DNA from: Elusimicrobiota bacterium
Lineage (GTDB): Bacteria > Elusimicrobiota > Elusimicrobia > UBA1565 > UBA9628
Assembly (NCBI GenBank): GCA_016218575.1
Contig: JACRDN010000005.1
Coordinates: 1 to 64,000, forward strand
Length of the DNA: 64,000 bases
Direction of reading: 5' to 3'
In this document: one piece after another, positions 1 through 64,000 of the stretch
How the letters are laid out: the number at the start of each line of letters is the position of its first letter
Numbering within the stretch: the stretch's first letter is position 1
Made by a program: the position numbers and the translations under genes
Notes under the pieces: model-generated
What the model was told of the DNA's origin: nothing
The model's input: only the letters and a program-made list of their open reading frames with translations
Database searches by the model: none

Positions 1-72
1 AGCAATGTTCCTGCGCTGGCCGCGATTGGAACCGAAGAGCAAGCGGAGGTGAGGCAACTAGTCGCGGCCTAA
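1..72 (+). CDS. 3' end of an unidentified gene (partial)
   Basis: The first 72 bases read open in frame 1 for 23 codons, ending RQLVAA before a TAA stop. They look like the C-terminal tail of a gene that starts before the window. The residues are Ala/Glu/Gln rich and carry no recognisable domain, so no function is proposed. With so few codons, chance openness is also possible. Confidence 0.4.
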   Translation, partial: SNVPALAAIGTEEQAEVRQLVAA

Positions 73-157
73 AAAGTTAGAATGAATCCCTCACCAATTA
101 GGTTACGCTACGCAATTTCCCCGGACATCGGGGCACGGCCGACCAGAGAGACGGGGG

Positions 158-196
158 CTTATCCACCGAACTTCGCTGCGAAGTTCGGTGGATAAG
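158..196. repeat. Short palindrome with DnaA-box-like ends (copy 1)
   Basis: A perfect inverted repeat with 18-bp arms around a 3-nt centre; each arm begins CTTATCCACCGAACTTCG. Related palindromes lie at 9851-9889, 19174-19213 and 62859-62898. It sits in the 318-bp gene-free stretch between the partial gene at the left edge and the response regulator. It may end transcription of the upstream gene, although no T-run follows. The outer TTATCCACC is one base from the DnaA-box consensus. Confidence 0.75.
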
Positions 197-244
197 TTCT
201 TCGGGACCTTGGACCCAGGGGGCTCGGGAGGTCCCGTCGGAAAA

Positions 245-278
245 TAGGTCCAAAGGCCTAAATCCAGGTAGGTCCAAA
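245..278 (+). repeat. Direct repeat TAGGTCCAAA x2 upstream of the response regulator
   Basis: TAGGTCCAAA occurs at 245-254 and again at 269-278, 24 bp apart. Helical spacing of this kind is typical of tandem protein-binding sites. The inverse TTTGGACC occurs at 18081-18088 upstream of the oxidoreductase gene, and a related ACCTTGGACCC lies at about 205-215. A regulatory role is inference. No clear -35/-10 pair could be assigned to the downstream gene. Confidence 0.4.
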
Positions 279-390
279 AAAAGGGAAGGACTGCCCTAAT
301 GGCCCCTGCCGCTTTACGCCTTCCGGCTATTCTTAAGAGGTCGCGGCCATACGATGGCGGCGCAGAAATACGGGCAAGAGAGGAATAGAA

Positions 391-1059
391 ATGGCAAAAA
401 GAAAGATCAGTGTCGTCATCGCCGATGACCAGACCCTCTTTCGAGAGGGGATCAAGGATCTTCTCGAGAACGAGAAAGCGCTTGAGGTGGTCGGAGAGGC
501 TGCGGACGGGCAGGAGGCGATCAAGGTGGTCAAGAAGCTGCGGCCAAACGTCATCCTGCTGGACATCAAGCTGCCCCACATGGACGGGATCGAGGCGACG
601 CGCATGATTCACCGGGAATGCCCCAACACCAACGTGCTGATCTTATCCTCCTATGAGGATGAGTCCCACGTGATGGAGGCGATACAGGCCGGAGCCAACG
701 GCTACCTGTCCAAGATGCTGCCGGCCTCTGAGCTTGTCAACGCGCTCAAGGCTTTCGCCAACGAGGGCGTCATGATCCCCCAGCCGGTGATGAGCAAGCT
801 CATAGATGGCCTGCGCCAGATGGGCAGCGCCTCGGCCGAGGCCTCGCTCGTGGCCCTGACCAAGACGGAGATCAAGGTCCTGGCCCTCCTGGGGAAAGGC
901 CAGTCCAACAAGGAGATAGCGGCCAAGCTCGACTGCAGCGTCAAGACCGTCAAGAACCACCTGAACAGCATGTTCCAGAAGCTGGGCGTGTCCAATCGCA
1001 CCGAGGCCGTGGTCAAGGGAATAGACCTGGGCCTCATCTCGGCCGAAAAAGCCGACTAG
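391..1059 (+). CDS. NarL/FixJ-family response regulator (receiver + LuxR HTH)
   Basis: A 222-residue two-component response regulator. The receiver domain (about residues 5-120) has the acidic pair in VVIADDQ, the phosphoacceptor aspartate at about D58 in ILLDIKLPHMDG, and a lysine in GYLSKML. A LuxR-type helix-turn-helix (about 155-210) includes the motif SNKEIAAKLDCSVKTVKNHL. Phosphorylation should control DNA binding. The ATG follows GAGAGGAATAGAA, a modest ribosome site. No histidine kinase lies beside it, so its partner and regulon are unknown. The 318 bp upstream contain only repeats. Confidence 0.93.
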   Translation: MAKRKISVVIADDQTLFREGIKDLLENEKALEVVGEAADGQEAIKVVKKLRPNVILLDIKLPHMDGIEATRMIHRECPNTNVLILSSYEDESHVMEAIQAGANGYLSKMLPASELVNALKAFANEGVMIPQPVMSKLIDGLRQMGSASAEASLVALTKTEIKVLALLGKGQSNKEIAAKLDCSVKTVKNHLNSMFQKLGVSNRTEAVVKGIDLGLISAEKAD

Positions 1060-1117
1060 CACCCGGCAGCAGCGCCGCGCTGAGTTGGGCTGGGACGGAA
1101 ATTCTCTGCGTTAAAAA

Positions 1118-3550
1118 TCACTTATTGCCCGGCGGCTCGATTCCCGCCCGGATATGGGCGATTGCCTCCTCGGCGTAGACCCGGACCCGGCTGTTGGGGC
1201 TTTTGAGGGCCTTGGCGAGCGTGTCCAAGGCCCTGAAGTCCTCGAGTTCCCCTAGAAGGTGGATGGCGGCGAGATTAATGCGCTCATCGGGGTCCGAGCT
1301 CATCTCGCAGAGCCAGGGCACGACCTCCGCGGCCATGGGGGCGTACTCGGAAAGGGCGCGCATGGCCGAGAGCCGGCCCCAATAGCTTCTTGGAGGCAGG
1401 CAGGCCTTGTGGAGTGTTTGTAGAAGTCCGGGGGCTCTGGTGAGTGCCAGGCCCTGAAGCGCTCCCGAGGACAGGATCCCGCGGTAGCTGTCCTTGCCCA
1501 GATTCCTCTTGAGTGTCCCCGAGAAACGCTTGTCCTGCAGGGCCCCCAGGGCCCGGCAGGCGGCGGAGCGCACATGAAGACTGGCGTCCGCACTCGATAG
1601 GGAGAGGAATATTTTGGCGTTCTCCGGCCTCTTGTAGGCTCCCAAGGCATCTACCGCCGCGCGCCGCATTTTCGGATGCTCGAGCTTTAGCAGGCCCTTG
1701 AGGGCCGCGAATGCCTTCTCGCTTTCGATCGAGCCCAAGGCCCGGATCATCTCAGTGCCGGCTCCCCAGAAGGATTCCCGGCGCGCCGCCTTTTCAAGGA
1801 GGCTCACGGAGCCCTCGCCCCGCCAACGCGCCACGTCCCGGGCGGCCTCGAGCCGGCTCTGGGCTCGAGGCGCTTCCAGGAGTTGGTGGCGCCAGTGCGC
1901 CTGGGGTTTCTGGAAGTCCAGCTTCTTGAGGATCCTGTGCTCGGGGTCGAACTCCGCGTTGACGGGCGGTGCGGGCAGTCGGTATTGGAAGTGATGCTCC
2001 TTATCTGAGACGACTTCCGTGAAGGTCTTCACCCAGCCCCGCCCCGTGAATCGGATATCGACTGGAACCTTGAACAGCGGAGATTCTTCCGAGACGGGCT
2101 GGGTCTGCAGTATCCAGAGGCCCCCCTTCTTGGAACCAGGATCCCATGTGTATTGGACGCGAAAACGCGGGTAGCCGCTTTTGAACACCCATTGGTCGAA
2201 AAAGGAGCGCAAATTCCTGCCGGAAATTTCCTCCACGGCTTGGATGAGGTCGCTCGTCTCCACGCTCCGGTCGCGGAAGCACGTGAGGTAATGGTTGACG
2301 GCCTTCCACCATAGGTCGTCGCCCAACTCGTGGCGGAGCATGTGCAGGATCCAGGAGCCTTTCTCGTAGGTGTGGCGATCGAATAGGATCCAGGGGTACT
2401 TGAAGGTGGAGCAGACGATGGGGCGGCGGTAGCGCCGGGCGTCCTCGTCGAAGTAAATCCGCTTGTTCTGATGGAGTTCGTAGTCCGCCATGTCCCGGCC
2501 CTTGTCGTGCTCCTGGAAGAGCACCTCGAAGTAGGTGGCAAATCCCTCGTTGAGCCATGCGTGGGACCAATCCCTGCATGTGACCAGGTCCCCGAACCAC
2601 TGGTGCGCGAGCTCATGGGCCATCAAGGTGTCCATGTCGTTGTCGAGGGCGGCGACCTCATCGACAAGCACCGCGTCGGTCTGGGTGGTGGCGGTGGTGT
2701 GCTCCATGCCCCCGGGGTACTCGGCGACCGCCACTTGGGCGTATTTCTCGTAGGGGTAACGGATTCCCGTCATCTTCGAGAAAAACTCCATGGCCTTGGG
2801 GGTTTTCCCCAGGCCCCGCCGGGCATCCCGTTCCCGGCCCTTCTCGCAGTAATAGGTGACGGGGATGTCCTCCCAGCGCTCCTCTATCTCGGCGAATTTT
2901 CCGGCCGCGAGACTTATGAGGTAGAGGGAGTGCGGCTGGAGCATTTTCCAGTGGTAGCTGATTTTTTTTCCCCGCGTCACGGTTTCGGCCAAGGTTCCGT
3001 TCGAGACGGCGCGGAAGCCCTCCGGCACCGTGATCTTGAGCTCGGAGGTGGCCTTCTCGTGAGGGCTGTCGTGGCAGGGGAACCAATACCGGGCGTCCTC
3101 TGGCTGGCTCTGGCTCCAGACTTGGACGGGGTTCTTAGGGTTGTGCGGGCCGGGATAGACGAAGTGGAGCCCGGCCTTGGGACGGACGACCCGGTAGCGG
3201 ACCACGGCCTCTGCCTCCTGGCCCGCGCTCAAGGGGCGCGGGAGGGGCAGGACGAGCTTTTCCTTCTCCCGGCGGATTTTCACGGGCCTGCCGTCCACTG
3301 CGGCCGAGGAGACGGAGAGGTCCACCGCGTCGAATTCCAGGGAGCGGACTCCGTCCCTGTAGGCTTTGACCCGAGTCGCGCACAGCCCGGCCGCCGAGCG
3401 CGCGGCGAAGTCTATTTCGAGCTCCAGGCGCACGTGGAGAGTGTCGAAAGATCTGTCTGGCGCGTAGCGGGGGGTCTTGCCCAGCAAGGTCGCCTTCAGA
3501 TTCGGCCCGCTCCCTCCGGAATGGTAGCGGGAGCAGCGCAGGAATTCCAT
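1118..3550 (-). CDS. M1-family zinc aminopeptidase with C-terminal HEAT-like repeats
   Basis: About 810 residues. The catalytic part shows the M1 exopeptidase motif as GGMEH (near residue 283, where most members have GxMEN) and HELAHQWFGD with NEGFATYFE 18 residues later, giving the zinc ligands H, H and E. The last 230 residues look like alpha-helical HEAT repeats (repeated RRAAVDALGAYK- and RSAACRALGALQ-like units) in place of the usual ERAP-type domain. No signal peptide is evident. The ATG at 3550 lies two bases after the acyl-CoA dehydrogenase stop; an in-frame TTG at 3556 is an alternative. It is the last gene of a nine-gene operon. Confidence 0.93.
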   Translation of the reverse strand: MEFLRCSRYHSGGSGPNLKATLLGKTPRYAPDRSFDTLHVRLELEIDFAARSAAGLCATRVKAYRDGVRSLEFDAVDLSVSSAAVDGRPVKIRREKEKLVLPLPRPLSAGQEAEAVVRYRVVRPKAGLHFVYPGPHNPKNPVQVWSQSQPEDARYWFPCHDSPHEKATSELKITVPEGFRAVSNGTLAETVTRGKKISYHWKMLQPHSLYLISLAAGKFAEIEERWEDIPVTYYCEKGRERDARRGLGKTPKAMEFFSKMTGIRYPYEKYAQVAVAEYPGGMEHTTATTQTDAVLVDEVAALDNDMDTLMAHELAHQWFGDLVTCRDWSHAWLNEGFATYFEVLFQEHDKGRDMADYELHQNKRIYFDEDARRYRRPIVCSTFKYPWILFDRHTYEKGSWILHMLRHELGDDLWWKAVNHYLTCFRDRSVETSDLIQAVEEISGRNLRSFFDQWVFKSGYPRFRVQYTWDPGSKKGGLWILQTQPVSEESPLFKVPVDIRFTGRGWVKTFTEVVSDKEHHFQYRLPAPPVNAEFDPEHRILKKLDFQKPQAHWRHQLLEAPRAQSRLEAARDVARWRGEGSVSLLEKAARRESFWGAGTEMIRALGSIESEKAFAALKGLLKLEHPKMRRAAVDALGAYKRPENAKIFLSLSSADASLHVRSAACRALGALQDKRFSGTLKRNLGKDSYRGILSSGALQGLALTRAPGLLQTLHKACLPPRSYWGRLSAMRALSEYAPMAAEVVPWLCEMSSDPDERINLAAIHLLGELEDFRALDTLAKALKSPNSRVRVYAEEAIAHIRAGIEPPGNK

Positions 3551-3552
3551 GC

Positions 3553-4800
3553 TCAAGCGGCCACGGCCTCCCGCGCCTTGGACGCGGCTTCCTTGATTAT
3601 CATCATGGCGATCTCATTTCTCTGGATTTGGTTGGTGCCCTCGTAGATCTGAGTGATCTTGGCGTCGCGCATGAATTTCTCAACGGGGAAGTCCCTCATG
3701 TAGCCGATGCCGCCGCACATTTGGACGCAGTCGGTCGTAACCTTCATGGCGGTGTCGGAGCAGAGCACCTTGCACATGGCGGACTCCTTGGTCCAGCGCT
3801 TGACCTCCAAGGCGTTCATCTCGTCGAACACGATGGTTCCCCCCTCCAGGGCCTTCACGATGGCGGGCTTCAAGGCTTTATCCATGGCGCGGGCCGTGCT
3901 GTAGAGAAGGGCCCGGGAGGCTTCGATCGAGGTCGCGCAATCGGCCAGCATGTGCTGTATGGCCTGGAAGCTCGCGATGGTCTGTCCGAATTGCTTGCGC
4001 ACACGGATGTAGGCCAAGGTCTCGTCCAGGGCCCCTTGGGCCAAGCCCAAGGCCTGGGAGGCGACCCCCGGGCGGGACATGTCGAAGGTGTTCTGAGCGA
4101 CGAAGAGCCCGTAGCCTTCCCTATAAAGGAGGTTCTCCTTGGGGATCCGGCAGTTGTTGAAGACGAGCTCATAGGTCGGTGAGGCGCGGATGCCCATCTT
4201 GGTCTCCTTCTTGCCGAAGGTGAACCCGGGGGTTCCTTTCTCGACCACGAAGGCGGAAATGCCCCTGGCCCCCCGGGCGGGGTTGGTCGAGGCGAACAAA
4301 GTGTAGATTTCGGCGGCGTGGCCGCTGGAGCAGAAGTTCTTGATGCCGTTGAGGACGTAGTGGCTTCCATCGAGGCGTGCCGTGCATTTGGTGGCCGTGG
4401 CGTCTGACCCGGCAGAGGGCTCGGTGATGGTGAAGGCCCCGAGTCTTTTGCCGGAGGCGATGTCGGTGAGCCATTTCTTCCTCTGACCAGGATTGCCGAA
4501 CAAAAGGATCGGGATGGCGCATAGTCCCGAGGCGGCCACGGCCAGCGCGATCCCCGCGCAGGCGCGTGAGAGCTGCTCGGTCACCAAGACGAGCTCCAAG
4601 GTCCCCCCTCCCAGCCCCCCGTAGGCCTCGGGGAGGTACACCCCGAAAAGGTCGGCCTTGCGGATTTCCTCGACCACTGGCCAGGGGAACTCCTCCTCGG
4701 TGGCGTCGTAATGCTCGCGGACGGGCTTTACCTTCTGCTGGGCGATTTGATAGGCCAGGCCGATGATATCTCTTTGCGATTCCGTCAAGTCGTAGTCCAT
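3553..4800 (-). CDS. Acyl-CoA dehydrogenase
   Basis: A flavoprotein that introduces the alpha,beta double bond in acyl-CoA. FTITEPSAGSDATATK is the FAD/substrate loop, MCGGIGYMRDFPVEKFMRD is the C-terminal signature, and QIYEGTNQIQ holds the catalytic-base glutamate. The start is set at MDYDLTESQRD. An open stretch of 51 codons further upstream overlaps rnc and has no family similarity. At 415 residues it is about 30 longer than usual, with extra residues around DKALKPAIVKALEGG between the last helices. It follows rnc after 1 bp and precedes the M1 peptidase. Confidence 0.95.
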   Translation of the reverse strand: MDYDLTESQRDIIGLAYQIAQQKVKPVREHYDATEEEFPWPVVEEIRKADLFGVYLPEAYGGLGGGTLELVLVTEQLSRACAGIALAVAASGLCAIPILLFGNPGQRKKWLTDIASGKRLGAFTITEPSAGSDATATKCTARLDGSHYVLNGIKNFCSSGHAAEIYTLFASTNPARGARGISAFVVEKGTPGFTFGKKETKMGIRASPTYELVFNNCRIPKENLLYREGYGLFVAQNTFDMSRPGVASQALGLAQGALDETLAYIRVRKQFGQTIASFQAIQHMLADCATSIEASRALLYSTARAMDKALKPAIVKALEGGTIVFDEMNALEVKRWTKESAMCKVLCSDTAMKVTTDCVQMCGGIGYMRDFPVEKFMRDAKITQIYEGTNQIQRNEIAMMIIKEAASKAREAVAA

Positions 4801-4801
4801 T

Positions 4802-5476
4802 TTAATTCTCCCCCAAATGCATCTGTTCCAAAGCGTTGCACGCGGCAGACTGCTCCGCGTCCTTCTTGCTTTTCCCCGAGCCTCTTCCCAATATTCTCTT
4901 GCCCATGTGGACCACGATCTGGAACGTCTTGTCGTGATCCGGGCCGACGGCATGGATCATCTCGTACGAAGGCGGCACCTTATGCTTCTTCTGGAGGACT
5001 TCCTGCAGGCGGCTTTTGTAGTCTGTTTCCTTGAGGTGGGCATGCCGCCCAGCGCACCACTGGCGTATGAAGCGGGCCACGGCCTGGTAGCCTCCGTCCA
5101 GATAAAGCGCCCCGATGATGGCCTCGATGGCGTTGGCCAGGAGGCTCTGCCTGGCCCTGCCTCCGGAGCTTTCCTCCCCTATCCCTAAATAGAGGTAGGC
5201 TCCGAGGTTGAGGTCCGCGGCCCAATGGGCCAGGCTTGGCCGGGAGACCAGCTGCGACTTTTTCTTGGAAAGTCGGCCCTCATCCTCCAGCGGATAGTCA
5301 TCGTAAAGCTGATGAGCCACGACGGCCGCCAGAATGCTGTCTCCCAAGAACTCGAGGCGCTCATTGCAGACTCCGGACTGGGTCTCGGAAGCGTAGGATT
5401 TATGGGACAGGGCTTCCTTGAGCAATTCCGGATTCCTGAAATGATGGCCTAGGACCTCCTCTAGAGGCTTGTGCAC
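4802..5476 (-). CDS. rnc: Ribonuclease III
   Basis: A double-strand-specific endoribonuclease used in rRNA and mRNA maturation. The signature ERLEFLGDSILA (about residues 39-50) carries the metal-binding acids, and a C-terminal double-stranded RNA binding domain runs from about residue 155 (YKSRLQEVLQKKHK) to the end (AEQSAACNALEQM). At 224 residues it has the normal length. It starts at GTG; an overlapping ATG two bases upstream is out of frame. Placing acpP just before rnc is a common bacterial order. Confidence 0.97.
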   Translation of the reverse strand: MHKPLEEVLGHHFRNPELLKEALSHKSYASETQSGVCNERLEFLGDSILAAVVAHQLYDDYPLEDEGRLSKKKSQLVSRPSLAHWAADLNLGAYLYLGIGEESSGGRARQSLLANAIEAIIGALYLDGGYQAVARFIRQWCAGRHAHLKETDYKSRLQEVLQKKHKVPPSYEMIHAVGPDHDKTFQIVVHMGKRILGRGSGKSKKDAEQSAACNALEQMHLGEN

Positions 5477-5497
5477 ATTTGCGTCCGCCCGTGGGGT

Positions 5498-5743
5498 CTA
5501 TTTTTTTGCGTGCGCCTGGATGTAATCGATGGCCTGGCCCACGGTCTGGATTTTTTCGGCCTGCTCATCGGGGATTTCGGTGTCGAACTCCTCCTCGAGA
5601 GCCATCACGAGCTCCACGGTGTCGAGGGAGTCGGCCCCCAGGTCGTTGACGAAATGGGCTTGGGGAGTCACTTCGGCAGCGTCCACACCCAGCTGCTCCA
5701 CGATGATTTGCTTTACCCGATCTGCGACGTTGGTGTCCGCCAT
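5498..5743 (-). CDS. acpP: Acyl carrier protein
   Basis: An 81-residue acidic four-helix protein with the phosphopantetheine attachment motif [18 protein letters not shown]; the modified serine is about S39. It carries growing acyl chains in type II fatty-acid synthesis. It lies between fabG and rnc in the operon with a 21-bp gap to rnc. The expected neighbours fabD, fabH and fabF are not in this window. Confidence 0.97.
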
Positions 5744-5781
5744 GTCCTTGTCCTCCTTGTCTCTCTATTTGCCCCAGCGCG

Positions 5782-6564
5782 TCACATGTACCCGCCGCCG
5801 TTGACGTTGAGCACGTGGCCAGTCACGTAAGACGACTCCTCGCACGACAGGAAAAGCACGGCGCGGGCGACGTCTATGGGCTCTCCCATTCTGCCCAGAA
5901 GAATTTTGTTCATGAGCTTGGCTTTCTCGGCCTCCGGGATGACCTCGGTAAGCCGCGTCTTGATGAATCCCGGGGCCACGGCGTTGACCAGGATGTTGCG
6001 CGAGGCGAACTCCCTGGCGCAGGATTTGGTCATGGCGATGAGGCCGCCTTTGGAGGCCGAATAATTGGCCTGGCCGCCGTTTCCTTCCTCCCCGACGATC
6101 GAGGCGATGTTCACGATCCGGCCCGAGTGCGCCTTGAGCATCGGGCGGAGCGCGGCCTTGGTGAAGTTGAAGGCCCCCTTGAGGTTGACGTCGAGGACCA
6201 GGTCCCAATCGGCCTCCGACATTCTGAGAACCAGGTTGTCGCGCGTGATGCCGGCATTGTTGACCAATATATCAATTTTCCCCAATTTATCCAAGGCGGC
6301 CTTGACGACGGCCTCGCAATCCTCGTGGCGGGTGACGTCGGCCTTGAGGCCGAGGGTTCTGGCGCCCGAAGCCTCAAGCTTCTTGGCCGATTGTTCGACC
6401 GCGGCGAAATCGATGTCGACCATCACGACGCTAGCGCCTTCCCGGCAGAAAAGATCGGAAATGGCCAGACCAATGCCCTGCGCCGCTCCAGTGACGATGG
6501 CGACCTTCCCCGTGAGCCGTCGGACGGACGGGGCTTGAGTTTGAACGGCTGTTTCTGGACTCAT
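5782..6564 (-). CDS. fabG: 3-oxoacyl-[acyl-carrier-protein] reductase
   Basis: An NADPH-dependent SDR of fatty-acid elongation. It shows the Rossmann glycine motif VTGAAQGIG, NNAG, and the catalytic YSASKGG with a following K, plus the FabG-typical ending VTGHVLNVNGGGYM. The start at 6564 (MSPETAVQ) is chosen because AAGGAGAG precedes it by five bases; the frame stays open 20 codons further upstream. The N-terminus is about 15 residues longer than in E. coli FabG. It lies 38 bp before acpP, and the pairing supports the assignment over a generic SDR. Confidence 0.94.
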   Translation of the reverse strand: MSPETAVQTQAPSVRRLTGKVAIVTGAAQGIGLAISDLFCREGASVVMVDIDFAAVEQSAKKLEASGARTLGLKADVTRHEDCEAVVKAALDKLGKIDILVNNAGITRDNLVLRMSEADWDLVLDVNLKGAFNFTKAALRPMLKAHSGRIVNIASIVGEEGNGGQANYSASKGGLIAMTKSCAREFASRNILVNAVAPGFIKTRLTEVIPEAEKAKLMNKILLGRMGEPIDVARAVLFLSCEESSYVTGHVLNVNGGGYM

Positions 6565-6655
6565 AGCTCTCTCCTTGCGGACTGTTGCGGCGTGAAGCGC
6601 GCCGACGGCACCATCATAACTCATTTTCGGCGCCGCCGCGAGAGGCTTGACCCCG

Positions 6656-6883
6656 CTACTTCTGATCTCCCGAAGAGTCTTGGCCCTTGGACTTTTTCTG
6701 CTTGGGGGCCACGGCTATCTGCCCGCCGTAGCTGCCGCAGTGAGGGCAGACCGTATGAGGCCTCCTCAGCTTCCCGCAGGCCGGGTTGGAGCAGGGTGCG
6801 AGCGCGGGGCGCTCCAGCTTCCAGTTCTGCGAGCGGCGGCTGTCACGGCGGGAACGCGTGTGCTTCCTTTTTGGATTGGGCAT
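6656..6883 (-). CDS. rpmF: 50S ribosomal protein L32
   Basis: A 75-residue basic protein starting MPNPKRKHTRSRRDSRR, with a zinc-ribbon-type set of cysteines (CSNPAC and CPHC). It is a structural protein of the large ribosomal subunit. AAGGAG stands before the ATG. The C-terminus has an extra Lys/Gln-rich tail (KQKKSKGQ). The DUF177-rpmF pair directly upstream of fatty-acid genes is a widespread conserved order. Confidence 0.96.
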   Translation of the reverse strand: MPNPKRKHTRSRRDSRRSQNWKLERPALAPCSNPACGKLRRPHTVCPHCGSYGGQIAVAPKQKKSKGQDSSGDQK

Positions 6884-6920
6884 ATCAGGGCTCCTTGAAA
6901 AACTTTGATAATTTTAGCAT

Positions 6921-7343
6921 TTATGGGAGAGGGCAACCGCAAGGGGTTGCGTTATTATTGGCCCCGCATCTGAGGCAGAGTCCGCGGCAGTCGGGTCTGC
7001 AGCAGGACTTCAGGGGCAGGGCCAAGACCAAAGCCTGGCGCACATCCTCGGCCGCGTCCAGGATGGTCTCCGAGGCCGGGCAGGAGCCCTCTATTTTCGC
7101 GGTATAAGGGAAAGTCTGCCAAGCCAGGCATCGGCAGCACTCCAACTCCCACCGGCCTGCAACGAAACCGCGGTAGAGCAATACCTCGCCTTTCACGTGA
7201 AAGGCGAGGTCGACGTGAAGGGGAGCATCGAGCTTTGCCTGGCCCTCCAGGACGTCCTGGAACATTTCAGGCTCCAGGTCCGTCTTCAACTCCCAGCGCC
7301 CCTGGGGCGTGAGACTCCTGATGTCGTATCTAGAGATATCCAT
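6921..7343 (-). CDS. DUF177 / YceD-family protein
   Basis: A 140-residue protein of the YceD family encoded next to rpmF, as is usual. The family is linked to large-subunit rRNA accumulation in bacteria and plastids. Visible cysteines are CCRC in the middle and the conserved terminal cluster CCRPDCRGLCLRCG, probably a metal site. Its 5' end overlaps the glycosyltransferase 3' end by 14 bp, and it lies 37 bp before rpmF. Confidence 0.85.
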   Translation of the reverse strand: MDISRYDIRSLTPQGRWELKTDLEPEMFQDVLEGQAKLDAPLHVDLAFHVKGEVLLYRGFVAGRWELECCRCLAWQTFPYTAKIEGSCPASETILDAAEDVRQALVLALPLKSCCRPDCRGLCLRCGANNNATPCGCPLP

Positions 7344-8301
7344 CGCGGCTGAAACCCAAGGTTTCCCTCACGAAGTAGGCGGGTTTGTCCTTGATGTCGA
7401 AGTAAACCCGCACCAGGATCTCGGCCAAAAGCCCCAAGAGGATCAGCTGTATGCCGATGAGGGCGAAGAAGATCGAGATCTGGAAGAGGGGCTGATCTTT
7501 CACGTAGATGCCCCTAAAAAACTTGTTGTACAGAGTGACCCCGGCCAGGGCCGAGCCCAGCAATCCCATGAGCAGGCCTCCCCCTCCGAAAAGGTAGATG
7601 GGCTTGGCCATGTAGACGTCCATGAACTTAACGGTGAGCAGGTCGAGGAGCACCTTGAACGTTCGGGAAATCCCATATTTTGAGGAGCCCTTGAGACGCG
7701 GCCTGTGGTTGACCGGGATCTCTGCGATCCGCGCGCCCAAGAAGCCGGTGAAGGCCGGCACGAAGCGGTGCATCTCGCCGTAGAGGCGCAGGGGCTTCAA
7801 GTACTCGGCCCGGTAGAGCTTGAGGGTGCAGCCGTAGTCGTGGAGATGAATTCCCGTCACCATGGAGATAAAGCCGTTGGCGACTTGGGAGGGCAGGCGT
7901 CGGGACAGCCAGGGGTCCTTGCGGTCCTTGCGCCAGCCGCTCACCACGTCGAAGCCTTCCTCGAGCTTGGCGAGCATTTTCTTGAGCTCGCGCGGGTCGT
8001 TCTGCCCGTCGCCGTCGAGGCAGGCGATGAGCCTGCCCCGGCTGTATTTGATTCCGGCGGAGAGTGCCGCGGTCTGGCCCGCGTTGCGGCCCAGTTTCAC
8101 GGCCTTGAAGCGGGGGTGGCGCGCCAGGAGATTCTTGATCTGGGAGTAGGTGTCATCGGTCGAGCCGTCGTCGATGAAGAGCACCTCGTGCTCGAGCTGT
8201 AATTCCGCGAGAGCCTGGGAGAGCTCTTCCCCCACTCCGGGAATGTTTTCCCCCTCGTTATAGACGGGGACCAGTACGCTCAGCGCGACCGTTTCTGGCA
8301 C
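7330..8301 (-). CDS. Membrane-anchored family 2 glycosyltransferase (polyprenyl-phosphate type)
   Basis: 323 residues from a GTG start. The GT-A domain begins LSVLVPVYNEGENI, with the nucleotide/metal motif ACLDGDGQNDP and the ERPG-like region HRPRLKGSSKYG. Two hydrophobic C-terminal segments follow (about 228-255 and 270-300). This layout matches DPM1/GtrB/ArnC-type enzymes that move a sugar from a nucleotide donor to undecaprenyl phosphate. The sugar is not predictable. It may supply the GT39-type enzyme encoded at 9918-11489. Confidence 0.9.
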   Translation of the reverse strand: MPETVALSVLVPVYNEGENIPGVGEELSQALAELQLEHEVLFIDDGSTDDTYSQIKNLLARHPRFKAVKLGRNAGQTAALSAGIKYSRGRLIACLDGDGQNDPRELKKMLAKLEEGFDVVSGWRKDRKDPWLSRRLPSQVANGFISMVTGIHLHDYGCTLKLYRAEYLKPLRLYGEMHRFVPAFTGFLGARIAEIPVNHRPRLKGSSKYGISRTFKVLLDLLTVKFMDVYMAKPIYLFGGGGLLMGLLGSALAGVTLYNKFFRGIYVKDQPLFQISIFFALIGIQLILLGLLAEILVRVYFDIKDKPAYFVRETLGFSRDGYL

Positions 8302-8319
8302 TTATTTCGTAACGAGCAT

Positions 8320-9696
8320 TTATCGCGAGAGGGCTGGCGCGCGGACCGCCATGTTCTTGACGATCTCGGCCCCGAACTCCGAGGTCTTGAGCTTCTTGGC
8401 CCCCTGCATCTGCCGCTCGAGGTCGTAGGTCACCGTCTTGTTCTGGATGGTCTTCTCCAAGGCCGCGACGATGAGGTCGGCCGCCTCCTGCCAGCCCAGG
8501 TGCTCGAGCATCATGACCCCCGAGAGGATCAAGGAGCCGGGGTTGACCATGTCCTTGTTGGTGTACTTGGGAGCGGTGCCGTGTGTCGCCTCGAAGACCG
8601 CCACGCCGTCGCCGATGTTGGCGCCGGGGGCGATGCCGAGCCCGCCCACCTGGGCCGCGGCCGCATCCGAGATGTAATCCCCGTTCAAGTTCGGGGTGGC
8701 GAGCACGCTGTACTCGTCGGGGCGCAGGAGGAGCTGCTGAAAGGTTTGGTCGGCTATGCGGTCCTTGACGAGGACCTTTCCGGCCGGCATCTTGCCGCCG
8801 TGGTTGTCCCAAAGCTCTGCCTCGGTGACGATCTTGTCGCGGAACTCGTCGCGGGCCACCTCGTAGCCCCAGTCCCGGAAGGCCCCTTCCGTGAACTTCT
8901 GTATGTTGCCTTTGTGGACCATGGTGACCGAGGGCTTCTTGTGGTCCACGGCGTACTGGATCGCCATGCGCACCAGCCTTTTGCTGCCGGTAAGGGAGAT
9001 CGGCTTGATGCCGATGCCGGAGTCCGGGTTGAACTTCTTGCCCATTTCCTTCGTGAGGAACTCGTAAACTTTTTTCTGCTCCGGGGTGCCGTACTCGAAC
9101 TCGATTCCCGCGTAAACGTCCTCGGTGTTCTCGCGGAAGATCACGATGTTGAACTTGTGGGGCTCCTTGACCGGGCAGGGCACTCCGGTAAACCAGCGCA
9201 CCGGGCGCACGCAGGCGTAGAGGTCCAGCTTCTGCCGGAGGCCCACGTTGACCGAGCGAAAGCGAGGAGTCACCCACTCCGAGGAGCATTTCACGCATTT
9301 CTCGGGGCGCTTGCCGCCCGCCTCGTTCTGTTCCGCGGAGCAGACCAGGCACACGAAGCGGTGGCTGCCGACCGGGGTGGTGAGGGGGCCCTTGATGGCC
9401 ACGCGAAACTCGCGGATGGCGTCCAAGGTCTCCTGGGGGAGAACGGTGTCCTTGTCGTAGTTCTGGAGTGCCGTCAGGCCCGCCGAGACCTCCATCCAGG
9501 CGACGGCTTTCTTGCCGCCGTAGGCCTTTTCCACGGCGCCGTCGAGCACCACCTGGGTGGCGCGCCAGAGGTCCGGGCCAGTGCCGTCGCCGGGGAAATA
9601 AGGGATGATGGGGCGATCAGGGACGGACAACTTGCCCCCCTTCAATTCGATCTTCTCGCCCTGCGCCGGAACGTTGATCTTCTTGTAGCTTGCCAT
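8320..9696 (-). CDS. icd: Isocitrate dehydrogenase (NADP-type) with a four-cysteine insertion
   Basis: The TCA-cycle enzyme that oxidatively decarboxylates isocitrate. Family landmarks are [64 protein letters not shown] and [18 protein letters not shown]. After TTPVG (residue 110) there is an extra segment of about 33 residues with C116xxC119 and C134xxC137 before the substrate-binding serine of RSVNVGLRQ. That looks like a small zinc ribbon and is absent from textbook Icd. The start at 9696 follows GGAGGG; an in-frame ATG at 9744 has no site. First gene of its operon. Confidence 0.95.
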
Positions 9697-9734
9697 GATC
9701 ACCCTCCCTCTGATAAAAACCTCAAATTTTGCAC

Positions 9735-9763
9735 ATACTAGCATTTTTGTCTGGACTCGTCAG
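9735..9763 (-). promoter_or_regulatory. Probable icd promoter
   Basis: On the minus strand CTGACG (9763-9758) and TAGTAT (9740-9735) are separated by 17 bp, each matching 4 of 6 sigma-70 consensus bases. Transcription would start near 9728, leaving a leader of about 32 nt that contains GGAGGG before the ATG at 9696. Confidence 0.4.
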
Positions 9764-9850
9764 CAGGATGAAGTCGCCGAGGCGGATAAAGAACCTGCGC
9801 CCCCTGCCTCACTCCATGGAGCTTCGATTCCAGAGCGGGGCTATCTAAAA

Positions 9851-9889
9851 GATATCCACCGAACTTCGCGGCGAAGTTCGGTGGATATC
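9851..9889. repeat. Short palindrome (copy 2), likely terminator
   Basis: Perfect 18-bp arms GATATCCACCGAACTTCG around a 3-nt centre. It is copy 1 with altered outermost bases that remain complementary. It lies 28 bp past the stop of the GT39-type gene. Read on that gene's strand, the hairpin is followed by TTTTAG, so it could terminate the seven-gene envelope operon before icd. The remaining gene-free sequence (9764-9850) shows nothing else. Confidence 0.75.
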
Positions 9890-9917
9890 TTCCGGCCAGG
9901 GAGCGCGGCCCGGTTAT

Positions 9918-11489
9918 TTAACCGCGCAACTGGAATAAATACAGCGTGTTTTCCCGGGACCAGTCCGGCCTTCCTGAGAGAAGCCGGAGCGTGGTGAAGG
10001 CAGAGGGCTCCGGGGACACTTCGACCTCTCCCGCCAAGCGGTACTCGCGCGACAGGAATTCCCGCATGGCTTGCTGGAACATCTCCCCCCAAGGCGAGAA
10101 AATCAAGTTCGACGAGGGCTGGCCGCTGTAGACGATGAATTTCGGGCGGGCTCTCTCCAAGTCCCGCATTTCCTGGAGGTAATCGCGCTCTCCTCTGGGG
10201 AACAAAGTCAGGGGATAGGACGTGATATGCCGGGTCGCGGCCCGACGCTGGGAGTGTATGTATATCTGGGGCTCGGAGCCGAAGACGTAAATGCTGTCCG
10301 TCGGGCGCGAGTGCTTGCGGATGTAGGCCGCGATAGGGTAGGATTCGTAAAGGGGGTTGGGGTAAAGTAGTCGCCTCGCAGCGACTTGCGGCGAGGCCTG
10401 GAAGTATATGTCGCGCCGGTCCCATACCGGATAGAGGAGTGCCGCGGCAAGAAGAAGGGGCGCCGTTCTTTGGAGAAGTGAGTTCTTGCTCGCCCCTGCT
10501 TCCTGCAGCCCTCCCGCCGCCGCCAAGGCCATGGCCGGAGCGGCTTGTAGAAAGTAGTGTGGAAAAAAATAAAAACCCGCCCCTATTCCAAGGAGGCTCG
10601 TGCCAAGCCAAACCGCGGCCAGGCGCTCTTCCGGACGGCGCGGGCCCGCCGCGTAAAGCCCAACGAGGGCCGAAAGATAAATGGGCCAAAGTCCTCTCAG
10701 GAATTGCGGCAGCAAGGTCCCGATAAGCCACCGGCCTTGGAGCGCCAAGGCCGGTCCATTTGCCATGACGCGGACGTAATCGAGGTTTCGCCAAAAAGCC
10801 TGCTCGAGAAAATCTCCGAGGCCTCCCCTGAGCCAAAAATAGGCGGCGAGGGTTGCGGGTGCTACGGCAGTCGCGGCGAGATAAAGAACCGCGGCCTTCG
10901 CCTTCCACCGCAGCGCCTTTCCCCAGCAGGTCAAGGCCAGAAAGCCGAGGACGCTCCAAGCGCAGGTGGGCTTGGTCATGAGAGCCCCGCCCGCGGCAAG
11001 TCCGGCCAGTCCCAGGCATGGCCAAGGCGCGCGCGCGGCCCAACTTTTTTTCACGCCCCAGGCGCATATCGCCATCGCCAGGCACAGAAAGACTTCCGTG
11101 TTCGCCGTGAACCCCATGTCCCCGATGGGCGCGGGGGAGAGCACCGCGAAGAACGCCGGGGCCGCTAGCCGCGCCCAGGGGCTCCATGATGCCGGGGTGG
11201 TCCAAAAGAGGAATGCCATGGTGGCCCAGGAGCTTATCAGGGCGGCCACCCGCGGGGCGTTGGGCCATAGGGAGAATCCGTAGGCCAGGCGGTAGATGAA
11301 GAATACCGCCGGAGGCTTCTGATTGTAGGCGTCGCGGTAGGCAAGCCCACCCTGCATCATGAGGCGCGCCTCGTAGGCGTATTCCCCCTCGTCGCAGGTC
11401 ATGGGAAGGGCCAGGCCGTGCCAGCGCAGGGCCGCGTGCCCGGCCAGCATCGCCGCGAGGGCGGCGACGGTCAAGAGCTTGGACTTCAT
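9918..11489 (-). CDS. GT39/ArnT-like integral membrane glycosyltransferase
   Basis: 523 residues with about ten to twelve hydrophobic segments from the N-terminus on. The first periplasmic loop reads TCDEGEYAYEARLMMQGG and then YNQKPPAVFF. This acidic motif followed by KPP is typical of the PMT/ArnT clan, which transfers sugar from polyprenyl-phosphate donors to lipid or protein acceptors outside the membrane. It is the last gene of the envelope operon, one base after the patatin stop. The acceptor is unknown. Confidence 0.87.
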   Translation of the reverse strand: MKSKLLTVAALAAMLAGHAALRWHGLALPMTCDEGEYAYEARLMMQGGLAYRDAYNQKPPAVFFIYRLAYGFSLWPNAPRVAALISSWATMAFLFWTTPASWSPWARLAAPAFFAVLSPAPIGDMGFTANTEVFLCLAMAICAWGVKKSWAARAPWPCLGLAGLAAGGALMTKPTCAWSVLGFLALTCWGKALRWKAKAAVLYLAATAVAPATLAAYFWLRGGLGDFLEQAFWRNLDYVRVMANGPALALQGRWLIGTLLPQFLRGLWPIYLSALVGLYAAGPRRPEERLAAVWLGTSLLGIGAGFYFFPHYFLQAAPAMALAAAGGLQEAGASKNSLLQRTAPLLLAAALLYPVWDRRDIYFQASPQVAARRLLYPNPLYESYPIAAYIRKHSRPTDSIYVFGSEPQIYIHSQRRAATRHITSYPLTLFPRGERDYLQEMRDLERARPKFIVYSGQPSSNLIFSPWGEMFQQAMREFLSREYRLAGEVEVSPEPSAFTTLRLLSGRPDWSRENTLYLFQLRG

Positions 11490-11490
11490 G

Positions 11491-12351
11491 TCATGCCAGA
11501 TAGCGGCTGGGGTTGCTCATGAAGTCGTGGGCGTCCCGGGCGCCCAGGGAGATGGCGCGGGAGATGTTGGAGCCATTGAAGTCCAGCATGCCGAAGTCCA
11601 AAACTTGGGATGGGAAAAGCCTGAAAATACGGGGCGGCTCCGGGATACTCTTCAAGGAGGCTATTCCCTGGCCCATCAATGTTATCAGGGTTTGCCGGCC
11701 TTTCTGATCCAAGCGCGCGGCGATCCCATGGCGAACGCGGCTCCGTTCATCGGGCCGGACCACCTCAATGACGATGACATCGCGGCACGGGGAAAGGGGG
11801 TGGAAGCTCAATGGCTCGGCGCAGGGAACTCCTCCGTCGAAAAGACGTTCACGGCTTCCCTGGAATTCGACCTCGACCGGAGGAAAAATCAGGGGAACGG
11901 AGCAGCTCGCCGCCAAGTGGCGGGAGAGCGGCGCGTCCCAAGGTCCCTCCGGGTGGAAAAGCGCGTAGACCCGTCTGTCGCTCCGCAAGCGCGTCGAGAT
12001 CACGGCCAGACGGCAGCGAGTCCGCTTCTGGGCCGCTGAGTCGTCCAGGGCGTAATCCACCTGTTCCCATACCGGGCGGTCCGAGCAGAGCGAGAGGGGC
12101 CACAGACGTGGAGAGAATCGCAGGATATGACCGTCGATCCGCTTCCAGCGCGAGAGCGCCGTCTCGCTGCGGTCTTGAGCGTAGGCGGCCGCAGCCAAGG
12201 CTCCGGCGCTGAATCCGAGAACGGAGTCGAAGGCCGGGCCGCGCGCTCTCTCGAAGGCGTGCAGGGCGGCGGCCTCCCAGCAGCCGAGCGCGCCTCCGCC
12301 TGACAAGGCCAGGCCCAGGGGTTTTCGGAAATACTCAGAAGAGCCGCTCAT
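11491..12351 (-). CDS. Patatin-like phospholipase
   Basis: About 286 residues with the patatin Ser-Asp dyad. The oxyanion loop is SGGGALG at about residue 15, the nucleophile motif is GFSAG, and the aspartate is in FDGGVP. The predicted activity is lipid acyl hydrolysis. The start at 12351 (MSGSSEYF) follows AGGAG and overlaps the GT4 3' end by 17 bp; the open frame upstream has no similarity. There is no clear signal peptide, so cytoplasmic or membrane-associated. Confidence 0.9.
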   Translation of the reverse strand: MSGSSEYFRKPLGLALSGGGALGCWEAAALHAFERARGPAFDSVLGFSAGALAAAAYAQDRSETALSRWKRIDGHILRFSPRLWPLSLCSDRPVWEQVDYALDDSAAQKRTRCRLAVISTRLRSDRRVYALFHPEGPWDAPLSRHLAASCSVPLIFPPVEVEFQGSRERLFDGGVPCAEPLSFHPLSPCRDVIVIEVVRPDERSRVRHGIAARLDQKGRQTLITLMGQGIASLKSIPEPPRIFRLFPSQVLDFGMLDFNGSNISRAISLGARDAHDFMSNPSRYLA

Positions 12352-13489
12352 AGAGCCGCTCCTGCGCTTCGACCATCCTGTCGATGTCGAATTCCTCGGA
12401 GATGGTCCGGCTGGCGCGGTTTCCCAAATCCTTGCGCCTGGGCTCGTCCTTGAGAAGTTCCACGACCCTCTCGGCCAGGAGGTGGACGTTTCCCGGAGGG
12501 GCGGAGAATCCATTGATGCCGTCCTGGATCAAGTCTTTCACCCCGTCGGTCGCGTAGCAGACGCAGGGAAGACCCGACTTCATGGCCTCGACCAACGCCC
12601 GGGGAAGCCCTTCCCACAGGGAGGTAAGCACGAAGACGTCTGAGGCGGCCAGTATCTCAGGCACGTCCCGGCGCCAACCGAGCAGGCGCAGGCGGTTTCC
12701 CAGTCCCGAGGCGAGTATTCGGCATTCCAGGCGTGATCTTAAGGGGCCGTCACCCACGAAAACGAACTCCGCCTCCGGGAAAGAGCGCAGGACGGTCTCG
12801 GCCATGGACACGAAGTCCCCCGGATTTTTCTGGGGCTTGAGATTTCCCACCGAAGAGATCAGGGGCTTGTGCACTCCCACCCCCAGGGATTTTTTTTTGG
12901 CGGTCCGGTCGATGTCGGCGGCCGGCCAGCGGGAGAGCTCGACTCCCGAGCGGATGAGGGCGTACCGGCCGGGATCTCCCAACCCATGGCTCCGGGCGTA
13001 GTCCTGGTTGGCCTTCGACACGAAAATCAAGGCGCGGCTCAAGCCCGCGCATAGCCTCTCGAGGCGGACGTAGAAGCCCTTGCGGCGTGGAGGAAGATAA
13101 TCGTGGAACCCGAAGCCGTGGTAGGTATGCGCGATGGCCGGAACTCCTGCCATCGCCGCGGCCAGGCGCCCGAGGATGCCGGCCTTGGAGCTGTGGGTAT
13201 GCACCACGTCGGGCCTCTCGCTCAGGAACAGGTTGACGAGCTCGAGGAAGGCCAGGACGTCCTTCAAGGGATGAATCTCCCGCTCTAGGCCCTCCAGGAA
13301 GCGAAGGCTCCAGGAGGGTCTCCGGGCCTGGAGCGAGAGAGCCTGTTGGTCCAGCATCCCCCCCCGACCGCAAATGAGCCAAGGCTCGAAGCGCGCTGGA
13401 TCGAGGTGGGATACGGTGTAAAGGGTGTTCTGCTGGGCGCCTCCCAGGTCCAGGCGGGTGATGATGTGGAAGACTTTGAGCCGCTTCAC
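12335..13489 (-). CDS. GT4-family glycosyltransferase
   Basis: 384 residues of GT-B fold. The N-terminal acceptor half starts VFHIITRLDLGGAQQNT and includes HTHSSKAG and HTYHGFGFH. The C-terminal donor half has GDGPLR and the retaining-enzyme motif SLWEGLPRALVEAMKSG. The start is GTG at 13489, giving a GTGA overlap with the SpoIID gene stop. It probably adds a sugar to a lipid-linked or envelope glycan; donor and acceptor are not predictable. Confidence 0.9.
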   Translation of the reverse strand: MKRLKVFHIITRLDLGGAQQNTLYTVSHLDPARFEPWLICGRGGMLDQQALSLQARRPSWSLRFLEGLEREIHPLKDVLAFLELVNLFLSERPDVVHTHSSKAGILGRLAAAMAGVPAIAHTYHGFGFHDYLPPRRKGFYVRLERLCAGLSRALIFVSKANQDYARSHGLGDPGRYALIRSGVELSRWPAADIDRTAKKKSLGVGVHKPLISSVGNLKPQKNPGDFVSMAETVLRSFPEAEFVFVGDGPLRSRLECRILASGLGNRLRLLGWRRDVPEILAASDVFVLTSLWEGLPRALVEAMKSGLPCVCYATDGVKDLIQDGINGFSAPPGNVHLLAERVVELLKDEPRRKDLGNRASRTISEEFDIDRMVEAQERLYERLF

Positions 13490-15336
13490 GGCCGTTTCTC
13501 GATCTTGAGCCTCGGGAAATAATGCGCGAGGATCGCCCTCCAATCCCGGCCCTGCTGGGCCAAGGCCATGGCCCCCGCCTGACAGAGGCCCAAACCCGAG
13601 CCAGAGCCAGCGCCCCAGAGCACGATGGAGGGCTCTGGAATGGAGATGACCGGACCGGGGCTGAACAAAGTCGAGGACAGCGAGCCGGGAGACAGGAAGT
13701 CCGCTATCGCCTTCTCGCCCTCCAAGAACGCGGAGCCTCGGCTGCCGCGTATCTCGAGGCGGCGAACGCGCCCGCCCGGACTTCGTTCGGTGACCGCGAG
13801 GGCCTTGATGGAGCCGACTTCCCCGATCATGTTCGCTCTCCTCTCCAGCTCCGAGACTTTAATGAATCGGATCCAGCGTGATTGAGCGATCGGGATGGAG
13901 CGGCCGGCTTGGCAAAAAATATCCCGCGGCGGGGCCTCGCGGACCCAGGCCTCGAAGTTGTCCGGCAAGGCATCGGGCTTGGGCGAGGCGGAGCCATCGC
14001 GCACCGAGGCCAGATGCGCCAGATCTTGCCCGCCTTGCTCCGTAGTGCCTCCGCAGTTTTCATGGTAGAAGGCCGGGACCAGGTGGCCCTCGAAGGCGAA
14101 GACCAGGTCTTGCGTGGCGTCCACGGCTTGGCTGGCCTCCCTCATCTCGGCGCTCACCCCGATGTATTTCTGGCATACGGCAGAATCGCATAGGTCGGCG
14201 CTCGCGGCCGACAGGCCGGCTTTGGACCGGGACTTGAGCCATAGGGCGAGGCTGCGGCAGACCACTGCCTGGGCCTTGTAGGCCTCGGCCGGGCTTCCGG
14301 GCGGCAAGGCCGCTCCCACGGCTCCGTAGAGGTATTCCGAGAAGGGCAGCTCGTTGACGGCGTAAAATCCCCCGGCCTGGGGTCGAAGCTCGATGTACCC
14401 GCGCAGCTCCCGGTCCCCGGGGTCGGCGGGCTGCTCCCCTTCCAGGCGCGCCTCTTGGAGAAGGAAGGAGCCGGGGCGGCGCAGGGGCACTAGGCGCAAG
14501 GGCTCCCGGCTAGAGGCCCTGAGGTTTCGTCCGGAATCGCGCAGCTCGACGGCCTCGTTATCCGGAGCCAAGCGCGCTTCCCACCCCTCATAGGCTTCCC
14601 CTTGAGCCAGCACCGCGGAGGAGCCGATCATGATCTCGAACGGCGAGTTGGAGGTCAATCGCAAGGAGCGCAGAGCGCCTGGGACTCCCTTCGGCGAGCT
14701 GAAAAGCCCGACGCGGATCAATTCTCCGGTCGGTCTGCTCTTTTCCGGGGCCTGGGCCGCCAGAAGCGGCCGGTTGAGCCTCCGGACTGACCGGTACTTC
14801 TCGACGTCCGGCATCTCCTTGGCCAGCCGCCCCGCGGCCCGAAGGGCCTCGTCATCGGCGGGGTCCAGGGCTAGAACCTGCTGGTAAAGCCGCCAGGCTG
14901 CGGCTTTTTCCTTAATAAGGCCATAGAGGCCCGCCATTTCCTTCAAGGCCTGTACATTGCCTGGGTCGAGTTCGAGGCTTTGGCGCAGATAGGATAGGGC
15001 GGCCTTGGTTTCCCCGCGCTTGGCGTGGATGCGCGCGATCTGCAGATAGGCCGCGGGAAGAATGTAGGGTCCATTGGAGAGAGCCTGGCGCAGTTCCTCC
15101 AGCGCCAAGTCAGGCTTGGACTGCTTGAGGGCCGTAAGGGCCAGGCCCAGGCGCGCCTGGGCTTGCTGCCCGGAACTGCTTGAACGCTCTAGGGCCTGCT
15201 TGAAATGATCGGCGGCCTCCTTGGCCTTGCCCTGGGAGAGGTTTTCCCACGCCGTTTCATTGAGGGATAAGGCCTGGTTCTGGGCCGCGGTCGGGGCCGA
15301 GACGGCGAGGCAAAGTGCCAGGGCTCTCCAGCTCAT
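13486..15336 (-). CDS. TPR protein with SpoIID/LytB domain
   Basis: 616 residues. An N-terminal signal peptide (about 1-18) is followed by TPR repeats (about 25-190; LSLNETAWENLSQGKAKEAA and later DPADDEALRAAGRL units). A SpoIID/LytB domain spans about 240-610, with FSEYLYGAVGAALPPGSPAEAYKAQAVVCRSLA and later YHENCGGTTE. SpoIID is a lytic transglycosylase acting on denuded peptidoglycan in spore formers. In non-sporulating diderms the domain is of uncertain use, most likely periplasmic wall remodelling. It overlaps both neighbours by 4 bp. Confidence 0.9.
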   Translation of the reverse strand: MSWRALALCLAVSAPTAAQNQALSLNETAWENLSQGKAKEAADHFKQALERSSSSGQQAQARLGLALTALKQSKPDLALEELRQALSNGPYILPAAYLQIARIHAKRGETKAALSYLRQSLELDPGNVQALKEMAGLYGLIKEKAAAWRLYQQVLALDPADDEALRAAGRLAKEMPDVEKYRSVRRLNRPLLAAQAPEKSRPTGELIRVGLFSSPKGVPGALRSLRLTSNSPFEIMIGSSAVLAQGEAYEGWEARLAPDNEAVELRDSGRNLRASSREPLRLVPLRRPGSFLLQEARLEGEQPADPGDRELRGYIELRPQAGGFYAVNELPFSEYLYGAVGAALPPGSPAEAYKAQAVVCRSLALWLKSRSKAGLSAASADLCDSAVCQKYIGVSAEMREASQAVDATQDLVFAFEGHLVPAFYHENCGGTTEQGGQDLAHLASVRDGSASPKPDALPDNFEAWVREAPPRDIFCQAGRSIPIAQSRWIRFIKVSELERRANMIGEVGSIKALAVTERSPGGRVRRLEIRGSRGSAFLEGEKAIADFLSPGSLSSTLFSPGPVISIPEPSIVLWGAGSGSGLGLCQAGAMALAQQGRDWRAILAHYFPRLKIEKRP

Positions 15337-15854
15337 CGCCCGCCCTTTTTTCGCGCGGCTTTGCGCTTAAGCGCCCGCCCGCCCGTCGCCACTTCCCGCC
15401 GCGATGCGTCCTGGGGGATGAGCAAATCATCCTCCGATGGATCGGCGGGCGCGTACCGAGGTCCCTGCCGCGGCAGTTTCCCCGCGATCTCGGACAGGAG
15501 ATCCAAGGCCTTTTTCCGGGAGCCAGGCGCGTTGTAGGCCAAGGCCCGGTCGGCTTGGGCGCGCAAGGCTCCCACGTTCGCGCCCTTGGCGGCGGCCTTA
15601 TCGAGCAAAGCCGTCACGGCGCGGTATTTCGCCGCGACCTTGCGCGAAGCCTGCTCGTCTATCTCCTTGAGGATGTCCGCCCCGGCCGCTGGGGCCTCTC
15701 CTTGGGGAGGGTAGCGCCATTGTCGGTAGAGCTTGGCGAAATTCCCAGTGAAAAAAGATTGATAGCGCAGGGCCAGAACGAGCGCGGCCGCGCAAAGGAG
15801 ATAGCGCGGCTTGGTGAGAAGACTCAAGAGCCATTCCATGGTATTCTTTAGCAC
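15333..15854 (-). CDS. Uncharacterised single-pass membrane protein
   Basis: A 173-residue protein I do not recognise. One hydrophobic segment (about residues 8-26, YLLCAAALVLAL) is followed by an Ala/Lys-rich helical region and a very basic tail (RALKRKAARKKGGR). GTG at 15854 is preferred because GAAGGA stands six bases before it; ATG at 15839 is an alternative. It overlaps the TPR-SpoIID gene by 4 bp, so it is probably made together with it and may anchor or regulate an envelope complex. Confidence 0.75.
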   Translation of the reverse strand: MLKNTMEWLLSLLTKPRYLLCAAALVLALRYQSFFTGNFAKLYRQWRYPPQGEAPAAGADILKEIDEQASRKVAAKYRAVTALLDKAAAKGANVGALRAQADRALAYNAPGSRKKALDLLSEIAGKLPRQGPRYAPADPSEDDLLIPQDASRREVATGGRALKRKAARKKGGR

Positions 15855-15863
15855 TTTTGTCCT

Positions 15864-16361
15864 TCAAGAGGAAGGGCTGCTGATCGCGATCAGGATTTTG
15901 TTCGCGTAGGCGGGAAGCAGGTCCGTCTTCTCGATCATCTTTTCGATCTCGAGCATCAGGTAGATGGAATCCGTGAAGAACGGCGAGTTGCGGATGTTTT
16001 GGTGCGCCATGAGGGCCTTTTCTTGGAGCCCCCGTATTTCCCTCTGGAGGACGCTGATGTCCCTGAACAGGGCTTGGGCCGCCTTGATCGCATCTTCTTC
16101 ATAGCGGGCCGTGCGCTCCAGGCGCGCCATGAAGTTTGGTATTTCCACGACATCGGCGGCCAAAGTCTTGAGAATTTTGCGGAATACCTGCAAATCGTCG
16201 CCGAAGCCCCTGTCGCGCAGAGGAAAACCGTTTTTGAGAGCGTTGGCCACCTGCTGGGAACGGAACAGGATGTCGTCGGCCCGGCTCTGGGAGGCCCGAG
16301 CGCGGTCCGCGATGGCGGAGGCTTTTTCCTGCACCAGCTTGATGAGGTGCTGCTGGGACAT
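15864..16361 (-). CDS. Uncharacterised coiled-coil protein
   Basis: A 165-residue, mostly helical protein with no signal peptide or membrane segment. Long heptad-like stretches occur around residues 5-40 and 85-115 (ALFRDISVLQREIRGLQEKA). No known domain is recognised. It sits 9 bp before the membrane protein gene and 12 bp after the GYF-like gene, which suggests a structural partner of those two proteins. Confidence 0.75.
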   Translation of the reverse strand: MSQQHLIKLVQEKASAIADRARASQSRADDILFRSQQVANALKNGFPLRDRGFGDDLQVFRKILKTLAADVVEIPNFMARLERTARYEEDAIKAAQALFRDISVLQREIRGLQEKALMAHQNIRNSPFFTDSIYLMLEIEKMIEKTDLLPAYANKILIAISSPSS

Positions 16362-16373
16362 GCCCTTAGGCCC

Positions 16374-17963
16374 TTAGGGCTTGAGCACTTCGTCCAAGAG
16401 CTCGTCTTCTCCGCCGCCCGCGGCCTTCTTTTCGGTGGCGGGCTTGGGGGGCTGAGCCTGGGAGGGTTCCTCGAAATCGGCTTTGCCGGGAGCGCCCGGA
16501 AGGAGAAGCTCGTCAAGGCTCTTCTTGGCGTCCTCCTTCTTGGTCAGTCTCCGTCGGGGCGCTTCTCGGGCGGTCCGGCGCCGCGCGGGCGTGGCCGCCT
16601 GAAAGGGTGATGCTTTGAGCACCTTCGGGGCGGATACCTTCCCGGAGAGTATTTCTTGCGCCGCGGCGTTCTGGGCGAACACCTTCTTGTCACCCAGGTG
16701 CACCTCGAAAGCGTAGGGGCGGTTGCCGCCGCCTTCCCCGGAGGTCGCATAGAAATTAACCTGGAAAATGTCCTCCTTGATTTTCTCCGCCAGCCACGGG
16801 CTCAGGTTGCCGCCCGCCGGGGCCGCGGCCTCGAGAGTCTCGCCCACGGTCTTACTCGCGTCGGGAAGAGGCCAGGTTTTGACCACTTCGACGGCCGCCT
16901 GCTTTTGCTGATCGACGTCCGCTTCGGGCTGTTGGGCCTGGGGTGCGGGGGGATGAACCCCTGCAGCATCTAGGGTGGCAGGGGGCATCGGGGAGGCGTC
17001 GATTTCTTTCCCGAGGGTCTGGAGCCCCTCGGGAAGCGTTTGGGGCTCGGCCGATTTCTTTGGCCGCTTATTCACGAGCAAAAAACCCCCCGCCAAGAGC
17101 GTGACGACGGACACGGCCGCCAGCGCGGCCTTGGCCCCGCCCTTTTTCTTAGGCGCCACGGGAGATGTTTGTGGCCCCATGGGCTCGGGCAGTTGGGGCT
17201 TGGGCGGCGCGAAGGATTCCTCCGCTCTGGCCGGGCCGGTCAGGGGCGGCAAGGTCGGGGTCAAGGGGGGAAGGTTCGGCCCGGGAAACGCCTTGGTCTC
17301 CATGGACTGCGCACCGGACGCGGGCTCGAAACTCATGAGCGCCGGCGCGCCAATCGCCGGAGCCGGCTCCGTGGGAACGGGGGGCGGGGCGGCCTTGAGC
17401 TCCGCCATCTTGCGCGTGAGTTCCTCTATGGTCTCGTTCTGCCGTTTAATGGTGGAAAGAAAATCATCCTGGGAGGCGGAGACCTTGTCGAGGCTCTCCT
17501 TCCAGCTTCCAGCCGAGGACAGCTTCTCCTCCAAGGCTCCCACCTTGAGAGCCAGCTCCTGGGCTTGGGCGAGCTTGTCGTTGAATTCCTTCTGAAGGGA
17601 GTGGACTTCCCCCTCCTTGAGGCGCAGCTCCTCCTGGAGCTGGGAGACGGTTCCCTCTAGAAGCGAGAATTTTTCCTGAAGGCTTCCGAGCGCGGCCAAA
17701 TCCTTGAGGGTGTGCTCCGGCGGCAGGCGCCCGCACGCTCCGGCTCCGGCGGGCTCCTTGAGCGCCGAGGCCAACTCCCGGGCCTTCACCAAGGACACAG
17801 AGAGCTCGGACACCAGGCACGCTCTCTGCCAATCTCCCATATTGGTTCCCTTGCGCCCTTCCGGGCAAACCAAGGCCTCCCCGGAGTAAGAGGGCAGATG
17901 GGAGAGATCATCGGGCTCGTAGGGGCCCAGAACTTGATTGTTTTGGAATACCCAGTAGCGCAT
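16374..17963 (-). CDS. GYF-like domain, coiled-coil, single-pass membrane protein
   Basis: 529 residues. The N-terminus (1-55, MRYWVFQNNQVLGPYEPDDL...) resembles GYF_2 domains, which bind proline-rich peptides. A coiled coil follows (about 80-185), then a Pro/Ala-rich linker (195-275), one membrane segment (about 280-300, ALAAVSVVTLLAGGFLLVNK) and a Pro/Gln-rich periplasmic region. An ordered segment near 390-440 (NFYATSGEGGGNRPYAFEVHLGD-like) precedes a charged C-terminus. A cytoplasmic-to-periplasmic linker role is inference. First gene of the operon, with its own strong promoter. Confidence 0.8.
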   Translation of the reverse strand: MRYWVFQNNQVLGPYEPDDLSHLPSYSGEALVCPEGRKGTNMGDWQRACLVSELSVSLVKARELASALKEPAGAGACGRLPPEHTLKDLAALGSLQEKFSLLEGTVSQLQEELRLKEGEVHSLQKEFNDKLAQAQELALKVGALEEKLSSAGSWKESLDKVSASQDDFLSTIKRQNETIEELTRKMAELKAAPPPVPTEPAPAIGAPALMSFEPASGAQSMETKAFPGPNLPPLTPTLPPLTGPARAEESFAPPKPQLPEPMGPQTSPVAPKKKGGAKAALAAVSVVTLLAGGFLLVNKRPKKSAEPQTLPEGLQTLGKEIDASPMPPATLDAAGVHPPAPQAQQPEADVDQQKQAAVEVVKTWPLPDASKTVGETLEAAAPAGGNLSPWLAEKIKEDIFQVNFYATSGEGGGNRPYAFEVHLGDKKVFAQNAAAQEILSGKVSAPKVLKASPFQAATPARRRTAREAPRRRLTKKEDAKKSLDELLLPGAPGKADFEEPSQAQPPKPATEKKAAGGGEDELLDEVLKP

Positions 17964-17969
17964 GCCTGA

Positions 17970-17997
17970 AGTATAACAGCCGCGCCAAAGGCGTCAA
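17970..17997 (-). promoter_or_regulatory. Strong sigma-70-type promoter of the envelope operon, predicted leaderless
   Basis: On the minus strand TTGACG (17997-17992), a 16-bp spacer and TATACT (17975-17970). Exactly six bases separate the -10 box from the ATG at 17963, so the predicted transcription start coincides with the start codon. No Shine-Dalgarno sequence fits in between. Confidence 0.7.
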
Positions 17998-18080
17998 TGT
18001 CTAAGTTGTTACGGGCTCCTCCATGGGCGCGGGACAAGTCCCAGGCCAGCCTAGGCCCTTTACCGGCCGCGGCATGGACC

Positions 18081-18109
18081 TTTGGACCCTGGGGCGGCCA
18101 TAATATAAG
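18081..18109 (+). promoter_or_regulatory. Possible promoter of the oxidoreductase gene
   Basis: TTTGGA (18081-18086), a 17-bp spacer and TATAAG (18104-18109). The -35 lies inside TTTGGACC, the inverse of the GGTCCAAA motif repeated at 245-278. The leader would be about 93 nt and holds no obvious structure. Confidence 0.4.
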
Positions 18110-18208
18110 ATGCTATTCTTGAAAAATAGCGCGAGTTCTTTTGCTGCTGCTATTGGCCGGCTTATCTTGGGCCGCGGATTCCGGGCAAATGAATTGGGAG
18201 AACGAAAC

Positions 18209-19162
18209 ATGAAAGCGATGGTGATAGAATCATTCGGCGGGTCTGAGCAATTGAAGCTCATGGATGTTCCGAAGCCGGCTACGGCTCCTGCGGAAGTTCT
18301 TGTCAAGGTGGCTTATGCCTCGGTCAATCCCGTAGATTGGAAGATTCGAGAGGGGTACTTGAAGGATTTCATCCCGCATCAATTCCCGCTCATTCCGGGC
18401 TGGGACGCGGCCGGAACCGTGGAATCGGTCGGGCCCGCGGCGAAGGGGTTCAAGGCGGGCGATCGCGTATTCGCCTATTGCCGCAAGCCCGTCGTTCGGT
18501 GGGGAACCTATGCCCAGTATGTGGCGGTGGAGGCATCCGCCGCGGCCGCGATGCCGAAAAACCTGGACTTCGCCCAAGCCGCGGCTATCCCTTTGGTGGG
18601 GCTCACGGCTTGGCAGGCCTTGTTCGATTTCGCCGAGCTCAGGGCCGGGGAAAGCGTCCTGATTCTGGCCGGCGCGGGCGGCGTTGGAAGCCTGGCCATC
18701 CAGTTCGCGCGGGCGGCCGGCGCAGAGGTCCTCGCCACCGCGAGCCGGACAAAACACGGCTACTTAAGGGAGCTCGGGGCCCAGGAGGCCATAGATTACG
18801 CGCTTGAGGACCCCGCCGAGGCGGCGCGCCGCGTCCATCCCCAAGGGGTGGACGTGGTCCTGGACTGCGTGGGCGGCGACAGCCTCGTCAAAATCTTCGC
18901 CGCGGCCAAGGAAGGAGGGCGGCTGGTCAGCATCGTTGACGAGCCTGACCAGAAGCTCGCCGCGGCCAGAAAGCTCAAATCCGGATTCGTCTTCGTCGCT
19001 CCGAACGGATCCCAGCTGTCCCAGATTGCCCGCCTTATTGAGGAGGGGAGGGTTCGGCCTCCCCATATCTTGGAACGACCGCTTGAGGCGGCCGCCGCGG
19101 CCCAGGACGAGAACCAAGCGCGCCGCGTTACGGGCAAGGTCGTGCTGAAAGTCGCTTCCTAA
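18209..19162 (+). CDS. Zinc-independent quinone oxidoreductase-like NADP-dependent dehydrogenase
   Basis: 317 residues of the medium-chain dehydrogenase superfamily, quinone reductase subgroup. Start MKAMVIESFGG; N-terminal GroES-like part with NPVDWKIREG and GWDAAGTVESVG; nucleotide-binding part with LILAGAGGVGSLAIQFARAAG. The cysteine cluster of zinc alcohol dehydrogenases is missing. It probably reduces an enone or quinone with NADPH. The start at 18209 follows GGGAG. It is a single-gene unit between a minus-strand operon and tRNA genes. Confidence 0.9.
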   Translation: MKAMVIESFGGSEQLKLMDVPKPATAPAEVLVKVAYASVNPVDWKIREGYLKDFIPHQFPLIPGWDAAGTVESVGPAAKGFKAGDRVFAYCRKPVVRWGTYAQYVAVEASAAAAMPKNLDFAQAAAIPLVGLTAWQALFDFAELRAGESVLILAGAGGVGSLAIQFARAAGAEVLATASRTKHGYLRELGAQEAIDYALEDPAEAARRVHPQGVDVVLDCVGGDSLVKIFAAAKEGGRLVSIVDEPDQKLAAARKLKSGFVFVAPNGSQLSQIARLIEEGRVRPPHILERPLEAAAAAQDENQARRVTGKVVLKVAS

Positions 19163-19173
19163 GCCGTTGCAAA

Positions 19174-19213
19174 GATATCCCCAAAAGTTTCCCGCGAAGT
19201 TTTGGTGGATAAG
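19174..19213. repeat. Degenerate copy of the short palindrome (copy 3)
   Basis: Left arm GATATCCCCAAAAGTTTC and right arm GAAGTTTTGGTGGATAAG pair imperfectly (an indel and mismatches). It starts 11 bp after the oxidoreductase stop. The GTGGATAA end is conserved with the other three copies. Confidence 0.5.
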
Positions 19214-19255
19214 TCGGCCTCGCCGGTGCGCCTTTTTTGGAGCGCCACATTTTTG

Positions 19256-19261
19256 TATAAT
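19256..19261 (+). promoter_or_regulatory. -10 box for the tRNA-Lys gene
   Basis: A perfect TATAAT ends nine bases before the mature tRNA-Lys 5' end. The -35 region (TTTTTT near 19233) is weak. Confidence 0.45.
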
Positions 19262-19269
19262 CAATTGTT

Positions 19270-19342
19270 GGGCTATTAGCTCAATTGGTAGAGCAGGTCC
19301 CTCTTAAGGACAAGGTTATAGGTTCGAGTCCTATATAGCCCA
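19270..19342 (+). tRNA. tRNA-Lys (CTT)
   Basis: A 73-nt cloverleaf. The acceptor GGGCTAT pairs perfectly with ATAGCCC; D arm GCTC/GAGC; anticodon loop CTCTTAA with anticodon CTT; T arm ATAGG/CCTAT around TTCGAGT; discriminator A. The outer anticodon-stem pair is G-A. CCA is not encoded. Confidence 0.95.
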
Positions 19343-19435
19343 TAGAATTTGGCCCGAATTTCTCCCATATCCCCGCTAGGGTGTGGGCGTTTTTATTATA
19401 GCCGCGCGCCTCTCCGCGTGAGAGGCTTGCTACAC

Positions 19436-19519
19436 GGGCAGGTGGCGGAACTGGCAGACGCGCACGGCTTAGGACCGTGTGGCCGAGAGGCCTTGGGGGT
19501 TCGAGTCCCCCCTTGCCCA
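19436..19519 (+). tRNA. tRNA-Leu (TAG)
   Basis: An 84-nt class II tRNA. Acceptor GGGCAGG/CTTGCCC with one G-T pair; anticodon loop CTTAGGA with anticodon TAG; long variable arm GGCCGAGAGGCC; T arm GGGGG/CCCCC around TTCGAGT; discriminator A. CCA is not encoded. It lies 93 bp after tRNA-Lys. Confidence 0.95.
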
Positions 19520-19522
19520 GTC

Positions 19523-19550
19523 GCTTCCCTCCCCCATGGGGGAGGGAAGC
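19523..19550 (+). terminator. Probable terminator after tRNA-Leu
   Basis: Perfect 13-bp arms GCTTCCCTCCCCC/GGGGGAGGGAAGC start three bases after the tRNA. A run of eight or more T follows about 20 bases later (19570 on), farther than in a classic intrinsic terminator. Confidence 0.5.
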
Positions 19551-19619
19551 TGCGCGTGGGGGCTTTGCGTTTTTTTTGATCTTTGCCGTTTTTAATTCGA
19601 GTTCGCAGGGGGTCTCGTC

Positions 19620-20906
19620 ATGGGATTATTCAGCGTTCTGGACACAGCCAAGAAGGTCAAGTTTAAGAAGCTCAAGGAGGATGGGTGCCTTGTCTCGATC
19701 TCCGTGGAGATCCCCGCGGCGCATGTCGAGGACGAGACCCAGAACTTCCTGGTGAGGATCCAGCAGCGCGCCCGGGTTCCGGGATTTCGTCCCGGCAAGG
19801 CGCCCCTGGACTTGGTCAAGAAGCAGTTCATCGGCCATGCCCGTGAGGAGGCCCTCGACCACCTCATACGCAAGCACGTCCCGGAGGCCCTGCGGGAGCT
19901 CCGGATAAGGCCGGTGGTGGCACCCGCGGTTGAGGACGTTTCTTTCGAGGAAGGCAAGCCCCTGAGGCTCCAGGTCCGCGCCGAGACCGCCCCCGCGGTC
20001 TCCCCCAAGGACTACCTCAAGATCAAGGTCCAGCGCAAGGCCTATCCCGCCACCGAGGAGGCCCTGCAGGCGCGGCTTGAGGAGTTGCGAGAGGCCAACG
20101 CGCGCCTGGAAAGAGCCGAGGAGGAGGCGGTCGCGGTCCAGCACTACGCCGTGATCGACTACGAGGGCCTTCAGGACGGCAAGCCCATGGCCAACGTGAA
20201 GGGTCGCTCGGAGCTCGTGGACCTGTCCTCGGACCAGATACTCGAGGGTTTGGCCGCGGGGCTCTTGGGCCTCAAGCGCGGTCAGACCAAGCAGATCCCG
20301 GTCAAGCTCGGCGGCAAGGACGTGACCCTCTCGGCCACGCTTCGGGAGATCAAGCGTAAGGTCCTGCCCGCCTTGGACGCCGAGTTCGCCAAGGACCTGG
20401 GCTTCGGCGCTCTGGATGAACTCAAGGCCAAGCTCAAGGAAGTCATCGAGAGCGAGGGCCGCGGAAAAACCGAGAAGGAGGTCTCCCAGCAGATCGAGGA
20501 GGCTCTCCTCAAATCCAACCAGATCCCCCTGCCTCCCTCCTTGGCGGAGGCCCAGCTCGAGCACCGCATGGAGCAGCTCCGGCGCCAACTCATGGGGCCC
20601 AAGGGCCAGTGGCCGGCGGGTCAGCTGGAAGACCTCAAGGCCAAGCTCCGGCCCCAGGCCGAGAACGAGCTGCGCCTCTCCTACATTCTCCCCGCCATCG
20701 CCGAGAAGGAAAAGCTCCAGGTGCTAGATGACGAGGTCCAGGCCGAGCTCGATAAGAACCTGGCCGCGGCCGAGAGCGAGGAGAAGAAGGCGGATATCCG
20801 CAAGTTCTTTTCCGACCGCAAGGAGGCCGTGGTGGGAATGATCTCGGAGCGCAAGACCTTGGCCTTCATCAAGGAGAAGGCCGTCTATACCGAAGTCAAG
20901 GCGTAG
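19620..20906 (+). CDS. tig: Trigger factor (ribosome-associated chaperone and prolyl isomerase)
   Basis: 428 residues in the usual three parts. The N-terminal ribosome-binding domain contains VPGFRPGKAPLDLVKKQF, a close match to the signature loop that contacts ribosomal protein L23. A FKBP-like domain (about 160-235, YAVIDYEGLQDGKPM to RGQTKQIPVKLGG) and a helical C-terminal domain follow. It folds nascent chains. The ATG follows GGGGG by eight bases. It stands just upstream of clpP and lon, the usual protein quality-control cluster. Confidence 0.95.
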   Translation: MGLFSVLDTAKKVKFKKLKEDGCLVSISVEIPAAHVEDETQNFLVRIQQRARVPGFRPGKAPLDLVKKQFIGHAREEALDHLIRKHVPEALRELRIRPVVAPAVEDVSFEEGKPLRLQVRAETAPAVSPKDYLKIKVQRKAYPATEEALQARLEELREANARLERAEEEAVAVQHYAVIDYEGLQDGKPMANVKGRSELVDLSSDQILEGLAAGLLGLKRGQTKQIPVKLGGKDVTLSATLREIKRKVLPALDAEFAKDLGFGALDELKAKLKEVIESEGRGKTEKEVSQQIEEALLKSNQIPLPPSLAEAQLEHRMEQLRRQLMGPKGQWPAGQLEDLKAKLRPQAENELRLSYILPAIAEKEKLQVLDDEVQAELDKNLAAAESEEKKADIRKFFSDRKEAVVGMISERKTLAFIKEKAVYTEVKA

Positions 20907-20910
20907 GCAG

Positions 20911-20939
20911 TTGCCGGCCTCCGGCCAAAGGATTATAAT
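20911..20939 (+). promoter_or_regulatory. clpP promoter, predicted leaderless
   Basis: TTGCCG (20911-20916), a 17-bp spacer and a perfect TATAAT (20934-20939). The ATG of clpP is six bases later, so the mRNA would begin at or next to the start codon. The only purine-rich stretch (GGAG) is two bases from the ATG, too close for a normal ribosome site. Confidence 0.65.
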
Positions 20940-20945
20940 GGAGCC

Positions 20946-21544
20946 ATGATCATTCCAACGATTCTTGAAAAGTGGAACCAGGGCTCGGCCGTCGGCTACG
21001 ACATCTTCTCGCGCCTGCTCAAGGAGCGCATCGTGTTCGCCGGCGGGACCGAGGGAGTGGTCACCACCGACTCGGCCAACATCATCATCTCCCAGCTGCT
21101 CTACCTCGACGCCGAGGATTCCGAGAAGGAGATCAGCCTTTATATCAACTCCCCCGGCGGCATGGTGACCGCGGGCATGGCGGTCTACGACACCATGCAG
21201 TATATCAAGGCTCCCATCACCACCATGTGCATGGGCATGGCCATGTCCTTCGGGGCGGTGCTCTTGGCCGCGGGGGCCAAGGGCAGCCGCTACATTCTTC
21301 CTCATGCCCGCGTCATGATCCACCAGCCCCTGATACGGGGCGGGCTCTCCGGGCAGGCCAGCGACATCGTCATCGAGGCCGCTGAGATGTCTCGGACCAA
21401 GGAGAAACTCATCGCCATACTGGCCCAGCATTCCGGGCAGAGCCCAGAGAAGCTGCGCCAGGATATGGAGCGCAATTACTACCTTTCCGCGGAGGAGGCC
21501 AAGACGTACGGACTGGTGGATCATGTTCTGCCTGGAAACAAGAA

Positions 21545-21548
<4 letters not shown>
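20946..21548 (+). CDS. clpP: ATP-dependent Clp protease proteolytic subunit
   Basis: A 200-residue serine peptidase that forms the double heptameric chamber. The nucleophile serine is in MAMSFGAVLLAAGAKG and the histidine in ARVMIHQPL; the third residue is the aspartate near NYYLSAEEAKTYG. It is followed at once by lon (ATGA overlap); the usual clpX is absent between them. It must partner an ATPase encoded elsewhere. Confidence 0.96.
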
Positions 21549-23979
<2,431 letters not shown>

Positions 23980-23983
<4 letters not shown>

Positions 23984-25083
23984 GCGCCGAGAAATACATT
24001 TTATTGACTCCGGGCCCTACGCCCTTGCCGCCTTCCGTGTCCCAGGCCATGGCCCAGCCCATTCTGCACCACCGCACCGAGGAGTTCGGCAGGCTTTTCG
24101 AGTATGTGATCGCAGAGATGCAGTACGTCTATCGGACCAAGAATACGGTGCTCATGATGACGACCTCTGGTACCGGCTCCATGGAATCGGCGGTGGCCAA
24201 TATCCTCTCGCCGGGGGATAAGCCCCTCGTTCACACCACCGGCGCTTTCGGGGACCGATTTGTTTCCATCCTCAAGAGCTACGGCTTGTCTCCGGCGGTG
24301 ATAAGCGAGGAATGGGGCCGCGCGGCCTCCCCGGAGCGCCTCAAGGAGGCTTTGAAGGCCAATCCCGGGACGAAGGCGGTTTTTCTTCAGCACACCGACA
24401 CCTCGACCGGCGTGGTCAACGACATCGAGGCCTTGTCCGCCGTCGTCCGTGAGAACTCGCAGGCCCTCGTGGTCGTGGACTCCGTTTCTGGCCTGGCGGC
24501 CGAGAGGCTCGAGACCGATGCCTGGAATCTCGACGTGGTCTTGACCGGCTCCCAAAAGGGGCTCATGAACGCTCCTGGGCTTGCCTTCGCCGCGGTTTCG
24601 GCACGGGCCTGGAAGGCGGTCGAGGCCGCCAAGCTCCCCCGCTTTTACTTCGACTGGCGCGCCATGAAAAAATCCCTGGCCGACCGGGAGACCCCCTACA
24701 CTCCCGGAGTCACCTTGGTGGCGGGCCAGGCCGAGGCCCTGCGCCTTATCCGCCAGGAGGGGATCGAGAACGTGTGGAAGAGGACAGGGGAGCTCGCGGC
24801 TCACACCCGCGAGCAGGCCCAGGCCAAGCTCGGGCTCTCCCTGTTCGCCAAGGATCCGGCCAACATCCTCACGGCCTTGCGCCTGCCGGAGGGCACGGAC
24901 GGCAACGCCTTGATCGCGGATATCCTGCGCCAGGAGCGCATCTCGATCGCGGGCGGGCAGATGCACCTGAAGGGAAAGATCATCCGCATCGCCCACATGG
25001 GCTACATCACCCGGGCGGATGTGGACGCGGGCCTCGAGGCTTTGGCAAAACATCTCGCCCACGCCGGCGCCTCCAAGCGCTGA
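23980..25083 (+). CDS. Class V aminotransferase, probably serving serine biosynthesis
   Basis: 367 residues of the alanine-glyoxylate/serine-pyruvate aminotransferase group. N-terminal ILLTPGPTPLPPSV; the PLP lysine is in TGSQKGLMNAPG; the substrate-binding arginine region is near GKIIRIAHMGY. The start at 23980 follows AGGAGG by six bases and overlaps the lon stop (ATGA). By sequence it resembles alanine-glyoxylate enzymes, but its direct coupling to serA (zero gap) suggests it acts as the 3-phosphohydroxypyruvate aminotransferase. That role is inferred from context. Confidence 0.88.
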
Positions 25084-26670
25084 ATGAAGGTCCTGGTCAC
25101 CGACGCGATAGACTTGGAGGGGCTCGAGTCCCTCCAGAACCATCCCGGCATCGAGCTTTGCTACGAGCTCCACCCCTCTCCTGAAAAGCTCGAGAAGTTC
25201 CTATCCGGGACGGGGGCGTGGCTGGTGCGTTCAGAGACCAAGGTCACCAAGGCCTGGATCGAGAAGGCTCCGGACCTGCGCCTCATCGGCCGCGCCGGGG
25301 TCGGGGTGGACAACATCGACGTTCAGGCCGCGACCTTGAAGGGCATCGCCGTGGTCAATGCCCCCTCCGCCAATACCATCGCGGCCTGCGAGCATACCTT
25401 CGGGCTCATGCTGGCTCTTTCCCGCAACATTGCCCAGGCCGATGCCGACGTCAAGGGCGGGCGCTGGCAGCGCGCCAAATGGATGGGGACCGAGCTCCAG
25501 GGCAAGACCCTGGGCATCGTGGGCCTGGGCCGGATCGGCAGGGAGGTGGCCAAGAGGGCGCTGGCCTTCGGCATGCCGGTGCTGGCCCTGGATCCTTTCA
25601 TCTCCGCCGAGCAGGCGCGAGAGCTCGGCGTCGAGCTCTCTGACTTGAGGACTTTGCTGGGCGAAAGCGATTTTGTCACCTTGCACGCCCCGGCCTCTGA
25701 GAAGACCCGCCGTCTCATGAACGCCGAGACCTTGTCCTGGATGAAGAAGGGCGGGCGCCTCATCAACTGCGCCCGCGGGGAGCTCATAGACGAGGCAGCG
25801 CTCGTCCAAGCACTCTCCTCAGGCCGGCTCGGAGGGGCCGCCCTCGATGTTTTCGAGGGCGAGCCCTTGGATCCCAAAAGCCCCTTGCGGCAGTTCCCTC
25901 AGGTGATTTTGACTCCCCACCTCGGAGCCTCGACCCAGGAAGCCCAAAGCAAGGTGGCGGCCGAGCTTTCCCAGAGCGTCATCTCCTTTTACGAGAAGGG
26001 GATAGCCTTTAACGCCTTGAATCTTCCCGGCTTCGACGCCGAGACCCTCAAATCCCTGGGAGAGCTCCTGGATTTGGCCGAGATCATGGGCCGGTTCTTG
26101 GGGCAGATGATCGATTCGGGCTTGAGGGAGCTCGACTGCAACCTGCAGGGCGAGTTCAAACCCTCCCAGCGGCGGCCCTTGTCCGTGGCGGCCTTGAAGG
26201 GGCTTCTTTCGACCATGCTCGCCCAGGGCGTTACCTATGTGAGCGCTCCGGTGCTGGCCAACGAGCGGGGCATCAAAACCTCGGACTCGGCCGATCCCGC
26301 GGCGCGCCAAGGCTACCGCCAGCTCATTACCTTGACCGCCGTCACCGACAAGGGCCCGGTTTCGGTGAGCGGGGCCTTGATGTCCCAGGGAGAGCCCCGG
26401 ATCGTGCGTCTGGGGGACTTGAGCGTCGAGGTCCGGCCGCGCGGGAAAATGATCGTCTTGACCAATCGCGACACTCCCGGGATGATCGGCAAGGTGGGAG
26501 GTCTTTTGGGCCAAAGCGGCATCAACATCTCGGACATGCGCGTCGGGCGGCACGCTCCCCATGGGCAGGCCGTCATGGTGCTTACGGTGGATGAAGAGGC
26601 GGATTTGGCCCTGCGCCGCAAGCTCGAGAAAATCGAGGGAATCACCAGCGTGAGATGGGTGAAGCTCTAG
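25084..26670 (+). CDS. serA: D-3-phosphoglycerate dehydrogenase
   Basis: 528 residues, the long form. The catalytic and NAD domain has VGLGRIGREVAKRAL, NCARGELIDEAAL and the catalytic histidine in LTPHLGASTQEAQ. An intervening ASB domain (about 320-450) precedes a C-terminal ACT domain (LTNRDTPGMIGKVGGLLG), which in relatives senses serine. It catalyses the first committed step of serine synthesis. The ATG follows the aminotransferase stop directly. Confidence 0.96.
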   Translation: MKVLVTDAIDLEGLESLQNHPGIELCYELHPSPEKLEKFLSGTGAWLVRSETKVTKAWIEKAPDLRLIGRAGVGVDNIDVQAATLKGIAVVNAPSANTIAACEHTFGLMLALSRNIAQADADVKGGRWQRAKWMGTELQGKTLGIVGLGRIGREVAKRALAFGMPVLALDPFISAEQARELGVELSDLRTLLGESDFVTLHAPASEKTRRLMNAETLSWMKKGGRLINCARGELIDEAALVQALSSGRLGGAALDVFEGEPLDPKSPLRQFPQVILTPHLGASTQEAQSKVAAELSQSVISFYEKGIAFNALNLPGFDAETLKSLGELLDLAEIMGRFLGQMIDSGLRELDCNLQGEFKPSQRRPLSVAALKGLLSTMLAQGVTYVSAPVLANERGIKTSDSADPAARQGYRQLITLTAVTDKGPVSVSGALMSQGEPRIVRLGDLSVEVRPRGKMIVLTNRDTPGMIGKVGGLLGQSGINISDMRVGRHAPHGQAVMVLTVDEEADLALRRKLEKIEGITSVRWVKL

Positions 26671-27389
26671 CCTTTAGGAGCGTTTCCAAGGTCTATTCCC
26701 GCTCGCATTTGGGAAAAACGACCTATAGCCGCGGCATCGAGGGCCTGGATTTGACCGTGGAAGCCGGAGAGGCCTTCGGCTTGCTCGGACTCAACGGCAG
26801 TGGCAAAACCACCACGTTCAAGCTGGCCCTCGGCCTCCTGCGCCCGACCCGGGGCTCGGTGAGCCTTCTTGGGCTTGCCCCCTCCTCTGCTCAGGCCTAT
26901 GCCCAGGTTGGGTTTCTCCCCGAGCTTCCCTATTTCTACCCGTTCCTCACTCCCGAGGAATCCTTGCGCTTCTACGCCCGCCTCTCCGGCCTTGCCGAAG
27001 CGGGCCTAGGGGAGAGGATTTCCCGCACCCTCGAGGCCGTCGGGCTCGCGTCCCAGGCCCGGCGCAAGATTCGGGAACTTTCCAAGGGCACGGTCCAGCG
27101 CATCGGCCTGGCCCAAGCGGTCCTTCATGATCCCCAGGTCATCATCCTAGACGAGCCCGTGAGCGGCCTCGATCCCCTGGCCATCAAGGAGTTTCGCGAT
27201 ACCCTCCTGGATCTCAGCCTCAAAGGGAAAACTTTGGTGATATCCTCCCACAGCATATCGGAGCTCGAAAAGGTCTGCCACCGCGTGGGCGTGCTCAAGG
27301 AGGGGCGCCTGGTGCGCACTTTGCGCCAGGATGAATGGCGGGCCAGGCCGGGGCGTCTGGAGGAGCTGTTCGTGGAGACGGTGCGGTGA
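26655..27389 (+). CDS. ABC transporter ATP-binding protein
   Basis: 244 residues with Walker A GLNGSGKTTT, signature LSKGTVQRIGLAQAV, Walker B VIILDEPVSGLDP and the switch histidine in ISSHSISE. It overlaps serA by 16 bp and the permease by 4 bp. It powers the permease encoded next. The CcmA/NatA-like architecture suggests an exporter or a process such as gliding or secretion; the substrate is not predictable. Confidence 0.93.
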   Translation: MGEALAFRSVSKVYSRSHLGKTTYSRGIEGLDLTVEAGEAFGLLGLNGSGKTTTFKLALGLLRPTRGSVSLLGLAPSSAQAYAQVGFLPELPYFYPFLTPEESLRFYARLSGLAEAGLGERISRTLEAVGLASQARRKIRELSKGTVQRIGLAQAVLHDPQVIILDEPVSGLDPLAIKEFRDTLLDLSLKGKTLVISSHSISELEKVCHRVGVLKEGRLVRTLRQDEWRARPGRLEELFVETVR

Positions 27390-28141
27390 GAAACGTCTGG
27401 ATCATCGCCTTCAATTCCTGGCAGGAGAATTTGAGAAGCCGCTTCTACATGCTCGCCGTCATCTTCGGCGGCGTCACCTTGTACGTGAGCCTTCTCCTGG
27501 GGCTCTTGGCCGCGGACCAGGAGCTGCGGGTGCTCCTGGATTTCGGCTTGAGCTTCATCGAGCTCATGGCCTTGGCGGGAGCCGCGTATGGCGCCGCCAC
27601 GATCATCTTGAGGGAGATGGAGACCAAGACCATTTATCTGATCCTCACCAGGCCCGTGAGCCGGGGCCAGTATTTGCTGGGGCGCTTCATCGGGCTTTTG
27701 CTCTCTATCCTGGCTTCGATGCTTCTCATGGCCGCGGCGCATCTTTCGCTTCTTTTCGTCAAGGGGTGGGAGTGGCAGTGGGGCTACTTTTTGGCGCTGT
27801 GGGGCTCATTCCTCAAAGTCTCCTTGGCCGCGGCGCTCACGACCTTCATGGCCCTCTTTTCTTCGTCGGCCCTCACCGCGCTCTGCATCTCCGCGATACT
27901 TTGGAGTCTCGGGCATTTTCTTCCCGAGATTCGCTTCATGATCGCCTGGGGTTCGGCCCGGGCCGCCATGGTTCCGCTGACGATTTTATCCTACGTCATT
28001 CCGAACCTCCAGCTCCTCAATTATCGCGATCATCTGGGCTCGGGCCAGCAGGCCTTTTTCGTTCCCCTGGCCTACGCCGCGGCCTACGCCGGGGTGTGGC
28101 TGGGCTTGGCCTGCCTATACCTCAGAAAAAAGGAGTTCTGA
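27386..28141 (+). CDS. ABC-2-type transporter permease
   Basis: 251 residues from a GTG start overlapping the ATPase stop. Six hydrophobic segments are visible, beginning after an amphipathic N-terminus (NVWIIAFNSWQENLRSRF), which is typical of ABC-2 permeases related to NosY. It forms the membrane part with the ATPase upstream. Its stop overlaps the next start by one base. Confidence 0.88.
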   Translation: MRNVWIIAFNSWQENLRSRFYMLAVIFGGVTLYVSLLLGLLAADQELRVLLDFGLSFIELMALAGAAYGAATIILREMETKTIYLILTRPVSRGQYLLGRFIGLLLSILASMLLMAAAHLSLLFVKGWEWQWGYFLALWGSFLKVSLAAALTTFMALFSSSALTALCISAILWSLGHFLPEIRFMIAWGSARAAMVPLTILSYVIPNLQLLNYRDHLGSGQQAFFVPLAYAAAYAGVWLGLACLYLRKKEF

Positions 28142-28845
28142 TGCTTTGGGCCCTGGCCGCCAGCGCCGCGCTCAACCTGGCCGCCCTCCGGCTGGGCCCG
28201 TCCGCGTCCCGCGATCCCCTGGGAGTGAGGCTGAGCGCGGATAACGCCGTCGAGAGCGCGTCTCTTATGAGTTTCGGGATGAGGCGCCTGGCGGCCGACC
28301 TCGGCCTCATTCGCCTCCTCGTCTATTACGGCACGCCCGAGCCAGACTCGCGTGAGGCGCACGAGGGCGAACCGGGGCACCATCACGAGCCTTTCGACTC
28401 CGATCATCCCGAGCGCTCCTGGGGCGGCGGATTTTATCCGGAGCTCGGGCCGCGGGCCAGGCGCCTCTTGGACATAGACCCCAAGTTCAGCTATCCCGCG
28501 CTATTTTCCGCCGGGGCCCTGGCCTTCAACCTCAACCGCCCGCAGGAGGCCTTGGGGCTCCTTGAGTACGGGCTCAAGCGCGACCCCGGCAACTTCCAAT
28601 TCCACGCCTACATAGCGGCCATCGGATTCCACAAGCGCGGGGACATCGCGCAATCGGTGAGGCTCTTGGAGCCGGTCCTGGGCCAGCCGGATTGTCCGAC
28701 CATGATCAAGAGCATGGTCGCCTTCCTGTACAAGAAGTCCGGGCAAAGGGAGAAGGCGATCCGCCTCTACCGTGAGATCATAGAGACCACGCGAGACGTC
28801 GGCTACCGCGAGACCGCGGAAAGAATGCTCAAGGAAATTGAATAA
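28141..28845 (+). CDS. TPR-containing secreted or membrane-anchored protein
   Basis: 234 residues. A hydrophobic N-terminus (MLWALAASAALNLAALRL) acts as a signal or anchor. A His/Glu-rich loop (EPGHHHEPFDSDHPE, about 78-92) precedes tetratricopeptide-like helices in the second half (EALGLLEYGLKRDPGNFQFH, REKAIRLYREIIE). The histidine cluster could bind metal. Encoded with the ABC transporter, so probably part of its periplasmic machinery. Confidence 0.8.
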   Translation: MLWALAASAALNLAALRLGPSASRDPLGVRLSADNAVESASLMSFGMRRLAADLGLIRLLVYYGTPEPDSREAHEGEPGHHHEPFDSDHPERSWGGGFYPELGPRARRLLDIDPKFSYPALFSAGALAFNLNRPQEALGLLEYGLKRDPGNFQFHAYIAAIGFHKRGDIAQSVRLLEPVLGQPDCPTMIKSMVAFLYKKSGQREKAIRLYREIIETTRDVGYRETAERMLKEIE

Positions 28846-28854
28846 AACTGCAGG

Positions 28855-28883
28855 ATTGTGAGGCACCGTGGAGCGCTCACGAT
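28855..28883. terminator. Weak hairpin between converging genes
   Basis: ATTGTGAG (28855-28862) pairs with CTCACGAT (28876-28883), including one G-T pair, around a 13-nt loop, ten bases after the TPR gene stop. No clean T-run follows. The rest of the gap to the ald stop (28979) shows nothing more. Confidence 0.3.
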
Positions 28884-28978
28884 TAGAAAAATTGAAACAG
28901 CATGAAAACAAACGCTCCGGCAAAAGCAATTCCCGGAATACCCCTGTACCGGCCCACTCTTCATGTGGTCGCCGGCGC

Positions 28979-30091
28979 TTAGAGCAGCGCCAGGATTTCC
29001 TGGGACTGCTCCCCGCAGGCCTGGGCCACGCCGGGGCAGGTGACCTTGCCCTTGTAGACGTTGACTCCCTTGCGCAGGGCCTCGTCGTGGCGCACGGCCT
29101 CCTCGAGGCCAAGGCGCGCGATGGCGCGGGCGTACTTCAAGGTGACGTTGGTGAGGGCGTAAGTAGATGTATTGGGCACGGCCCCGGGGATGTTGGGCAC
29201 GGCGTAATGCAGGACCCCGTGCTTGACGAGCACCGGGTTGTCGTGGCTTGTCGTCTCGCAGGTCTCGATGCAGCCCCCCTGGTCCACGGCCACGTCCACC
29301 ACGACCGAGCCCGGGCGCATCCTTTTGATCATGCCTGCCGTGACCAGGTGCGGCGCCCTGGCCCCGGGGATAAGCACGGCGCCGATGACCAGGTCCGAGC
29401 TCAGCACGGCGTTGGTGATGTTCTCATCGTGGCTCATCAAGGTCGTGACCGCGTTGCCGAAGACGTCGTCGAGATAGGCCAGGCGCGAGGCGGAGATGTC
29501 GAGGATGTTTACCCGTGCGCCCATGCCGACCGCTATCTTGGCGGCGTTGATGCCGACGACACCTCCTCCGATGATGCTCACCACCGCGCGGTTGACCCCC
29601 GGCACTCCCCCCAGGAGGATGCCCCGGCCGCCGTAGTGCTTTTCCAAAAATTGCGCCCCGAGTTGGACCGCCATCTTGCCGGCCACCTCGCTCATGGGGG
29701 TCAGGAGCGGGAGGCTGCCGTCCTTGAGCTGGATCGTCTCGTAAGCCACGGCCTTCACCTCGGTTTTCTCGAGGAAGCGGGTCAGTCCGGGGGCGGCGGC
29801 CAGGTGGAGGTAGGTGTAGAGAATCTGGCCTTCATGAAAATAGGGGTATTCCGCCTCCAGGGGTTCCTTGACCTTGACGATCATGTCGCTTTCGGCGAAG
29901 AGCTTTTTCTTGTCGGCCACGATCTTGGCCCCGGCCTCGATGTACTCCTGGTCCGTGATGCCCGAGCCGACGCCGGCCCCCTTCTCGATGAAAACGGCGT
30001 GGCCGTCGCTGGCCAAGGCCTTGGCCCCGCCTGGAACGAGCCCGACCCGATGCTCCCTGTTCTTGATCTCCTTCGGCACTCCGATTCTCAT
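28979..30091 (-). CDS. ald: Alanine dehydrogenase
   Basis: 370 residues; NAD-dependent interconversion of alanine with pyruvate and ammonia. Start [18 protein letters not shown] is a clear family signature, with the second signature in [20 protein letters not shown]. The frame stays open upstream across the neighbouring gene, but ATG at 30091 after TAGGAG fits the family. It is preceded on the same strand by the thioredoxin-like gene, 10 bp away. Confidence 0.96.
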
Positions 30092-30101
30092 GGGTTGGCT
30101 C

Positions 30102-30578
30102 CTAGGGCAATCCGTAATAAGAGGCGAATTCGGGGATGCTATCCACTCCCATGGGGTAGCCGGCCACGTCGCGCAGGATCCGGCCGTCCCGGGTCGAGAC
30201 CACGAAATGCGGCACCCCACCGGACAGCTTGAGCCGGCCCTCGGGATCGAGCAAGGTGTCCGGGCCGAAGACCTGGGCGTATTGTCGGAGGTCTTCTCCT
30301 CTGGAAAGTCCCACCACGAAGCGGGTGGCCACGTCCTGACCCTGGAGGTAGGTCCTGAGCGCCAGGAAGGTCGGGGTCGCCGCGCGGCAGTAGCCGCACC
30401 AGGGGGCTACGTACACGGTCAGGCACTTGGGAGTCGGGCAAGAGGCAAGGGATTTTCCCTCGCCGCCCGAGAGCCTCGGCAAAGTCACGTCCAGGGAAAA
30501 TTGGTTCGAGCGCCGGGAGCAGGCGCTAAAACAGACGGACAAAAGAAGAACGGTCCACAGGAGACGCTCCCGCACCAT
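30102..30578 (-). CDS. Thioredoxin-like lipoprotein
   Basis: About 158 residues. N-terminal hydrophobic stretch [15 protein letters not shown] fits a lipoprotein signal with the lipid-bearing cysteine. A thioredoxin fold follows with the redox pair in [14 protein letters not shown] and the cis-proline in GGVPHFVV. Probably an extracytoplasmic disulfide reductase or TlpA-like protein. ATG at 30578 is chosen; TAGAAT ends five bases upstream, suggesting a near-leaderless transcript. An in-frame TTG exists at 30593. Confidence 0.82.
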
Positions 30579-30628
30579 GAGGTATTCTAGCAAAATAAGC
30601 TAAAATCTCTGAGAATCGGCGGCCCCCA

Positions 30629-31651
30629 ATGCGAAAACGTCTTTCCCCCATCGTCGCCGGCCTCATTCTCGGCGTTTCCACTTCGGCCTGGGGCGGGACG
30701 GCGCCTTCCCGCCTTCCCCGCCCTACGCCTTTCGAGGCCTTGGCCCGCCCGGAGTTCTTCCCCGAGGCGCGGATGCTCGGAACCTCCGAGGAGTCCGGTC
30801 CCCTTTATAAAGAACTTCAAGCCGTGGCCGCCAGCAAGGCCGGGTCCCTGCCCGCCATGGCCGGGAGGTATTCCTACCTTCTAATCCCCGGGATCAGTTG
30901 GGACCTCTTGCCGGGCTATTTAAAGCCGAACCTGGGCAGGCTGACCTATTTGGGTCTCGAGGGGCGCTTCGTGCCGACCGACCCCCTGGGTCCGGCTGCG
31001 GACAACGCAGAGGTCCTTGCCTCGGCCATAGAAGAGGCCCGCATGCCTGTCGTGGCCTTGACCCACAGCAAGGGCGGGACGGATTTTCTGGAGGCGTTGA
31101 GGCTCAGGCCTTCTCTCCAGTCCCGGGTGAGGGCCTTGGTCACCTTGCAGACTCCGCACTGGGGCACTCCCACCGCTGATTGGGCCCTGTCCCACCCCTG
31201 GCTCTACCATGCCGCCATGCTGGGCAGCCGTCTCCTGGTCCCGTCCCGCCTGGGGGCCGCGATCCCCAGGGACTGGATGCGGGCGGTGGAGGAGCTGTCC
31301 CAGGCTTACCGCGCCGAGCGGGCCGCTGACGGTTCTTGGCTCGACCCCGGCATCCGGCTCTTCTCGATGGCGACCTGGTCGTCTTCGGGGGGCCTGCAGG
31401 GCAATATCAGGAGCCGCCTCATTCCGGAACTCTACGGGCGCCAAAACGACGGGATCATTCCGACCTTGAGCCAGATCATGCCGGGTTCGCGCTTCGCGGT
31501 CCTGGGGGACGTCAACCATCAAGAGACGGTGTACGCGCCGAGCCCGGTCTTGAGCCTGGCCGGGGCGCGCATCGCTTACACGAGCTTGGCCGCCGATCTT
31601 ACGGAGGCGGTCGTGCGCTGGATTTTCACCCCGCCAGGCTCCGGCGCATAA
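30629..31651 (+). CDS. Secreted lipase/esterase-like alpha/beta hydrolase
   Basis: 340 residues with a signal peptide (about 1-22, ending SAWGG). The central motif VVALTHSKGGTDFLEAL is a lipase-type nucleophile elbow with Lys after the serine, as in PGAP1-like and triacylglycerol lipase-like proteins. DGIIP may hold the acid and DVNHQE the histidine. The substrate is unknown. Its 3' end overlaps the converging antiporter gene by 26 bp. Confidence 0.72.
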   Translation: MRKRLSPIVAGLILGVSTSAWGGTAPSRLPRPTPFEALARPEFFPEARMLGTSEESGPLYKELQAVAASKAGSLPAMAGRYSYLLIPGISWDLLPGYLKPNLGRLTYLGLEGRFVPTDPLGPAADNAEVLASAIEEARMPVVALTHSKGGTDFLEALRLRPSLQSRVRALVTLQTPHWGTPTADWALSHPWLYHAAMLGSRLLVPSRLGAAIPRDWMRAVEELSQAYRAERAADGSWLDPGIRLFSMATWSSSGGLQGNIRSRLIPELYGRQNDGIIPTLSQIMPGSRFAVLGDVNHQETVYAPSPVLSLAGARIAYTSLAADLTEAVVRWIFTPPGSGA

Positions 31652-33290
31652 GCTCGAAGAGGCGGCCGCCTGCAAGCTTGTTGGGAAGGATCACCTCTTG
31701 CGCCCCCGCGGCCAAAAGATGCTCGGCCTCTGCCGTTTCCTCGGCGGTCAGAATGAGCCGGGCCTCTGGAGCCAGGCGCTTCAAATGCCCCAGGAGCCTG
31801 CGGTTGGAGGTGCCCTTGAGGAAGGTGTCCGAAAGAGAGCAGATGACGAGACGGGCCTGCTCGATCTTCAAATGCTCGAGGGTTTCGGGATGGGCCAAGT
31901 CCCCATAGACCCAGAGAAAGCCTCTTTTTTCGAGGCGGCTTCTCAAGGCGGGGTTGTAGTCCACCACGAGAATCCGTTCCTTGGCCTCGGGCCAGTCCGA
32001 TTCCACGACCCGCAGGAAAGCCTCTCCTTCCCTGTAGCAGCCTAGAAGCACGATGTCCCGGGCCTTCACCTCTTCTGGGCGGCTGCCTGGCCCGGTTTTC
32101 TCCGCGATGCCGAAGCGGCCCAGAAGCGCCATAATACCGCGGGCCAGGGGATCGTTGAACATGATGATGTAGGTGGACAGAACCGAGGCCGAAAGCATGG
32201 CCATGAGCAGAAGGGATGGCAGCCCGGAGGAGACATGGCCGTAGCCCGCGCCCAGGGCCAATATCACGAGCGAGAACTCGCTGATCTGCGCCAGGTTTAA
32301 GGCCGCGACCAGGCCGGTTCTGAGGCCCAGGCCCAGGAGCCGCGCTGCGGGCGCTACGGTCAAGAGGCGCGTCGCCAGGACCACGCCCACCGCGACTCCC
32401 GCCGCGGCCAGGGTTTCCCCCGTCGGGTTTGGGAATTTAAGGCCCAGAGACACGAAAAACAATGTGACGAAAAAGTCGCGGACCCCGGAAAGCTTGGCCG
32501 CGACGTCGGCTCCATAAGGGAAGGCGGCGATGCTCATTCCCGCGATCAGAGCCCCCATTTCCTTGGACAGGCCCGCGCTTTGAGCCAGGCCGCAGAGGGA
32601 GAAGCACCAGGCCAGGGAAGTCAGGAGCACCAGCTCCGGGGCCTTTCCCGCGGCGTGGAGGATTCGTCCCAAGAGATGCCGGCTGGCGCCGAAGGCCAGG
32701 GCCACGAGCACCGCACCCTGCCCCAGGGACTTGAGCACCGAGGCCAGCTCTGGATGGAGGAGGTTCGGTTGGAATGCCATGAAAAGGATGGCCCATAGGT
32801 CCTGGAGCACGAGCACTCCGATCGTGAGCCGGCCGGGCGTGGTGGCGACCTCGAATTTGTCGTGGAGGAGCTTTACCACGATCAAGGTCGAGCTCAAGGC
32901 CAGGGCCAGGGCCAGGTAGAGGCGGTCATAGAGGCACGGCGCCATCCACGAGCCCAAGGAGGAGAAGTAGCCGAGCCCCAAGGCGAGGCAGGAGAGGAAC
33001 TGGATCGTCCCAAGGAAAAACACGGCCCGGCCCATGCTCGAGAGCTCCCGCAGGTTGATCTCGAGGCCGATGATGAAAAGGAGGAGGATAAGGCCGATTT
33101 CGGAGATGAGTTCGATGCTGGCGGGGTCGTTTACCAGGCCGAGGCCCAACTGGGGTCCCAGGAGAATTCCCCCCAGGACATAGCCCAGGATGAGCGGTTG
33201 TCCCAGGAGTCGTAGGAGATTGCCGGCCGCGGCCGCGAAAATGATGCCGAGGCCGATGTCGGTGAGAAGCGGCAAGGGCGCTTGGTGCAC
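31626..33290 (-). CDS. CPA2-type cation/proton antiporter with TrkA-N domain
   Basis: 554 residues. Twelve or so hydrophobic segments fill about 1-385, including PQLGLGLVNDPASIELISEIGLILLLF, typical of KefB/RosB-like antiporters. A cytoplasmic RCK/TrkA-N domain (about 400-550) starts DIVLLGCYREGEAFL, where the usual glycine motif is modified. Likely K+/H+ or Na+/H+ exchange gated by a nucleotide. The start lies 147 bp from the divergent metal-efflux operon. Confidence 0.9.
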   Translation of the reverse strand: MHQAPLPLLTDIGLGIIFAAAAGNLLRLLGQPLILGYVLGGILLGPQLGLGLVNDPASIELISEIGLILLLFIIGLEINLRELSSMGRAVFFLGTIQFLSCLALGLGYFSSLGSWMAPCLYDRLYLALALALSSTLIVVKLLHDKFEVATTPGRLTIGVLVLQDLWAILFMAFQPNLLHPELASVLKSLGQGAVLVALAFGASRHLLGRILHAAGKAPELVLLTSLAWCFSLCGLAQSAGLSKEMGALIAGMSIAAFPYGADVAAKLSGVRDFFVTLFFVSLGLKFPNPTGETLAAAGVAVGVVLATRLLTVAPAARLLGLGLRTGLVAALNLAQISEFSLVILALGAGYGHVSSGLPSLLLMAMLSASVLSTYIIMFNDPLARGIMALLGRFGIAEKTGPGSRPEEVKARDIVLLGCYREGEAFLRVVESDWPEAKERILVVDYNPALRSRLEKRGFLWVYGDLAHPETLEHLKIEQARLVICSLSDTFLKGTSNRRLLGHLKRLAPEARLILTAEETAEAEHLLAAGAQEVILPNKLAGGRLFELMRRSLAG

Positions 33291-33398
33291 CAGGGGATTA
33301 TAGCCAAAATTCGGCGCAACGAACCCGGCCGTGATTTTGCTAAGATCGCCGGCCCTCGCTGAGCAGATCCGCGCCGAGATCCTGCGCCGCGAAAGGAG

Positions 33399-33429
33399 TA
33401 TTGCGCAAGCAGCAATAGTAACCTATACT
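33399..33429 (+). promoter_or_regulatory. Promoter and operator-like palindrome of the copper/silver efflux operon
   Basis: TTGCGC (33401-33406), a 17-bp spacer and TATACT (33424-33429) form a promoter. TATTGC...GCAATA (33399-33417) is an inverted repeat covering the -35 box and half the spacer, a plausible repressor site. The spacer is 17 bp, unlike the 19-20 bp of MerR/CueR activator promoters. The regulator gene is not beside it. Confidence 0.55.
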
Positions 33430-33437
33430 CATGACGA

Positions 33438-33797
33438 ATGAAGGCCAAGATTCTTTTGAGCGGCGCCATCGCGTTGATTCTCGGGGTTTGCCCCTGCGTG
33501 GCCGCGCTCTCCTCATTGGCCGGACTCGCAAGCCCGCACTCCTGTTGCCCGTCAAAACGAATACCGAAGGACCGGCAGGGGCATCAGGGTGGAGACTGTT
33601 GCCTTCGGGCGCCGGCTCAGCCTTATGTCTCGCCTCCGGTTCCAGATGACCAGCCCTTCCTCTGCCTCCTCGATTCCGGCGCCCGCGAGGTTTTGATCGG
33701 CGTCGCGGCCGTTGAGTCCGATTCCGGACGGCCTCCGCCCGGCTTGTCGCCCCTTGCCGCTTGCTTGCCCCGCGCTCCCCCCGCCCTCTCGGCGTAG
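33438..33797 (+). CDS. Small Cys-rich secreted protein of the metal efflux operon
   Basis: 119 residues with a signal peptide (about 1-23, ALILGVCPCVAAL) and a short mature part with SPHSCCPS and GGDCCLRAP. Paired cysteines suggest metal binding. Small proteins of this kind (DUF2946-like) often precede Cus/Czc outer-membrane genes. I infer a periplasmic metal-binding role. Its ATG is eight bases after the -10 box, and a second ATG at 33431 is in another frame. Ending 53 bp before the TolC-like gene. Confidence 0.6.
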   Translation: MKAKILLSGAIALILGVCPCVAALSSLAGLASPHSCCPSKRIPKDRQGHQGGDCCLRAPAQPYVSPPVPDDQPFLCLLDSGAREVLIGVAAVESDSGRPPPGLSPLAACLPRAPPALSA

Positions 33798-33850
33798 CCG
33801 TTTGTCGGCCTTGTGTTTCGCCATCGCTTGCCTGGAGGAGAAAAGCGCAT

Positions 33851-35134
33851 ATGAGATTTATGATAGATTGTGCCATCGGATATTCACGTTTATTCTTGGG
33901 ATTAGCCGCGGTCTTGGCCGCTTGCGGCCAGTTTGCTGGGGCGCGGGCCTCCCAGGCGCCCTCAGCGCCCTTCTTCACCTTGAGCCAGGCGCTGGACTTG
34001 GCCGAGGCTTCCAACCCGGGAATTCTCTCGGCCAAGAGGCGCTGGGATGCTGTCAGGCACCGCGCCGTTCAAGCGGCGACTCCGGAAAAGCCGCGGCTGG
34101 ATATCGAGAGGATGTACGCTCCCGCGGGCAAGAGCCTTGCCGCCGGCGCCGATGAGCGCTCCTTCTCCATCACCCAAGAGCTGCCTTTCCCCACGAGTCT
34201 CTACCTCAGGCACGCCCTAGCCCGGCAGGACGCCGGCATCGCCGAACAGGAATATCGGGCGAAGGTTCGAGATGTCCTCTCCGGAGTCCGCGCCGCTTAC
34301 GCGATGTACTACCTGGCGCACCGCAGCATCGACATATCCAACGAGCACGTCGAGCTGATGAAGCGCTTTTCCAAGGTGGCGGAGTCCAAATACACGGCCG
34401 GGCGCGCCAGCCAGTCGGACGCGCTCAAGGCCCAGGTGGAGCTTACCAAGATGTTGAACATGAGCCTGGTGCTCCTTCAAGACAGCGAGGCCGCGCAGGC
34501 GATGCTCAACGCATTGCTCGGCCGGGACGCGGGCGAGCTTTTGGGGACGCCGGGCGAACCGGAACCGCCCAAAGCCCCTGCGCCTCTCGAGGAGCTCAGG
34601 GACTCGGCTCTCGCGCAGCGCCCGGAGCTCGCCGGAGCTAGAATCGGGGCCGAGCGAGCCGCGCGCTCAGTGAGCCTTGCTCGATCGGAATATCTTCCCA
34701 GCTTGATGCTTCAATATCGCCGCCGTTGGGATCCGACCAGGGGCAGCACGCAGGACGGCGTCCTTGGATTCTCGGTCCCGTTGTGGTTCTGGAGGCCCGC
34801 CGCGATGATCGCAGAGGCCAAGGCCGAGAAGGAGATGTCCGAGGCGGAGCTTAGAGCCATGGAGGTCATGACTCTCGCCGACCTCAAGACAGCGCGCATC
34901 CGCGTAGAGACGGCGCAAAGGCTCTCGGAAATATTTCGAACGACGGTGCTTCCGCAGGCGGAGGCGGCATTGCGCGTCGCCGAGGCCGGCTATCAGGCGG
35001 AGAAGACCAGCTTTCTCGACCTTTTGGACGCGGAGCGCTCCCTGTTGAACTTCAGGCTGGAATACTATCAGACTCTCGCTGATTATCAGCTCCGGCTGTC
35101 GGAGCTGGAGCGCGCGGTCGGAAGGAGGTTGTAA
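33851..35134 (+). CDS. TolC/CusC-family outer-membrane efflux protein
   Basis: 427 residues with a signal peptide and possible lipidated cysteine (AAVLAACGQ). The two repeated OEP domains have long helical segments with LDLAEASNPGIL near the N-terminus and the matching LAGARIGAERAARSVSLARSEYLPSL later. Forms the outer-membrane channel for the CusBA pump. The start at 33851 follows GGAGGAG; the frame is open 30 codons further upstream. It lies 3 bp before the adaptor gene. Confidence 0.92.
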   Translation: MRFMIDCAIGYSRLFLGLAAVLAACGQFAGARASQAPSAPFFTLSQALDLAEASNPGILSAKRRWDAVRHRAVQAATPEKPRLDIERMYAPAGKSLAAGADERSFSITQELPFPTSLYLRHALARQDAGIAEQEYRAKVRDVLSGVRAAYAMYYLAHRSIDISNEHVELMKRFSKVAESKYTAGRASQSDALKAQVELTKMLNMSLVLLQDSEAAQAMLNALLGRDAGELLGTPGEPEPPKAPAPLEELRDSALAQRPELAGARIGAERAARSVSLARSEYLPSLMLQYRRRWDPTRGSTQDGVLGFSVPLWFWRPAAMIAEAKAEKEMSEAELRAMEVMTLADLKTARIRVETAQRLSEIFRTTVLPQAEAALRVAEAGYQAEKTSFLDLLDAERSLLNFRLEYYQTLADYQLRLSELERAVGRRL

Positions 35135-35137
35135 GCC

Positions 35138-36490
35138 ATGAGACGAAAAGTTTTGATCCTGGCCTTGCTGGCCGCGCTTGCCGCCGCCGGCGCCTTCACG
35201 GCGCGTTGGCTGCGCCACGACGGCATCGGCCAGTCGCGGCGCGCCGCGGCGCCAAGATACCGCTGCCCGATGCATCCGAGCTACAGCTCCGAAAGGCCGG
35301 GCGACTGCCCGATCTGCGGCATGTCGCTCGTGCCGGTCGAAGCGGACGGCTCCTCGTCTAGGGCGGGAGAGGCCGTCACGGGGAAAAAGACGTGCTTGCT
35401 GCACAACTGCAAGATGGCGAACTGCCTCATGGAACTGCCGCTTGAGCCGGGGCAGAAGGTGTCTTGCCCGGTGTGCGGCGTCCACGTGGCCGAAGCGTTC
35501 CAAACGCCGCCCAAGAAGGGGCAGGTGCTCTATTACCGCCATCCGATGCGGCCGGAGGTTTCCTCGCCGGTTCCCAAGAAGGATGAGATGGGGATGGACT
35601 ACGTTCCGGTTTACGCCGAGGAGGAGAGGGCGGCCGAGACGGTGCCGGGCCAGGCGACGACCGTGATCTCGGCCGAGCGCCGTCAAATGATCGGGATGAA
35701 GTCCGCTCCGGTCGAGCGCCGAGACCTGCGCGTGACCGTGAGGGCGAGCGGGCGAGTGGCCTACGACCCGGACCTCTACAACGCTCTGGCCGAGTACCGC
35801 GAGGCCGCGCGCGCGCGGGGCAAGGTCAAGGACAGTCCGTATCCGGACGTCCACGAGCGCGCCGAGGCCCTCGTGCGCGCCGCCTACCTGCGTCTGCGGC
35901 AGATGGGCCTTTCGGAGTCCCAGATAGAGGAGAGCGTGAAATCCGAGCAGCCCCTGAACCTCCTCCTGGGCAGTCCGGGCGGCGCGGTTTGGGTCTACGC
36001 CCAGATCTACGAGTACGAGATCGGCTTGGTCAAGCCAGGGCAGGCGGTGACGATCACGACCCCGGCCTATCCGGGCAAGAAGTTCCACGGGAGGATCAAG
36101 GCCGTCGACCCCATCCTCTCGGCCGAGACGCGCTCGCTTAAGGCGCGCGTCGAAGTGCCAAATCCCGAGGGGCTCTTGAAGCTCGAGATGTTCGTCAACG
36201 CGGTGATCCAGGTCGAGATGGGGCGCAGGCTCGCGATACCCGAGGAGGCGGTCATCGATACCGGAGAGCGCAGCGTCGCCTTCGTGGATCTCGGTGAGGG
36301 CCGCATCGAGCCGCGGGAAGTGGCGGTCGGGCGGGAGGCGGACGGCTATTATGAGCTCCTGTCCGGGGTCCAAGAAGGCGAGAAAGTGGTCACCTCCGCC
36401 CAATTTTTAATCGATTCCGAATCGAAGCTCAAGGCGGCGATGTCGAAGGCCGGGGCCAAGCCGAAGACCGCGCCCAGGCACGGGCATTGA
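35138..36490 (+). CDS. cusB: CusB-like periplasmic adaptor with extra metal-binding segments
   Basis: 450 residues. After an N-terminal anchor come three metal-site-like segments: a heavy-metal-binding domain (about 47-72: YRCPMHP and CPICGMSLVP), a second Cys-rich ribbon (about 87-120: CLLHNC, MANC and CPVCGVHV), and a degenerate third (about 130-155: YRHPMRP and DEMGMDYVP). The membrane-fusion body follows with RRDLRVTVRASGRV. It links CusA to CusC and probably hands over Cu(I)/Ag(I). Confidence 0.88.
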   Translation: MRRKVLILALLAALAAAGAFTARWLRHDGIGQSRRAAAPRYRCPMHPSYSSERPGDCPICGMSLVPVEADGSSSRAGEAVTGKKTCLLHNCKMANCLMELPLEPGQKVSCPVCGVHVAEAFQTPPKKGQVLYYRHPMRPEVSSPVPKKDEMGMDYVPVYAEEERAAETVPGQATTVISAERRQMIGMKSAPVERRDLRVTVRASGRVAYDPDLYNALAEYREAARARGKVKDSPYPDVHERAEALVRAAYLRLRQMGLSESQIEESVKSEQPLNLLLGSPGGAVWVYAQIYEYEIGLVKPGQAVTITTPAYPGKKFHGRIKAVDPILSAETRSLKARVEVPNPEGLLKLEMFVNAVIQVEMGRRLAIPEEAVIDTGERSVAFVDLGEGRIEPREVAVGREADGYYELLSGVQEGEKVVTSAQFLIDSESKLKAAMSKAGAKPKTAPRHGH

Positions 36491-36491
36491 A

Positions 36492-39400
36492 ATGATCGAG
36501 AAACTGATCGCCTGGTCGGCCAGAAACAAGTTCATCGTCTTGATCCTTGTCGGAGCAGCGCTCGCTGGCGCGGCCTACAGCATCAAGCACGCCCGGCTCG
36601 ACGCCATCCCGGACTTGTCCGACACGCAGGTCATCGTTTACTCGCGCTGGGACCGCTCGCCAGACATCATCGAGGACCAGGTCACTTATCCGATCGTGAC
36701 GGCTCTCCTCGGCGCGCCGCGCGTGAAGGCGATACGAGGATTTTCCGACTTCGGCTATTCCTACGTCTACGTGATCTTCCAAGACGGGACGGACGTCTAT
36801 TGGGCGCGCACGCGCGTGCTCGAGTACCTCAGCAAAATCCAGGCCCAGCTTCCCGAGGGCGTGCGGACCCAGCTCGGGCCCGACGCGACGGGGGTCGGCT
36901 GGGTGTTCCAGTACGCCCTTAAGGACACCAGCGGGCGCCATGATCTGGCCGAACTGCGCGGCTTCCAGGATTGGTACCTGCGCTACTACCTGCAATCGGT
37001 GCCCGGCGTGGCGGAGGTGGCCTCTGTTGGCGGCTTTCAGAAGCAGTACCAGGTCAATTTGGATCCGAACGCCCTCATCGCCTACAACGTCCCGCTCATG
37101 AAGGTGCTCGACGCCATCCGCGACGGCAACAACGACGTGGGCGGGCGCCTGGTTGAGTTTGCCGGCAAGGAGTACATGGTCCGGGGCCGCGGTTACGCCA
37201 CATCCATTTCGGATATCGAGAATATCGTCGTTGGGCGGGACGCGAAAGGAACCCCGGTCCTGGTCCGCAGCCTGGGCAAGGTGGCGCTGGGTCCAGACAT
37301 CCGGCGCGGCATCGCCGATCTCGATGGGGAAGGGGACGCCGTGGGCGGCATCGTCATCATGCGCTACGGAGAAAACGCGCTCAACGTGATCAAGCGGGTC
37401 AAGGCGAAGCTCAATGAGATCAGGCCGTCGCTTCCCGAGGGCGTTGAGGTGCTCACGACCTATGACCGCTCGGAGCTCATCGAGCGCTCGATCGCCACGC
37501 TCAAAGAAGAGCTGTTTCTGGAGCTTCTGATCGTCAGCCTCGTGATCCTGGTGTTCTTGTGGCACTTTCCGACCGCCATCATTCCCATCGTGACGATCCC
37601 GGTCTCGGTCGTTCTGACCTTCATTCCCATGTATTTCATGGGGCTGACCTCGAACATCATGTCCATCTCCGGGATAGCCATATCCATCGGCGTGCTGGTC
37701 GACGGCGCCATCGTCGAGGTGGAGAACGCGTACAAGAAGCTCGAACGCTGGATCGAGGGCGGGCGGCAGGGCGATTTCCACGAGGTCCGCCTCAAGGCGC
37801 TTCAGGAGGTCGGGCCCGCCGTCTTCTTTTCCCTGCTCGTCATCGCCGTCGCCTTCATGCCGATATTCACGCTCTTGGATCAGGAAGGGCGTCTTTTCAA
37901 GCCGTTGGCCTACACGAAGAACTTCGCGATGGCGATCGCCGCGATTCTCGCCGTGACTTTCGACCCGGCGGTGCGCATGATGTTCTCGCGCATGGACTAC
38001 TTCACGTTCCGGCCCGCGTGGCTTTCCTGGATCCTCAACCAGGCGACCGTGGGCAAATACTACCCCGAGGAGAAGCACCCGGTCAGCCGCCTCCTTTTCC
38101 GCTTCTACGAGCCCGCCTGCCGCTTTGTTCTGCGCAACCCGTACAAGACGGTCGCCGCAGCCGCCCTGCTCGTGCTGACGACAGTGCCGGTTTACATGCG
38201 CCTCGGTTCCGAGTTCATGCCCCCCTTGAACGAAGGGACGATCCTCTACATGCCGACTACCTTGCCGGGGCTTTCCGTGACCGAGGCCCAGGGGCTCCTT
38301 CAGACCCAGGACCAGATCCTCAGGAGTTTTCCGGAGGTGGAGAGCGTCTTCGGCAAGGCCGGCCGCGCCGACACCTCGACCGACTCCGCGCCGTTTTCCA
38401 TGATGGAGACGACGGTCGTCTTGAAACCTAGCGACCAGTGGCGAAAGAAGCCGCGCTGGTATTCGTCGTGGCTGCCGGAGCTCCTACAGCGGCCGCTGCG
38501 CCATCTTTGGAATGATCGCATCACGTGGGATGAACTGATTTCCGAGATGGATTCAAAAATGCGCTTCCCGGGGGTGACCAACGCCTGGACCATGCCCATC
38601 AAGGCGCGCATCGACATGCTGACGACGGGAGTCCGCACGCCGATCGGGATCAAAATATTCGGATCTGATTTGAAGGAGGTGGAGCGCTTCGGCACGGAGC
38701 TGGAGGGCTTGCTCCAAGGCATTGACGGAACCCGGAGCGTCTATGCCGAGAGAACCGCGGGCGGTTACTTCCTCGACTTCGACCTCAAGCGCGAGGAGCT
38801 CGCGCGCTACGGACTGACCATCAAGGAGGCGGAGATGGTCATTATGTCCGCCATCGGAGGCGAGCCGGTCACGACCACCATCGAGGGCCGCGAGCGCTAC
38901 ACGGTAAGCGTCCGCTACGCCCGAGAACTGCGCGACACTTTGCCCAAGCTCCGTCGCGTCCTGGTTCCCACAACGAGCGGCGCTCAGGTCCCGCTTGCCC
39001 AGCTCGCAGACATCGAGCTGCGGCTCGGGCCGGCGATGATCCGCAATGAGAACGGCCTGCTGGCAGGCTATGTTTATGTGGATGTGGCGGGCCGCGACAT
39101 CGGCGGCTACGTCGAGGAGGCCAAAAGGAGGGTGGCCGAGGGCTTGCGCCTACCGGCCGGGTACTCGCTTCAGTGGAGCGGCCAGTACGAGAATATGGTG
39201 CGAGTGCGGGAGCGGCTGAAGATCGTCCTGCCGCTGACCATTTTCATAATCCTCTTTCTCCTGTACATGAACACGAAGTCCTGGGTGAAGACGGGCATCG
39301 TGATGCTGGCCGTCCCGTTCTCGCTGGTCGGAGCCGTCTGGTTTCTCTTCGCCCTCGGCTACAATGTCTCGATCGCCGTTTGGGTCGGCATGATCGCGCT

Positions 39401-39761
39401 CATGGGGCTCGACGCCGAGACGGGCATCTTCATGCTCCTTTACCTCGATCTGGCCTACCAAGAGCGGGTGCGCGAGGGCCGCATGCGCACCGCGGAGGAC
39501 CTTAATGAGGCTGTCATCCATGGAGCGGTCAAGCGCGTGCGGCCAAAGCTGATGACGGTGGCGTGCGCCTTCTTGGGTCTGATTCCGATCATGTGGTCCT
39601 TGGGGACGGGTTCCGACGTCATGAAACGCATCGCCGCGCCCATGATCGGCGGGCTGTTTACGAGTTTTATCATGGAGCTTCTGGTGTATCCGCCGATCTT
39701 CTTTCTATGGAAATGGCGCTATGAGATGAAAAGAGGGGCCGCTGTAAAGGCAGCAGGTTGA
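36492..39761 (+). CDS. cusA: CusA-like heavy-metal RND efflux pump (Cu(I)/Ag(I) type)
   Basis: 1089 residues, the size of HME-RND pumps, with 12 membrane segments. Proton-relay acids lie in ISIGVLVDGAIVEVENAYK. The three methionines that bind Cu(I)/Ag(I) in E. coli CusA (M573, M623, M672) have counterparts in ILYMPTTLPG, PFSMMETTVV and RIDMLTTGVRTPIG, supporting copper/silver over zinc/cobalt. An extra stretch (KPRWYSSWLPELLQRPL) lies between the second and third. It ends the operon, one base after cusB. Confidence 0.93.
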   Translation: MIEKLIAWSARNKFIVLILVGAALAGAAYSIKHARLDAIPDLSDTQVIVYSRWDRSPDIIEDQVTYPIVTALLGAPRVKAIRGFSDFGYSYVYVIFQDGTDVYWARTRVLEYLSKIQAQLPEGVRTQLGPDATGVGWVFQYALKDTSGRHDLAELRGFQDWYLRYYLQSVPGVAEVASVGGFQKQYQVNLDPNALIAYNVPLMKVLDAIRDGNNDVGGRLVEFAGKEYMVRGRGYATSISDIENIVVGRDAKGTPVLVRSLGKVALGPDIRRGIADLDGEGDAVGGIVIMRYGENALNVIKRVKAKLNEIRPSLPEGVEVLTTYDRSELIERSIATLKEELFLELLIVSLVILVFLWHFPTAIIPIVTIPVSVVLTFIPMYFMGLTSNIMSISGIAISIGVLVDGAIVEVENAYKKLERWIEGGRQGDFHEVRLKALQEVGPAVFFSLLVIAVAFMPIFTLLDQEGRLFKPLAYTKNFAMAIAAILAVTFDPAVRMMFSRMDYFTFRPAWLSWILNQATVGKYYPEEKHPVSRLLFRFYEPACRFVLRNPYKTVAAAALLVLTTVPVYMRLGSEFMPPLNEGTILYMPTTLPGLSVTEAQGLLQTQDQILRSFPEVESVFGKAGRADTSTDSAPFSMMETTVVLKPSDQWRKKPRWYSSWLPELLQRPLRHLWNDRITWDELISEMDSKMRFPGVTNAWTMPIKARIDMLTTGVRTPIGIKIFGSDLKEVERFGTELEGLLQGIDGTRSVYAERTAGGYFLDFDLKREELARYGLTIKEAEMVIMSAIGGEPVTTTIEGRERYTVSVRYARELRDTLPKLRRVLVPTTSGAQVPLAQLADIELRLGPAMIRNENGLLAGYVYVDVAGRDIGGYVEEAKRRVAEGLRLPAGYSLQWSGQYENMVRVRERLKIVLPLTIFIILFLLYMNTKSWVKTGIVMLAVPFSLVGAVWFLFALGYNVSIAVWVGMIALMGLDAETGIFMLLYLDLAYQERVREGRMRTAEDLNEAVIHGAVKRVRPKLMTVACAFLGLIPIMWSLGTGSDVMKRIAAPMIGGLFTSFIMELLVYPPIFFLWKWRYEMKRGAAVKAAG

Positions 39762-39843
39762 ACTTGCCAAAATTCTCGGCATCTCCAAGGTTGCCATCTG
39801 CCGCTACTTTTTCCGGCACAGTCGCAGTCCGCTTGAAGTCTAA
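39751..39843 (+). pseudogene. Fragment of an HTH (XRE-like) gene
   Basis: Thirty codons read QQVELAKILGISKVAICRY then FFRHSRSPLEV and stop. The first 19 match the HTH of the small gene at 41011-41208 (QQKELAEAIGVSNVTICRY) at 13 of 19 residues. It overlaps the last codons of cusA in another frame and has no start, so it is a remnant. It marks the left edge of the accessory region. Confidence 0.55.
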
Positions 39844-39909
39844 GACCTCTTCGTAGAACCTGTTGCCCAGAGTTCTGCGTCTGCAGTCTCCGGGGCTCCT
39901 TGCCGCTGG

Positions 39910-40971
39910 TCATTCAGTTGGTTCAAGGCTGCGCAGGTAGCTGCGCAGCTCGCCGAGGTTGGAGAAGGACAGCGTCTTGACGGACTCTGCAAAAACCCGG
40001 CCGTAGCGGTAGAGGTGCGCCGAGTAACCCCCCCCTTTGGTCTTTTCGATATGTATATCGAGATCTGCCTTTGGGAACTGCAGAACGACGCCCGCGCGCG
40101 ACGGGTAGGCCTGCATCGGGCGAGCCAAAATCTCTTCGGAGAGCGCTGGGAGCTCCGCTCCCGCTCGCGGAAGATCGAGGACCCGTCCGTTCTTCTCATT
40201 GAGCTTCATCGGATCGATGGCCTTCGAAAATCGGACCATGTAGTCGCCTAGGCGAATTGAATCAAGGCCATAACCAGAAGGGTCCAACCCCTTGAACATG
40301 ACGCAAAACCGATTATCGCCGCCGACCTGCATGGGTATAAAAGGATTCGCCGGATCATAATCGGCGATGTAGCTGCGGCCCGTCGAGTCCAAAAGGACCC
40401 ACCGGCCATCGATATAGGCTTCCACGAAGACATGACCGCGATATTCTTGGACAGGCCGGCCGGCTCGCACATCCATCATCCAAGGGATGCTGGCCGTATC
40501 GGCCATGAGTGCGGGATAACCCGCCGATCGCAGCAGCGTCGCCAGCACAAGCGCCCAGTCATGGCACCCCGCAAGCGTGCGGGATTCAAGAAGCTTCGCG
40601 GCAGTGTACTTTCCGGAGGTTTTTCCCCCATCCGGACTGCTTGCGAAGTTGTCCTCAATCCATTGATGAATGCGTGCGGCGTCCTTAAGCCCATCGCTGC
40701 CCGCCACGCCGGCCTCTTTCAGGATGTCTGCAACCTGTTTGATGTCGATCTTGGATTGCGCTCCGGCAGCGAGCGCTGACTGAGGATGACTATGGTAAGG
40801 AGTCAGCGTTGCCGGAGTTATCGGCTTGCTTGTGGGCTCCTGCGTAGTCGCTGATCCGTCCAGAGCCTTTCGCACGTCTTTGAGAGTGGGCAGGTTGGGT
40901 GCGCGAACGTCCTCAGCGGATGGGTAGGAGAGCGCAAGCGCCAGGCAGATCAGGGAGAGCGCGGCCCTCAT
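39910..40971 (-). CDS. Secreted transglutaminase-like protease fold protein
   Basis: 353 residues with a signal peptide (about 1-18, LICLALALSYPSA). The transglutaminase-like core (about 110-215) shows the triad: cysteine in TLAGCHDWALVLATLLRSAG, histidine in GHVFVEAYIDG, aspartate in WVLLDSTGRSY. Members cut or crosslink peptides or act in cell-wall processing. It is a lone gene between cusA and the HTH remnant, and its function is not predictable. Confidence 0.85.
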   Translation of the reverse strand: MRAALSLICLALALSYPSAEDVRAPNLPTLKDVRKALDGSATTQEPTSKPITPATLTPYHSHPQSALAAGAQSKIDIKQVADILKEAGVAGSDGLKDAARIHQWIEDNFASSPDGGKTSGKYTAAKLLESRTLAGCHDWALVLATLLRSAGYPALMADTASIPWMMDVRAGRPVQEYRGHVFVEAYIDGRWVLLDSTGRSYIADYDPANPFIPMQVGGDNRFCVMFKGLDPSGYGLDSIRLGDYMVRFSKAIDPMKLNEKNGRVLDLPRAGAELPALSEEILARPMQAYPSRAGVVLQFPKADLDIHIEKTKGGGYSAHLYRYGRVFAESVKTLSFSNLGELRSYLRSLEPTE

Positions 40972-41010
40972 GCCCTAAGGCTAACAGAAAAATCTGCTCA
41001 ACGCAACGGT

Positions 41011-41208
41011 GTGACGGGTGAACGGCTACGGTTCATTCGGCGCAAATTCAGGACTCCTGGCATGTCGGGAGTCCTGAATTTCAGGCTCCAGCGGGGTATT
41101 CAGCAGAAGGAGTTAGCTGAGGCCATCGGGGTTTCGAACGTCACAATCTGCCGCTACGAGCGAAACGCTTCCAATCCCCAAGACGTAATTAGTGAGAAGG
41201 ATAAATAA
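41011..41208 (+). CDS. Small HTH (XRE-like) protein with a palindromic insertion, possibly a remnant
   Basis: 65 residues from GTG. ERLRFIRRK is the usual first helix of XRE proteins and RGIQQKELAEAIGVSNVTIC is the recognition unit, but 12 residues (FRTPGMSGVLNF) encoded by a palindrome (41045-41080) separate them. The protein stops soon after the HTH. It could be a short DNA-binding protein or the stump of a longer gene. It is related to the fragment at 39751-39843. Confidence 0.5.
   Translation: MTGERLRFIRRKFRTPGMSGVLNFRLQRGIQQKELAEAIGVSNVTICRYERNASNPQDVISEKDK
41045..41080. repeat. Palindrome inside the small HTH gene
   Basis: Perfect 13-bp arms AATTCAGGACTCC/GGAGTCCTGAATT around a 10-nt loop, in frame within the HTH gene. 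It looks like a small inserted hairpin element. Confidence 0.65.
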
Positions 41209-41212
41209 GGCC

Positions 41213-41246
41213 TTCAAGCTGAATGGAGAGTGCGGCCACTTCCTGT
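41213..41246. repeat. 34-bp direct repeat, left copy
   Basis: TTCAAGCTGAATGG...TTCCTGT, matching 45794-45827 in 31 of 34 bases and in the same orientation. Together they enclose the seven-gene block 41559-45712. Each lies shortly after, or before, HTH or nuclease remnants. Could be an attachment or recombination footprint, or a relic of a duplicated gene. Confidence 0.6.
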
Positions 41247-41387
41247 CGCCTAGCGCCTTCCCATGCCTGCCGCCTCCAGCTTCTTGCTGCACCAGTCGAG
41301 AAGGCGCCCGACAAACTCAATCGTCAGAAATCACGAATTTAGTAAAATAAACAACTCTTTATTTGCGGATGCTGTTATGAGTGGAGC

Positions 41388-41474
41388 GGTGCTGGCACAA
41401 GGATGATGCGTTATGAGCAAGAGCCAGGGGGCGAAGCCTCTATAGATAAAATTAGGCTCTACCACGCCAGCACC
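41388..41474. other. Gene-free stretch with nested inverted repeats
   Basis: Within the gap 41247-41558, GGTGCTGGC (41388-41396) pairs with GCCAGCACC (41466-41474), and AGAGCC (41420-41425) with GGCTCT (41455-41460) inside it. This gives an 87-nt nested hairpin. I tested it as an integron attC site and saw no convincing core sequences. A structured RNA or mobile-element end is possible. Confidence 0.35.
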
Positions 41475-41558
41475 AGTTCTCGACGCGACTGTTGGCGCGC
41501 GCCGCATTGAAAAAAGTCGTTAGTACTGATTCCACTTCGCGACTCAAGGGGGCCGGCC

Positions 41559-41966
41559 GTGAAAAAAGCAATTGTTGAAGCCGCGCGGCAGGCGAAGAAA
41601 TCCGGAACGATCAAGCATATTGCCTTTATGGTTTATCCTGTGAAGGATATGGCGCGTGCCCGGAAGTTCTACGAGGAAGCTTTGGGATTGAAACTCACAA
41701 AGAACTTCAAGGATGGCTGGATCGAATACCACCTCGATAATGGTTGCTTTGCCATCACGACCATGGGCGAGGACGCAACACCAAGCGCGAATTCCGGCCA
41801 AATAGCCTTCGAGGTCGATGATGTGGATGCCGTGGTGAATAAACTGCGCGACCATGGAGCCGCCATTAAGGTCGAACCGTCCTCGGGATCGGTCTGCCGC
41901 ATGGCCGAGGTGCTGGACCCGGAAGGAAATGCTCTCTGCATTCACGCAAAGCACCGGGGACGATGA
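41559..41966 (+). CDS. VOC-family (glyoxalase-like) protein
   Basis: 135 residues from a GTG start after AAGGGGG. The vicinal-oxygen-chelate fold is seen from IKHIAFMVYPVKDMARARKFYEEALGL to EVLDPEGNALCIH, with paired beta-alpha-beta-beta-beta modules. Relatives include glyoxalase I and fosfomycin-resistance enzymes; metal-binding H and E positions are visible (H in KHIAF, E near VLDPEGN). Substrate unknown. Four-base overlap with the GNAT gene. Confidence 0.87.
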   Translation: MKKAIVEAARQAKKSGTIKHIAFMVYPVKDMARARKFYEEALGLKLTKNFKDGWIEYHLDNGCFAITTMGEDATPSANSGQIAFEVDDVDAVVNKLRDHGAAIKVEPSSGSVCRMAEVLDPEGNALCIHAKHRGR

Positions 41967-42448
41967 CAAAACAAACGCTGTCCCTCCCTGTTGGCATTCG
42001 ACCAGCAGCTATTGAGGATGGACCCCGCCTCGCTGAGTTGAGCGTTCAACTCGGATACCCTTCTTCCTCAGAGCAGGTCTCTGCGCGACTGATCAAAGTC
42101 CAGTCTCTCGACAGCGGCGCCGTTTTCATCGGTGAGATAGATGGCCGGGTGGCTGGTTGGGTCGAAGTCCACCAGCGGCAGCCTCTGCTGGTCGATGGCG
42201 GATCAGAAGCCGAAGTAATGGGACTTGTGGTTGACGCAGGACTCCGGCGTTCGGGACTTGGGCGCAAGCTCATGGATAAGGCCGAACGGTGGGCGCAATC
42301 TCGCGGATGCCGTTTCCTGCGTGTGCGAACCAATGTGGTCCGCCAGGATGCGCATGCATTTTACGAGAGATTAGGGTTCGCCAAGGTGAAGACACAGACG
42401 GTCTACAAGAAAACGTTGGCAGAAAACGTGCTCGGGAGCAAAGGATGA
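41963..42448 (+). CDS. GNAT-family N-acetyltransferase
   Basis: 161 residues. N-terminal IRPAAIEDGPRLAELSVQLGYP is typical, and the acetyl-CoA motif is VDAGLRRSGLGRKLMDKAERWAQSRG. It transfers acetyl to an amine on an unknown small molecule or protein. It sits between the two VOC genes with four-base overlaps on both sides, so the three are one operon. Confidence 0.9.
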   Translation: MTKQTLSLPVGIRPAAIEDGPRLAELSVQLGYPSSSEQVSARLIKVQSLDSGAVFIGEIDGRVAGWVEVHQRQPLLVDGGSEAEVMGLVVDAGLRRSGLGRKLMDKAERWAQSRGCRFLRVRTNVVRQDAHAFYERLGFAKVKTQTVYKKTLAENVLGSKG

Positions 42449-43251
42449 TCGTCGGCGTTGCTCATACCGCGCTTCTTGTTCGTGACTACGAGGAGGCAAA
42501 ACAGTTCTATTGCGGGAAGCTTGGATTTTCCGTTATCGAAGACACTCAGCTACCGACCGGCAAGAGGTGGGTGCGCCTCAGAGCTCCAGGGAATCAGGGC
42601 TCCGAGATCCTTCTATCGAGAGCAGTCGATGATCAACAGCGCGCCAGCATTGGCAATCAAACCGGCGGCCGAGTTCTTTTTTTCCTTCACACCGACAATT
42701 TAGACGCGGACTACAAATCCTTTCGCTCGGCGGGCATTGAGTTTGCCCAGGAGCCCTGGAATGACATTTATGGGAAGGCCGCAGTTTTTAAGGACCTTTA
42801 CGGCAATCGAATCGACTTGATTCAGCCGAAAGCGCGAGACGGCGCTTCGCACCAAGAGAAACCAGTGCAGTTTGAGCGGGCATACTCGAAAGCCCCATGG
42901 GAGACCGAGGTTGGCTATTGCCGCGCCATTCGGGCGGGCGATCACATCTATGTCACCGGCACGGCCTCGGTGGCACAAGAAGGCGGCGTGTTCGCTCCCG
43001 GTGATGGCCACGGCCAAGCCAAGCGCTGCCTAGAAATCATAGAGAAGGCTCTCAATAGCCTCGACTGCGACCGAACCCGCATCGTCCGCACGCGGATGTT
43101 CGTGACTGACATCGGCCGCTGGGCCGAGTTTGGCAAGGCACATCGGGAATTCTTCGGGGAGAACCGCCCGGCGACAACCATGGTCGAGGTGTGCCGTCTG
43201 ATCGATCCGGCGATGCTGATCGAGATCGAAGCCGACGCCGTTGCCTTATGA
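42445..43251 (+). CDS. Fusion of VOC (glyoxalase-like) and RidA-type domains
   Basis: 268 residues. The first 125 form a VOC domain (VGVAHTALLVRDYEEAKQFY to VFKDLYGNRIDLIQ). The last 125 form a RidA/YjgF/Rid-family domain (YCRAIRAGDHIYVTGTAS to FFGENRPATTMVEV). RidA proteins hydrolyse reactive enamines; a fusion suggests a two-step detoxification or catabolic reaction. ATG at 42445 overlaps the GNAT stop; the longer open frame starts inside the GNAT gene. The stop overlaps the AraC start. Confidence 0.9.
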   Translation: MIVGVAHTALLVRDYEEAKQFYCGKLGFSVIEDTQLPTGKRWVRLRAPGNQGSEILLSRAVDDQQRASIGNQTGGRVLFFLHTDNLDADYKSFRSAGIEFAQEPWNDIYGKAAVFKDLYGNRIDLIQPKARDGASHQEKPVQFERAYSKAPWETEVGYCRAIRAGDHIYVTGTASVAQEGGVFAPGDGHGQAKRCLEIIEKALNSLDCDRTRIVRTRMFVTDIGRWAEFGKAHREFFGENRPATTMVEVCRLIDPAMLIEIEADAVAL

Positions 43252-44054
43252 GCGCCGAAACGCCTACTCGATCCAGCCTGATCGTGGATACTCCTCTCAT
43301 CAGCGTCAACGCCCACAAGCATTCCTCCGAACCCCACGTCGACCCATCCGAAGAACAATTTACGGGTTATCATCTTATTTTTACCGAGACCGGGCGCTGG
43401 CATTATCGAGATCGTGATGCACGCGCCGAGATAAACCCGCGGATGGCGATTTTGGCCCTTCCAGGCCGGTTCTATTCATGCCGACACGAAGAGGAGATAC
43501 CCAGCGACTGCTGTATCGACATTCAGTTTAAAAAGCCGTCGCTGCTGGAAGATCCTCGTCAGGTTCGGGTTACGGTCCTGCGCGCGAATCCGCGGCTCAT
43601 CATGCTCAAGGAGCGAATAAAGCGGCTGGCCGACGCCGCAGAAGACGTCCTAAACATCGATGAGGTCGGTCAGGAACTCCTTGCCGAGCTAACGACGTCT
43701 GTGGGGGAAGGCCGCAGGCCCGAACTGCCGCTACGGACGCGGCATCGAGACAGTGTATGCGCGGCCAAGGAGTTTATAGAGGAACACTTCGCGGATCGCC
43801 TCCAACTGCACGATTTAGCTTCAAGCGTCGGCTTAAGCCCTTTTCATTTCAGCCGGATGTTCAAAAAGCAGACAGGACATAGCCCTTACAGCTATCTGCG
43901 GGACCTGCGCCTGAAAAGGGCCGCGCGACTCCTCCGCCAATCCAGCCTGCCCGTCACCGATATCGCCTACGACGTCGGATTCGAGAGCTTAAGCCTGTTC
44001 ATAAACTCGTTTCGGGCGCATTTCGGCAAGCCGCCGTCCGCGTATCGGAAATAG
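43248..44054 (+). CDS. AraC-family transcriptional regulator
   Basis: About 268 residues. The N-terminal half looks like a cupin-type sensor (TGYHLIFTETGRWHYRDRDA). The C-terminal half has the double HTH, with LQLHDLASSVGLSPFHFSRMFKKQTG and the signature region VTDIAYDVGFESLSLFINSF. It overlaps the VOC-RidA stop by four bases, so it probably controls this operon and answers to its substrate. It lacks the Cys-rich methyl-acceptor domain of Ada. Confidence 0.92.
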   Translation: MSAETPTRSSLIVDTPLISVNAHKHSSEPHVDPSEEQFTGYHLIFTETGRWHYRDRDARAEINPRMAILALPGRFYSCRHEEEIPSDCCIDIQFKKPSLLEDPRQVRVTVLRANPRLIMLKERIKRLADAAEDVLNIDEVGQELLAELTTSVGEGRRPELPLRTRHRDSVCAAKEFIEEHFADRLQLHDLASSVGLSPFHFSRMFKKQTGHSPYSYLRDLRLKRAARLLRQSSLPVTDIAYDVGFESLSLFINSFRAHFGKPPSAYRK

Positions 44055-44146
44055 TTTTAGGCGGCTCCGAAAAAGCAAGATTTTGCAAGTTTGCATTTCC
44101 CTCGATTTCGCATCATTTGCCTTGGCGCTTCACTCAAGGAGATGAA

Positions 44147-44557
44147 ATGGCAAACGCTATAGCGAAGGAGAACGTGGATCGCGAGAAGATCGTCCATCAT
44201 ATTGACGGGCTGTTCAATGCGTTCATCCGCAAAGACCTCGATGCGATCCGGCGAGGCCACACTTCTGACTGGAAGGGCTTCCAAGTGGGCAGCCAGCATC
44301 TGGTGCGCGGCATCGAAGAGTATATGGAGGCGGCAAAGCAAGCCCTTAAGAACTTCGAGGGAAAGCGATATGAGATGCTGGACCTCGATGTCCAGGTCCA
44401 TGACGACGTCGCGATTGTTTTCTATCTGGCGAAATATTGGACGATCGCCCCCTCGGGTGGTGAAAAGGCGATCCGTCTGCGCTCCGTCGATATCTATCGG
44501 AAAGAGCCGCAGGGATGGAATCAATGCGGCTCGAATATATGCACCGTCCCTGAATAG
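44147..44557 (+). CDS. SnoaL/NTF2-like protein
   Basis: 136 residues with an NTF2-like cone fold, as in DUF4440/SnoaL proteins: helices HIDGLFNAFIRKDLDAI, then strands with DLDVQVHDDVAIVFYLAKYW and VDIYRKEPQGWNQ. The group includes small-molecule isomerases and proteins of unknown use. AGGAG before the ATG at 44147 fixes the start; an ATG at 44117 lacks a site. The 92-bp gap upstream suggests its own promoter, which I could not place. Confidence 0.75.
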   Translation: MANAIAKENVDREKIVHHIDGLFNAFIRKDLDAIRRGHTSDWKGFQVGSQHLVRGIEEYMEAAKQALKNFEGKRYEMLDLDVQVHDDVAIVFYLAKYWTIAPSGGEKAIRLRSVDIYRKEPQGWNQCGSNICTVPE

Positions 44558-44563
44558 GGCTCC

Positions 44564-45085
44564 ATGTTGACGATGATGAAATCGCTTCCCAGGGACTGCG
44601 TTTTGGACAAGGTGGATAGCCCCGTCGGAAATTTGTGGCTGATCGCATCCGACGCCGGTCTTCATGGAGCGCTGTGGGATAATGACCGTCAAGACTATGC
44701 AGGCATCTTTGGCGCGCTTAAATCGTCCAGGAAACATCCGGTAATCGCGAAAGCCAGAGAGCAGTTCGCCGAATATTTCTCCGGACGGCGCAAGTCGTTC
44801 GACATTCCCCTCGTCATCGATGGAACGCCGTTTGAGAAACAGGCTTGGCGGCAGCTTTCGGGCATTCCCTACGGCGAGACCATCTCCTACGCAGAGCAAG
44901 CCAGACGTCTTGGCAGCGCAAAAAAGGCTCGCGCTGTCGGCCTTGCCAACTCGCGCAATCCCATCTCCATAATCGTGCCTTGCCATCGCGTTGTCGGTAA
45001 GAGCGGTGCTCTGACGGGCTATGGGGGCGGTCTCGACAAAAAGAAGTTTCTAATCGAGCTGGAACGTGGCGCGGCCAAGGGCTAA
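44564..45085 (+). CDS. ogt: Methylated-DNA--protein-cysteine methyltransferase
   Basis: 173 residues. Suicide repair of O6-alkylguanine; the acceptor cysteine is in the invariant PCHRVVGK, with the HTH region IPYGETISYAEQARRLGSAKKARAVG before it. N-terminal domain of the Ogt type, without the Ada regulatory half. The glycosylase gene follows directly, which suggests alkylation repair as the joint task. Confidence 0.95.
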   Translation: MLTMMKSLPRDCVLDKVDSPVGNLWLIASDAGLHGALWDNDRQDYAGIFGALKSSRKHPVIAKAREQFAEYFSGRRKSFDIPLVIDGTPFEKQAWRQLSGIPYGETISYAEQARRLGSAKKARAVGLANSRNPISIIVPCHRVVGKSGALTGYGGGLDKKKFLIELERGAAKG

Positions 45086-45088
45086 GTG

Positions 45089-45712
45089 ATGTTAGCCCAG
45101 GCGACGAGGAGCCTAAAGCGTTCTGATCCGATCCTTGCTCGGATCATCGATGAAGTCGGCCCCTGCAGCCTCGGGCAGACCCAAAAAAAGTGGAGTTATT
45201 TTCAGGTCCTTGTCGAAGCGATCCTCTATCAACGGGTGAGCATGAAGGCCGGTGCGACGGTCTACGGACGATTCAAGGATCTTTTCGGCAAGAAACGCTT
45301 CCCAAGCCCGGAAGATGTGATGAACATCCCTGACAGCCAATTGAGGAGCATCGGCCTGGGAGGCCAGAAAGCATCCTACGTTAAGGATTTGGCGCTCAAG
45401 ATCCAAACGAAGACCGTTCAAGTAGATCGACTGCATGCGAAGACGGACGACGAGATCATCGAGGCTTTAACGCAGGTCAGAGGCGTTGGACGATGGACCG
45501 TGGAGATGTTTCTGATGTTCAGGCTGGGCCGCCTGGATGTGCTGCCTGTCAACGATCTGGGACTGCAAAAGGGAATCCAAAAAGCCTATGGCTTCAAGGG
45601 CTTGCCCCATCCCAAGAGCGTGGCGCGAGTTGCCGCGCGTTGGAAGCCTTACCGTTCGATTGGGACGTGGTACATTTGGCGGCACGTCACCGGAGAACTC
45701 CCTACGACTTAG
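45089..45712 (+). CDS. AlkA-like DNA-3-methyladenine glycosylase (HhH-GPD)
   Basis: 207 residues. The helix-hairpin-helix is in LTQVRGVGRWTVEMFLMFRLG and the catalytic aspartate in LPVNDLGLQKG, as in AlkA/Mag1-type glycosylases that release alkylated purines. It lacks the N-terminal TATA-like domain of E. coli AlkA and so resembles the compact Mag type. ATG at 45089; a GTG directly after the ogt stop (45086) is also in frame. Confidence 0.92.
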   Translation: MLAQATRSLKRSDPILARIIDEVGPCSLGQTQKKWSYFQVLVEAILYQRVSMKAGATVYGRFKDLFGKKRFPSPEDVMNIPDSQLRSIGLGGQKASYVKDLALKIQTKTVQVDRLHAKTDDEIIEALTQVRGVGRWTVEMFLMFRLGRLDVLPVNDLGLQKGIQKAYGFKGLPHPKSVARVAARWKPYRSIGTWYIWRHVTGELPTT

Positions 45713-45793
45713 GCGGCGGAGAATAATTGAGGGGGCTGGCTAGTAAAGCTTTATCTAAAGCCCTAAACACGGGACCTGAGTCCCGCGAGGGCG

Positions 45794-45827
45794 TTCAAGC
45801 TGAATGGTGAGTGCGACCAGTTCCTGT
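45794..45827. repeat. 34-bp direct repeat, right copy
   Basis: The partner of 41213-41246 (three mismatches). It lies 81 bp after the glycosylase stop and 42 bp before the decayed YhcG gene. The 156 bp between 45713 and 45869 otherwise show no feature. Confidence 0.6.
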
Positions 45828-45869
45828 GATTTACTCGGAATTGGTAAGCTCTACTTTGGACTTGGTCCC

Positions 45870-46913
45870 ATGACGAAAAAACGAGCCAAAGGAATCCCTG
45901 GAGTCTCGGCATCCCGCGTCATAGTCCCGGTTTCCGCCGGCACGCTCGCGCTGCGATCCCGCGCTGCCCGGCAGACAGACGACTACGGCCGCCTGGTGTC
46001 GGACATCTCCGGCCTCCTGGAGGAAGCTCGGCGGAGCGCCGCCCGGTCCGTCAACAACCTATTGGGATGTCGGACGCCGGATCGTGGAATACGAACAGGG
46101 GGGCAAGGCCTGGGCCGAGAATATGGCAAGCAGCTTCTGGCTCGTCTGGGAGCCGACCTGACCACGCGGCATGGACGAGGCTTCTCCCGTCAGGGATTGC
46201 AGAAGATGCGTTCCTTCTACATGGGCTGGGAGATTTGCCCGACACCGTCGGGCAAATCGGAGGCTCGGGCAAAATGCCCGATGGTGTCGGGCGAATTTAA
46301 GCGCGGGAAGCCCGAGACGTCGCTCGCGCAATCCCCTCAGGCTCTCGCGCCCGTTCATGCGCCGATCCAACCCCCGTTTGCGAGCGCCGTGGCCTTCCCA
46401 CTCTCCTGGTCCCAGTATGTCCGGCTGATGTCGGTGGACAATCCGCGGGCTCGCGCCTTCTGTGAGGTGGAGGCTATTCGCGGAGGATGGTCCGTCCGCC
46501 AGCTTGACCGGCAGATCAGCACGCAGTTTTATGACCGTGCCGTCCGCTCGAAACGCCCGCATGACCTATTGACCCACGGCCATTCGCCGCAGCGGCAGGA
46601 CATGCTCTATCATCGCGGGCTCCGCTGCCTTGTCGTGATTGACCTCAAGACGGGGGCCTTCACTCACGCCGACGCGGGCCAGATGAACCTTTACCTCAAC
46701 TTTGTAAAAGAGCATTTGATGATTTCCGGCGAAGCCGAGCCGGTAGGCATCATCCTGTGCAGCGACAAGGACGACGCCATCGTAAAATACGCGACGGGCG
46801 GCATCCTCACGCGAGTCTTCGCGTCGAAGTACTTGACGAATCTTCCCGACGCGGAGACCCTGCGGCGAGAAATAGTGACGACCCAACGCTCTCTCCGGGC
46901 GAGGTGGAAGTAG
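45870..46913 (+). pseudogene. Decayed YhcG/DUF1016 nuclease-family gene
   Basis: The open frame looks intact (347 codons) but is scrambled. N-terminal YGRLVSDISGLLEEARRSAA, the middle FPLSWSQYVRLMSVDNPRA and C-terminal HADAGQMNLYLNF are typical DUF1016. The expected YWDVGRRIVEYEQGGKAW is encoded at 46060-46116 but in another frame, so two compensating frameshifts bracket it. About 85 residues are missing between YDRAVRS and LRCLVVIDLK, removing much of the nuclease core. The linker DNA repeats palindromes GCCCGACACCGTCGGGC/GCCCGATGGTGTCGGGC. Confidence 0.75.
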
Positions 46914-46926
46914 GGAAGGGGCGAAA

Positions 46927-47733
46927 ATGTCTCCCAAAACATTCTATATCCATGGTGCGAAGTCCGATGAGCAGGATCGCCTAGAACTTCAACATCGTCT
47001 AATAGGAGGCTCTTCGTTTCTTCCTCCGCTTCGCACTGGAATGACCGTCCTCGAAGTGGGCTCCGGCACCGGTGTCATAGCCCGAGAGATTGCACCCAAG
47101 ATCGCTCCCGGCGCCGTAGTTGGCATCGATACCCAGCCAGAACAGATACGGAAGGCCAAGTCTTTGGCTGAGCGGGAAGCTATTACGAATGTCGAGTTCC
47201 ATCTGGGAAACGCTGAGCACCTCGAGTTTCCCTCTGGCAGTTTCGATCTTGTCTATTGCCGTTTTCTTCTGGAGCATGTTCCCGAACCTCTTAAGGTCAT
47301 CAAAGAAATGTTCCGAGTTGCCAAGGAAGGCGGCGAGGTTGTAGCCTGTGAATGCCAGGTCGGGTGCTGTTCCTCTACCGAGCCAGCCCTCCCGCATGCA
47401 ATGAAAGCCTTGAACGCCCTTTACCAATTCCAAAAGCTGGGCGGAGGGAATCCACGTATCGGCGACAGGTTGGAGCGGCTTTTTGTCGCGGCCGGCATGG
47501 ATAAGGTAAAATCTGATGTGCTGACCTTCAGGCTGGAGAGCACGGAGGAAATCCACGGCTATGCCTTGGGTGGTTGCGGAATGGTCAAAGCTTCCGAGAA
47601 GGATATTCTTAAGGAGAAACTGATTGCAAGGGCGCAATTAGACCTGGCCTACCAGGAATGGGAACGGTTTGCCAAAACGCCGGGAGCAACGGCTTACTTC
47701 AAACTACGCAGAATCCAAGGCAATAAAGTCTAG
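46927..47733 (+). CDS. SAM-dependent methyltransferase
   Basis: 268 residues, class I fold. SAM-binding motif I is VLEVGSGTGVIAREIAPKI, the acidic ribose ligand is in GIDTQPEQIRKAK, motif II is FDLVYCRFLLEHV. The rest resembles small-molecule (UbiE-like) methyltransferases. The substrate is unknown. AAGGGG before the ATG is a usable ribosome site. It lies 14 bp after the YhcG relic. Confidence 0.9.
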   Translation: MSPKTFYIHGAKSDEQDRLELQHRLIGGSSFLPPLRTGMTVLEVGSGTGVIAREIAPKIAPGAVVGIDTQPEQIRKAKSLAEREAITNVEFHLGNAEHLEFPSGSFDLVYCRFLLEHVPEPLKVIKEMFRVAKEGGEVVACECQVGCCSSTEPALPHAMKALNALYQFQKLGGGNPRIGDRLERLFVAAGMDKVKSDVLTFRLESTEEIHGYALGGCGMVKASEKDILKEKLIARAQLDLAYQEWERFAKTPGATAYFKLRRIQGNKV

Positions 47734-47759
47734 CCCTTTGAGGCTGAGGGAGGCATAGC

Positions 47760-48068
47760 ATGAGTGCGACAGACCCGAAATGGATACGTTACGTGATCCT
47801 CCTCAACAAGACGGGCAAACCCATGACCAGAGACCTGCTTGCGGGACATATCCAGCATTTGCGGGATCTAGACCGGAAAGGACAATTGGTCCTGTGCGGT
47901 CCGTTCCAAGATAACGGCGGCGGCATGTTGATCGTAAAGGCACCTTCCTGCGAGGAGGCTCGGCGAATCGCTGAGTCAGATCCCTTCATCTCCAGCGGCT
48001 TTGAAAACTACGAGTTGCGGACATGGGAGCTTTCCTGCGAAGAAAACGATCATCTCGGGGCCGGATAA
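47760..48068 (+). CDS. YciI-like protein
   Basis: 102 residues of the ferredoxin-like YCII fold. WIRYVILLNKTGKPM begins the domain, HIQHLRDLDRKGQLVLCGPF holds the conserved His-Leu and GPF parts, and DPFISSGFENYEL is the conserved end with the DPF motif. Reactions are known for few members. It follows the methyltransferase by 27 bp in the same direction. Confidence 0.82.
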   Translation: MSATDPKWIRYVILLNKTGKPMTRDLLAGHIQHLRDLDRKGQLVLCGPFQDNGGGMLIVKAPSCEEARRIAESDPFISSGFENYELRTWELSCEENDHLGAG

Positions 48069-48096
48069 TGATCCGTTTCCAGCCGATGACTTCTTC

Positions 48097-48285
48097 ATGG
48101 ATGCGAAAGAGACCGATCCGCATCAAGGCCAGCTATTCCCAATGTCGGATCAGCAACGAAGGCAAGCCGTCTTCGCGGAGATCATGCGACTCGTCTTCGA
48201 GAATAAACGGGAGCCTCAGGGTTCCGCTGAGGTACTGCGGGGGCGCGCAGGACCAAAAGGGGAACCAAAGCGAAAAGCCCAATGA
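48097..48285 (+). CDS. Possible small protein
   Basis: A 62-codon frame from ATG, MDAKETDPHQGQLFPMSDQQ onward, ending in a very basic KGEPKRKAQ tail. The start of the frame could be as early as 48001. No ribosome site or domain is seen. Its stop is two bases before the terminator at 48288, which favours a real gene, but it may be non-coding. Confidence 0.35.
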   Translation: MDAKETDPHQGQLFPMSDQQRRQAVFAEIMRLVFENKREPQGSAEVLRGRAGPKGEPKRKAQ

Positions 48286-48287
48286 AA

Positions 48288-48319
48288 AACAGCCCTTTCG
48301 AAAACTCGAAAGGGCTGTT
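48288..48319. terminator. Bidirectional terminator at the end of the accessory region
   Basis: Perfect 14-bp arms AACAGCCCTTTCGA/TCGAAAGGGCTGTT around AAAC. An outer stem GGGGAACCAA (48259-48268) with TTGGTTCCCC (48318-48327) can form instead of or around it. It separates the plus-strand genes from tRNA-Asn on the other strand. Confidence 0.7.
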
Positions 48320-48336
48320 GGTTCCCCAACTTAAGA

Positions 48337-48411
48337 TGGCTCCGGGCGTAGGACTCGAACCTACAACCTTGCCGTTAACAGCGGCCTGCTCCACCATTGA
48401 GCTAGCCCGGA
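48337..48411 (-). tRNA. tRNA-Asn (GTT)
   Basis: 72 nt plus an encoded CCA. Acceptor TCCGGGC/GCCCGGA; D arm GCTC/GAGC; anticodon loop CTGTTAA with anticodon GTT; T arm GTAGG/CCTAC around TTCGAGT; discriminator G. The 3' end faces the accessory region. The outer anticodon-stem pair is G-A. I saw no duplicate of its 3' end on the far side of the region. Confidence 0.95.
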
Positions 48412-48432
48412 ATTAAGGGGTATTTTACCAGA

Positions 48433-49335
48433 TTAGGCTCTTGGGGTCAAAAACAGCCGCAGGACGGAGTCCAGATTGGGATGCTTGAAGGAGTAGCGGG
48501 CCTTCACGGCCTGGACCGGGAGGACTTTTTGGCTGGAGAGAAGGACGCTGGACATTTCCCCGAGGCCCAGGCGCAGGGCGAAGGCCGGCGCTGGCAGGAC
48601 GGCCGGGCGGCCCAAGGCGCGGCCCAAGGCCCGCGCGAAATCCTTGTTTTCCACCGGCTCGGGCGAGACGGCATTGACGGGGCCGGAGACTTCCGTGTCC
48701 AGGAGATGCGCGGCTAGGCCCGCCGCGTCGTCCAGGGAAATCCATGACATCCATTGCCGGCCCGAACCTAGGGGGCCTCCGAGGCCCAGCTTGAAAATGG
48801 GGAGCATTTTGGCCAAGGCCCCCCCTCCGGGGCCGAGGACCACCCCGAGCCGCAGAGTGACCGCTCTGACCCCGAGGATTTTGGCCTGGAGAGCTTCCTC
48901 TTCCCAGAGCCGGCAAAGCTCGGCCAAAAAGCCGCCGCCGGGCGGGGAGTCCTCGCTCAACTCCTGGTCGCCGCAATCGCCGTAATAGCCCACGGCCGAG
49001 GCGTTGATGAGCACGGCGGGCCTGGTGCGGGCTTGAGCCAAGGCTTGCACCAGGGTCCGGGTCGGGACGAGCCGGCTTTCGGCCAAAACCCGCTTTCTTT
49101 GAGCCGTCCAGCGGCCCTCGGCGATGGACTCGCCGCAGAGGTTGATCACGGCTTGGGCGCCATCGAGCGCTGCTTGGCACGCGGAGGGGTCGGCTGGGTT
49201 CCAGGACAGCACGGGCCAGGGGCATGAGGGCCGGGCGCTGCGCGAAAGCGCTATGGGCTCATGCCCGAGGCTTTGAAGCTTGCGGCACAAGACCGTTCCG
49301 ATAAAGCCCGTCCCTCCCGCGACCACGACTCTCAT
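48433..49335 (-). CDS. TIGR01777/YfcH-type SDR epimerase-like protein
   Basis: 300 residues of the extended SDR family. NAD(P) motif VVVAGGTGFIGTVLCRKL; INLCGESIAEGRW and ASAVGYYGDCGDQELSED are hallmarks of the YfcH group (TIGR01777), as is the C-terminal DUF1731-like end VLPVQAVKARYSFKHP. The reaction is unknown. The start at 49335 sits six bases after a perfect TATAAT; the frame is open nine codons further. It ends 22 bp from tRNA-Asn, the gene next on its strand. Confidence 0.9.
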   Translation of the reverse strand: MRVVVAGGTGFIGTVLCRKLQSLGHEPIALSRSARPSCPWPVLSWNPADPSACQAALDGAQAVINLCGESIAEGRWTAQRKRVLAESRLVPTRTLVQALAQARTRPAVLINASAVGYYGDCGDQELSEDSPPGGGFLAELCRLWEEEALQAKILGVRAVTLRLGVVLGPGGGALAKMLPIFKLGLGGPLGSGRQWMSWISLDDAAGLAAHLLDTEVSGPVNAVSPEPVENKDFARALGRALGRPAVLPAPAFALRLGLGEMSSVLLSSQKVLPVQAVKARYSFKHPNLDSVLRLFLTPRA

Positions 49336-49341
49336 GATTTT

Positions 49342-49347
49342 ATTATA
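49342..49347 (-). promoter_or_regulatory. -10 box of the YfcH-like gene, predicted leaderless
   Basis: A perfect TATAAT on the minus strand (49347-49342), six bases before the ATG at 49335. No matching -35 box is clear. No ribosome site fits. Confidence 0.5.
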
Positions 49348-49478
49348 CAACTGCTGCCGCACGGGAGGCCTTGATTTATGGGGAATCCCCCCTTATCCTC
49401 TATTTCGACATGGAGAAAGCCTCCCCCAGGATCGCGGTGGACGACGCAACGACCGCGTGCAGCGGGAATGCGCGGCAA

Positions 49479-50186
49479 ATGAGGCTGATTGCGGCGGCCG
49501 CCGCGTTTTTAACGCTGGCCGGCCGAGCCTGGTGCGCGGATTGCCCAAGGGGCAGCACGCGCATGGTCACTGACGATCCCCTGGAGCCGTTTCGCTGCGT
49601 GCCTGACGAGGAGCTGCCGGACGCAGGGAAGCCCTATTTTCCTAAGATGGGTTCTTTCAAGTCCCTTCCCGTCGCGCCAAAGCTCAGGCCTTCCTTGGAG
49701 CCTAGCGTTGCCGCGCCGCTTCCGGCGCGAACCAAGAGGGCTGGAGCGCATGCCGCGCAGGCCCTCAAGTACGAGCGCTACCAGATTTCCGAGCTTTCGT
49801 TCGATTATCCGCGGGGCTGGTCCATGACCGATGGTTGGGACGACGAGCTGCCGACCCTCTACATCCAGCATGACACCGGGGCCCAGGGCAGGCAAGTGGT
49901 TCTGACCATTTCCAGGGCGCAGATCGGACAGTACGGGTACCTGGACCTGGACACGGCCGTGGCCAAGGAGAGGCGCTGGCAGAAGGCCCGAGAGGGCCAG
50001 CGGGGGCGGGCGGCCGGACTTCCCGCGCGATTCACGATGGTGTCAGGGCAAAGCCGCTCCGCCTATCTCGACGCCGGCGAAGGGCGCTATTACATCTTGA
50101 GCTACAGCGCTCCGGAAGCGCTTTTCGAGACTTTCGAGCCTGCTTTTGATAGGATGTTAAGTAGCTTGCGCTTGGCGCGGCCTTAA
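49479..50186 (+). CDS. Secreted protein of unknown function (PsbP/DUF1795-like region)
   Basis: About 235 residues from MRLIAAAAAFLTLAG, a signal peptide cleaved near WCADC. A Pro-rich linker (60-100) is followed by YQISELSFDYPRGWSMTDGW and later FETFEPAFDRMLSSLRL, a pattern like PsbP/DUF1795 proteins; this likeness is tentative. An in-frame ATG at 49410 would make a longer N-terminus without a clean signal. The stop TAA is also the target duplication of the element starting at 50187. Confidence 0.65.
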   Translation: MRLIAAAAAFLTLAGRAWCADCPRGSTRMVTDDPLEPFRCVPDEELPDAGKPYFPKMGSFKSLPVAPKLRPSLEPSVAAPLPARTKRAGAHAAQALKYERYQISELSFDYPRGWSMTDGWDDELPTLYIQHDTGAQGRQVVLTISRAQIGQYGYLDLDTAVAKERRWQKAREGQRGRAAGLPARFTMVSGQSRSAYLDAGEGRYYILSYSAPEALFETFEPAFDRMLSSLRLARP

Positions 50187-50456
50187 GGGCTCGCAATGAA
50201 ATAATATGACCAACTGGCCGGGGCAATTTTGGAGCGAGACGAGGATCGAGGAGCGAGCATACCCGCAGCGGTATGTGAGTGACGAGAGACGAAGTCGCAG
50301 CCCAAAAGTGCCCCGACCCTTCGGGCAGGCCCATCTTCGGCCGATTTCTTCGTTGCTCGCCGGTCACAATGCGCTGCGGCATTGCTCCCTTCTCGCGCCT
50401 CGAAATCAACTCGAATCTGGGCCTGCCAGTTGGGCATATTATTTCATTGCGAGCCC
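50187..50456 (+). repeat. About 270-bp double-lobed inverted-repeat element, copy 1 (MITE-like)
   Basis: The terminal inverted repeats are 50186-50218 and 50425-50457 (32 of 33 paired). Inside are two lobes. The left (50219-50315) is closed by CGGGGCA/TGCCCCG with an inner hairpin CATACC/GGTATG (50258-50275). The right (50327-50424) is closed by AGGCCCA/TGGGCCT with inner CAATGC/GCATTG (50367-50384). TAA on both sides fits a 3-bp target duplication. A copy in opposite orientation is at 56553-56823. Short open frames across it are not conserved as proteins. Confidence 0.85.
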
Positions 50457-50462
50457 TAACTC

Positions 50463-51233
50463 ATGCTGATCAAGGAGCAGAAAGAGCAGGTCCGAGTATT
50501 GCGCCTGGCCAATCCCCCCTCCAACAATCTGACCCTCTCCCTGCTGGAAACCCTGAGGGAAGAACTCTCGCAAGCCCGGGAGGACTCCTCCGTGCGCTGT
50601 CTGGTCCTGGCCTCTGCCTACCCGCGCTATTTCTCCACGGGGCTCGATCCCCAGGAGATCAAGGCCCTGCCCGAAGGGCGCCGCTTCGAGCCCTTCCTGA
50701 GCCTTCTGGAGGCTTACCGCCAAATCTTGGAATTTCCGAAGCCGACCTTGGCCGTTCTGTCGGGCAGCGCCGTCCTGGGCGGCTGGATATTGGCCATGGC
50801 CTGCGATTTTCGCTTGATGGGCCGGGAGCATGGCAAGATATCCCTCTCCGAGATTCGTTTCGGGCTTTCTCCCACCGCTTGTCTCATCCAGCGCATGCGC
50901 GAGATATCCTCGAGCCCGTTCCTGGTCAAGGAGATGGTGCTTAAGGGCAAGGCCTTGAGGGCGGAGCAGGCCCTCGAGGGGAATTTCGTGGACGCGCTGG
51001 CTCCGGGCGAGACGCTTGACGCGCAGGCCCTTTCCGAGGCCAGGCGCCTGGCCTCGGCCCCGCTGCCGGCCTACCTTTCCGTCAAGAAGGCCCTGCAGGG
51101 CCCGTCGGCGCCCGGATTTGCCGCCCTCTGGCAGGACAGCTTGCGAGATTTTGAGCGCATCGTCGAAACCGCCGAGGCCAGGGAAGGGATCGCGGCCATG
51201 GTGGAGAAGCGCCGGCCGCGCTGGCAGGCCTGA
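50463..51233 (+). CDS. Enoyl-CoA hydratase/isomerase family protein
   Basis: 256 residues of the crotonase fold. VRVLRLANPPSNNLTLSLLETL is the N-terminal strand-helix and LAVLSGSAVLGGWILAMACDFRLMG the CoA/oxyanion region; the usual catalytic Glu pair is not evident, so the exact reaction is open. The ATG lies only six bases after the 270-bp element, so that element may supply the promoter or leader. Four bases separate it from the SDR gene. Confidence 0.88.
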   Translation: MLIKEQKEQVRVLRLANPPSNNLTLSLLETLREELSQAREDSSVRCLVLASAYPRYFSTGLDPQEIKALPEGRRFEPFLSLLEAYRQILEFPKPTLAVLSGSAVLGGWILAMACDFRLMGREHGKISLSEIRFGLSPTACLIQRMREISSSPFLVKEMVLKGKALRAEQALEGNFVDALAPGETLDAQALSEARRLASAPLPAYLSVKKALQGPSAPGFAALWQDSLRDFERIVETAEAREGIAAMVEKRRPRWQA

Positions 51234-51236
51234 GGG

Positions 51237-52061
51237 ATGTTCGTCAAGGACTTGCTCAAAGGCCGGGCCGCGGTGGTCACCGGCGCCGGTACCGGCATAG
51301 GCAAGGTGATAGCCGAGGAGCTTGCGGCCCACGGCTGCAAGGTGGCCTTGGTCGGGCGCCAAGCCTCGAGGCTAGAAGCCGCGGCTCAGGAGCTTGGCGC
51401 CAAGGGCCTCTCGGCCATGGCCTGTCCGGCGGACGTGAGCGAGCCAGGCCAGGTCAAGGACCTCTTTGCGCGCGTTGAATCTCAATGGGGCGGGGTGGAC
51501 ATCCTCGTCAATGGCGCCGCCGCCAACTTCATCCGTCCGAGCGAGGCGCTCACCAGCGTGCGCTGGCGCAAGGTAATCGACATCGTCCTCAATGGGACCT
51601 TCAATTGCAGCATGGAGGCCGGCAAGAGGATGCTCAAGCAAGGCTCGGGGAGCATCATAAATCTTGTGGCCTCCTACGCCTGGCTCGGCGCCCCAGGTTT
51701 GGCCCCCTCGGCCAGCGCCAAGGCCGGGGTGGTGGCTCTCACCCGCAGCCTGGGGGTGGAGTGGGCGGCCAGGGGCGTGCGGGTAAACGCCGTTTGCCCA
51801 GGCTACATCGACACCCCGCAGTCGCGCGAGCGCCTCTGGCCTCAGGAATGGGTTCGCAAGAAGCTTTTGGACAAGATTCCGGCGCACCGCTTCGGCCGTG
51901 AGAAGGACGTCTCCGACCTCGTGCTTTTTCTGGTCTCCCCCATGGCCGGCTACATACAGGGAGAGGTGATCGTGGTGGACGGCGGGGAGTCCTTGGGGCG
52001 CGGAGCCATGGCTTTCGCGGAGGACTTGAAAAGCCTGCGCCGACCAGGGGCCGCAGAGTGA
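51237..52061 (+). CDS. SDR oxidoreductase, 2,4-dienoyl-CoA reductase-like
   Basis: 274 residues. Rossmann motif VVTGAGTGIGKVIAEEL; LVNGAAANFI replaces the usual NNAG, as in dienoyl-CoA reductases; serine in INLVASYAW; YxxxK is degenerate (GLAPSASAKAG). Dienoyl-CoA reductases also lack the classical tyrosine. Next to an enoyl-CoA hydratase-like gene, so probably auxiliary beta-oxidation of unsaturated acyl-CoA. It overlaps DUF502 by four bases. Confidence 0.85.
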   Translation: MFVKDLLKGRAAVVTGAGTGIGKVIAEELAAHGCKVALVGRQASRLEAAAQELGAKGLSAMACPADVSEPGQVKDLFARVESQWGGVDILVNGAAANFIRPSEALTSVRWRKVIDIVLNGTFNCSMEAGKRMLKQGSGSIINLVASYAWLGAPGLAPSASAKAGVVALTRSLGVEWAARGVRVNAVCPGYIDTPQSRERLWPQEWVRKKLLDKIPAHRFGREKDVSDLVLFLVSPMAGYIQGEVIVVDGGESLGRGAMAFAEDLKSLRRPGAAE

Positions 52062-52666
52062 GCAAGGAGGCTTCCCTCACCAAGCGCTTTAAACGCACGT
52101 TGCTCAGCGGCATATTCGTGGTGGGGCCGTTCAGCCTGACCTTCATGATTCTGGCTTGGTTTGTTTCCACGGTGGACAAGTTCCTGGCCCCCGTAGCGGG
52201 GCTGTTCGGCAGGAACCTGCCTGGGATTGGCCTCGTGGTCGCCCTCCTCATAGTGCTGGGGCTGGGGGCTCTGGCCAATAACATCATGGGCCAGCACCTC
52301 CTGGAGTATTTCGAGGAGCTTCTCCTCAAGATCCCCGGGTTCAATTGGGTCTACAGCACCATCAAGCAGATGACAGAGGTGTTTTCCCCAGCGAACAAAA
52401 ACGCGTTCAGGCGTGTGGTCCTGGTTGAATACCCGCGGCCAGCTGTTTATTCGTTGGGGTTCGTGACGCGCGATCTGGAAATCGAGCGTGGCGGGGAATC
52501 GCGTAATTTCGTCTGCGTCTATGTCCCCACCAATCACATGTACATCGGCGACATCGTCTTGGTCCCAGAAAGCCAGGTGTTCTCCACCCCGCTCACCCTC
52601 CAGGAAGGCATCCAGTGCGCGGTTTCCGCGGGGGCCTCGCTTCCTACCCTGTTTAAGTTCCAGTGA
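52058..52666 (+). CDS. DUF502 membrane protein
   Basis: 202 residues from a GTG start. Two membrane segments (about 13-35, LLSGIFVVGPFSLTFMILAW, and 52-75) then the DUF502 core with GFNWVYSTIKQMTEVF and VYVPTNHMYIGDIVLVPES. The family is widespread in bacteria and plants (LCV-like proteins) and of unknown biochemical role. Last gene of its operon, followed by a terminator. Confidence 0.92.
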   Translation: MSKEASLTKRFKRTLLSGIFVVGPFSLTFMILAWFVSTVDKFLAPVAGLFGRNLPGIGLVVALLIVLGLGALANNIMGQHLLEYFEELLLKIPGFNWVYSTIKQMTEVFSPANKNAFRRVVLVEYPRPAVYSLGFVTRDLEIERGGESRNFVCVYVPTNHMYIGDIVLVPESQVFSTPLTLQEGIQCAVSAGASLPTLFKFQ

Positions 52667-52683
52667 AGCCGTCTATAATGGAG

Positions 52684-52710
52684 GAAAGGCCCGCCTTCGG
52701 CGGGCCTTTC
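52684..52710 (+). terminator. Terminator of the enoyl-CoA/SDR/DUF502 operon
   Basis: A perfect 12-bp stem GAAAGGCCCGCC/GGCGGGCCTTTC with a TTC loop, 18 bases after the DUF502 stop. The right arm contains TTT; it also ends the converging YtxH gene region. Confidence 0.75.
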
Positions 52711-52731
52711 GCCGTCAAACTGCCGTTTGAG

Positions 52732-53022
52732 TCAAGCGGTTAAGGATTCATTCTCGGGCTGTCTCCTGTCCCCGCTGGCCTCGTAATAAGCTTTCTTGCC
52801 CGCGCGCAGGGCGGCGGCCACCTGATCCCTTTTGGTCGGCAGCTCCTCTTTAAGCTTGCTCATAAACTCCGAGCTTTTCTCCCTCTTGTTCTTGATCCAT
52901 TCTCCCAGCTCTTGTCGGGTCTCCTTCCCGGCCTTGGGAGCGAAAAGAACCCCCGCCGCCGCGCCAGCAATGGTTCCTAAAACAAAATAGGCCATGTGGG
53001 TCTTAATCTCCTCTCTCGACAT
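52732..53022 (-). CDS. YtxH-domain protein
   Basis: 96 residues. YFVLGTIAGAAAGVLFAPKAG is the glycine-zipper membrane segment of the YtxH family and is followed by a charged helix (KETRQELGEWIKNKREK). In Firmicutes the family is stress-linked. Start MSREEIKTHMA after AAGGAGG. It shares a divergent promoter with the operon starting at 53208. Confidence 0.9.
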   Translation of the reverse strand: MSREEIKTHMAYFVLGTIAGAAAGVLFAPKAGKETRQELGEWIKNKREKSSEFMSKLKEELPTKRDQVAAALRAGKKAYYEASGDRRQPENESLTA

Positions 53023-53103
53023 TTTTCTTGCCTCCTTGACTGGTTATCTCGGCCGCTTTTCAGCGATAAAATCTCCGGCAGGATATTGGAATTCCCAACT
53101 CCC

Positions 53104-53165
53104 TTTATAACATGGGAGCTTGTCGCTGTCAAGGTCTTGACAGAATCGGTCTTTGTCCCTATCCT
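53104..53165. promoter_or_regulatory. Back-to-back divergent promoters with a palindromic -35 core
   Basis: Minus strand: TTGACA (53132-53127), 17 bp, TATAAA (53109-53104), serving the YtxH gene. Plus strand: TTGACA (53137-53142), 17 bp, TATCCT (53160-53165), serving the gene at 53208. The two -35 boxes form one perfect palindrome TGTCAAGGTCTTGACA (53127-53142), so one bound regulator could act on both. Leaders of about 75 and 36 nt hold normal ribosome sites. Confidence 0.7.
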
Positions 53166-53207
53166 CATAGCGCTTGAGGACGACAACCCTTGCGACTAGG
53201 AGAGGAA

Positions 53208-54152
53208 ATGACTAAAATAAATTATCAGGGAGCAGGGCGAACGGAGGGCTCCGTGAAATCAGAGGCCGCCACCCAGAAGCTTGAGATCGCCACCATCGCC
53301 GATGGCTTGATGAAAGTCAAGCTCAGCCAAGGCAAGGGATTTTTCAAGGTCGCCGTCGAGAAGAAGCATGGAGAGGCCAACTCCATCTATCTCGAGATCA
53401 ACGGCTCGAGAAAATTCGAGATAGGCAACGATTGCGATACCTGCCATTTCTGGTTTAAATGCCTGCATGAGCCTCGCCTGCCTGCGCAGAAGAAGGTGGC
53501 CAACCTTCCCAAGACCATTCAGATGCCGCGGCCCCTCGATGAGGCCATGGTCCAGGAGCTCTCCCCCCTGCTAGAGCTTTTAGAGAAGGGAGAGTACTCC
53601 ATTCTTGAAACGACCATCAACCTCGCCGGTCCCTACGACGGCGATGACGAGAGCTCCTATTTCTTCAACAGTGAATTCATGGAGCTTTGGGACATCGCAG
53701 ACCCCAAGGAGGAGGGCCTGCTCTCCGGATGGGAGCACTATGAGTCCCAGCGCCCCAGGATTTTCCGCCATCCCGAGGCCAGCATCATGGAGAAGGAGTT
53801 CGATTTCGTGATTCCCTTGGTTCCCCGCGCCTCTCTTAAGGAAGAGTATGTGAAGCTTTATCAGTCCATGATCGCCAATGGGGACCGCCCTCGCATCCTT
53901 CTCTTGGGGATGTACCAGCGCGGCATCCCCGAGGCGGTCAAGCGCGGCCAGAACAAGAATCTCCACTCCTTCATGGCGGGCTTCGTTCTGGACGGCCACC
54001 ATAAGCTTGCCGCTTACCGTCGGGCAGGGATTCCGGCCCGCTTCCTGATCCTGATGTCTCACAAGGCGAGCAAGTATTTCCTGCTCAAGGAGGAAGGGGC
54101 CTCCGCGCGCCAGAAGTTCGAGGAGCGCCTCGCCTCTCTTGGGTCGGCTTAG
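53208..54152 (+). CDS. Uncharacterised protein with a cysteine cluster and a ParB-like motif
   Basis: 314 residues. AGGAG precedes the ATG at 53208. No signal peptide. A cysteine cluster NDCDTCHFWFKC (about 82-93) could bind metal. Near the C-terminus FVLDGHHKLAAYRRAGIPA resembles the DGHHRxxAxxxAG motif of ParB/Srx-fold proteins, which bind or hydrolyse nucleotides. I do not recognise the family. It overlaps the PHP gene by 14 bp and heads the operon leading to uppP. Confidence 0.75.
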   Translation: MTKINYQGAGRTEGSVKSEAATQKLEIATIADGLMKVKLSQGKGFFKVAVEKKHGEANSIYLEINGSRKFEIGNDCDTCHFWFKCLHEPRLPAQKKVANLPKTIQMPRPLDEAMVQELSPLLELLEKGEYSILETTINLAGPYDGDDESSYFFNSEFMELWDIADPKEEGLLSGWEHYESQRPRIFRHPEASIMEKEFDFVIPLVPRASLKEEYVKLYQSMIANGDRPRILLLGMYQRGIPEAVKRGQNKNLHSFMAGFVLDGHHKLAAYRRAGIPARFLILMSHKASKYFLLKEEGASARQKFEERLASLGSA

Positions 54153-55350
54153 CCGGAGATATCTTCCGCCATTGGCGGGTTCCTTGGCCCTGGGCGCCGC
54201 CCATTTCCATCCGCGGCCGGCCCTTGTCGATGCCGCGACCGGCGGGTCCGCGCCGTGGGCGCATCTCGAGTTTCCCCTTTCTCATCTGTTCCTGACTCCC
54301 TTGGCCGGCTGGGCTGACCTCATCACCTGCAACAACCTGCGCCAGCATATAGCACTTCTGATGTTTTTCTTGTTTCTCTACGGCCCTTGGCGGTTCTTCG
54401 TCCTGGGGCACGGAAGGCGCGAGTGGTTCGCGGCGCGAGAAGTTTTCAAATCATTTTTCATTTACTTCGCCTTGGTGGCTCTTTTCCTATCGGGCGTGAT
54501 ATTCTTCCCGCGGACTCCCGCTCGCCTGGTCTTGGACGACCCCTCTTTGGTGGCGGTTGATTTCCACTCCCACAGCTCGATCTCGTGGGACGGTCTCAAA
54601 TCCTTCACTCCCGAGAAAAACGCCTCGTGGCACGAGGCCGCGGGCTTTGACGCCTCATTCATCACGGACCACAACATTTGGGACCAGTCCAAGGATCCCC
54701 GACCCTCCAAATCGCACTTGAGCCTGCGGGGCGAGGAGTTGAGCCTCTTCCAATCCCACATTGTGCTGCTGGGGCCGCGTTCCGCGGTGGATCCCGCCCT
54801 CTACGGCGGCGGCGTCGACGGGGTGCGCAGGCTTTTAGGCGAGGCCAAGCGCCAGGGCTGGGTCACGATCATGAGCCTGCCTGAATATTGGAAATACCCC
54901 TGGGGAGAGGCCTTGGCGGAGATGCCCTCCTGGGGGCTTTCGGGCTTCGAGATCGTCAACGCTACGCCCAAGGGCCTGGAGTTTCCCGAGAGCGAGCGAG
55001 GACGCGTTTTGGAGCTGTGCCGCCGCTTCAACGTATTCGCGGCGGGCGCGACCGACATTCACGGCTATGGGCGGGCCGCCTGCGTTTGGAACCTGATGCG
55101 CCTTCCGGGTTGGCGCGCGGCTTCGGCGGACGAGCGGCGCCGCATGCTTTTAGACGCGTTGTCTCGGGGAGGCTACGGGGCCGTCCGAGTCGTGCGAAGG
55201 AACAGGCCCGCGGAGGCCTCTGGATGGGCGATATGGCTTGATGCCCCGCGGGCTCTTTGGGCGATGTTTTGCGCCTTCACAGGGGTTCAAAAAATTATTA
55301 CCTTTGTATGGCTGTGGCTTTGGCCCCTCTTGGGGCTCATAATCATATGA
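54139..55350 (+). CDS. Membrane-anchored PHP-domain phosphoesterase-like protein
   Basis: 403 residues from a TTG start. The first 130 hold hydrophobic segments (about 70-85 HIALLMFFLFLYG and 105-122 FIYFALVALFLSGVIFF), then a PHP domain: VDFHSHSSISWDG, FITDHNIW and the late GATDIHGYGR give the His/Asp metal ligands. A last hydrophobic helix (IITFVWLWLWPLLGLIII) ends it. PHP domains hydrolyse phosphoesters. With uppP two genes on, a lipid-phosphate substrate is a reasonable guess, no more. Confidence 0.78.
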   Translation: MGRLSRRYLPPLAGSLALGAAHFHPRPALVDAATGGSAPWAHLEFPLSHLFLTPLAGWADLITCNNLRQHIALLMFFLFLYGPWRFFVLGHGRREWFAAREVFKSFFIYFALVALFLSGVIFFPRTPARLVLDDPSLVAVDFHSHSSISWDGLKSFTPEKNASWHEAAGFDASFITDHNIWDQSKDPRPSKSHLSLRGEELSLFQSHIVLLGPRSAVDPALYGGGVDGVRRLLGEAKRQGWVTIMSLPEYWKYPWGEALAEMPSWGLSGFEIVNATPKGLEFPESERGRVLELCRRFNVFAAGATDIHGYGRAACVWNLMRLPGWRAASADERRRMLLDALSRGGYGAVRVVRRNRPAEASGWAIWLDAPRALWAMFCAFTGVQKIITFVWLWLWPLLGLIII

Positions 55351-55778
55351 TCGTCAGGTGCCCTCATTGCGCGGCGCAGGTGGACGAGGAGGCGGCTCAT
55401 TGCCCCTCCTGCAGCTGGGATTTCGAGAATAAGAGGAAGGCGGGGGAGCCTCCTCCGGTTAAGCCGCCTGCCGCGGTGCAGCCCATCAAGCCGGAAGCAC
55501 CTCCTGAGCGGCTTGAGGAATTCGGTTCCTCGGCGCCGGGCGACGCCGCCGAGCGATTTAAGAAATCCGCGGCGAGGCCCGAGGTGGTCTTGGCTCCGTC
55601 CTCGGAAAAGGCGGAGGCCCGGGCCGAGAGTCGCCGCAACTACTGGAAGATTTACGCGGCCACGCTCGCGATTCTGACGGCCTTGAGCCTAGCCGTTTTC
55701 TACTACACGACGATCTCCGAAACGCCGGTGTCCGGCCCCGCCGCCGGCTCCAATCCCTTTAAAACGGCCGACAGATAG
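55347..55778 (+). CDS. Zinc-ribbon, single-pass membrane protein
   Basis: 143 residues. N-terminal zinc ribbon CPHCAAQVDEEAAHCPSCSWDF (two CxxC pairs), a Pro-rich linker, and a hydrophobic helix (about 105-127, IYAATLAILTALSLAVFYY). ATG at 55347 overlaps the PHP gene stop by four bases. Function unknown; probably a tail-anchored partner of the PHP protein or UppP. Confidence 0.78.
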   Translation: MIVRCPHCAAQVDEEAAHCPSCSWDFENKRKAGEPPPVKPPAAVQPIKPEAPPERLEEFGSSAPGDAAERFKKSAARPEVVLAPSSEKAEARAESRRNYWKIYAATLAILTALSLAVFYYTTISETPVSGPAAGSNPFKTADR

Positions 55779-55779
55779 A

Positions 55780-56553
55780 ATGAGCTACTGGCAAGCCTTG
55801 GTCTACGGAATGCTCCAGGGCGCGACGGAATTTTTGCCAGTGTCTAGCTCGGCGCACCTGGCCCTCCTGCCCTGGCTGCTCGGTTGGCGCGACCCGGGTC
55901 TTAGCTTTGACGTGGCCCTGCACATGGGGACTTTGGCGGCACTAATGGCATATTTCAGGCACGATTGGGTTTGCATGGCCTCCGGGGTCTTCTCCAGGGA
56001 TGGCGGCGTGGCCAGGAGGAATTTCGTCCTCCTGGTATTGGCCTCGATTCCCGCGGCCTTGGCCGGAGTCTTCCTCGAAGCTCAGGCAGAGGTCGCCTTC
56101 CGCCGACCCCAAGCCATGGCCTCGACCTTGATCCTTTTCGCTCTTCTCATGGAAGGGGCCGACCGCATGGGCGCCAAGAAAGGCTCTCTCAATGAGATGA
56201 CGCTGCGCCAAGCCGTCGGCATGGGCCTGGCGCAAGCCCTGGCCGTGGTGCCGGGGGTCTCCCGCTCGGGCGCGACCTTGACCGCCGGGCTGTTCCTGGG
56301 CTTAACCCCCGCGGCCGCGGCCCGCTTTTCCTTTCTGATGGCGGCTCCCATCATTTTCGGGGCCGGCGTCTTCAAGCTGAGGCATTTCTCCGCCGGCGAT
56401 ATGAGCGGCCCATTTTTCTTGTCGGTGGGCGTGTCCGCGCTCATGGGCTGGGCCTGCATTGGATTCTTCCTCAATCAACTGCCGCGTTGGCGCCTGCGCC
56501 CCTATGTGGTCTACAGAGTCCTGTTGGGGCTCTTGATCCTGGGCTTAACTTAG
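55780..56553 (+). CDS. uppP: Undecaprenyl-diphosphatase
   Basis: 257 residues, BacA family; recycles undecaprenyl pyrophosphate to the phosphate for wall and O-antigen synthesis. GATEFLPVSSSAHLALLPWLLG and VVPGVSRSGATLTAGLFLGL are the two conserved motifs with the catalytic E/S/R residues. Eight hydrophobic segments. One base after the zinc-ribbon gene. Its TAG stop is at the left edge of the second 270-bp element. Confidence 0.96.
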   Translation: MSYWQALVYGMLQGATEFLPVSSSAHLALLPWLLGWRDPGLSFDVALHMGTLAALMAYFRHDWVCMASGVFSRDGGVARRNFVLLVLASIPAALAGVFLEAQAEVAFRRPQAMASTLILFALLMEGADRMGAKKGSLNEMTLRQAVGMGLAQALAVVPGVSRSGATLTAGLFLGLTPAAAARFSFLMAAPIIFGAGVFKLRHFSAGDMSGPFFLSVGVSALMGWACIGFFLNQLPRWRLRPYVVYRVLLGLLILGLT

Positions 56554-56823
56554 GGGTCGCGTCATAATAATATGAGCCATTTGGAGGCTCGGATTTGAGG
56601 CAAGTTCGAGGCGCGAGGAGGGAGCATAGCGGTAGCTATGTGACCGACGAGCAACGATGAAGTTGGCCAAAGACGAGCCTCCCCCGATGGGGGCCAGGGC
56701 ACTATTGGGCTGCGACTTCGTCTCTCGTCGCTCACATACCGCTGCGGGTATGCTCGCTCCTCCATCCTCGTCTCGCTCCAACATCGCCCTGGCAAATGGC
56801 TCATATTATTATGACGCGACCCC
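56553..56823 (-). repeat. About 270-bp double-lobed inverted-repeat element, copy 2 (inverted)
   Basis: Perfect 32-bp terminal arms (56552-56583 and 56793-56824). The left lobe is closed by GGAGGCTCG/CGAGCCTCC (56583-56682) with inner CATAGC/GCTATG; the right by GCCAGGGC/GCCCTGGC (56693-56793) with inner CATACC/GGTATG. TTA flanks both ends. A core of about 65 nt matches copy 1 on the opposite strand with two or three differences. It fills the whole gap between the stops of uppP and the amidase. Confidence 0.85.
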
Positions 56824-57897
56824 TTAATTCCAGGCCTTGGGAGGGGCCGCCAGTCCGGGCAGGGCTTGTTGGCGCCAGGCCCCCCCCCTCTTGCCGGAGG
56901 ATTTCAACTTCTCGCGGATGTTCTTGAGCAGGGGATAGGCTTTATCGCCGGGGCAATCCGTGGCGAGGTAATCCCGGTGGCCGAGGAGATTGGCGGGCTC
57001 GATGCGGCGGTTGATGTCCAGAAGATAGCGGGCCAGGTCCAGGATGGCCTTGAGCTGGGCGGGAGAGACCGCGTCATTTTTTGGAGCGTGGTAGGTCCCG
57101 AGCAGGGCGATTCCGATGTTTCCCAGATTGTCGTCCTCCACATGGGCGCCGATGGCGTCCTGGGGCCGTCCCTGGAGGATGCGGCCCTCGGAATCTATCA
57201 AGAAGTGATAGCCGATGTCTTTCCAGCCCCGCCCGAACTGGTGGAAATCCTGGATGAAGCGCGCTTCCCTGAAGGTGTCCTCCTCGGCGCGGGTTTGGAT
57301 GCCGGCGGTATGGTGCAAAGTGATGCGCCAGGGAACATGCGGCTCGTACGCGCCCGAGGGCGCGCGCGCGCCCCATTCCGAGCGCAAATAAATGCGGGGC
57401 CTCACGGCGCGCCGCCGAGCAGGCCGGGAAAGCTTCTTGCCCGGCCCCGCGGGCGGCTCCGTCCCGGCGATGAAGACCTCGACGCCGAAAATCTCAAGGC
57501 GTTCGAAGGACTGTCCTTGGCCGACTGCGCGGATACGTAGGGGGCCCGGCCCCAGTTGCATAGGGGCCTTGGCCCAGAAGCGGCCGTCCGGGAAGCGCCT
57601 GAGGTCGGCTTTGACCCATGCAGACCAGATTCCTTCGGCGCGCCGGGAGACCTCGAACGTCGGCGCGGGCTCGGAGCAAATTCCATGGAATAAAACGGTG
57701 TTCCATGGCCGAGGGATCGGATCGCTTTCTGGGGTTTCGTAGATTACCTTCCCCGGAACTGAGGGGCCGAGGCTTTTGCCGAGCGGGACACGAGCCCCGC
57801 CACCGAAGTTCACCGTGTCGCCCAAATCCAGGGCCAGGCAAGGCAGGGAAAGGCAAACGGCAGCCGTTAAGCTAGCGGCGGCAGATTTCTTCCACAT
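56824..57897 (-). CDS. Secreted N-acetylmuramoyl-L-alanine amidase, PGRP type
   Basis: 357 residues with a signal peptide (about 1-23, AAVCLSLPCLA). After a beta-rich N-terminal region, an Amidase_2/PGRP domain (about 165-330) has zinc ligands in WRITLHHTAG and LLGHRDYLATDCPG, and the tyrosine region in DIGYHFLID. It cuts the stem peptide from peptidoglycan. It overlaps pepP by 26 bp and follows it on the minus strand. Confidence 0.92.
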   Translation of the reverse strand: MWKKSAAASLTAAVCLSLPCLALDLGDTVNFGGGARVPLGKSLGPSVPGKVIYETPESDPIPRPWNTVLFHGICSEPAPTFEVSRRAEGIWSAWVKADLRRFPDGRFWAKAPMQLGPGPLRIRAVGQGQSFERLEIFGVEVFIAGTEPPAGPGKKLSRPARRRAVRPRIYLRSEWGARAPSGAYEPHVPWRITLHHTAGIQTRAEEDTFREARFIQDFHQFGRGWKDIGYHFLIDSEGRILQGRPQDAIGAHVEDDNLGNIGIALLGTYHAPKNDAVSPAQLKAILDLARYLLDINRRIEPANLLGHRDYLATDCPGDKAYPLLKNIREKLKSSGKRGGAWRQQALPGLAAPPKAWN

Positions 57898-59200
57898 CGG
57901 CGATCTCCTTGGCCACGCCGGTCAGATTGAGGGGAGGACCCTCTTCTTGGATCACGATGTCGTCCTCGATGCGCACGCCGCCGAAATTAAGGAAGCTATC
58001 GGCCTTTTCGAAGTCTACCGAGTTTTTATGCTTGAGGCGCAGCTCCGGATCGCGGAGCAGGGCCTCGATGAAGTAAATTCCCGGTTCCATGGTGATGACA
58101 AAGCCGGGCTCGAGCCGGGCCACGAAGCGCACCGGAACCTTGGTGGGGTTGGCCATTCGGCGCTTTTTGCCCCCCGTGACGTCATGGACGTCGAGCCCGA
58201 GCATGTGAGTCAGCCCGTGGGGGTAGAAGAGGCGCACGGCTCCGCTCTCGATGAGTCCCGAGACCTCTCCCCGGAGAAGCCCCAAAGACTTTAAGCCTTC
58301 CGCGATGCGAGCCATGGAGAACACGTGGAGATCTGCCGAAACCACGCCGGGACGGGCCTTCTCGATGCAGGCATTCTGAGTCTCAAGGACGATGGAATAA
58401 ATGTCTTTCTGGCGCTGGGTGAAGCGCCCGCTTGCCGGGAAAGTCCGGGTGATGTCGGCGCCGTAGCCCGCGCACTCGGCTCCTCCATCTAGCAGGAGCA
58501 GATCCCCTTCCTTGAGCCGGGTGTTGTTGCGATGGTAATGCAAAACCGCGGAGTTGGCTCCGGCGGCCACTATGCTGGGGTAGGCCAGGTGGCGCAGGCC
58601 CTCCCTCAGGCATGCCGCCTCGAAAACCGCTTGCACTTGGTACTCGTACTGCCCGGCTCGGGTCTGGCGCATGGCCTCGGCGTGGGCCCGTCCGCTCACG
58701 AGGTTCGCCCTTTTCATGAGCTCGATTTCCGGTGCGCTCTTGCAGGCCCGCAGCTCGTCCAATGCGTCGCGCAGGGCCGCTGGCTTGTTGGGCAAGCCGA
58801 GGCTCTTGCGGAATTTGCGGTGGAAGGAGGGGTTGGCGTAGGCCCTGCGGTGGCGCGCCTTGAGTTTCTTGAGCTCGCCGGGAAGCTGGTCGTTGTATAA
58901 GGTCTCTCCCACTTGGAACAAGGAGCGGGCCTCCTCGGCCCCGGGGACATGCCCGAGCCAAACCCTGTGATGGCTGTCGATGCGCGGCATGAACAGTATC
59001 TCCCGCCCTGACTTGGGGTCGATGACGAGGTGGCAGTTGGCCTCCTCCACGCCCGTCAAATAGAGGAAATCGGATCCTTGGCGGAACACGAACTCGACAT
59101 CGTGGTTGCGGGGGAGCGGCGCTCCGCCGGAAAGGCAAATGAGGCCATCGGGCAGCCGCCGGGCCAGGGCTCGGCGGAGCTTTCGGTAGTGGGTCGGCAC
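57872..59200 (-). CDS. pepP: Xaa-Pro aminopeptidase (M24)
   Basis: 442 residues from a GTG start. N-terminal AMP-N domain (LSGGAPLPRNHDVEFVFRQGSDFLYLTG) then the pita-bread fold with metal ligands in LLDGGAECAGYGADITRTFP, HGLTHMLGLDVHD, FVITMEPGIYF and GVRIEDDIVI. It removes N-terminal residues before proline. Family length is normal. Confidence 0.95.
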   Translation of the reverse strand: MPTHYRKLRRALARRLPDGLICLSGGAPLPRNHDVEFVFRQGSDFLYLTGVEEANCHLVIDPKSGREILFMPRIDSHHRVWLGHVPGAEEARSLFQVGETLYNDQLPGELKKLKARHRRAYANPSFHRKFRKSLGLPNKPAALRDALDELRACKSAPEIELMKRANLVSGRAHAEAMRQTRAGQYEYQVQAVFEAACLREGLRHLAYPSIVAAGANSAVLHYHRNNTRLKEGDLLLLDGGAECAGYGADITRTFPASGRFTQRQKDIYSIVLETQNACIEKARPGVVSADLHVFSMARIAEGLKSLGLLRGEVSGLIESGAVRLFYPHGLTHMLGLDVHDVTGGKKRRMANPTKVPVRFVARLEPGFVITMEPGIYFIEALLRDPELRLKHKNSVDFEKADSFLNFGGVRIEDDIVIQEEGPPLNLTGVAKEIADVEEICRR

Positions 59201-59244
59201 TTTTTAATTGTCCAGGAAGCGCTAATTTTGTAGACTATCTTTCG

Positions 59245-59300
59245 GAAAGCCACCACCCCACAGCATGTACCGCATCCCGAAGGTGGCTTTCTTTATTTTT
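59245..59300 (+). terminator. Terminator-like hairpin in the pepP/MscS-like divergent gap
   Basis: GAAAGCCACC (59245-59254) pairs perfectly with GGTGGCTTTC (59282-59291) around a 27-nt loop, and TTTATTTTT follows. No gene precedes it on this strand within 1.3 kb apart from antisense pepP, so it may end a short RNA or act as an attenuator. Confidence 0.45.
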
Positions 59301-59319
59301 AGAGCATCCACCCAGTATA

Positions 59320-59325
59320 TATAAT
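59320..59325 (+). promoter_or_regulatory. -10 box of the MscS-like gene, predicted leaderless
   Basis: A perfect TATAAT six bases before the GTG at 59332. The -35 region is T-rich and unclear. No ribosome site is present. Confidence 0.5.
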
Positions 59326-59331
59326 AAATTT

Positions 59332-61020
59332 GTGAAAAATCCAACGAAGGGCCTGCGGGTTCTCCTCTCCTTTTGCCTCTTATTTTGCGCAAGCCCCGCC
59401 CCGGCTCTGGCGCAGATCTCCCAGCGCCCCCCGCTTCACAAAATCCTCTCCTTAATCCGGCCGATGCCCGCCGCCAAGCCCCTGCGTCTTTCCCGCTTGG
59501 CCGGCTTGAGGGCGGCCTGGGCGCCGCTGGGGATGGGCCGGGCCTCGTTTCTGCGCCGCGACGCTCTGGCCGCGAGGGGCGGCCTCGAGGTTTTATGGAC
59601 TGGCTCTAACGCGTGGAGGGCGGCTCATCTCCAGGTTCTCTCCCGGCCCATGCCGTCGGCGCGGCCCGGGCTGGCGCGGGCCTTCCGGCTGCGGGCCCCT
59701 GCGCCCGCCAAGAGACGGCCCTCGCGGCTGGGAGCCGGGGCCCTGGGGATTCTTCCCGTCCAGGCGCAGCCCTTCCTCATCGGCGGGGGCATCGCGGCCG
59801 GGACCTGGGGACTTTATCTGCTGGCCAAGGCGGGCTTGGAGCGCTGGGCCAAGGCCCATGCCTGGCCAGAGGTGCGCCTGGCCGCGGCCCGCCGGACCGT
59901 GAGCTTCGTCATCTGGAACGCGGGTCTGAGCTACGCTTTGCTCATGGCCGGAGCCTCCCCCTTGGCGGTGCTGGGAACCTTCAGCGTGTTCGCCTCCTTT
60001 GCCTTCAAGCAAATCATCAGCAACACCGTGCAGGCCGTGGTGCTCTTGAAGGTCAAGCCTTTCAGGCCTGATGAGATGGTCAAGAGCGGGGACGTCCTGC
60101 TCAAGCTCGCGGACCTGTCGATCGAGATCCCTCTGTTCAGGGAGGCCGGGAGGATGCTCAAGGAGGCGCCCGCGCTAGTCGAAGAGGGCTACGAGGTCGT
60201 GTCCTTTGGTTCGGTGGACCCGCTAGGCCGGGAGAGCGACGATAAGGGAAACCGATTCGTGCTGAGGTATAAGTCCGATTTTAAGGGCAAGCTCGACTGG
60301 GCTCCCATTCCCTACGCCAAGCTCGCCGGCCAAGCGCTCACCGTGCTGCGCTCCTACACGCCCCCCTCTCTCCCCCTCGACTTCAAGGCGCCGGCTCTCA
60401 GGCAGTCCGCGGCCAAGGCCTTACGCGCCGCGTGGGACTCTCGCGGCGCCGCTTTGGGCTGGACTTTCGCCTGGTCTGGCCTGAGCCTGGCCTCGGCCGC
60501 GGCGCTGAACTTCTGGGCCCTTCCCTTCGCCTGGGCGGCCCTGGCCCAATCCTTGGGCGCTGACTTCGCCTTGCTCGCGGCCCAAGCCGCCCAGCCCTGG
60601 GCCCGGGGCCTGGTCAGCCGCCTGGCGGGCAACCTCGGCTGGGCGCGGGAAAAGGCCTTGCTCGTGAAGCTCTTCGCCGAGATACTGCCGTACGCCGCGG
60701 CCGGGGTCGCGGTGCTGCGCTTCTTCGACTTGGGCTGGTATCAGGTGATGGGTGCTACCTTGGGCGCTGCAAGCCTGCTCTCCTTTATATCGGGAGACGC
60801 CTTGACCAATTTGGCCGAGGCTTTTTGGATTCGTCGCACCCTAAGGATACGCAAGGGCGAGGAGATCAAGGTCAACTCCGAGCGCGGGACGGTGCTGGAC
60901 ATAAACTGGCTCTACCTGGTCTTGGGGAATCCCGACCAAGGGTTCCATACCTTGATCCCCCTCGGAACCCTGAAGAGCGCCGATATGCGGATGAGCCGAC
61001 CCATTCAAGGAGCCGAATAA
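59332..61020 (+). CDS. Membrane protein with two MscS-like modules
   Basis: 562 residues from GTG, with a signal peptide (about 1-28). The first module (about 145-260) has a pore-helix-like stretch, LGTFSVFASFAFKQIISNTVQ, and VKPFRPDEMVKSGD. The second (about 445-560) repeats it as GATLGAASLLSFISGDALTN, then IRKGEEIKVNSERGTVLDINWL and FHTLIPLGTL, the MscS beta-domain pattern. A long middle (260-440) carries further hydrophobic helices. A mechanosensitive or osmotic channel is inferred. TypA follows by three bases. Confidence 0.72.
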   Translation: MKNPTKGLRVLLSFCLLFCASPAPALAQISQRPPLHKILSLIRPMPAAKPLRLSRLAGLRAAWAPLGMGRASFLRRDALAARGGLEVLWTGSNAWRAAHLQVLSRPMPSARPGLARAFRLRAPAPAKRRPSRLGAGALGILPVQAQPFLIGGGIAAGTWGLYLLAKAGLERWAKAHAWPEVRLAAARRTVSFVIWNAGLSYALLMAGASPLAVLGTFSVFASFAFKQIISNTVQAVVLLKVKPFRPDEMVKSGDVLLKLADLSIEIPLFREAGRMLKEAPALVEEGYEVVSFGSVDPLGRESDDKGNRFVLRYKSDFKGKLDWAPIPYAKLAGQALTVLRSYTPPSLPLDFKAPALRQSAAKALRAAWDSRGAALGWTFAWSGLSLASAAALNFWALPFAWAALAQSLGADFALLAAQAAQPWARGLVSRLAGNLGWAREKALLVKLFAEILPYAAAGVAVLRFFDLGWYQVMGATLGAASLLSFISGDALTNLAEAFWIRRTLRIRKGEEIKVNSERGTVLDINWLYLVLGNPDQGFHTLIPLGTLKSADMRMSRPIQGAE

Positions 61021-61023
61021 TTC

Positions 61024-62838
61024 ATGGAAGACAGACGCCAGGACATCCGCAACGTCGCCATCATCGCGCATGTGGACCATGGCAAAACCACCTTGGTGGA
61101 CGCCCTGTTGAAGGCCACCGGAACCTTCACGGTGAAGGCCGACCAGGCCCAGGAGCAGGTGCTCGACTCAAACGAGCTCGAGCGCGAGCGCGGCATTACT
61201 ATCCTGGCCAAGAACACATCGGTCCCATACAAGGGGGTGACCATCAATATCGTGGACACCCCTGGCCACGCGGATTTCGGCTCGGAGGTGGAGCGCATAC
61301 TCAAGATGGTGGACGGGGCTCTTCTTCTGGTGGACGCGGCCGAGGGGCCCATGCCCCAGACGCGCTTTGTCCTGCGCAAGACCTTGGCTCTGGGCCTTCG
61401 CCCCATCGTGGTCATCAATAAGATGGACAAGCCCCAGGCCCGCTCCCAGGAGGTCTTGGAAAAGATTTTCGAGCTGTTCATGGACCTGGGCGCCACCGAC
61501 CCCCAGCTTGATTTCCCCGTGATCTACGCGGTGGGCCGTGAGGGCTGGGCCAGCCACATTCCCCAGCCGGGCGCCGATCTGACCCCGCTCCTGGACACCA
61601 TCCTCGAGCATGTCTCAGCGCCTTTGGTCCATCCCGACCGACCCTTGCAGATGCTGGTCACCATGCTCGACTACAGCAATTACCTGGGCCGAATCGGGAT
61701 CGGCCGGCTCTTGAGCGGGACGATCGCCAAGGCTGATTCGGCGGTTCTGGTCAAGCCCTCTGGGGAGGTGTTTAATGGCCGCGTGACCATGCTTCAGCAG
61801 TATTTCGGGCTCTCCCGCAAGGACGTGAGTTCGGCTCGCAGCGGCGACATCGTGGCCGTGGCGGGCTTTGAGGACATCAACGTCGGAGACACCGTGACCT
61901 CGCCCGAGAATCCCCAGGCCCTGCCCCCCCTCGAGATCGATGAGCCCACCCTGTCCATGGAGTTCATGGTAAACAACAGCCCCTTCGCGGGCTTGGAGGG
62001 CAAGTTCGTCACCAGCCGCCATATTAAGGAAAGGCTTTTGAAGGAACAGCAGGTCAACGTCGGACTGCGCATAGAGGCTCTTGAGGGCGAAGGCCACTTC
62101 AAGGTCTCAGGTCGGGGAGAGCTCCATTTGGCCATTCTCATCGAGACCATGCGTCGAGAGGGCTATGAACTCGCTGTCTCGCGCCCAGAGGTCATATTCA
62201 AGGAGGACGGCGGGCAGTGGACCGAGCCTTTTGAGCATCTGGTGGTGGACATACCCGCCGAATACCAAGGGGCCGTAATCGAGGCCTTGGGCAAACGCAA
62301 CGCCCAGATGCTCAATATGATCCCCGAAGGTGCGGAGCGCCTGCGCCTGGAGTACCTGGTGGCTTCTCGGGGGCTCATGGGATTCAAGTCCGAGCTTCTC
62401 ACTCTTACCCGAGGCATGGGGCTTATGCACCACTCCTTCCACGGCTACGCGCCCAAGGGCCCTGACCCGATCCAGCGCGCCAGCGGGGTTCTCATCGCTA
62501 TGGAGAAGGGCCGAACCACAGGCTACGCTCTCTGCAACCTTCAGGAGCGCAGCCGCTTCTTCGTGGGCCCCGGCGTGGACGTTTACGAGGGCATGATTGT
62601 CGGCATCAACAGCAGAGAGAACGACTTGGTGGTCAACCCCTGCAAGGCCAAGGCCTTGACCAACATGAGGAGCAAGGCCAGCGACGAGGCCATAGATCTG
62701 ACTCCCCCCCTCGTCCTCACTTTGGAGCAGGCCATCGAGTTCATCGACACGAGCGAGCTCGTCGAGGTCACCCCCAAGAGCATCCGCTTGAGGAAGAAGA
62801 TCCTCGCCTACAGCAGCCGCAAGCGCGCCGAGCGCTGA
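61024..62838 (+). CDS. typA: Ribosome-associated GTPase TypA/BipA
   Basis: 604 residues. G1 AHVDHGKTTL, switch II DTPGHADF, NKMDKP; then EF-G-like domains II, III and V, and the BipA-specific C-terminal domain (RSRFFVGPGVDVYEGMIVG). It acts on ribosome assembly and translation under stress. AGGAG lies 12 bases before the ATG. A palindrome (62859) follows the stop. Confidence 0.97.
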   Translation: MEDRRQDIRNVAIIAHVDHGKTTLVDALLKATGTFTVKADQAQEQVLDSNELERERGITILAKNTSVPYKGVTINIVDTPGHADFGSEVERILKMVDGALLLVDAAEGPMPQTRFVLRKTLALGLRPIVVINKMDKPQARSQEVLEKIFELFMDLGATDPQLDFPVIYAVGREGWASHIPQPGADLTPLLDTILEHVSAPLVHPDRPLQMLVTMLDYSNYLGRIGIGRLLSGTIAKADSAVLVKPSGEVFNGRVTMLQQYFGLSRKDVSSARSGDIVAVAGFEDINVGDTVTSPENPQALPPLEIDEPTLSMEFMVNNSPFAGLEGKFVTSRHIKERLLKEQQVNVGLRIEALEGEGHFKVSGRGELHLAILIETMRREGYELAVSRPEVIFKEDGGQWTEPFEHLVVDIPAEYQGAVIEALGKRNAQMLNMIPEGAERLRLEYLVASRGLMGFKSELLTLTRGMGLMHHSFHGYAPKGPDPIQRASGVLIAMEKGRTTGYALCNLQERSRFFVGPGVDVYEGMIVGINSRENDLVVNPCKAKALTNMRSKASDEAIDLTPPLVLTLEQAIEFIDTSELVEVTPKSIRLRKKILAYSSRKRAER

Positions 62839-62858
62839 CCCCGTAGCCCCAAGCCTGA

Positions 62859-62898
62859 GTTATCCACAAAAACTTCCTGGAAAGTTTTTGTGGATAAC
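62859..62898. repeat. Short palindrome with consensus DnaA-box ends (copy 4), likely terminator
   Basis: GTTATCCACAAAAACTTCC pairs with GGAAAGTTTTTGTGGATAAC (one bulged base). Both ends carry the consensus DnaA box TTATCCACA on opposite strands. It fills the gap between converging typA and the PorV-like gene, ending five bases from the latter's stop, so a bidirectional terminator is the simplest reading. Confidence 0.75.
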
Positions 62899-62903
62899 CC
62901 GCG

Positions 62904-64000
62904 TTAGTATATCCACCCCGGGATTCCCAACGACTGCTCCCTCGGAGCTGGCCTGGGGGCGGGCGGGGAGTCGAGCGGCTCAGGCACCTTGTCGTCTAGC
63001 TCCTGGAGGCGGGGGCGGGCTGGTTGCCAGACGCGCTGGCGGCGCGGCTTGCTTCTCTGCACTGGCGCCGCCGCGCCGAAGCGGTAGGTGAAGGTGAAGC
63101 GGTGCGTGCCTCCGAGGTCGCCGCCCATGCTCCAAGCGTAATCCACGAAAATCCTTCCCCGCCAACGCAGGCCCAGCCCCATGGTGAGCCCCCCGTTGTC
63201 GCGCAGGAACTGATACCCCAGCCTCGCGGCGTAGGTTTTTAGCCAGATATACTCAACGCCCGCGTCGGCCCGCCACTGTCTCTCATGCGTCAGGTACTCG
63301 CTGTCGGCGGCCCAGGTCACGCCGTGAGAGCCCGCGTAGCTCTGCTGCAGGGCCACGCCGGAGCGCAAGGTCGTGGGCAGGGGGTCGGCGAGCTCAATGT
63401 ACTTGAGCTGGCCCCCTAGGTTGAGGACAGAGAGACCGAACGAGGCCCCCGCCTCCGGGGAGTGGGCCAAATACCCGGCGTCCGCGCTCATGGCGCTGGC
63501 ATGGTACTGCTCGACCAAGGTCGAGCGTATGAATTTGCCGGAGGCTCCCAGGTAATGGTTGATTCCATAGTGCGCATCCTTGGAGTCGAGCGAGGTCGTG
63601 CCCGCCCTTTCCGCGTAGCCTAGCGTGGCCACCAGGTCCGAGCCCGCGCTGCGTGTCTCCGAGCTCAAGAACGAACCGTTCGAATTGGTGCGGTTGATCT
63701 CGATGCTGCCGCTTTGGGAGAAGAGGAGGCTCGCACCCCAGCCGGCATAGCCGCTTCCCGATATTCCCGAGAAAGGCAGCGGCCCCCCGTAGGCGAAATG
63801 CTGGATGTTGTTGCCGGCTAGGCCCGAGATGAAGGTCGCGGCAAGCTCATGGGCGTTCAGGCGGCTTAAGCCCGCGGGGTTGTAGTGGAGGGCGCTAACG
63901 TCGCTGGCCACAGCGGTGAAGGCCCCGCCCATCCCCAGGGCGCGGCTGCCCATGGGAATGGAGAGGACCGGGGCGGCGGTGACGCCGGGGTTTTCCGCGG
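62904..64000 (-). CDS. PorV/PorQ-type outer-membrane beta-barrel protein (5' end beyond window)
   Basis: At least 365 residues. Conserved start region APVLSIPMGSRALGMGGAFT and SALHYNPAGLSRL are hallmarks of PorV/UPF0164/FadL-like proteins. Alternating beta strands end in HRFTFTYRFGAAAPV, with a Pro-rich tail. An internal ATG at 63951-63953 lies inside the conserved motif, so the true start must be to the right of 64000. Probably an outer-membrane transport or secretion component. Confidence 0.85.
   Translation of the reverse strand, partial: AENPGVTAAPVLSIPMGSRALGMGGAFTAVASDVSALHYNPAGLSRLNAHELAATFISGLAGNNIQHFAYGGPLPFSGISGSGYAGWGASLLFSQSGSIEINRTNSNGSFLSSETRSAGSDLVATLGYAERAGTTSLDSKDAHYGINHYLGASGKFIRSTLVEQYHASAMSADAGYLAHSPEAGASFGLSVLNLGGQLKYIELADPLPTTLRSGVALQQSYAGSHGVTWAADSEYLTHERQWRADAGVEYIWLKTYAARLGYQFLRDNGGLTMGLGLRWRGRIFVDYAWSMGGDLGGTHRFTFTYRFGAAAPVQRSKPRRQRVWQPARPRLQELDDKVPEPLDSPPAPRPAPREQSLGIPGWIY

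Follow-up and report, generated by a model that had tools for sequence, protein, structure and literature searches.

A MITE is commonly regarded as an empty shell, with its ends as the defining feature. The bacterial families closest to the elements analyzed here (ERIC, NEMIS/Correia, RUP, Nezha, Porphyromonas MITEs, and BrickBuilt) share with them a size of 70–320 bp, terminal inverted repeats (TIRs), a short target duplication, the absence of coding sequences, and many intergenic copies. However, known bacterial MITEs are bound to a family or genus and defined by their ends, whereas the elements described below have different ends in different phyla and carry one internal covarying hairpin with G.A steps. 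The 3-bp TNA target (TTA or TAA) and the G-rich TIR starts are also properties of Tourist-like MITEs, PIF-Harbinger, and the IS5 group. REP/BIME palindromes with their RAYTs are similar in being imperfect hairpins, often two opposed, located in intergenic regions of many phyla (PMC3733652). REPs are 20–40 bp long, bear GTAG or CGTC tags and lack TIRs, whereas the hairpins studied here are about 90 nt long, untagged, enclosed in TIRs with target duplications, and not associated with RAYTs. A structure maintained despite drifting stem sequences, with only one strand that matters, is also seen in integron attC sites and other functional hairpins of single-stranded DNA. This is a resemblance only; unlike for attC, neither an integrase nor attC boxes were identified.

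Element identity and insertion sites

The window, a 64,000-nucleotide stretch of an Elusimicrobiota draft genome (2.8 Mb, 23 contigs), contains two elements exactly where the original prediction had placed them, at positions 50187–50456 on the plus strand (copy 1) and 56553–56823 on the minus strand (copy 2). Both are complete two-lobed MITE-like elements of 270 bp, assigned to TIR subfamily A (copy 1; inverted repeat ends, genomic copies, and flank comparison) and subfamily B (copy 2; inverted repeat ends). Their outermost 36–37 nt form TIRs with 94–95% complementarity, and the ORF list of the window shows no gene inside either copy.

Copy 1 is flanked by TAA duplications at positions 50184–50186 and 50457–50459, the left of which is the stop codon of the ORF at 49371–50186. 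The duplications of copy 2 are TTA: the left one (56550–56552), joined to the first base of the element, forms the TAG stop of the ORF at 55780–56553, and the right one (56824–56826) serves the minus-strand ORF at 57897–56824 as its TAA stop codon. Before insertion, the target of copy 2 was a TTAA in which the stop codons of a convergent ORF pair overlapped; the first G of the element converts one stop to TAG, and both convergent genes remain closed. Both insertions in the window thus occurred at stop codons and left the neighboring genes intact. In 5 of the 12 complete copies tested in this genome, the duplication lies at a stop codon that ends an open frame of at least 200 codons. The TNA target is therefore a source of harmless landing sites.

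The same genome contains about 35 dispersed element places with unrelated flanks, representing at least five TIR subfamilies, which start with GGGCTCGCAATG (A), GGGGTCGCGTC (B), GGCCCTGTCAAG (C), TGTAGTGTCCC (D), and TGCTCCGACCG (E). The TNA target duplication is perfect in 14 of the 15 complete copies of subfamilies A–C, while CTAG is the target of subfamilies D and E. Full-length copies of the copy 1 type, approximately 95–98% identical to it, are located elsewhere in the genome, and a second copy of the copy 2 type (95% identity) was found at position 37000 of contig C6. Several contig ends of the draft assembly fall within element copies. The TIRs, the TNA duplications, and the number of places identify these sequences as transposable elements, and the conserved structure is therefore a module inside a transposon rather than an alternative to one, a point on which the original prediction was unsupported or incomplete. 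Copies 1 and 2 are probably MITEs carrying a conserved structured module.

The copies are non-autonomous MITE-type DNA transposons; their TIRs and TNA duplications suggest that they would be moved in trans by a DDE transposase, presumably of the IS5/PIF type. The TNA and CTAG duplications and the G-rich ends fit the IS5/PIF superfamily, and IS5-type targets match both subfamilies A–C and the CTAG of subfamilies D and E. Porphyromonas MITEs are known to have IS5-type ends (PMC4596501). The 23 contigs of the draft genome contained no genes for PF01609 or PF13586 transposases, and a TIR pattern search revealed MITE-length pairs but none of IS length; thus, no autonomous partner with the same TIRs was found in this genome. 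Likewise, no PF01609 or PF13586 genes with matching TIRs were found (PF01609 loci were compared up to L242), which distinguishes the elements from Tourist-like MITEs, PIF-Harbinger, and the IS5 group. Since only the target type fits and no such transposase was found in the draft genome, the elements are likened to the IS5/PIF type rather than classed with it.

Structure and covariation of the lobe

Each two-lobed copy contains two paralogous lobes of opposite orientation, so that each strand bears one. In copy 1, lobe 1 with its closing stem occupies positions 50218–50315 (G.A strand plus; model hit 50225–50314 on the plus strand, 64.1 bits, E 1.2e-20) and lobe 2 positions 50326–50425 (G.A strand minus; model hit 50328–50417 on the minus strand, 49.8 bits, E 1.9e-15). 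In copy 2, lobe 1 is located at 56693–56793 (G.A strand minus; model hit 56785–56696 on the minus strand, 65.2 bits, E 4.7e-21) and lobe 2 at 56583–56682 (G.A strand plus; model hit 56592–56679 on the plus strand, 87.5 bits, E 3.5e-29). The boundaries including the closing stems were set from folding comparison and not from the ends of the model hits. The lobe model found exactly these four lobes in the window, with E values of 1e-15 to 1e-29; both lobes of copy 2 were in its training set, and both lobes of copy 1 were outside it. The lobe core pattern, which was derived from these same elements, had two exact matches in the window and none in 100 shuffles.

Single strands of the copies fold with energies far below those of shuffled sequences (z from -10.7 to -12.7). 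The optimum fold is one long rod of -150 to -162 kcal/mol as RNA, whereas the bilobed fold with a three-way junction is higher by about 10–11 kcal/mol as RNA and by 6–14 kcal/mol with DNA parameters. Each copy does have the two lobes of the proposed double-lobed junction, with well-paired closing stems, but the junction does not represent the energy minimum. Since its lobes are local, the bilobed fold could nevertheless be the first to form as the strand is transcribed or extruded.

The compensatory changes reported for the stems needed a different comparison. The pairs originally quoted were paralogous: CGGGGCA/TGCCCCG belongs to lobe 1 of copy 1 and GGAGGCTCG/CGAGCCTCC to lobe 2 of copy 2, while CATACC comes from lobe 1 and CATAGC from lobe 2 of copy 2. 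Homologous stems do covary between the copies. In lobe 2, the apical stem is CAATGC/GCATTG in copy 1 and CATAGC/GCTATG in copy 2, and the closing stem is AGGCCCA/TGGGCCT and AGGCTCG/CGAGCCT, respectively.

A covariance model (R1) was built from 45 lobes with flanks at most 75% identical, and scanning of 99 loci with it yielded 143 lobes, including the training sequences. In the 133 distinct rows, 90.7% of cells were paired compared to 72.2% in shuffles, and 288 double-change cells were observed against 87.5 in shuffles; controls with slid pairing gave only 15–41% paired cells. These rows were aligned to the model and are thus biased toward its structure, but the MAFFT alignment of the training set agrees with them (90.1% paired versus 75.5%). 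Conservation of base pairing itself, first proposed from two copies, therefore extends far beyond them.

The lobe is a hairpin with the apical stem CATANC/GNTATG. In 78 non-redundant lobes, its inner part, read from the loop outward, comprises seven pairs, including one near-invariant G.U, then a tandem G.A mismatch and two pairs. Further out, the second tandem G.A is separated by a single pair from a third, weaker G.A, beyond which two pairs lead to the outer stems, which change freely yet re-pair. The first two tandem G.A sets are conserved at 78–99%, and the Watson-Crick pairs between them covary fully. Some of the conservation in the core is built in, as the search pattern prescribed part of it; this does not apply to the apical pair N-N', the S-S pair, the second G.A set, or any position farther out, all of which the pattern left free. 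Moreover, 22 of the 78 lobes deviate from the starting pattern, and the majority of these are still paired.

Copies without lobe 2, without lobe 1, or without both were found in the Elusimicrobiota genome, all these losses being precise, as well as TIR-TIR palindromes and one copy with an inverted lobe 2. Lobe losses and inversion are expected because palindromes rearrange through their arms. Such rearrangements, and the clear mobility and abundance of the elements, would agree with ordinary MITEs whose stems stay complementary because template switching or gene conversion corrects palindromes and because the transposase selects on TIRs, the internal hairpin being functionless. However, correction would erase mismatches, and the two inner tandem G.A steps have been kept between covarying pairs; selection on TIRs does not reach the lobe region. 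Neither process alone is therefore sufficient. In addition, the lobes are far more alike than the TIRs (82–85% identity versus 55–62% for the outer TIRs between subfamilies A, B, and C), and the lobe recurs both between TIRs that are unrelated and in an array that has none, which makes this explanation improbable.

The lobe-deleted copies, along with many one-lobed elements in other phyla, show that the conserved unit is a single lobe and not the double-lobed junction assumed in the original prediction.

Spread of the lobe across bacterial phyla

Of 295 Elusimicrobiota genomes searched with the covariance model (E ≤ 0.001), 65 carry lobes. The outcomes that would have refuted the original prediction did not occur: further copies exist, and their arms have retained complementarity. 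Lobes were also present in Bacteroidota, Gammaproteobacteria, Desulfobacterota, Myxococcota, and Gemmatimonadota, with up to 115 per genome, so that the conserved lobe spans at least six bacterial phyla. The numbers per genome were 51 in Prevotellamassilia timonensis and 50 in a Muribaculaceae isolate, 53 in Methylomonas, 115 in Endozoicomonas, 24 in Aliidiomarina, 20 in a Myxococcales MAG, 4 in a Gemmatimonadetes MAG, and 4–6 in Desulfobulbaceae/Desulfocapsaceae; these figures count lobes rather than elements, the names are those of public records, and binning errors are possible for MAGs. With the covariance model, isolate genomes carrying 24–51 lobe places (P. timonensis, the Muribaculaceae isolate, and Aliidiomarina indica) make it possible to test what allows such elements to spread.

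The pattern GAGCATANC..GNTATGTRASCGA occurred in at least 119 stretches in contigs representing one genome per species, and many of these stretches are located in TIR-bearing elements of 150–320 bp. Of 135 lobe places sampled across many hosts, 106 passed a simple TIR test. The TIRs differ strongly between hosts (GAGGCTGTTTAAAA, AGGTGGGTTCTATTAATT, AGGTAACGCGCATTAAATAA, and others), and the same lobe is found within TIRs that diverge widely in sequence and in their targets, which are TNA, TA, and CTAG. Unlike in Tourist-like and related elements, TA alone flanks most copies in P. timonensis. A. indica carries a TIR-less tandem array of four lobes with two different outer stems, each of them paired, at the 3' end of guaA; the G.A strand of the array is opposite to this gene.

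Some pattern hits were rejected. Two hits in the viral contigs L221 and L222 were taken as chance matches, the model scan, performed for L222 only, being negative; a hit in Woesearchaeota (L101) had no model support, and those at L108, L166, L176, and L186 were judged by eye to be chance. The search of plasmids and Escherichia coli genomes with the lobe core gave no match.

In line with the original prediction, no named family was found for the fold: Rfam gave no match at either gathering or permissive thresholds, and the open-licence papers searched contain no description of the element or the hairpin. While MITEs are a known kind of element, the cross-phylum hairpin with its ladder of G.A steps appears to be undescribed within the literature and databases searched, and RNA and mobile-element databases would gain a new entry with the lobe module. 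Because the ends vary while the internal hairpin is constant in at least six phyla, something probably reads the hairpin. Quite possibly, the lobe is an independent and very widespread module of single-stranded DNA or RNA with tandem G.A steps, carried by several unrelated types of transposon ends and recognized by a conserved candidate factor, which would make it a third functional part of MITEs in addition to TIRs and target.

Candidate roles of the lobe

Both copies carry hairpin lobes, of which elements have one or two, as a conserved structural module, which probably acts as a single strand. The G.A-bearing strand was taken as the structured one since the G.A steps read T.C on the opposite strand. 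At paired positions of this strand, G.T combinations outnumber A.C (21 versus 8), as expected if the G.A strand pairs with itself. The covariation of lobe pairs is compatible with RNA and single-stranded DNA alike.

Tentatively, we prefer the reading in which the lobe acts in cis as a hairpin of single-stranded DNA and, by binding a widespread factor, may aid persistence or movement of the element; a role at the DNA level is, in our view, possible rather than probable. Two-lobed elements would present one such hairpin on each strand. The lobe could instead be a structured RNA, a hairpin in read-through from neighboring genes that alters mRNA end processing, stability, termination, or antitermination and makes insertions less harmful; two opposite lobes would guarantee one hairpin whichever strand is transcribed. 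The deep covariation with conserved G.A steps, the near-invariant G.U pair, and the excess of G.T over A.C fit such an RNA, and the several insertions at stop codons make 3' read-through likely. Other bacterial MITEs have been described as transcribed and affecting mRNA (PMC3733652). On the other hand, covarying positions seldom hold G.U pairs (about 2%), Rfam contains no match, and the G.A strand of the Aliidiomarina array is opposite to guaA. One-lobed elements showed no orientation bias relative to upstream (16 of 32) or downstream (21 of 32) genes in these small samples with simple ORF calls, and such a bias would be more likely under a purely transcript-bound role, which is therefore disfavored. 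Overall, a structured RNA seems somewhat unlikely. Replication-strand bias, assessed by local GC skew in P. timonensis, was also absent in a small sample (14 of 24).

A further rival reading is single-strand mobilization, in which the lobes would be REP-like hairpins moved by a RAYT (Y1, HUH) transposase and since lodged in MITEs. REPs are hairpins often arranged in opposed pairs and thought to be moved by RAYTs, some of which have long TIRs (PMC3733652). PF01797 genes were found in 14 of 15 lobe-bearing genomes, but 12 of 16 lobe-free relatives also have them; thus, no association was observed, and RAYT was rejected as the mobilizer. The TIRs around RAYT genes are unrelated to those of lobe elements, the TNA duplications are of the kind made by DDE enzymes, and no conserved GTAG or CGTC tag was present in the 78 non-redundant lobes, so this origin is very improbable. 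In the relative G001, both PF01797 genes are nevertheless located just downstream of a lobe element (loci L295 and L306).

RAYT-like genes and their flanking repeats

In the relative genome G001, two Y1 transposase (RAYT-like) genes were found, each with a lobe element immediately upstream (L295, lobes 1972-2161; L306, lobes 1268-1434). Such adjacency at both genes is unlikely by chance if genes and lobes were placed independently. No upstream lobe element was seen at RAYT-like genes in the remaining genomes searched. The Elusimicrobiota genome itself encodes a RAYT-like gene enclosed by 41-nt inverted repeats, GGGTGCCAGTCATTTACATTCTTAACTTACTTAACTTCCGC, at C23:71782-72105 (locus L289, 946-2348), and this arrangement corresponds to the TIRtrons described in PMC3733652.

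Insertions and losses within the elements

The linker between the lobes carries a palindromic insert of about 60 bp, CCCCTCTCCAAGAATACTGGAAGGGG...GGAAAGGGACGGGG, shared by two copies in the Elusimicrobiota genome (C20:177154-177452 and C23:158606-158906, the L035/L036 pair of loci). This insert is a second hairpin element nested within the lobe element. In the C23 copy, lobe 2 is also inverted. Two perfect hairpins, CCGTCCGG...CCGGACGG and GACCTGGCGCG...CGCGCCAGGTC, interrupt lobe 2 of one subfamily C copy in this genome (C19:277440-277767, locus L045). A 46-bp perfect palindrome at C22:40090-40135 of this genome consists of two subfamily C terminal inverted repeats (TIRs) alone, both lobes being missing.

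Observations in other genomes

Aliidiomarina indica contains a tandem array of four lobes with a period of about 130 bp and a repeated spacer between them (L136, 2650-3170); the array lies at the guaA 3' end and has no TIRs. In Prevotellamassilia timonensis (G057), a DDE transposase gene is followed by three more incomplete copies of the region for its C-terminal domain, spaced by about 415 bp (C17:126593-128359). The elements of L115, a locus recorded under the name Paenibacillus sp. NALB_7961_12, are of the Bacteroidales type, and therefore this record may be misnamed or assigned to the wrong bin.
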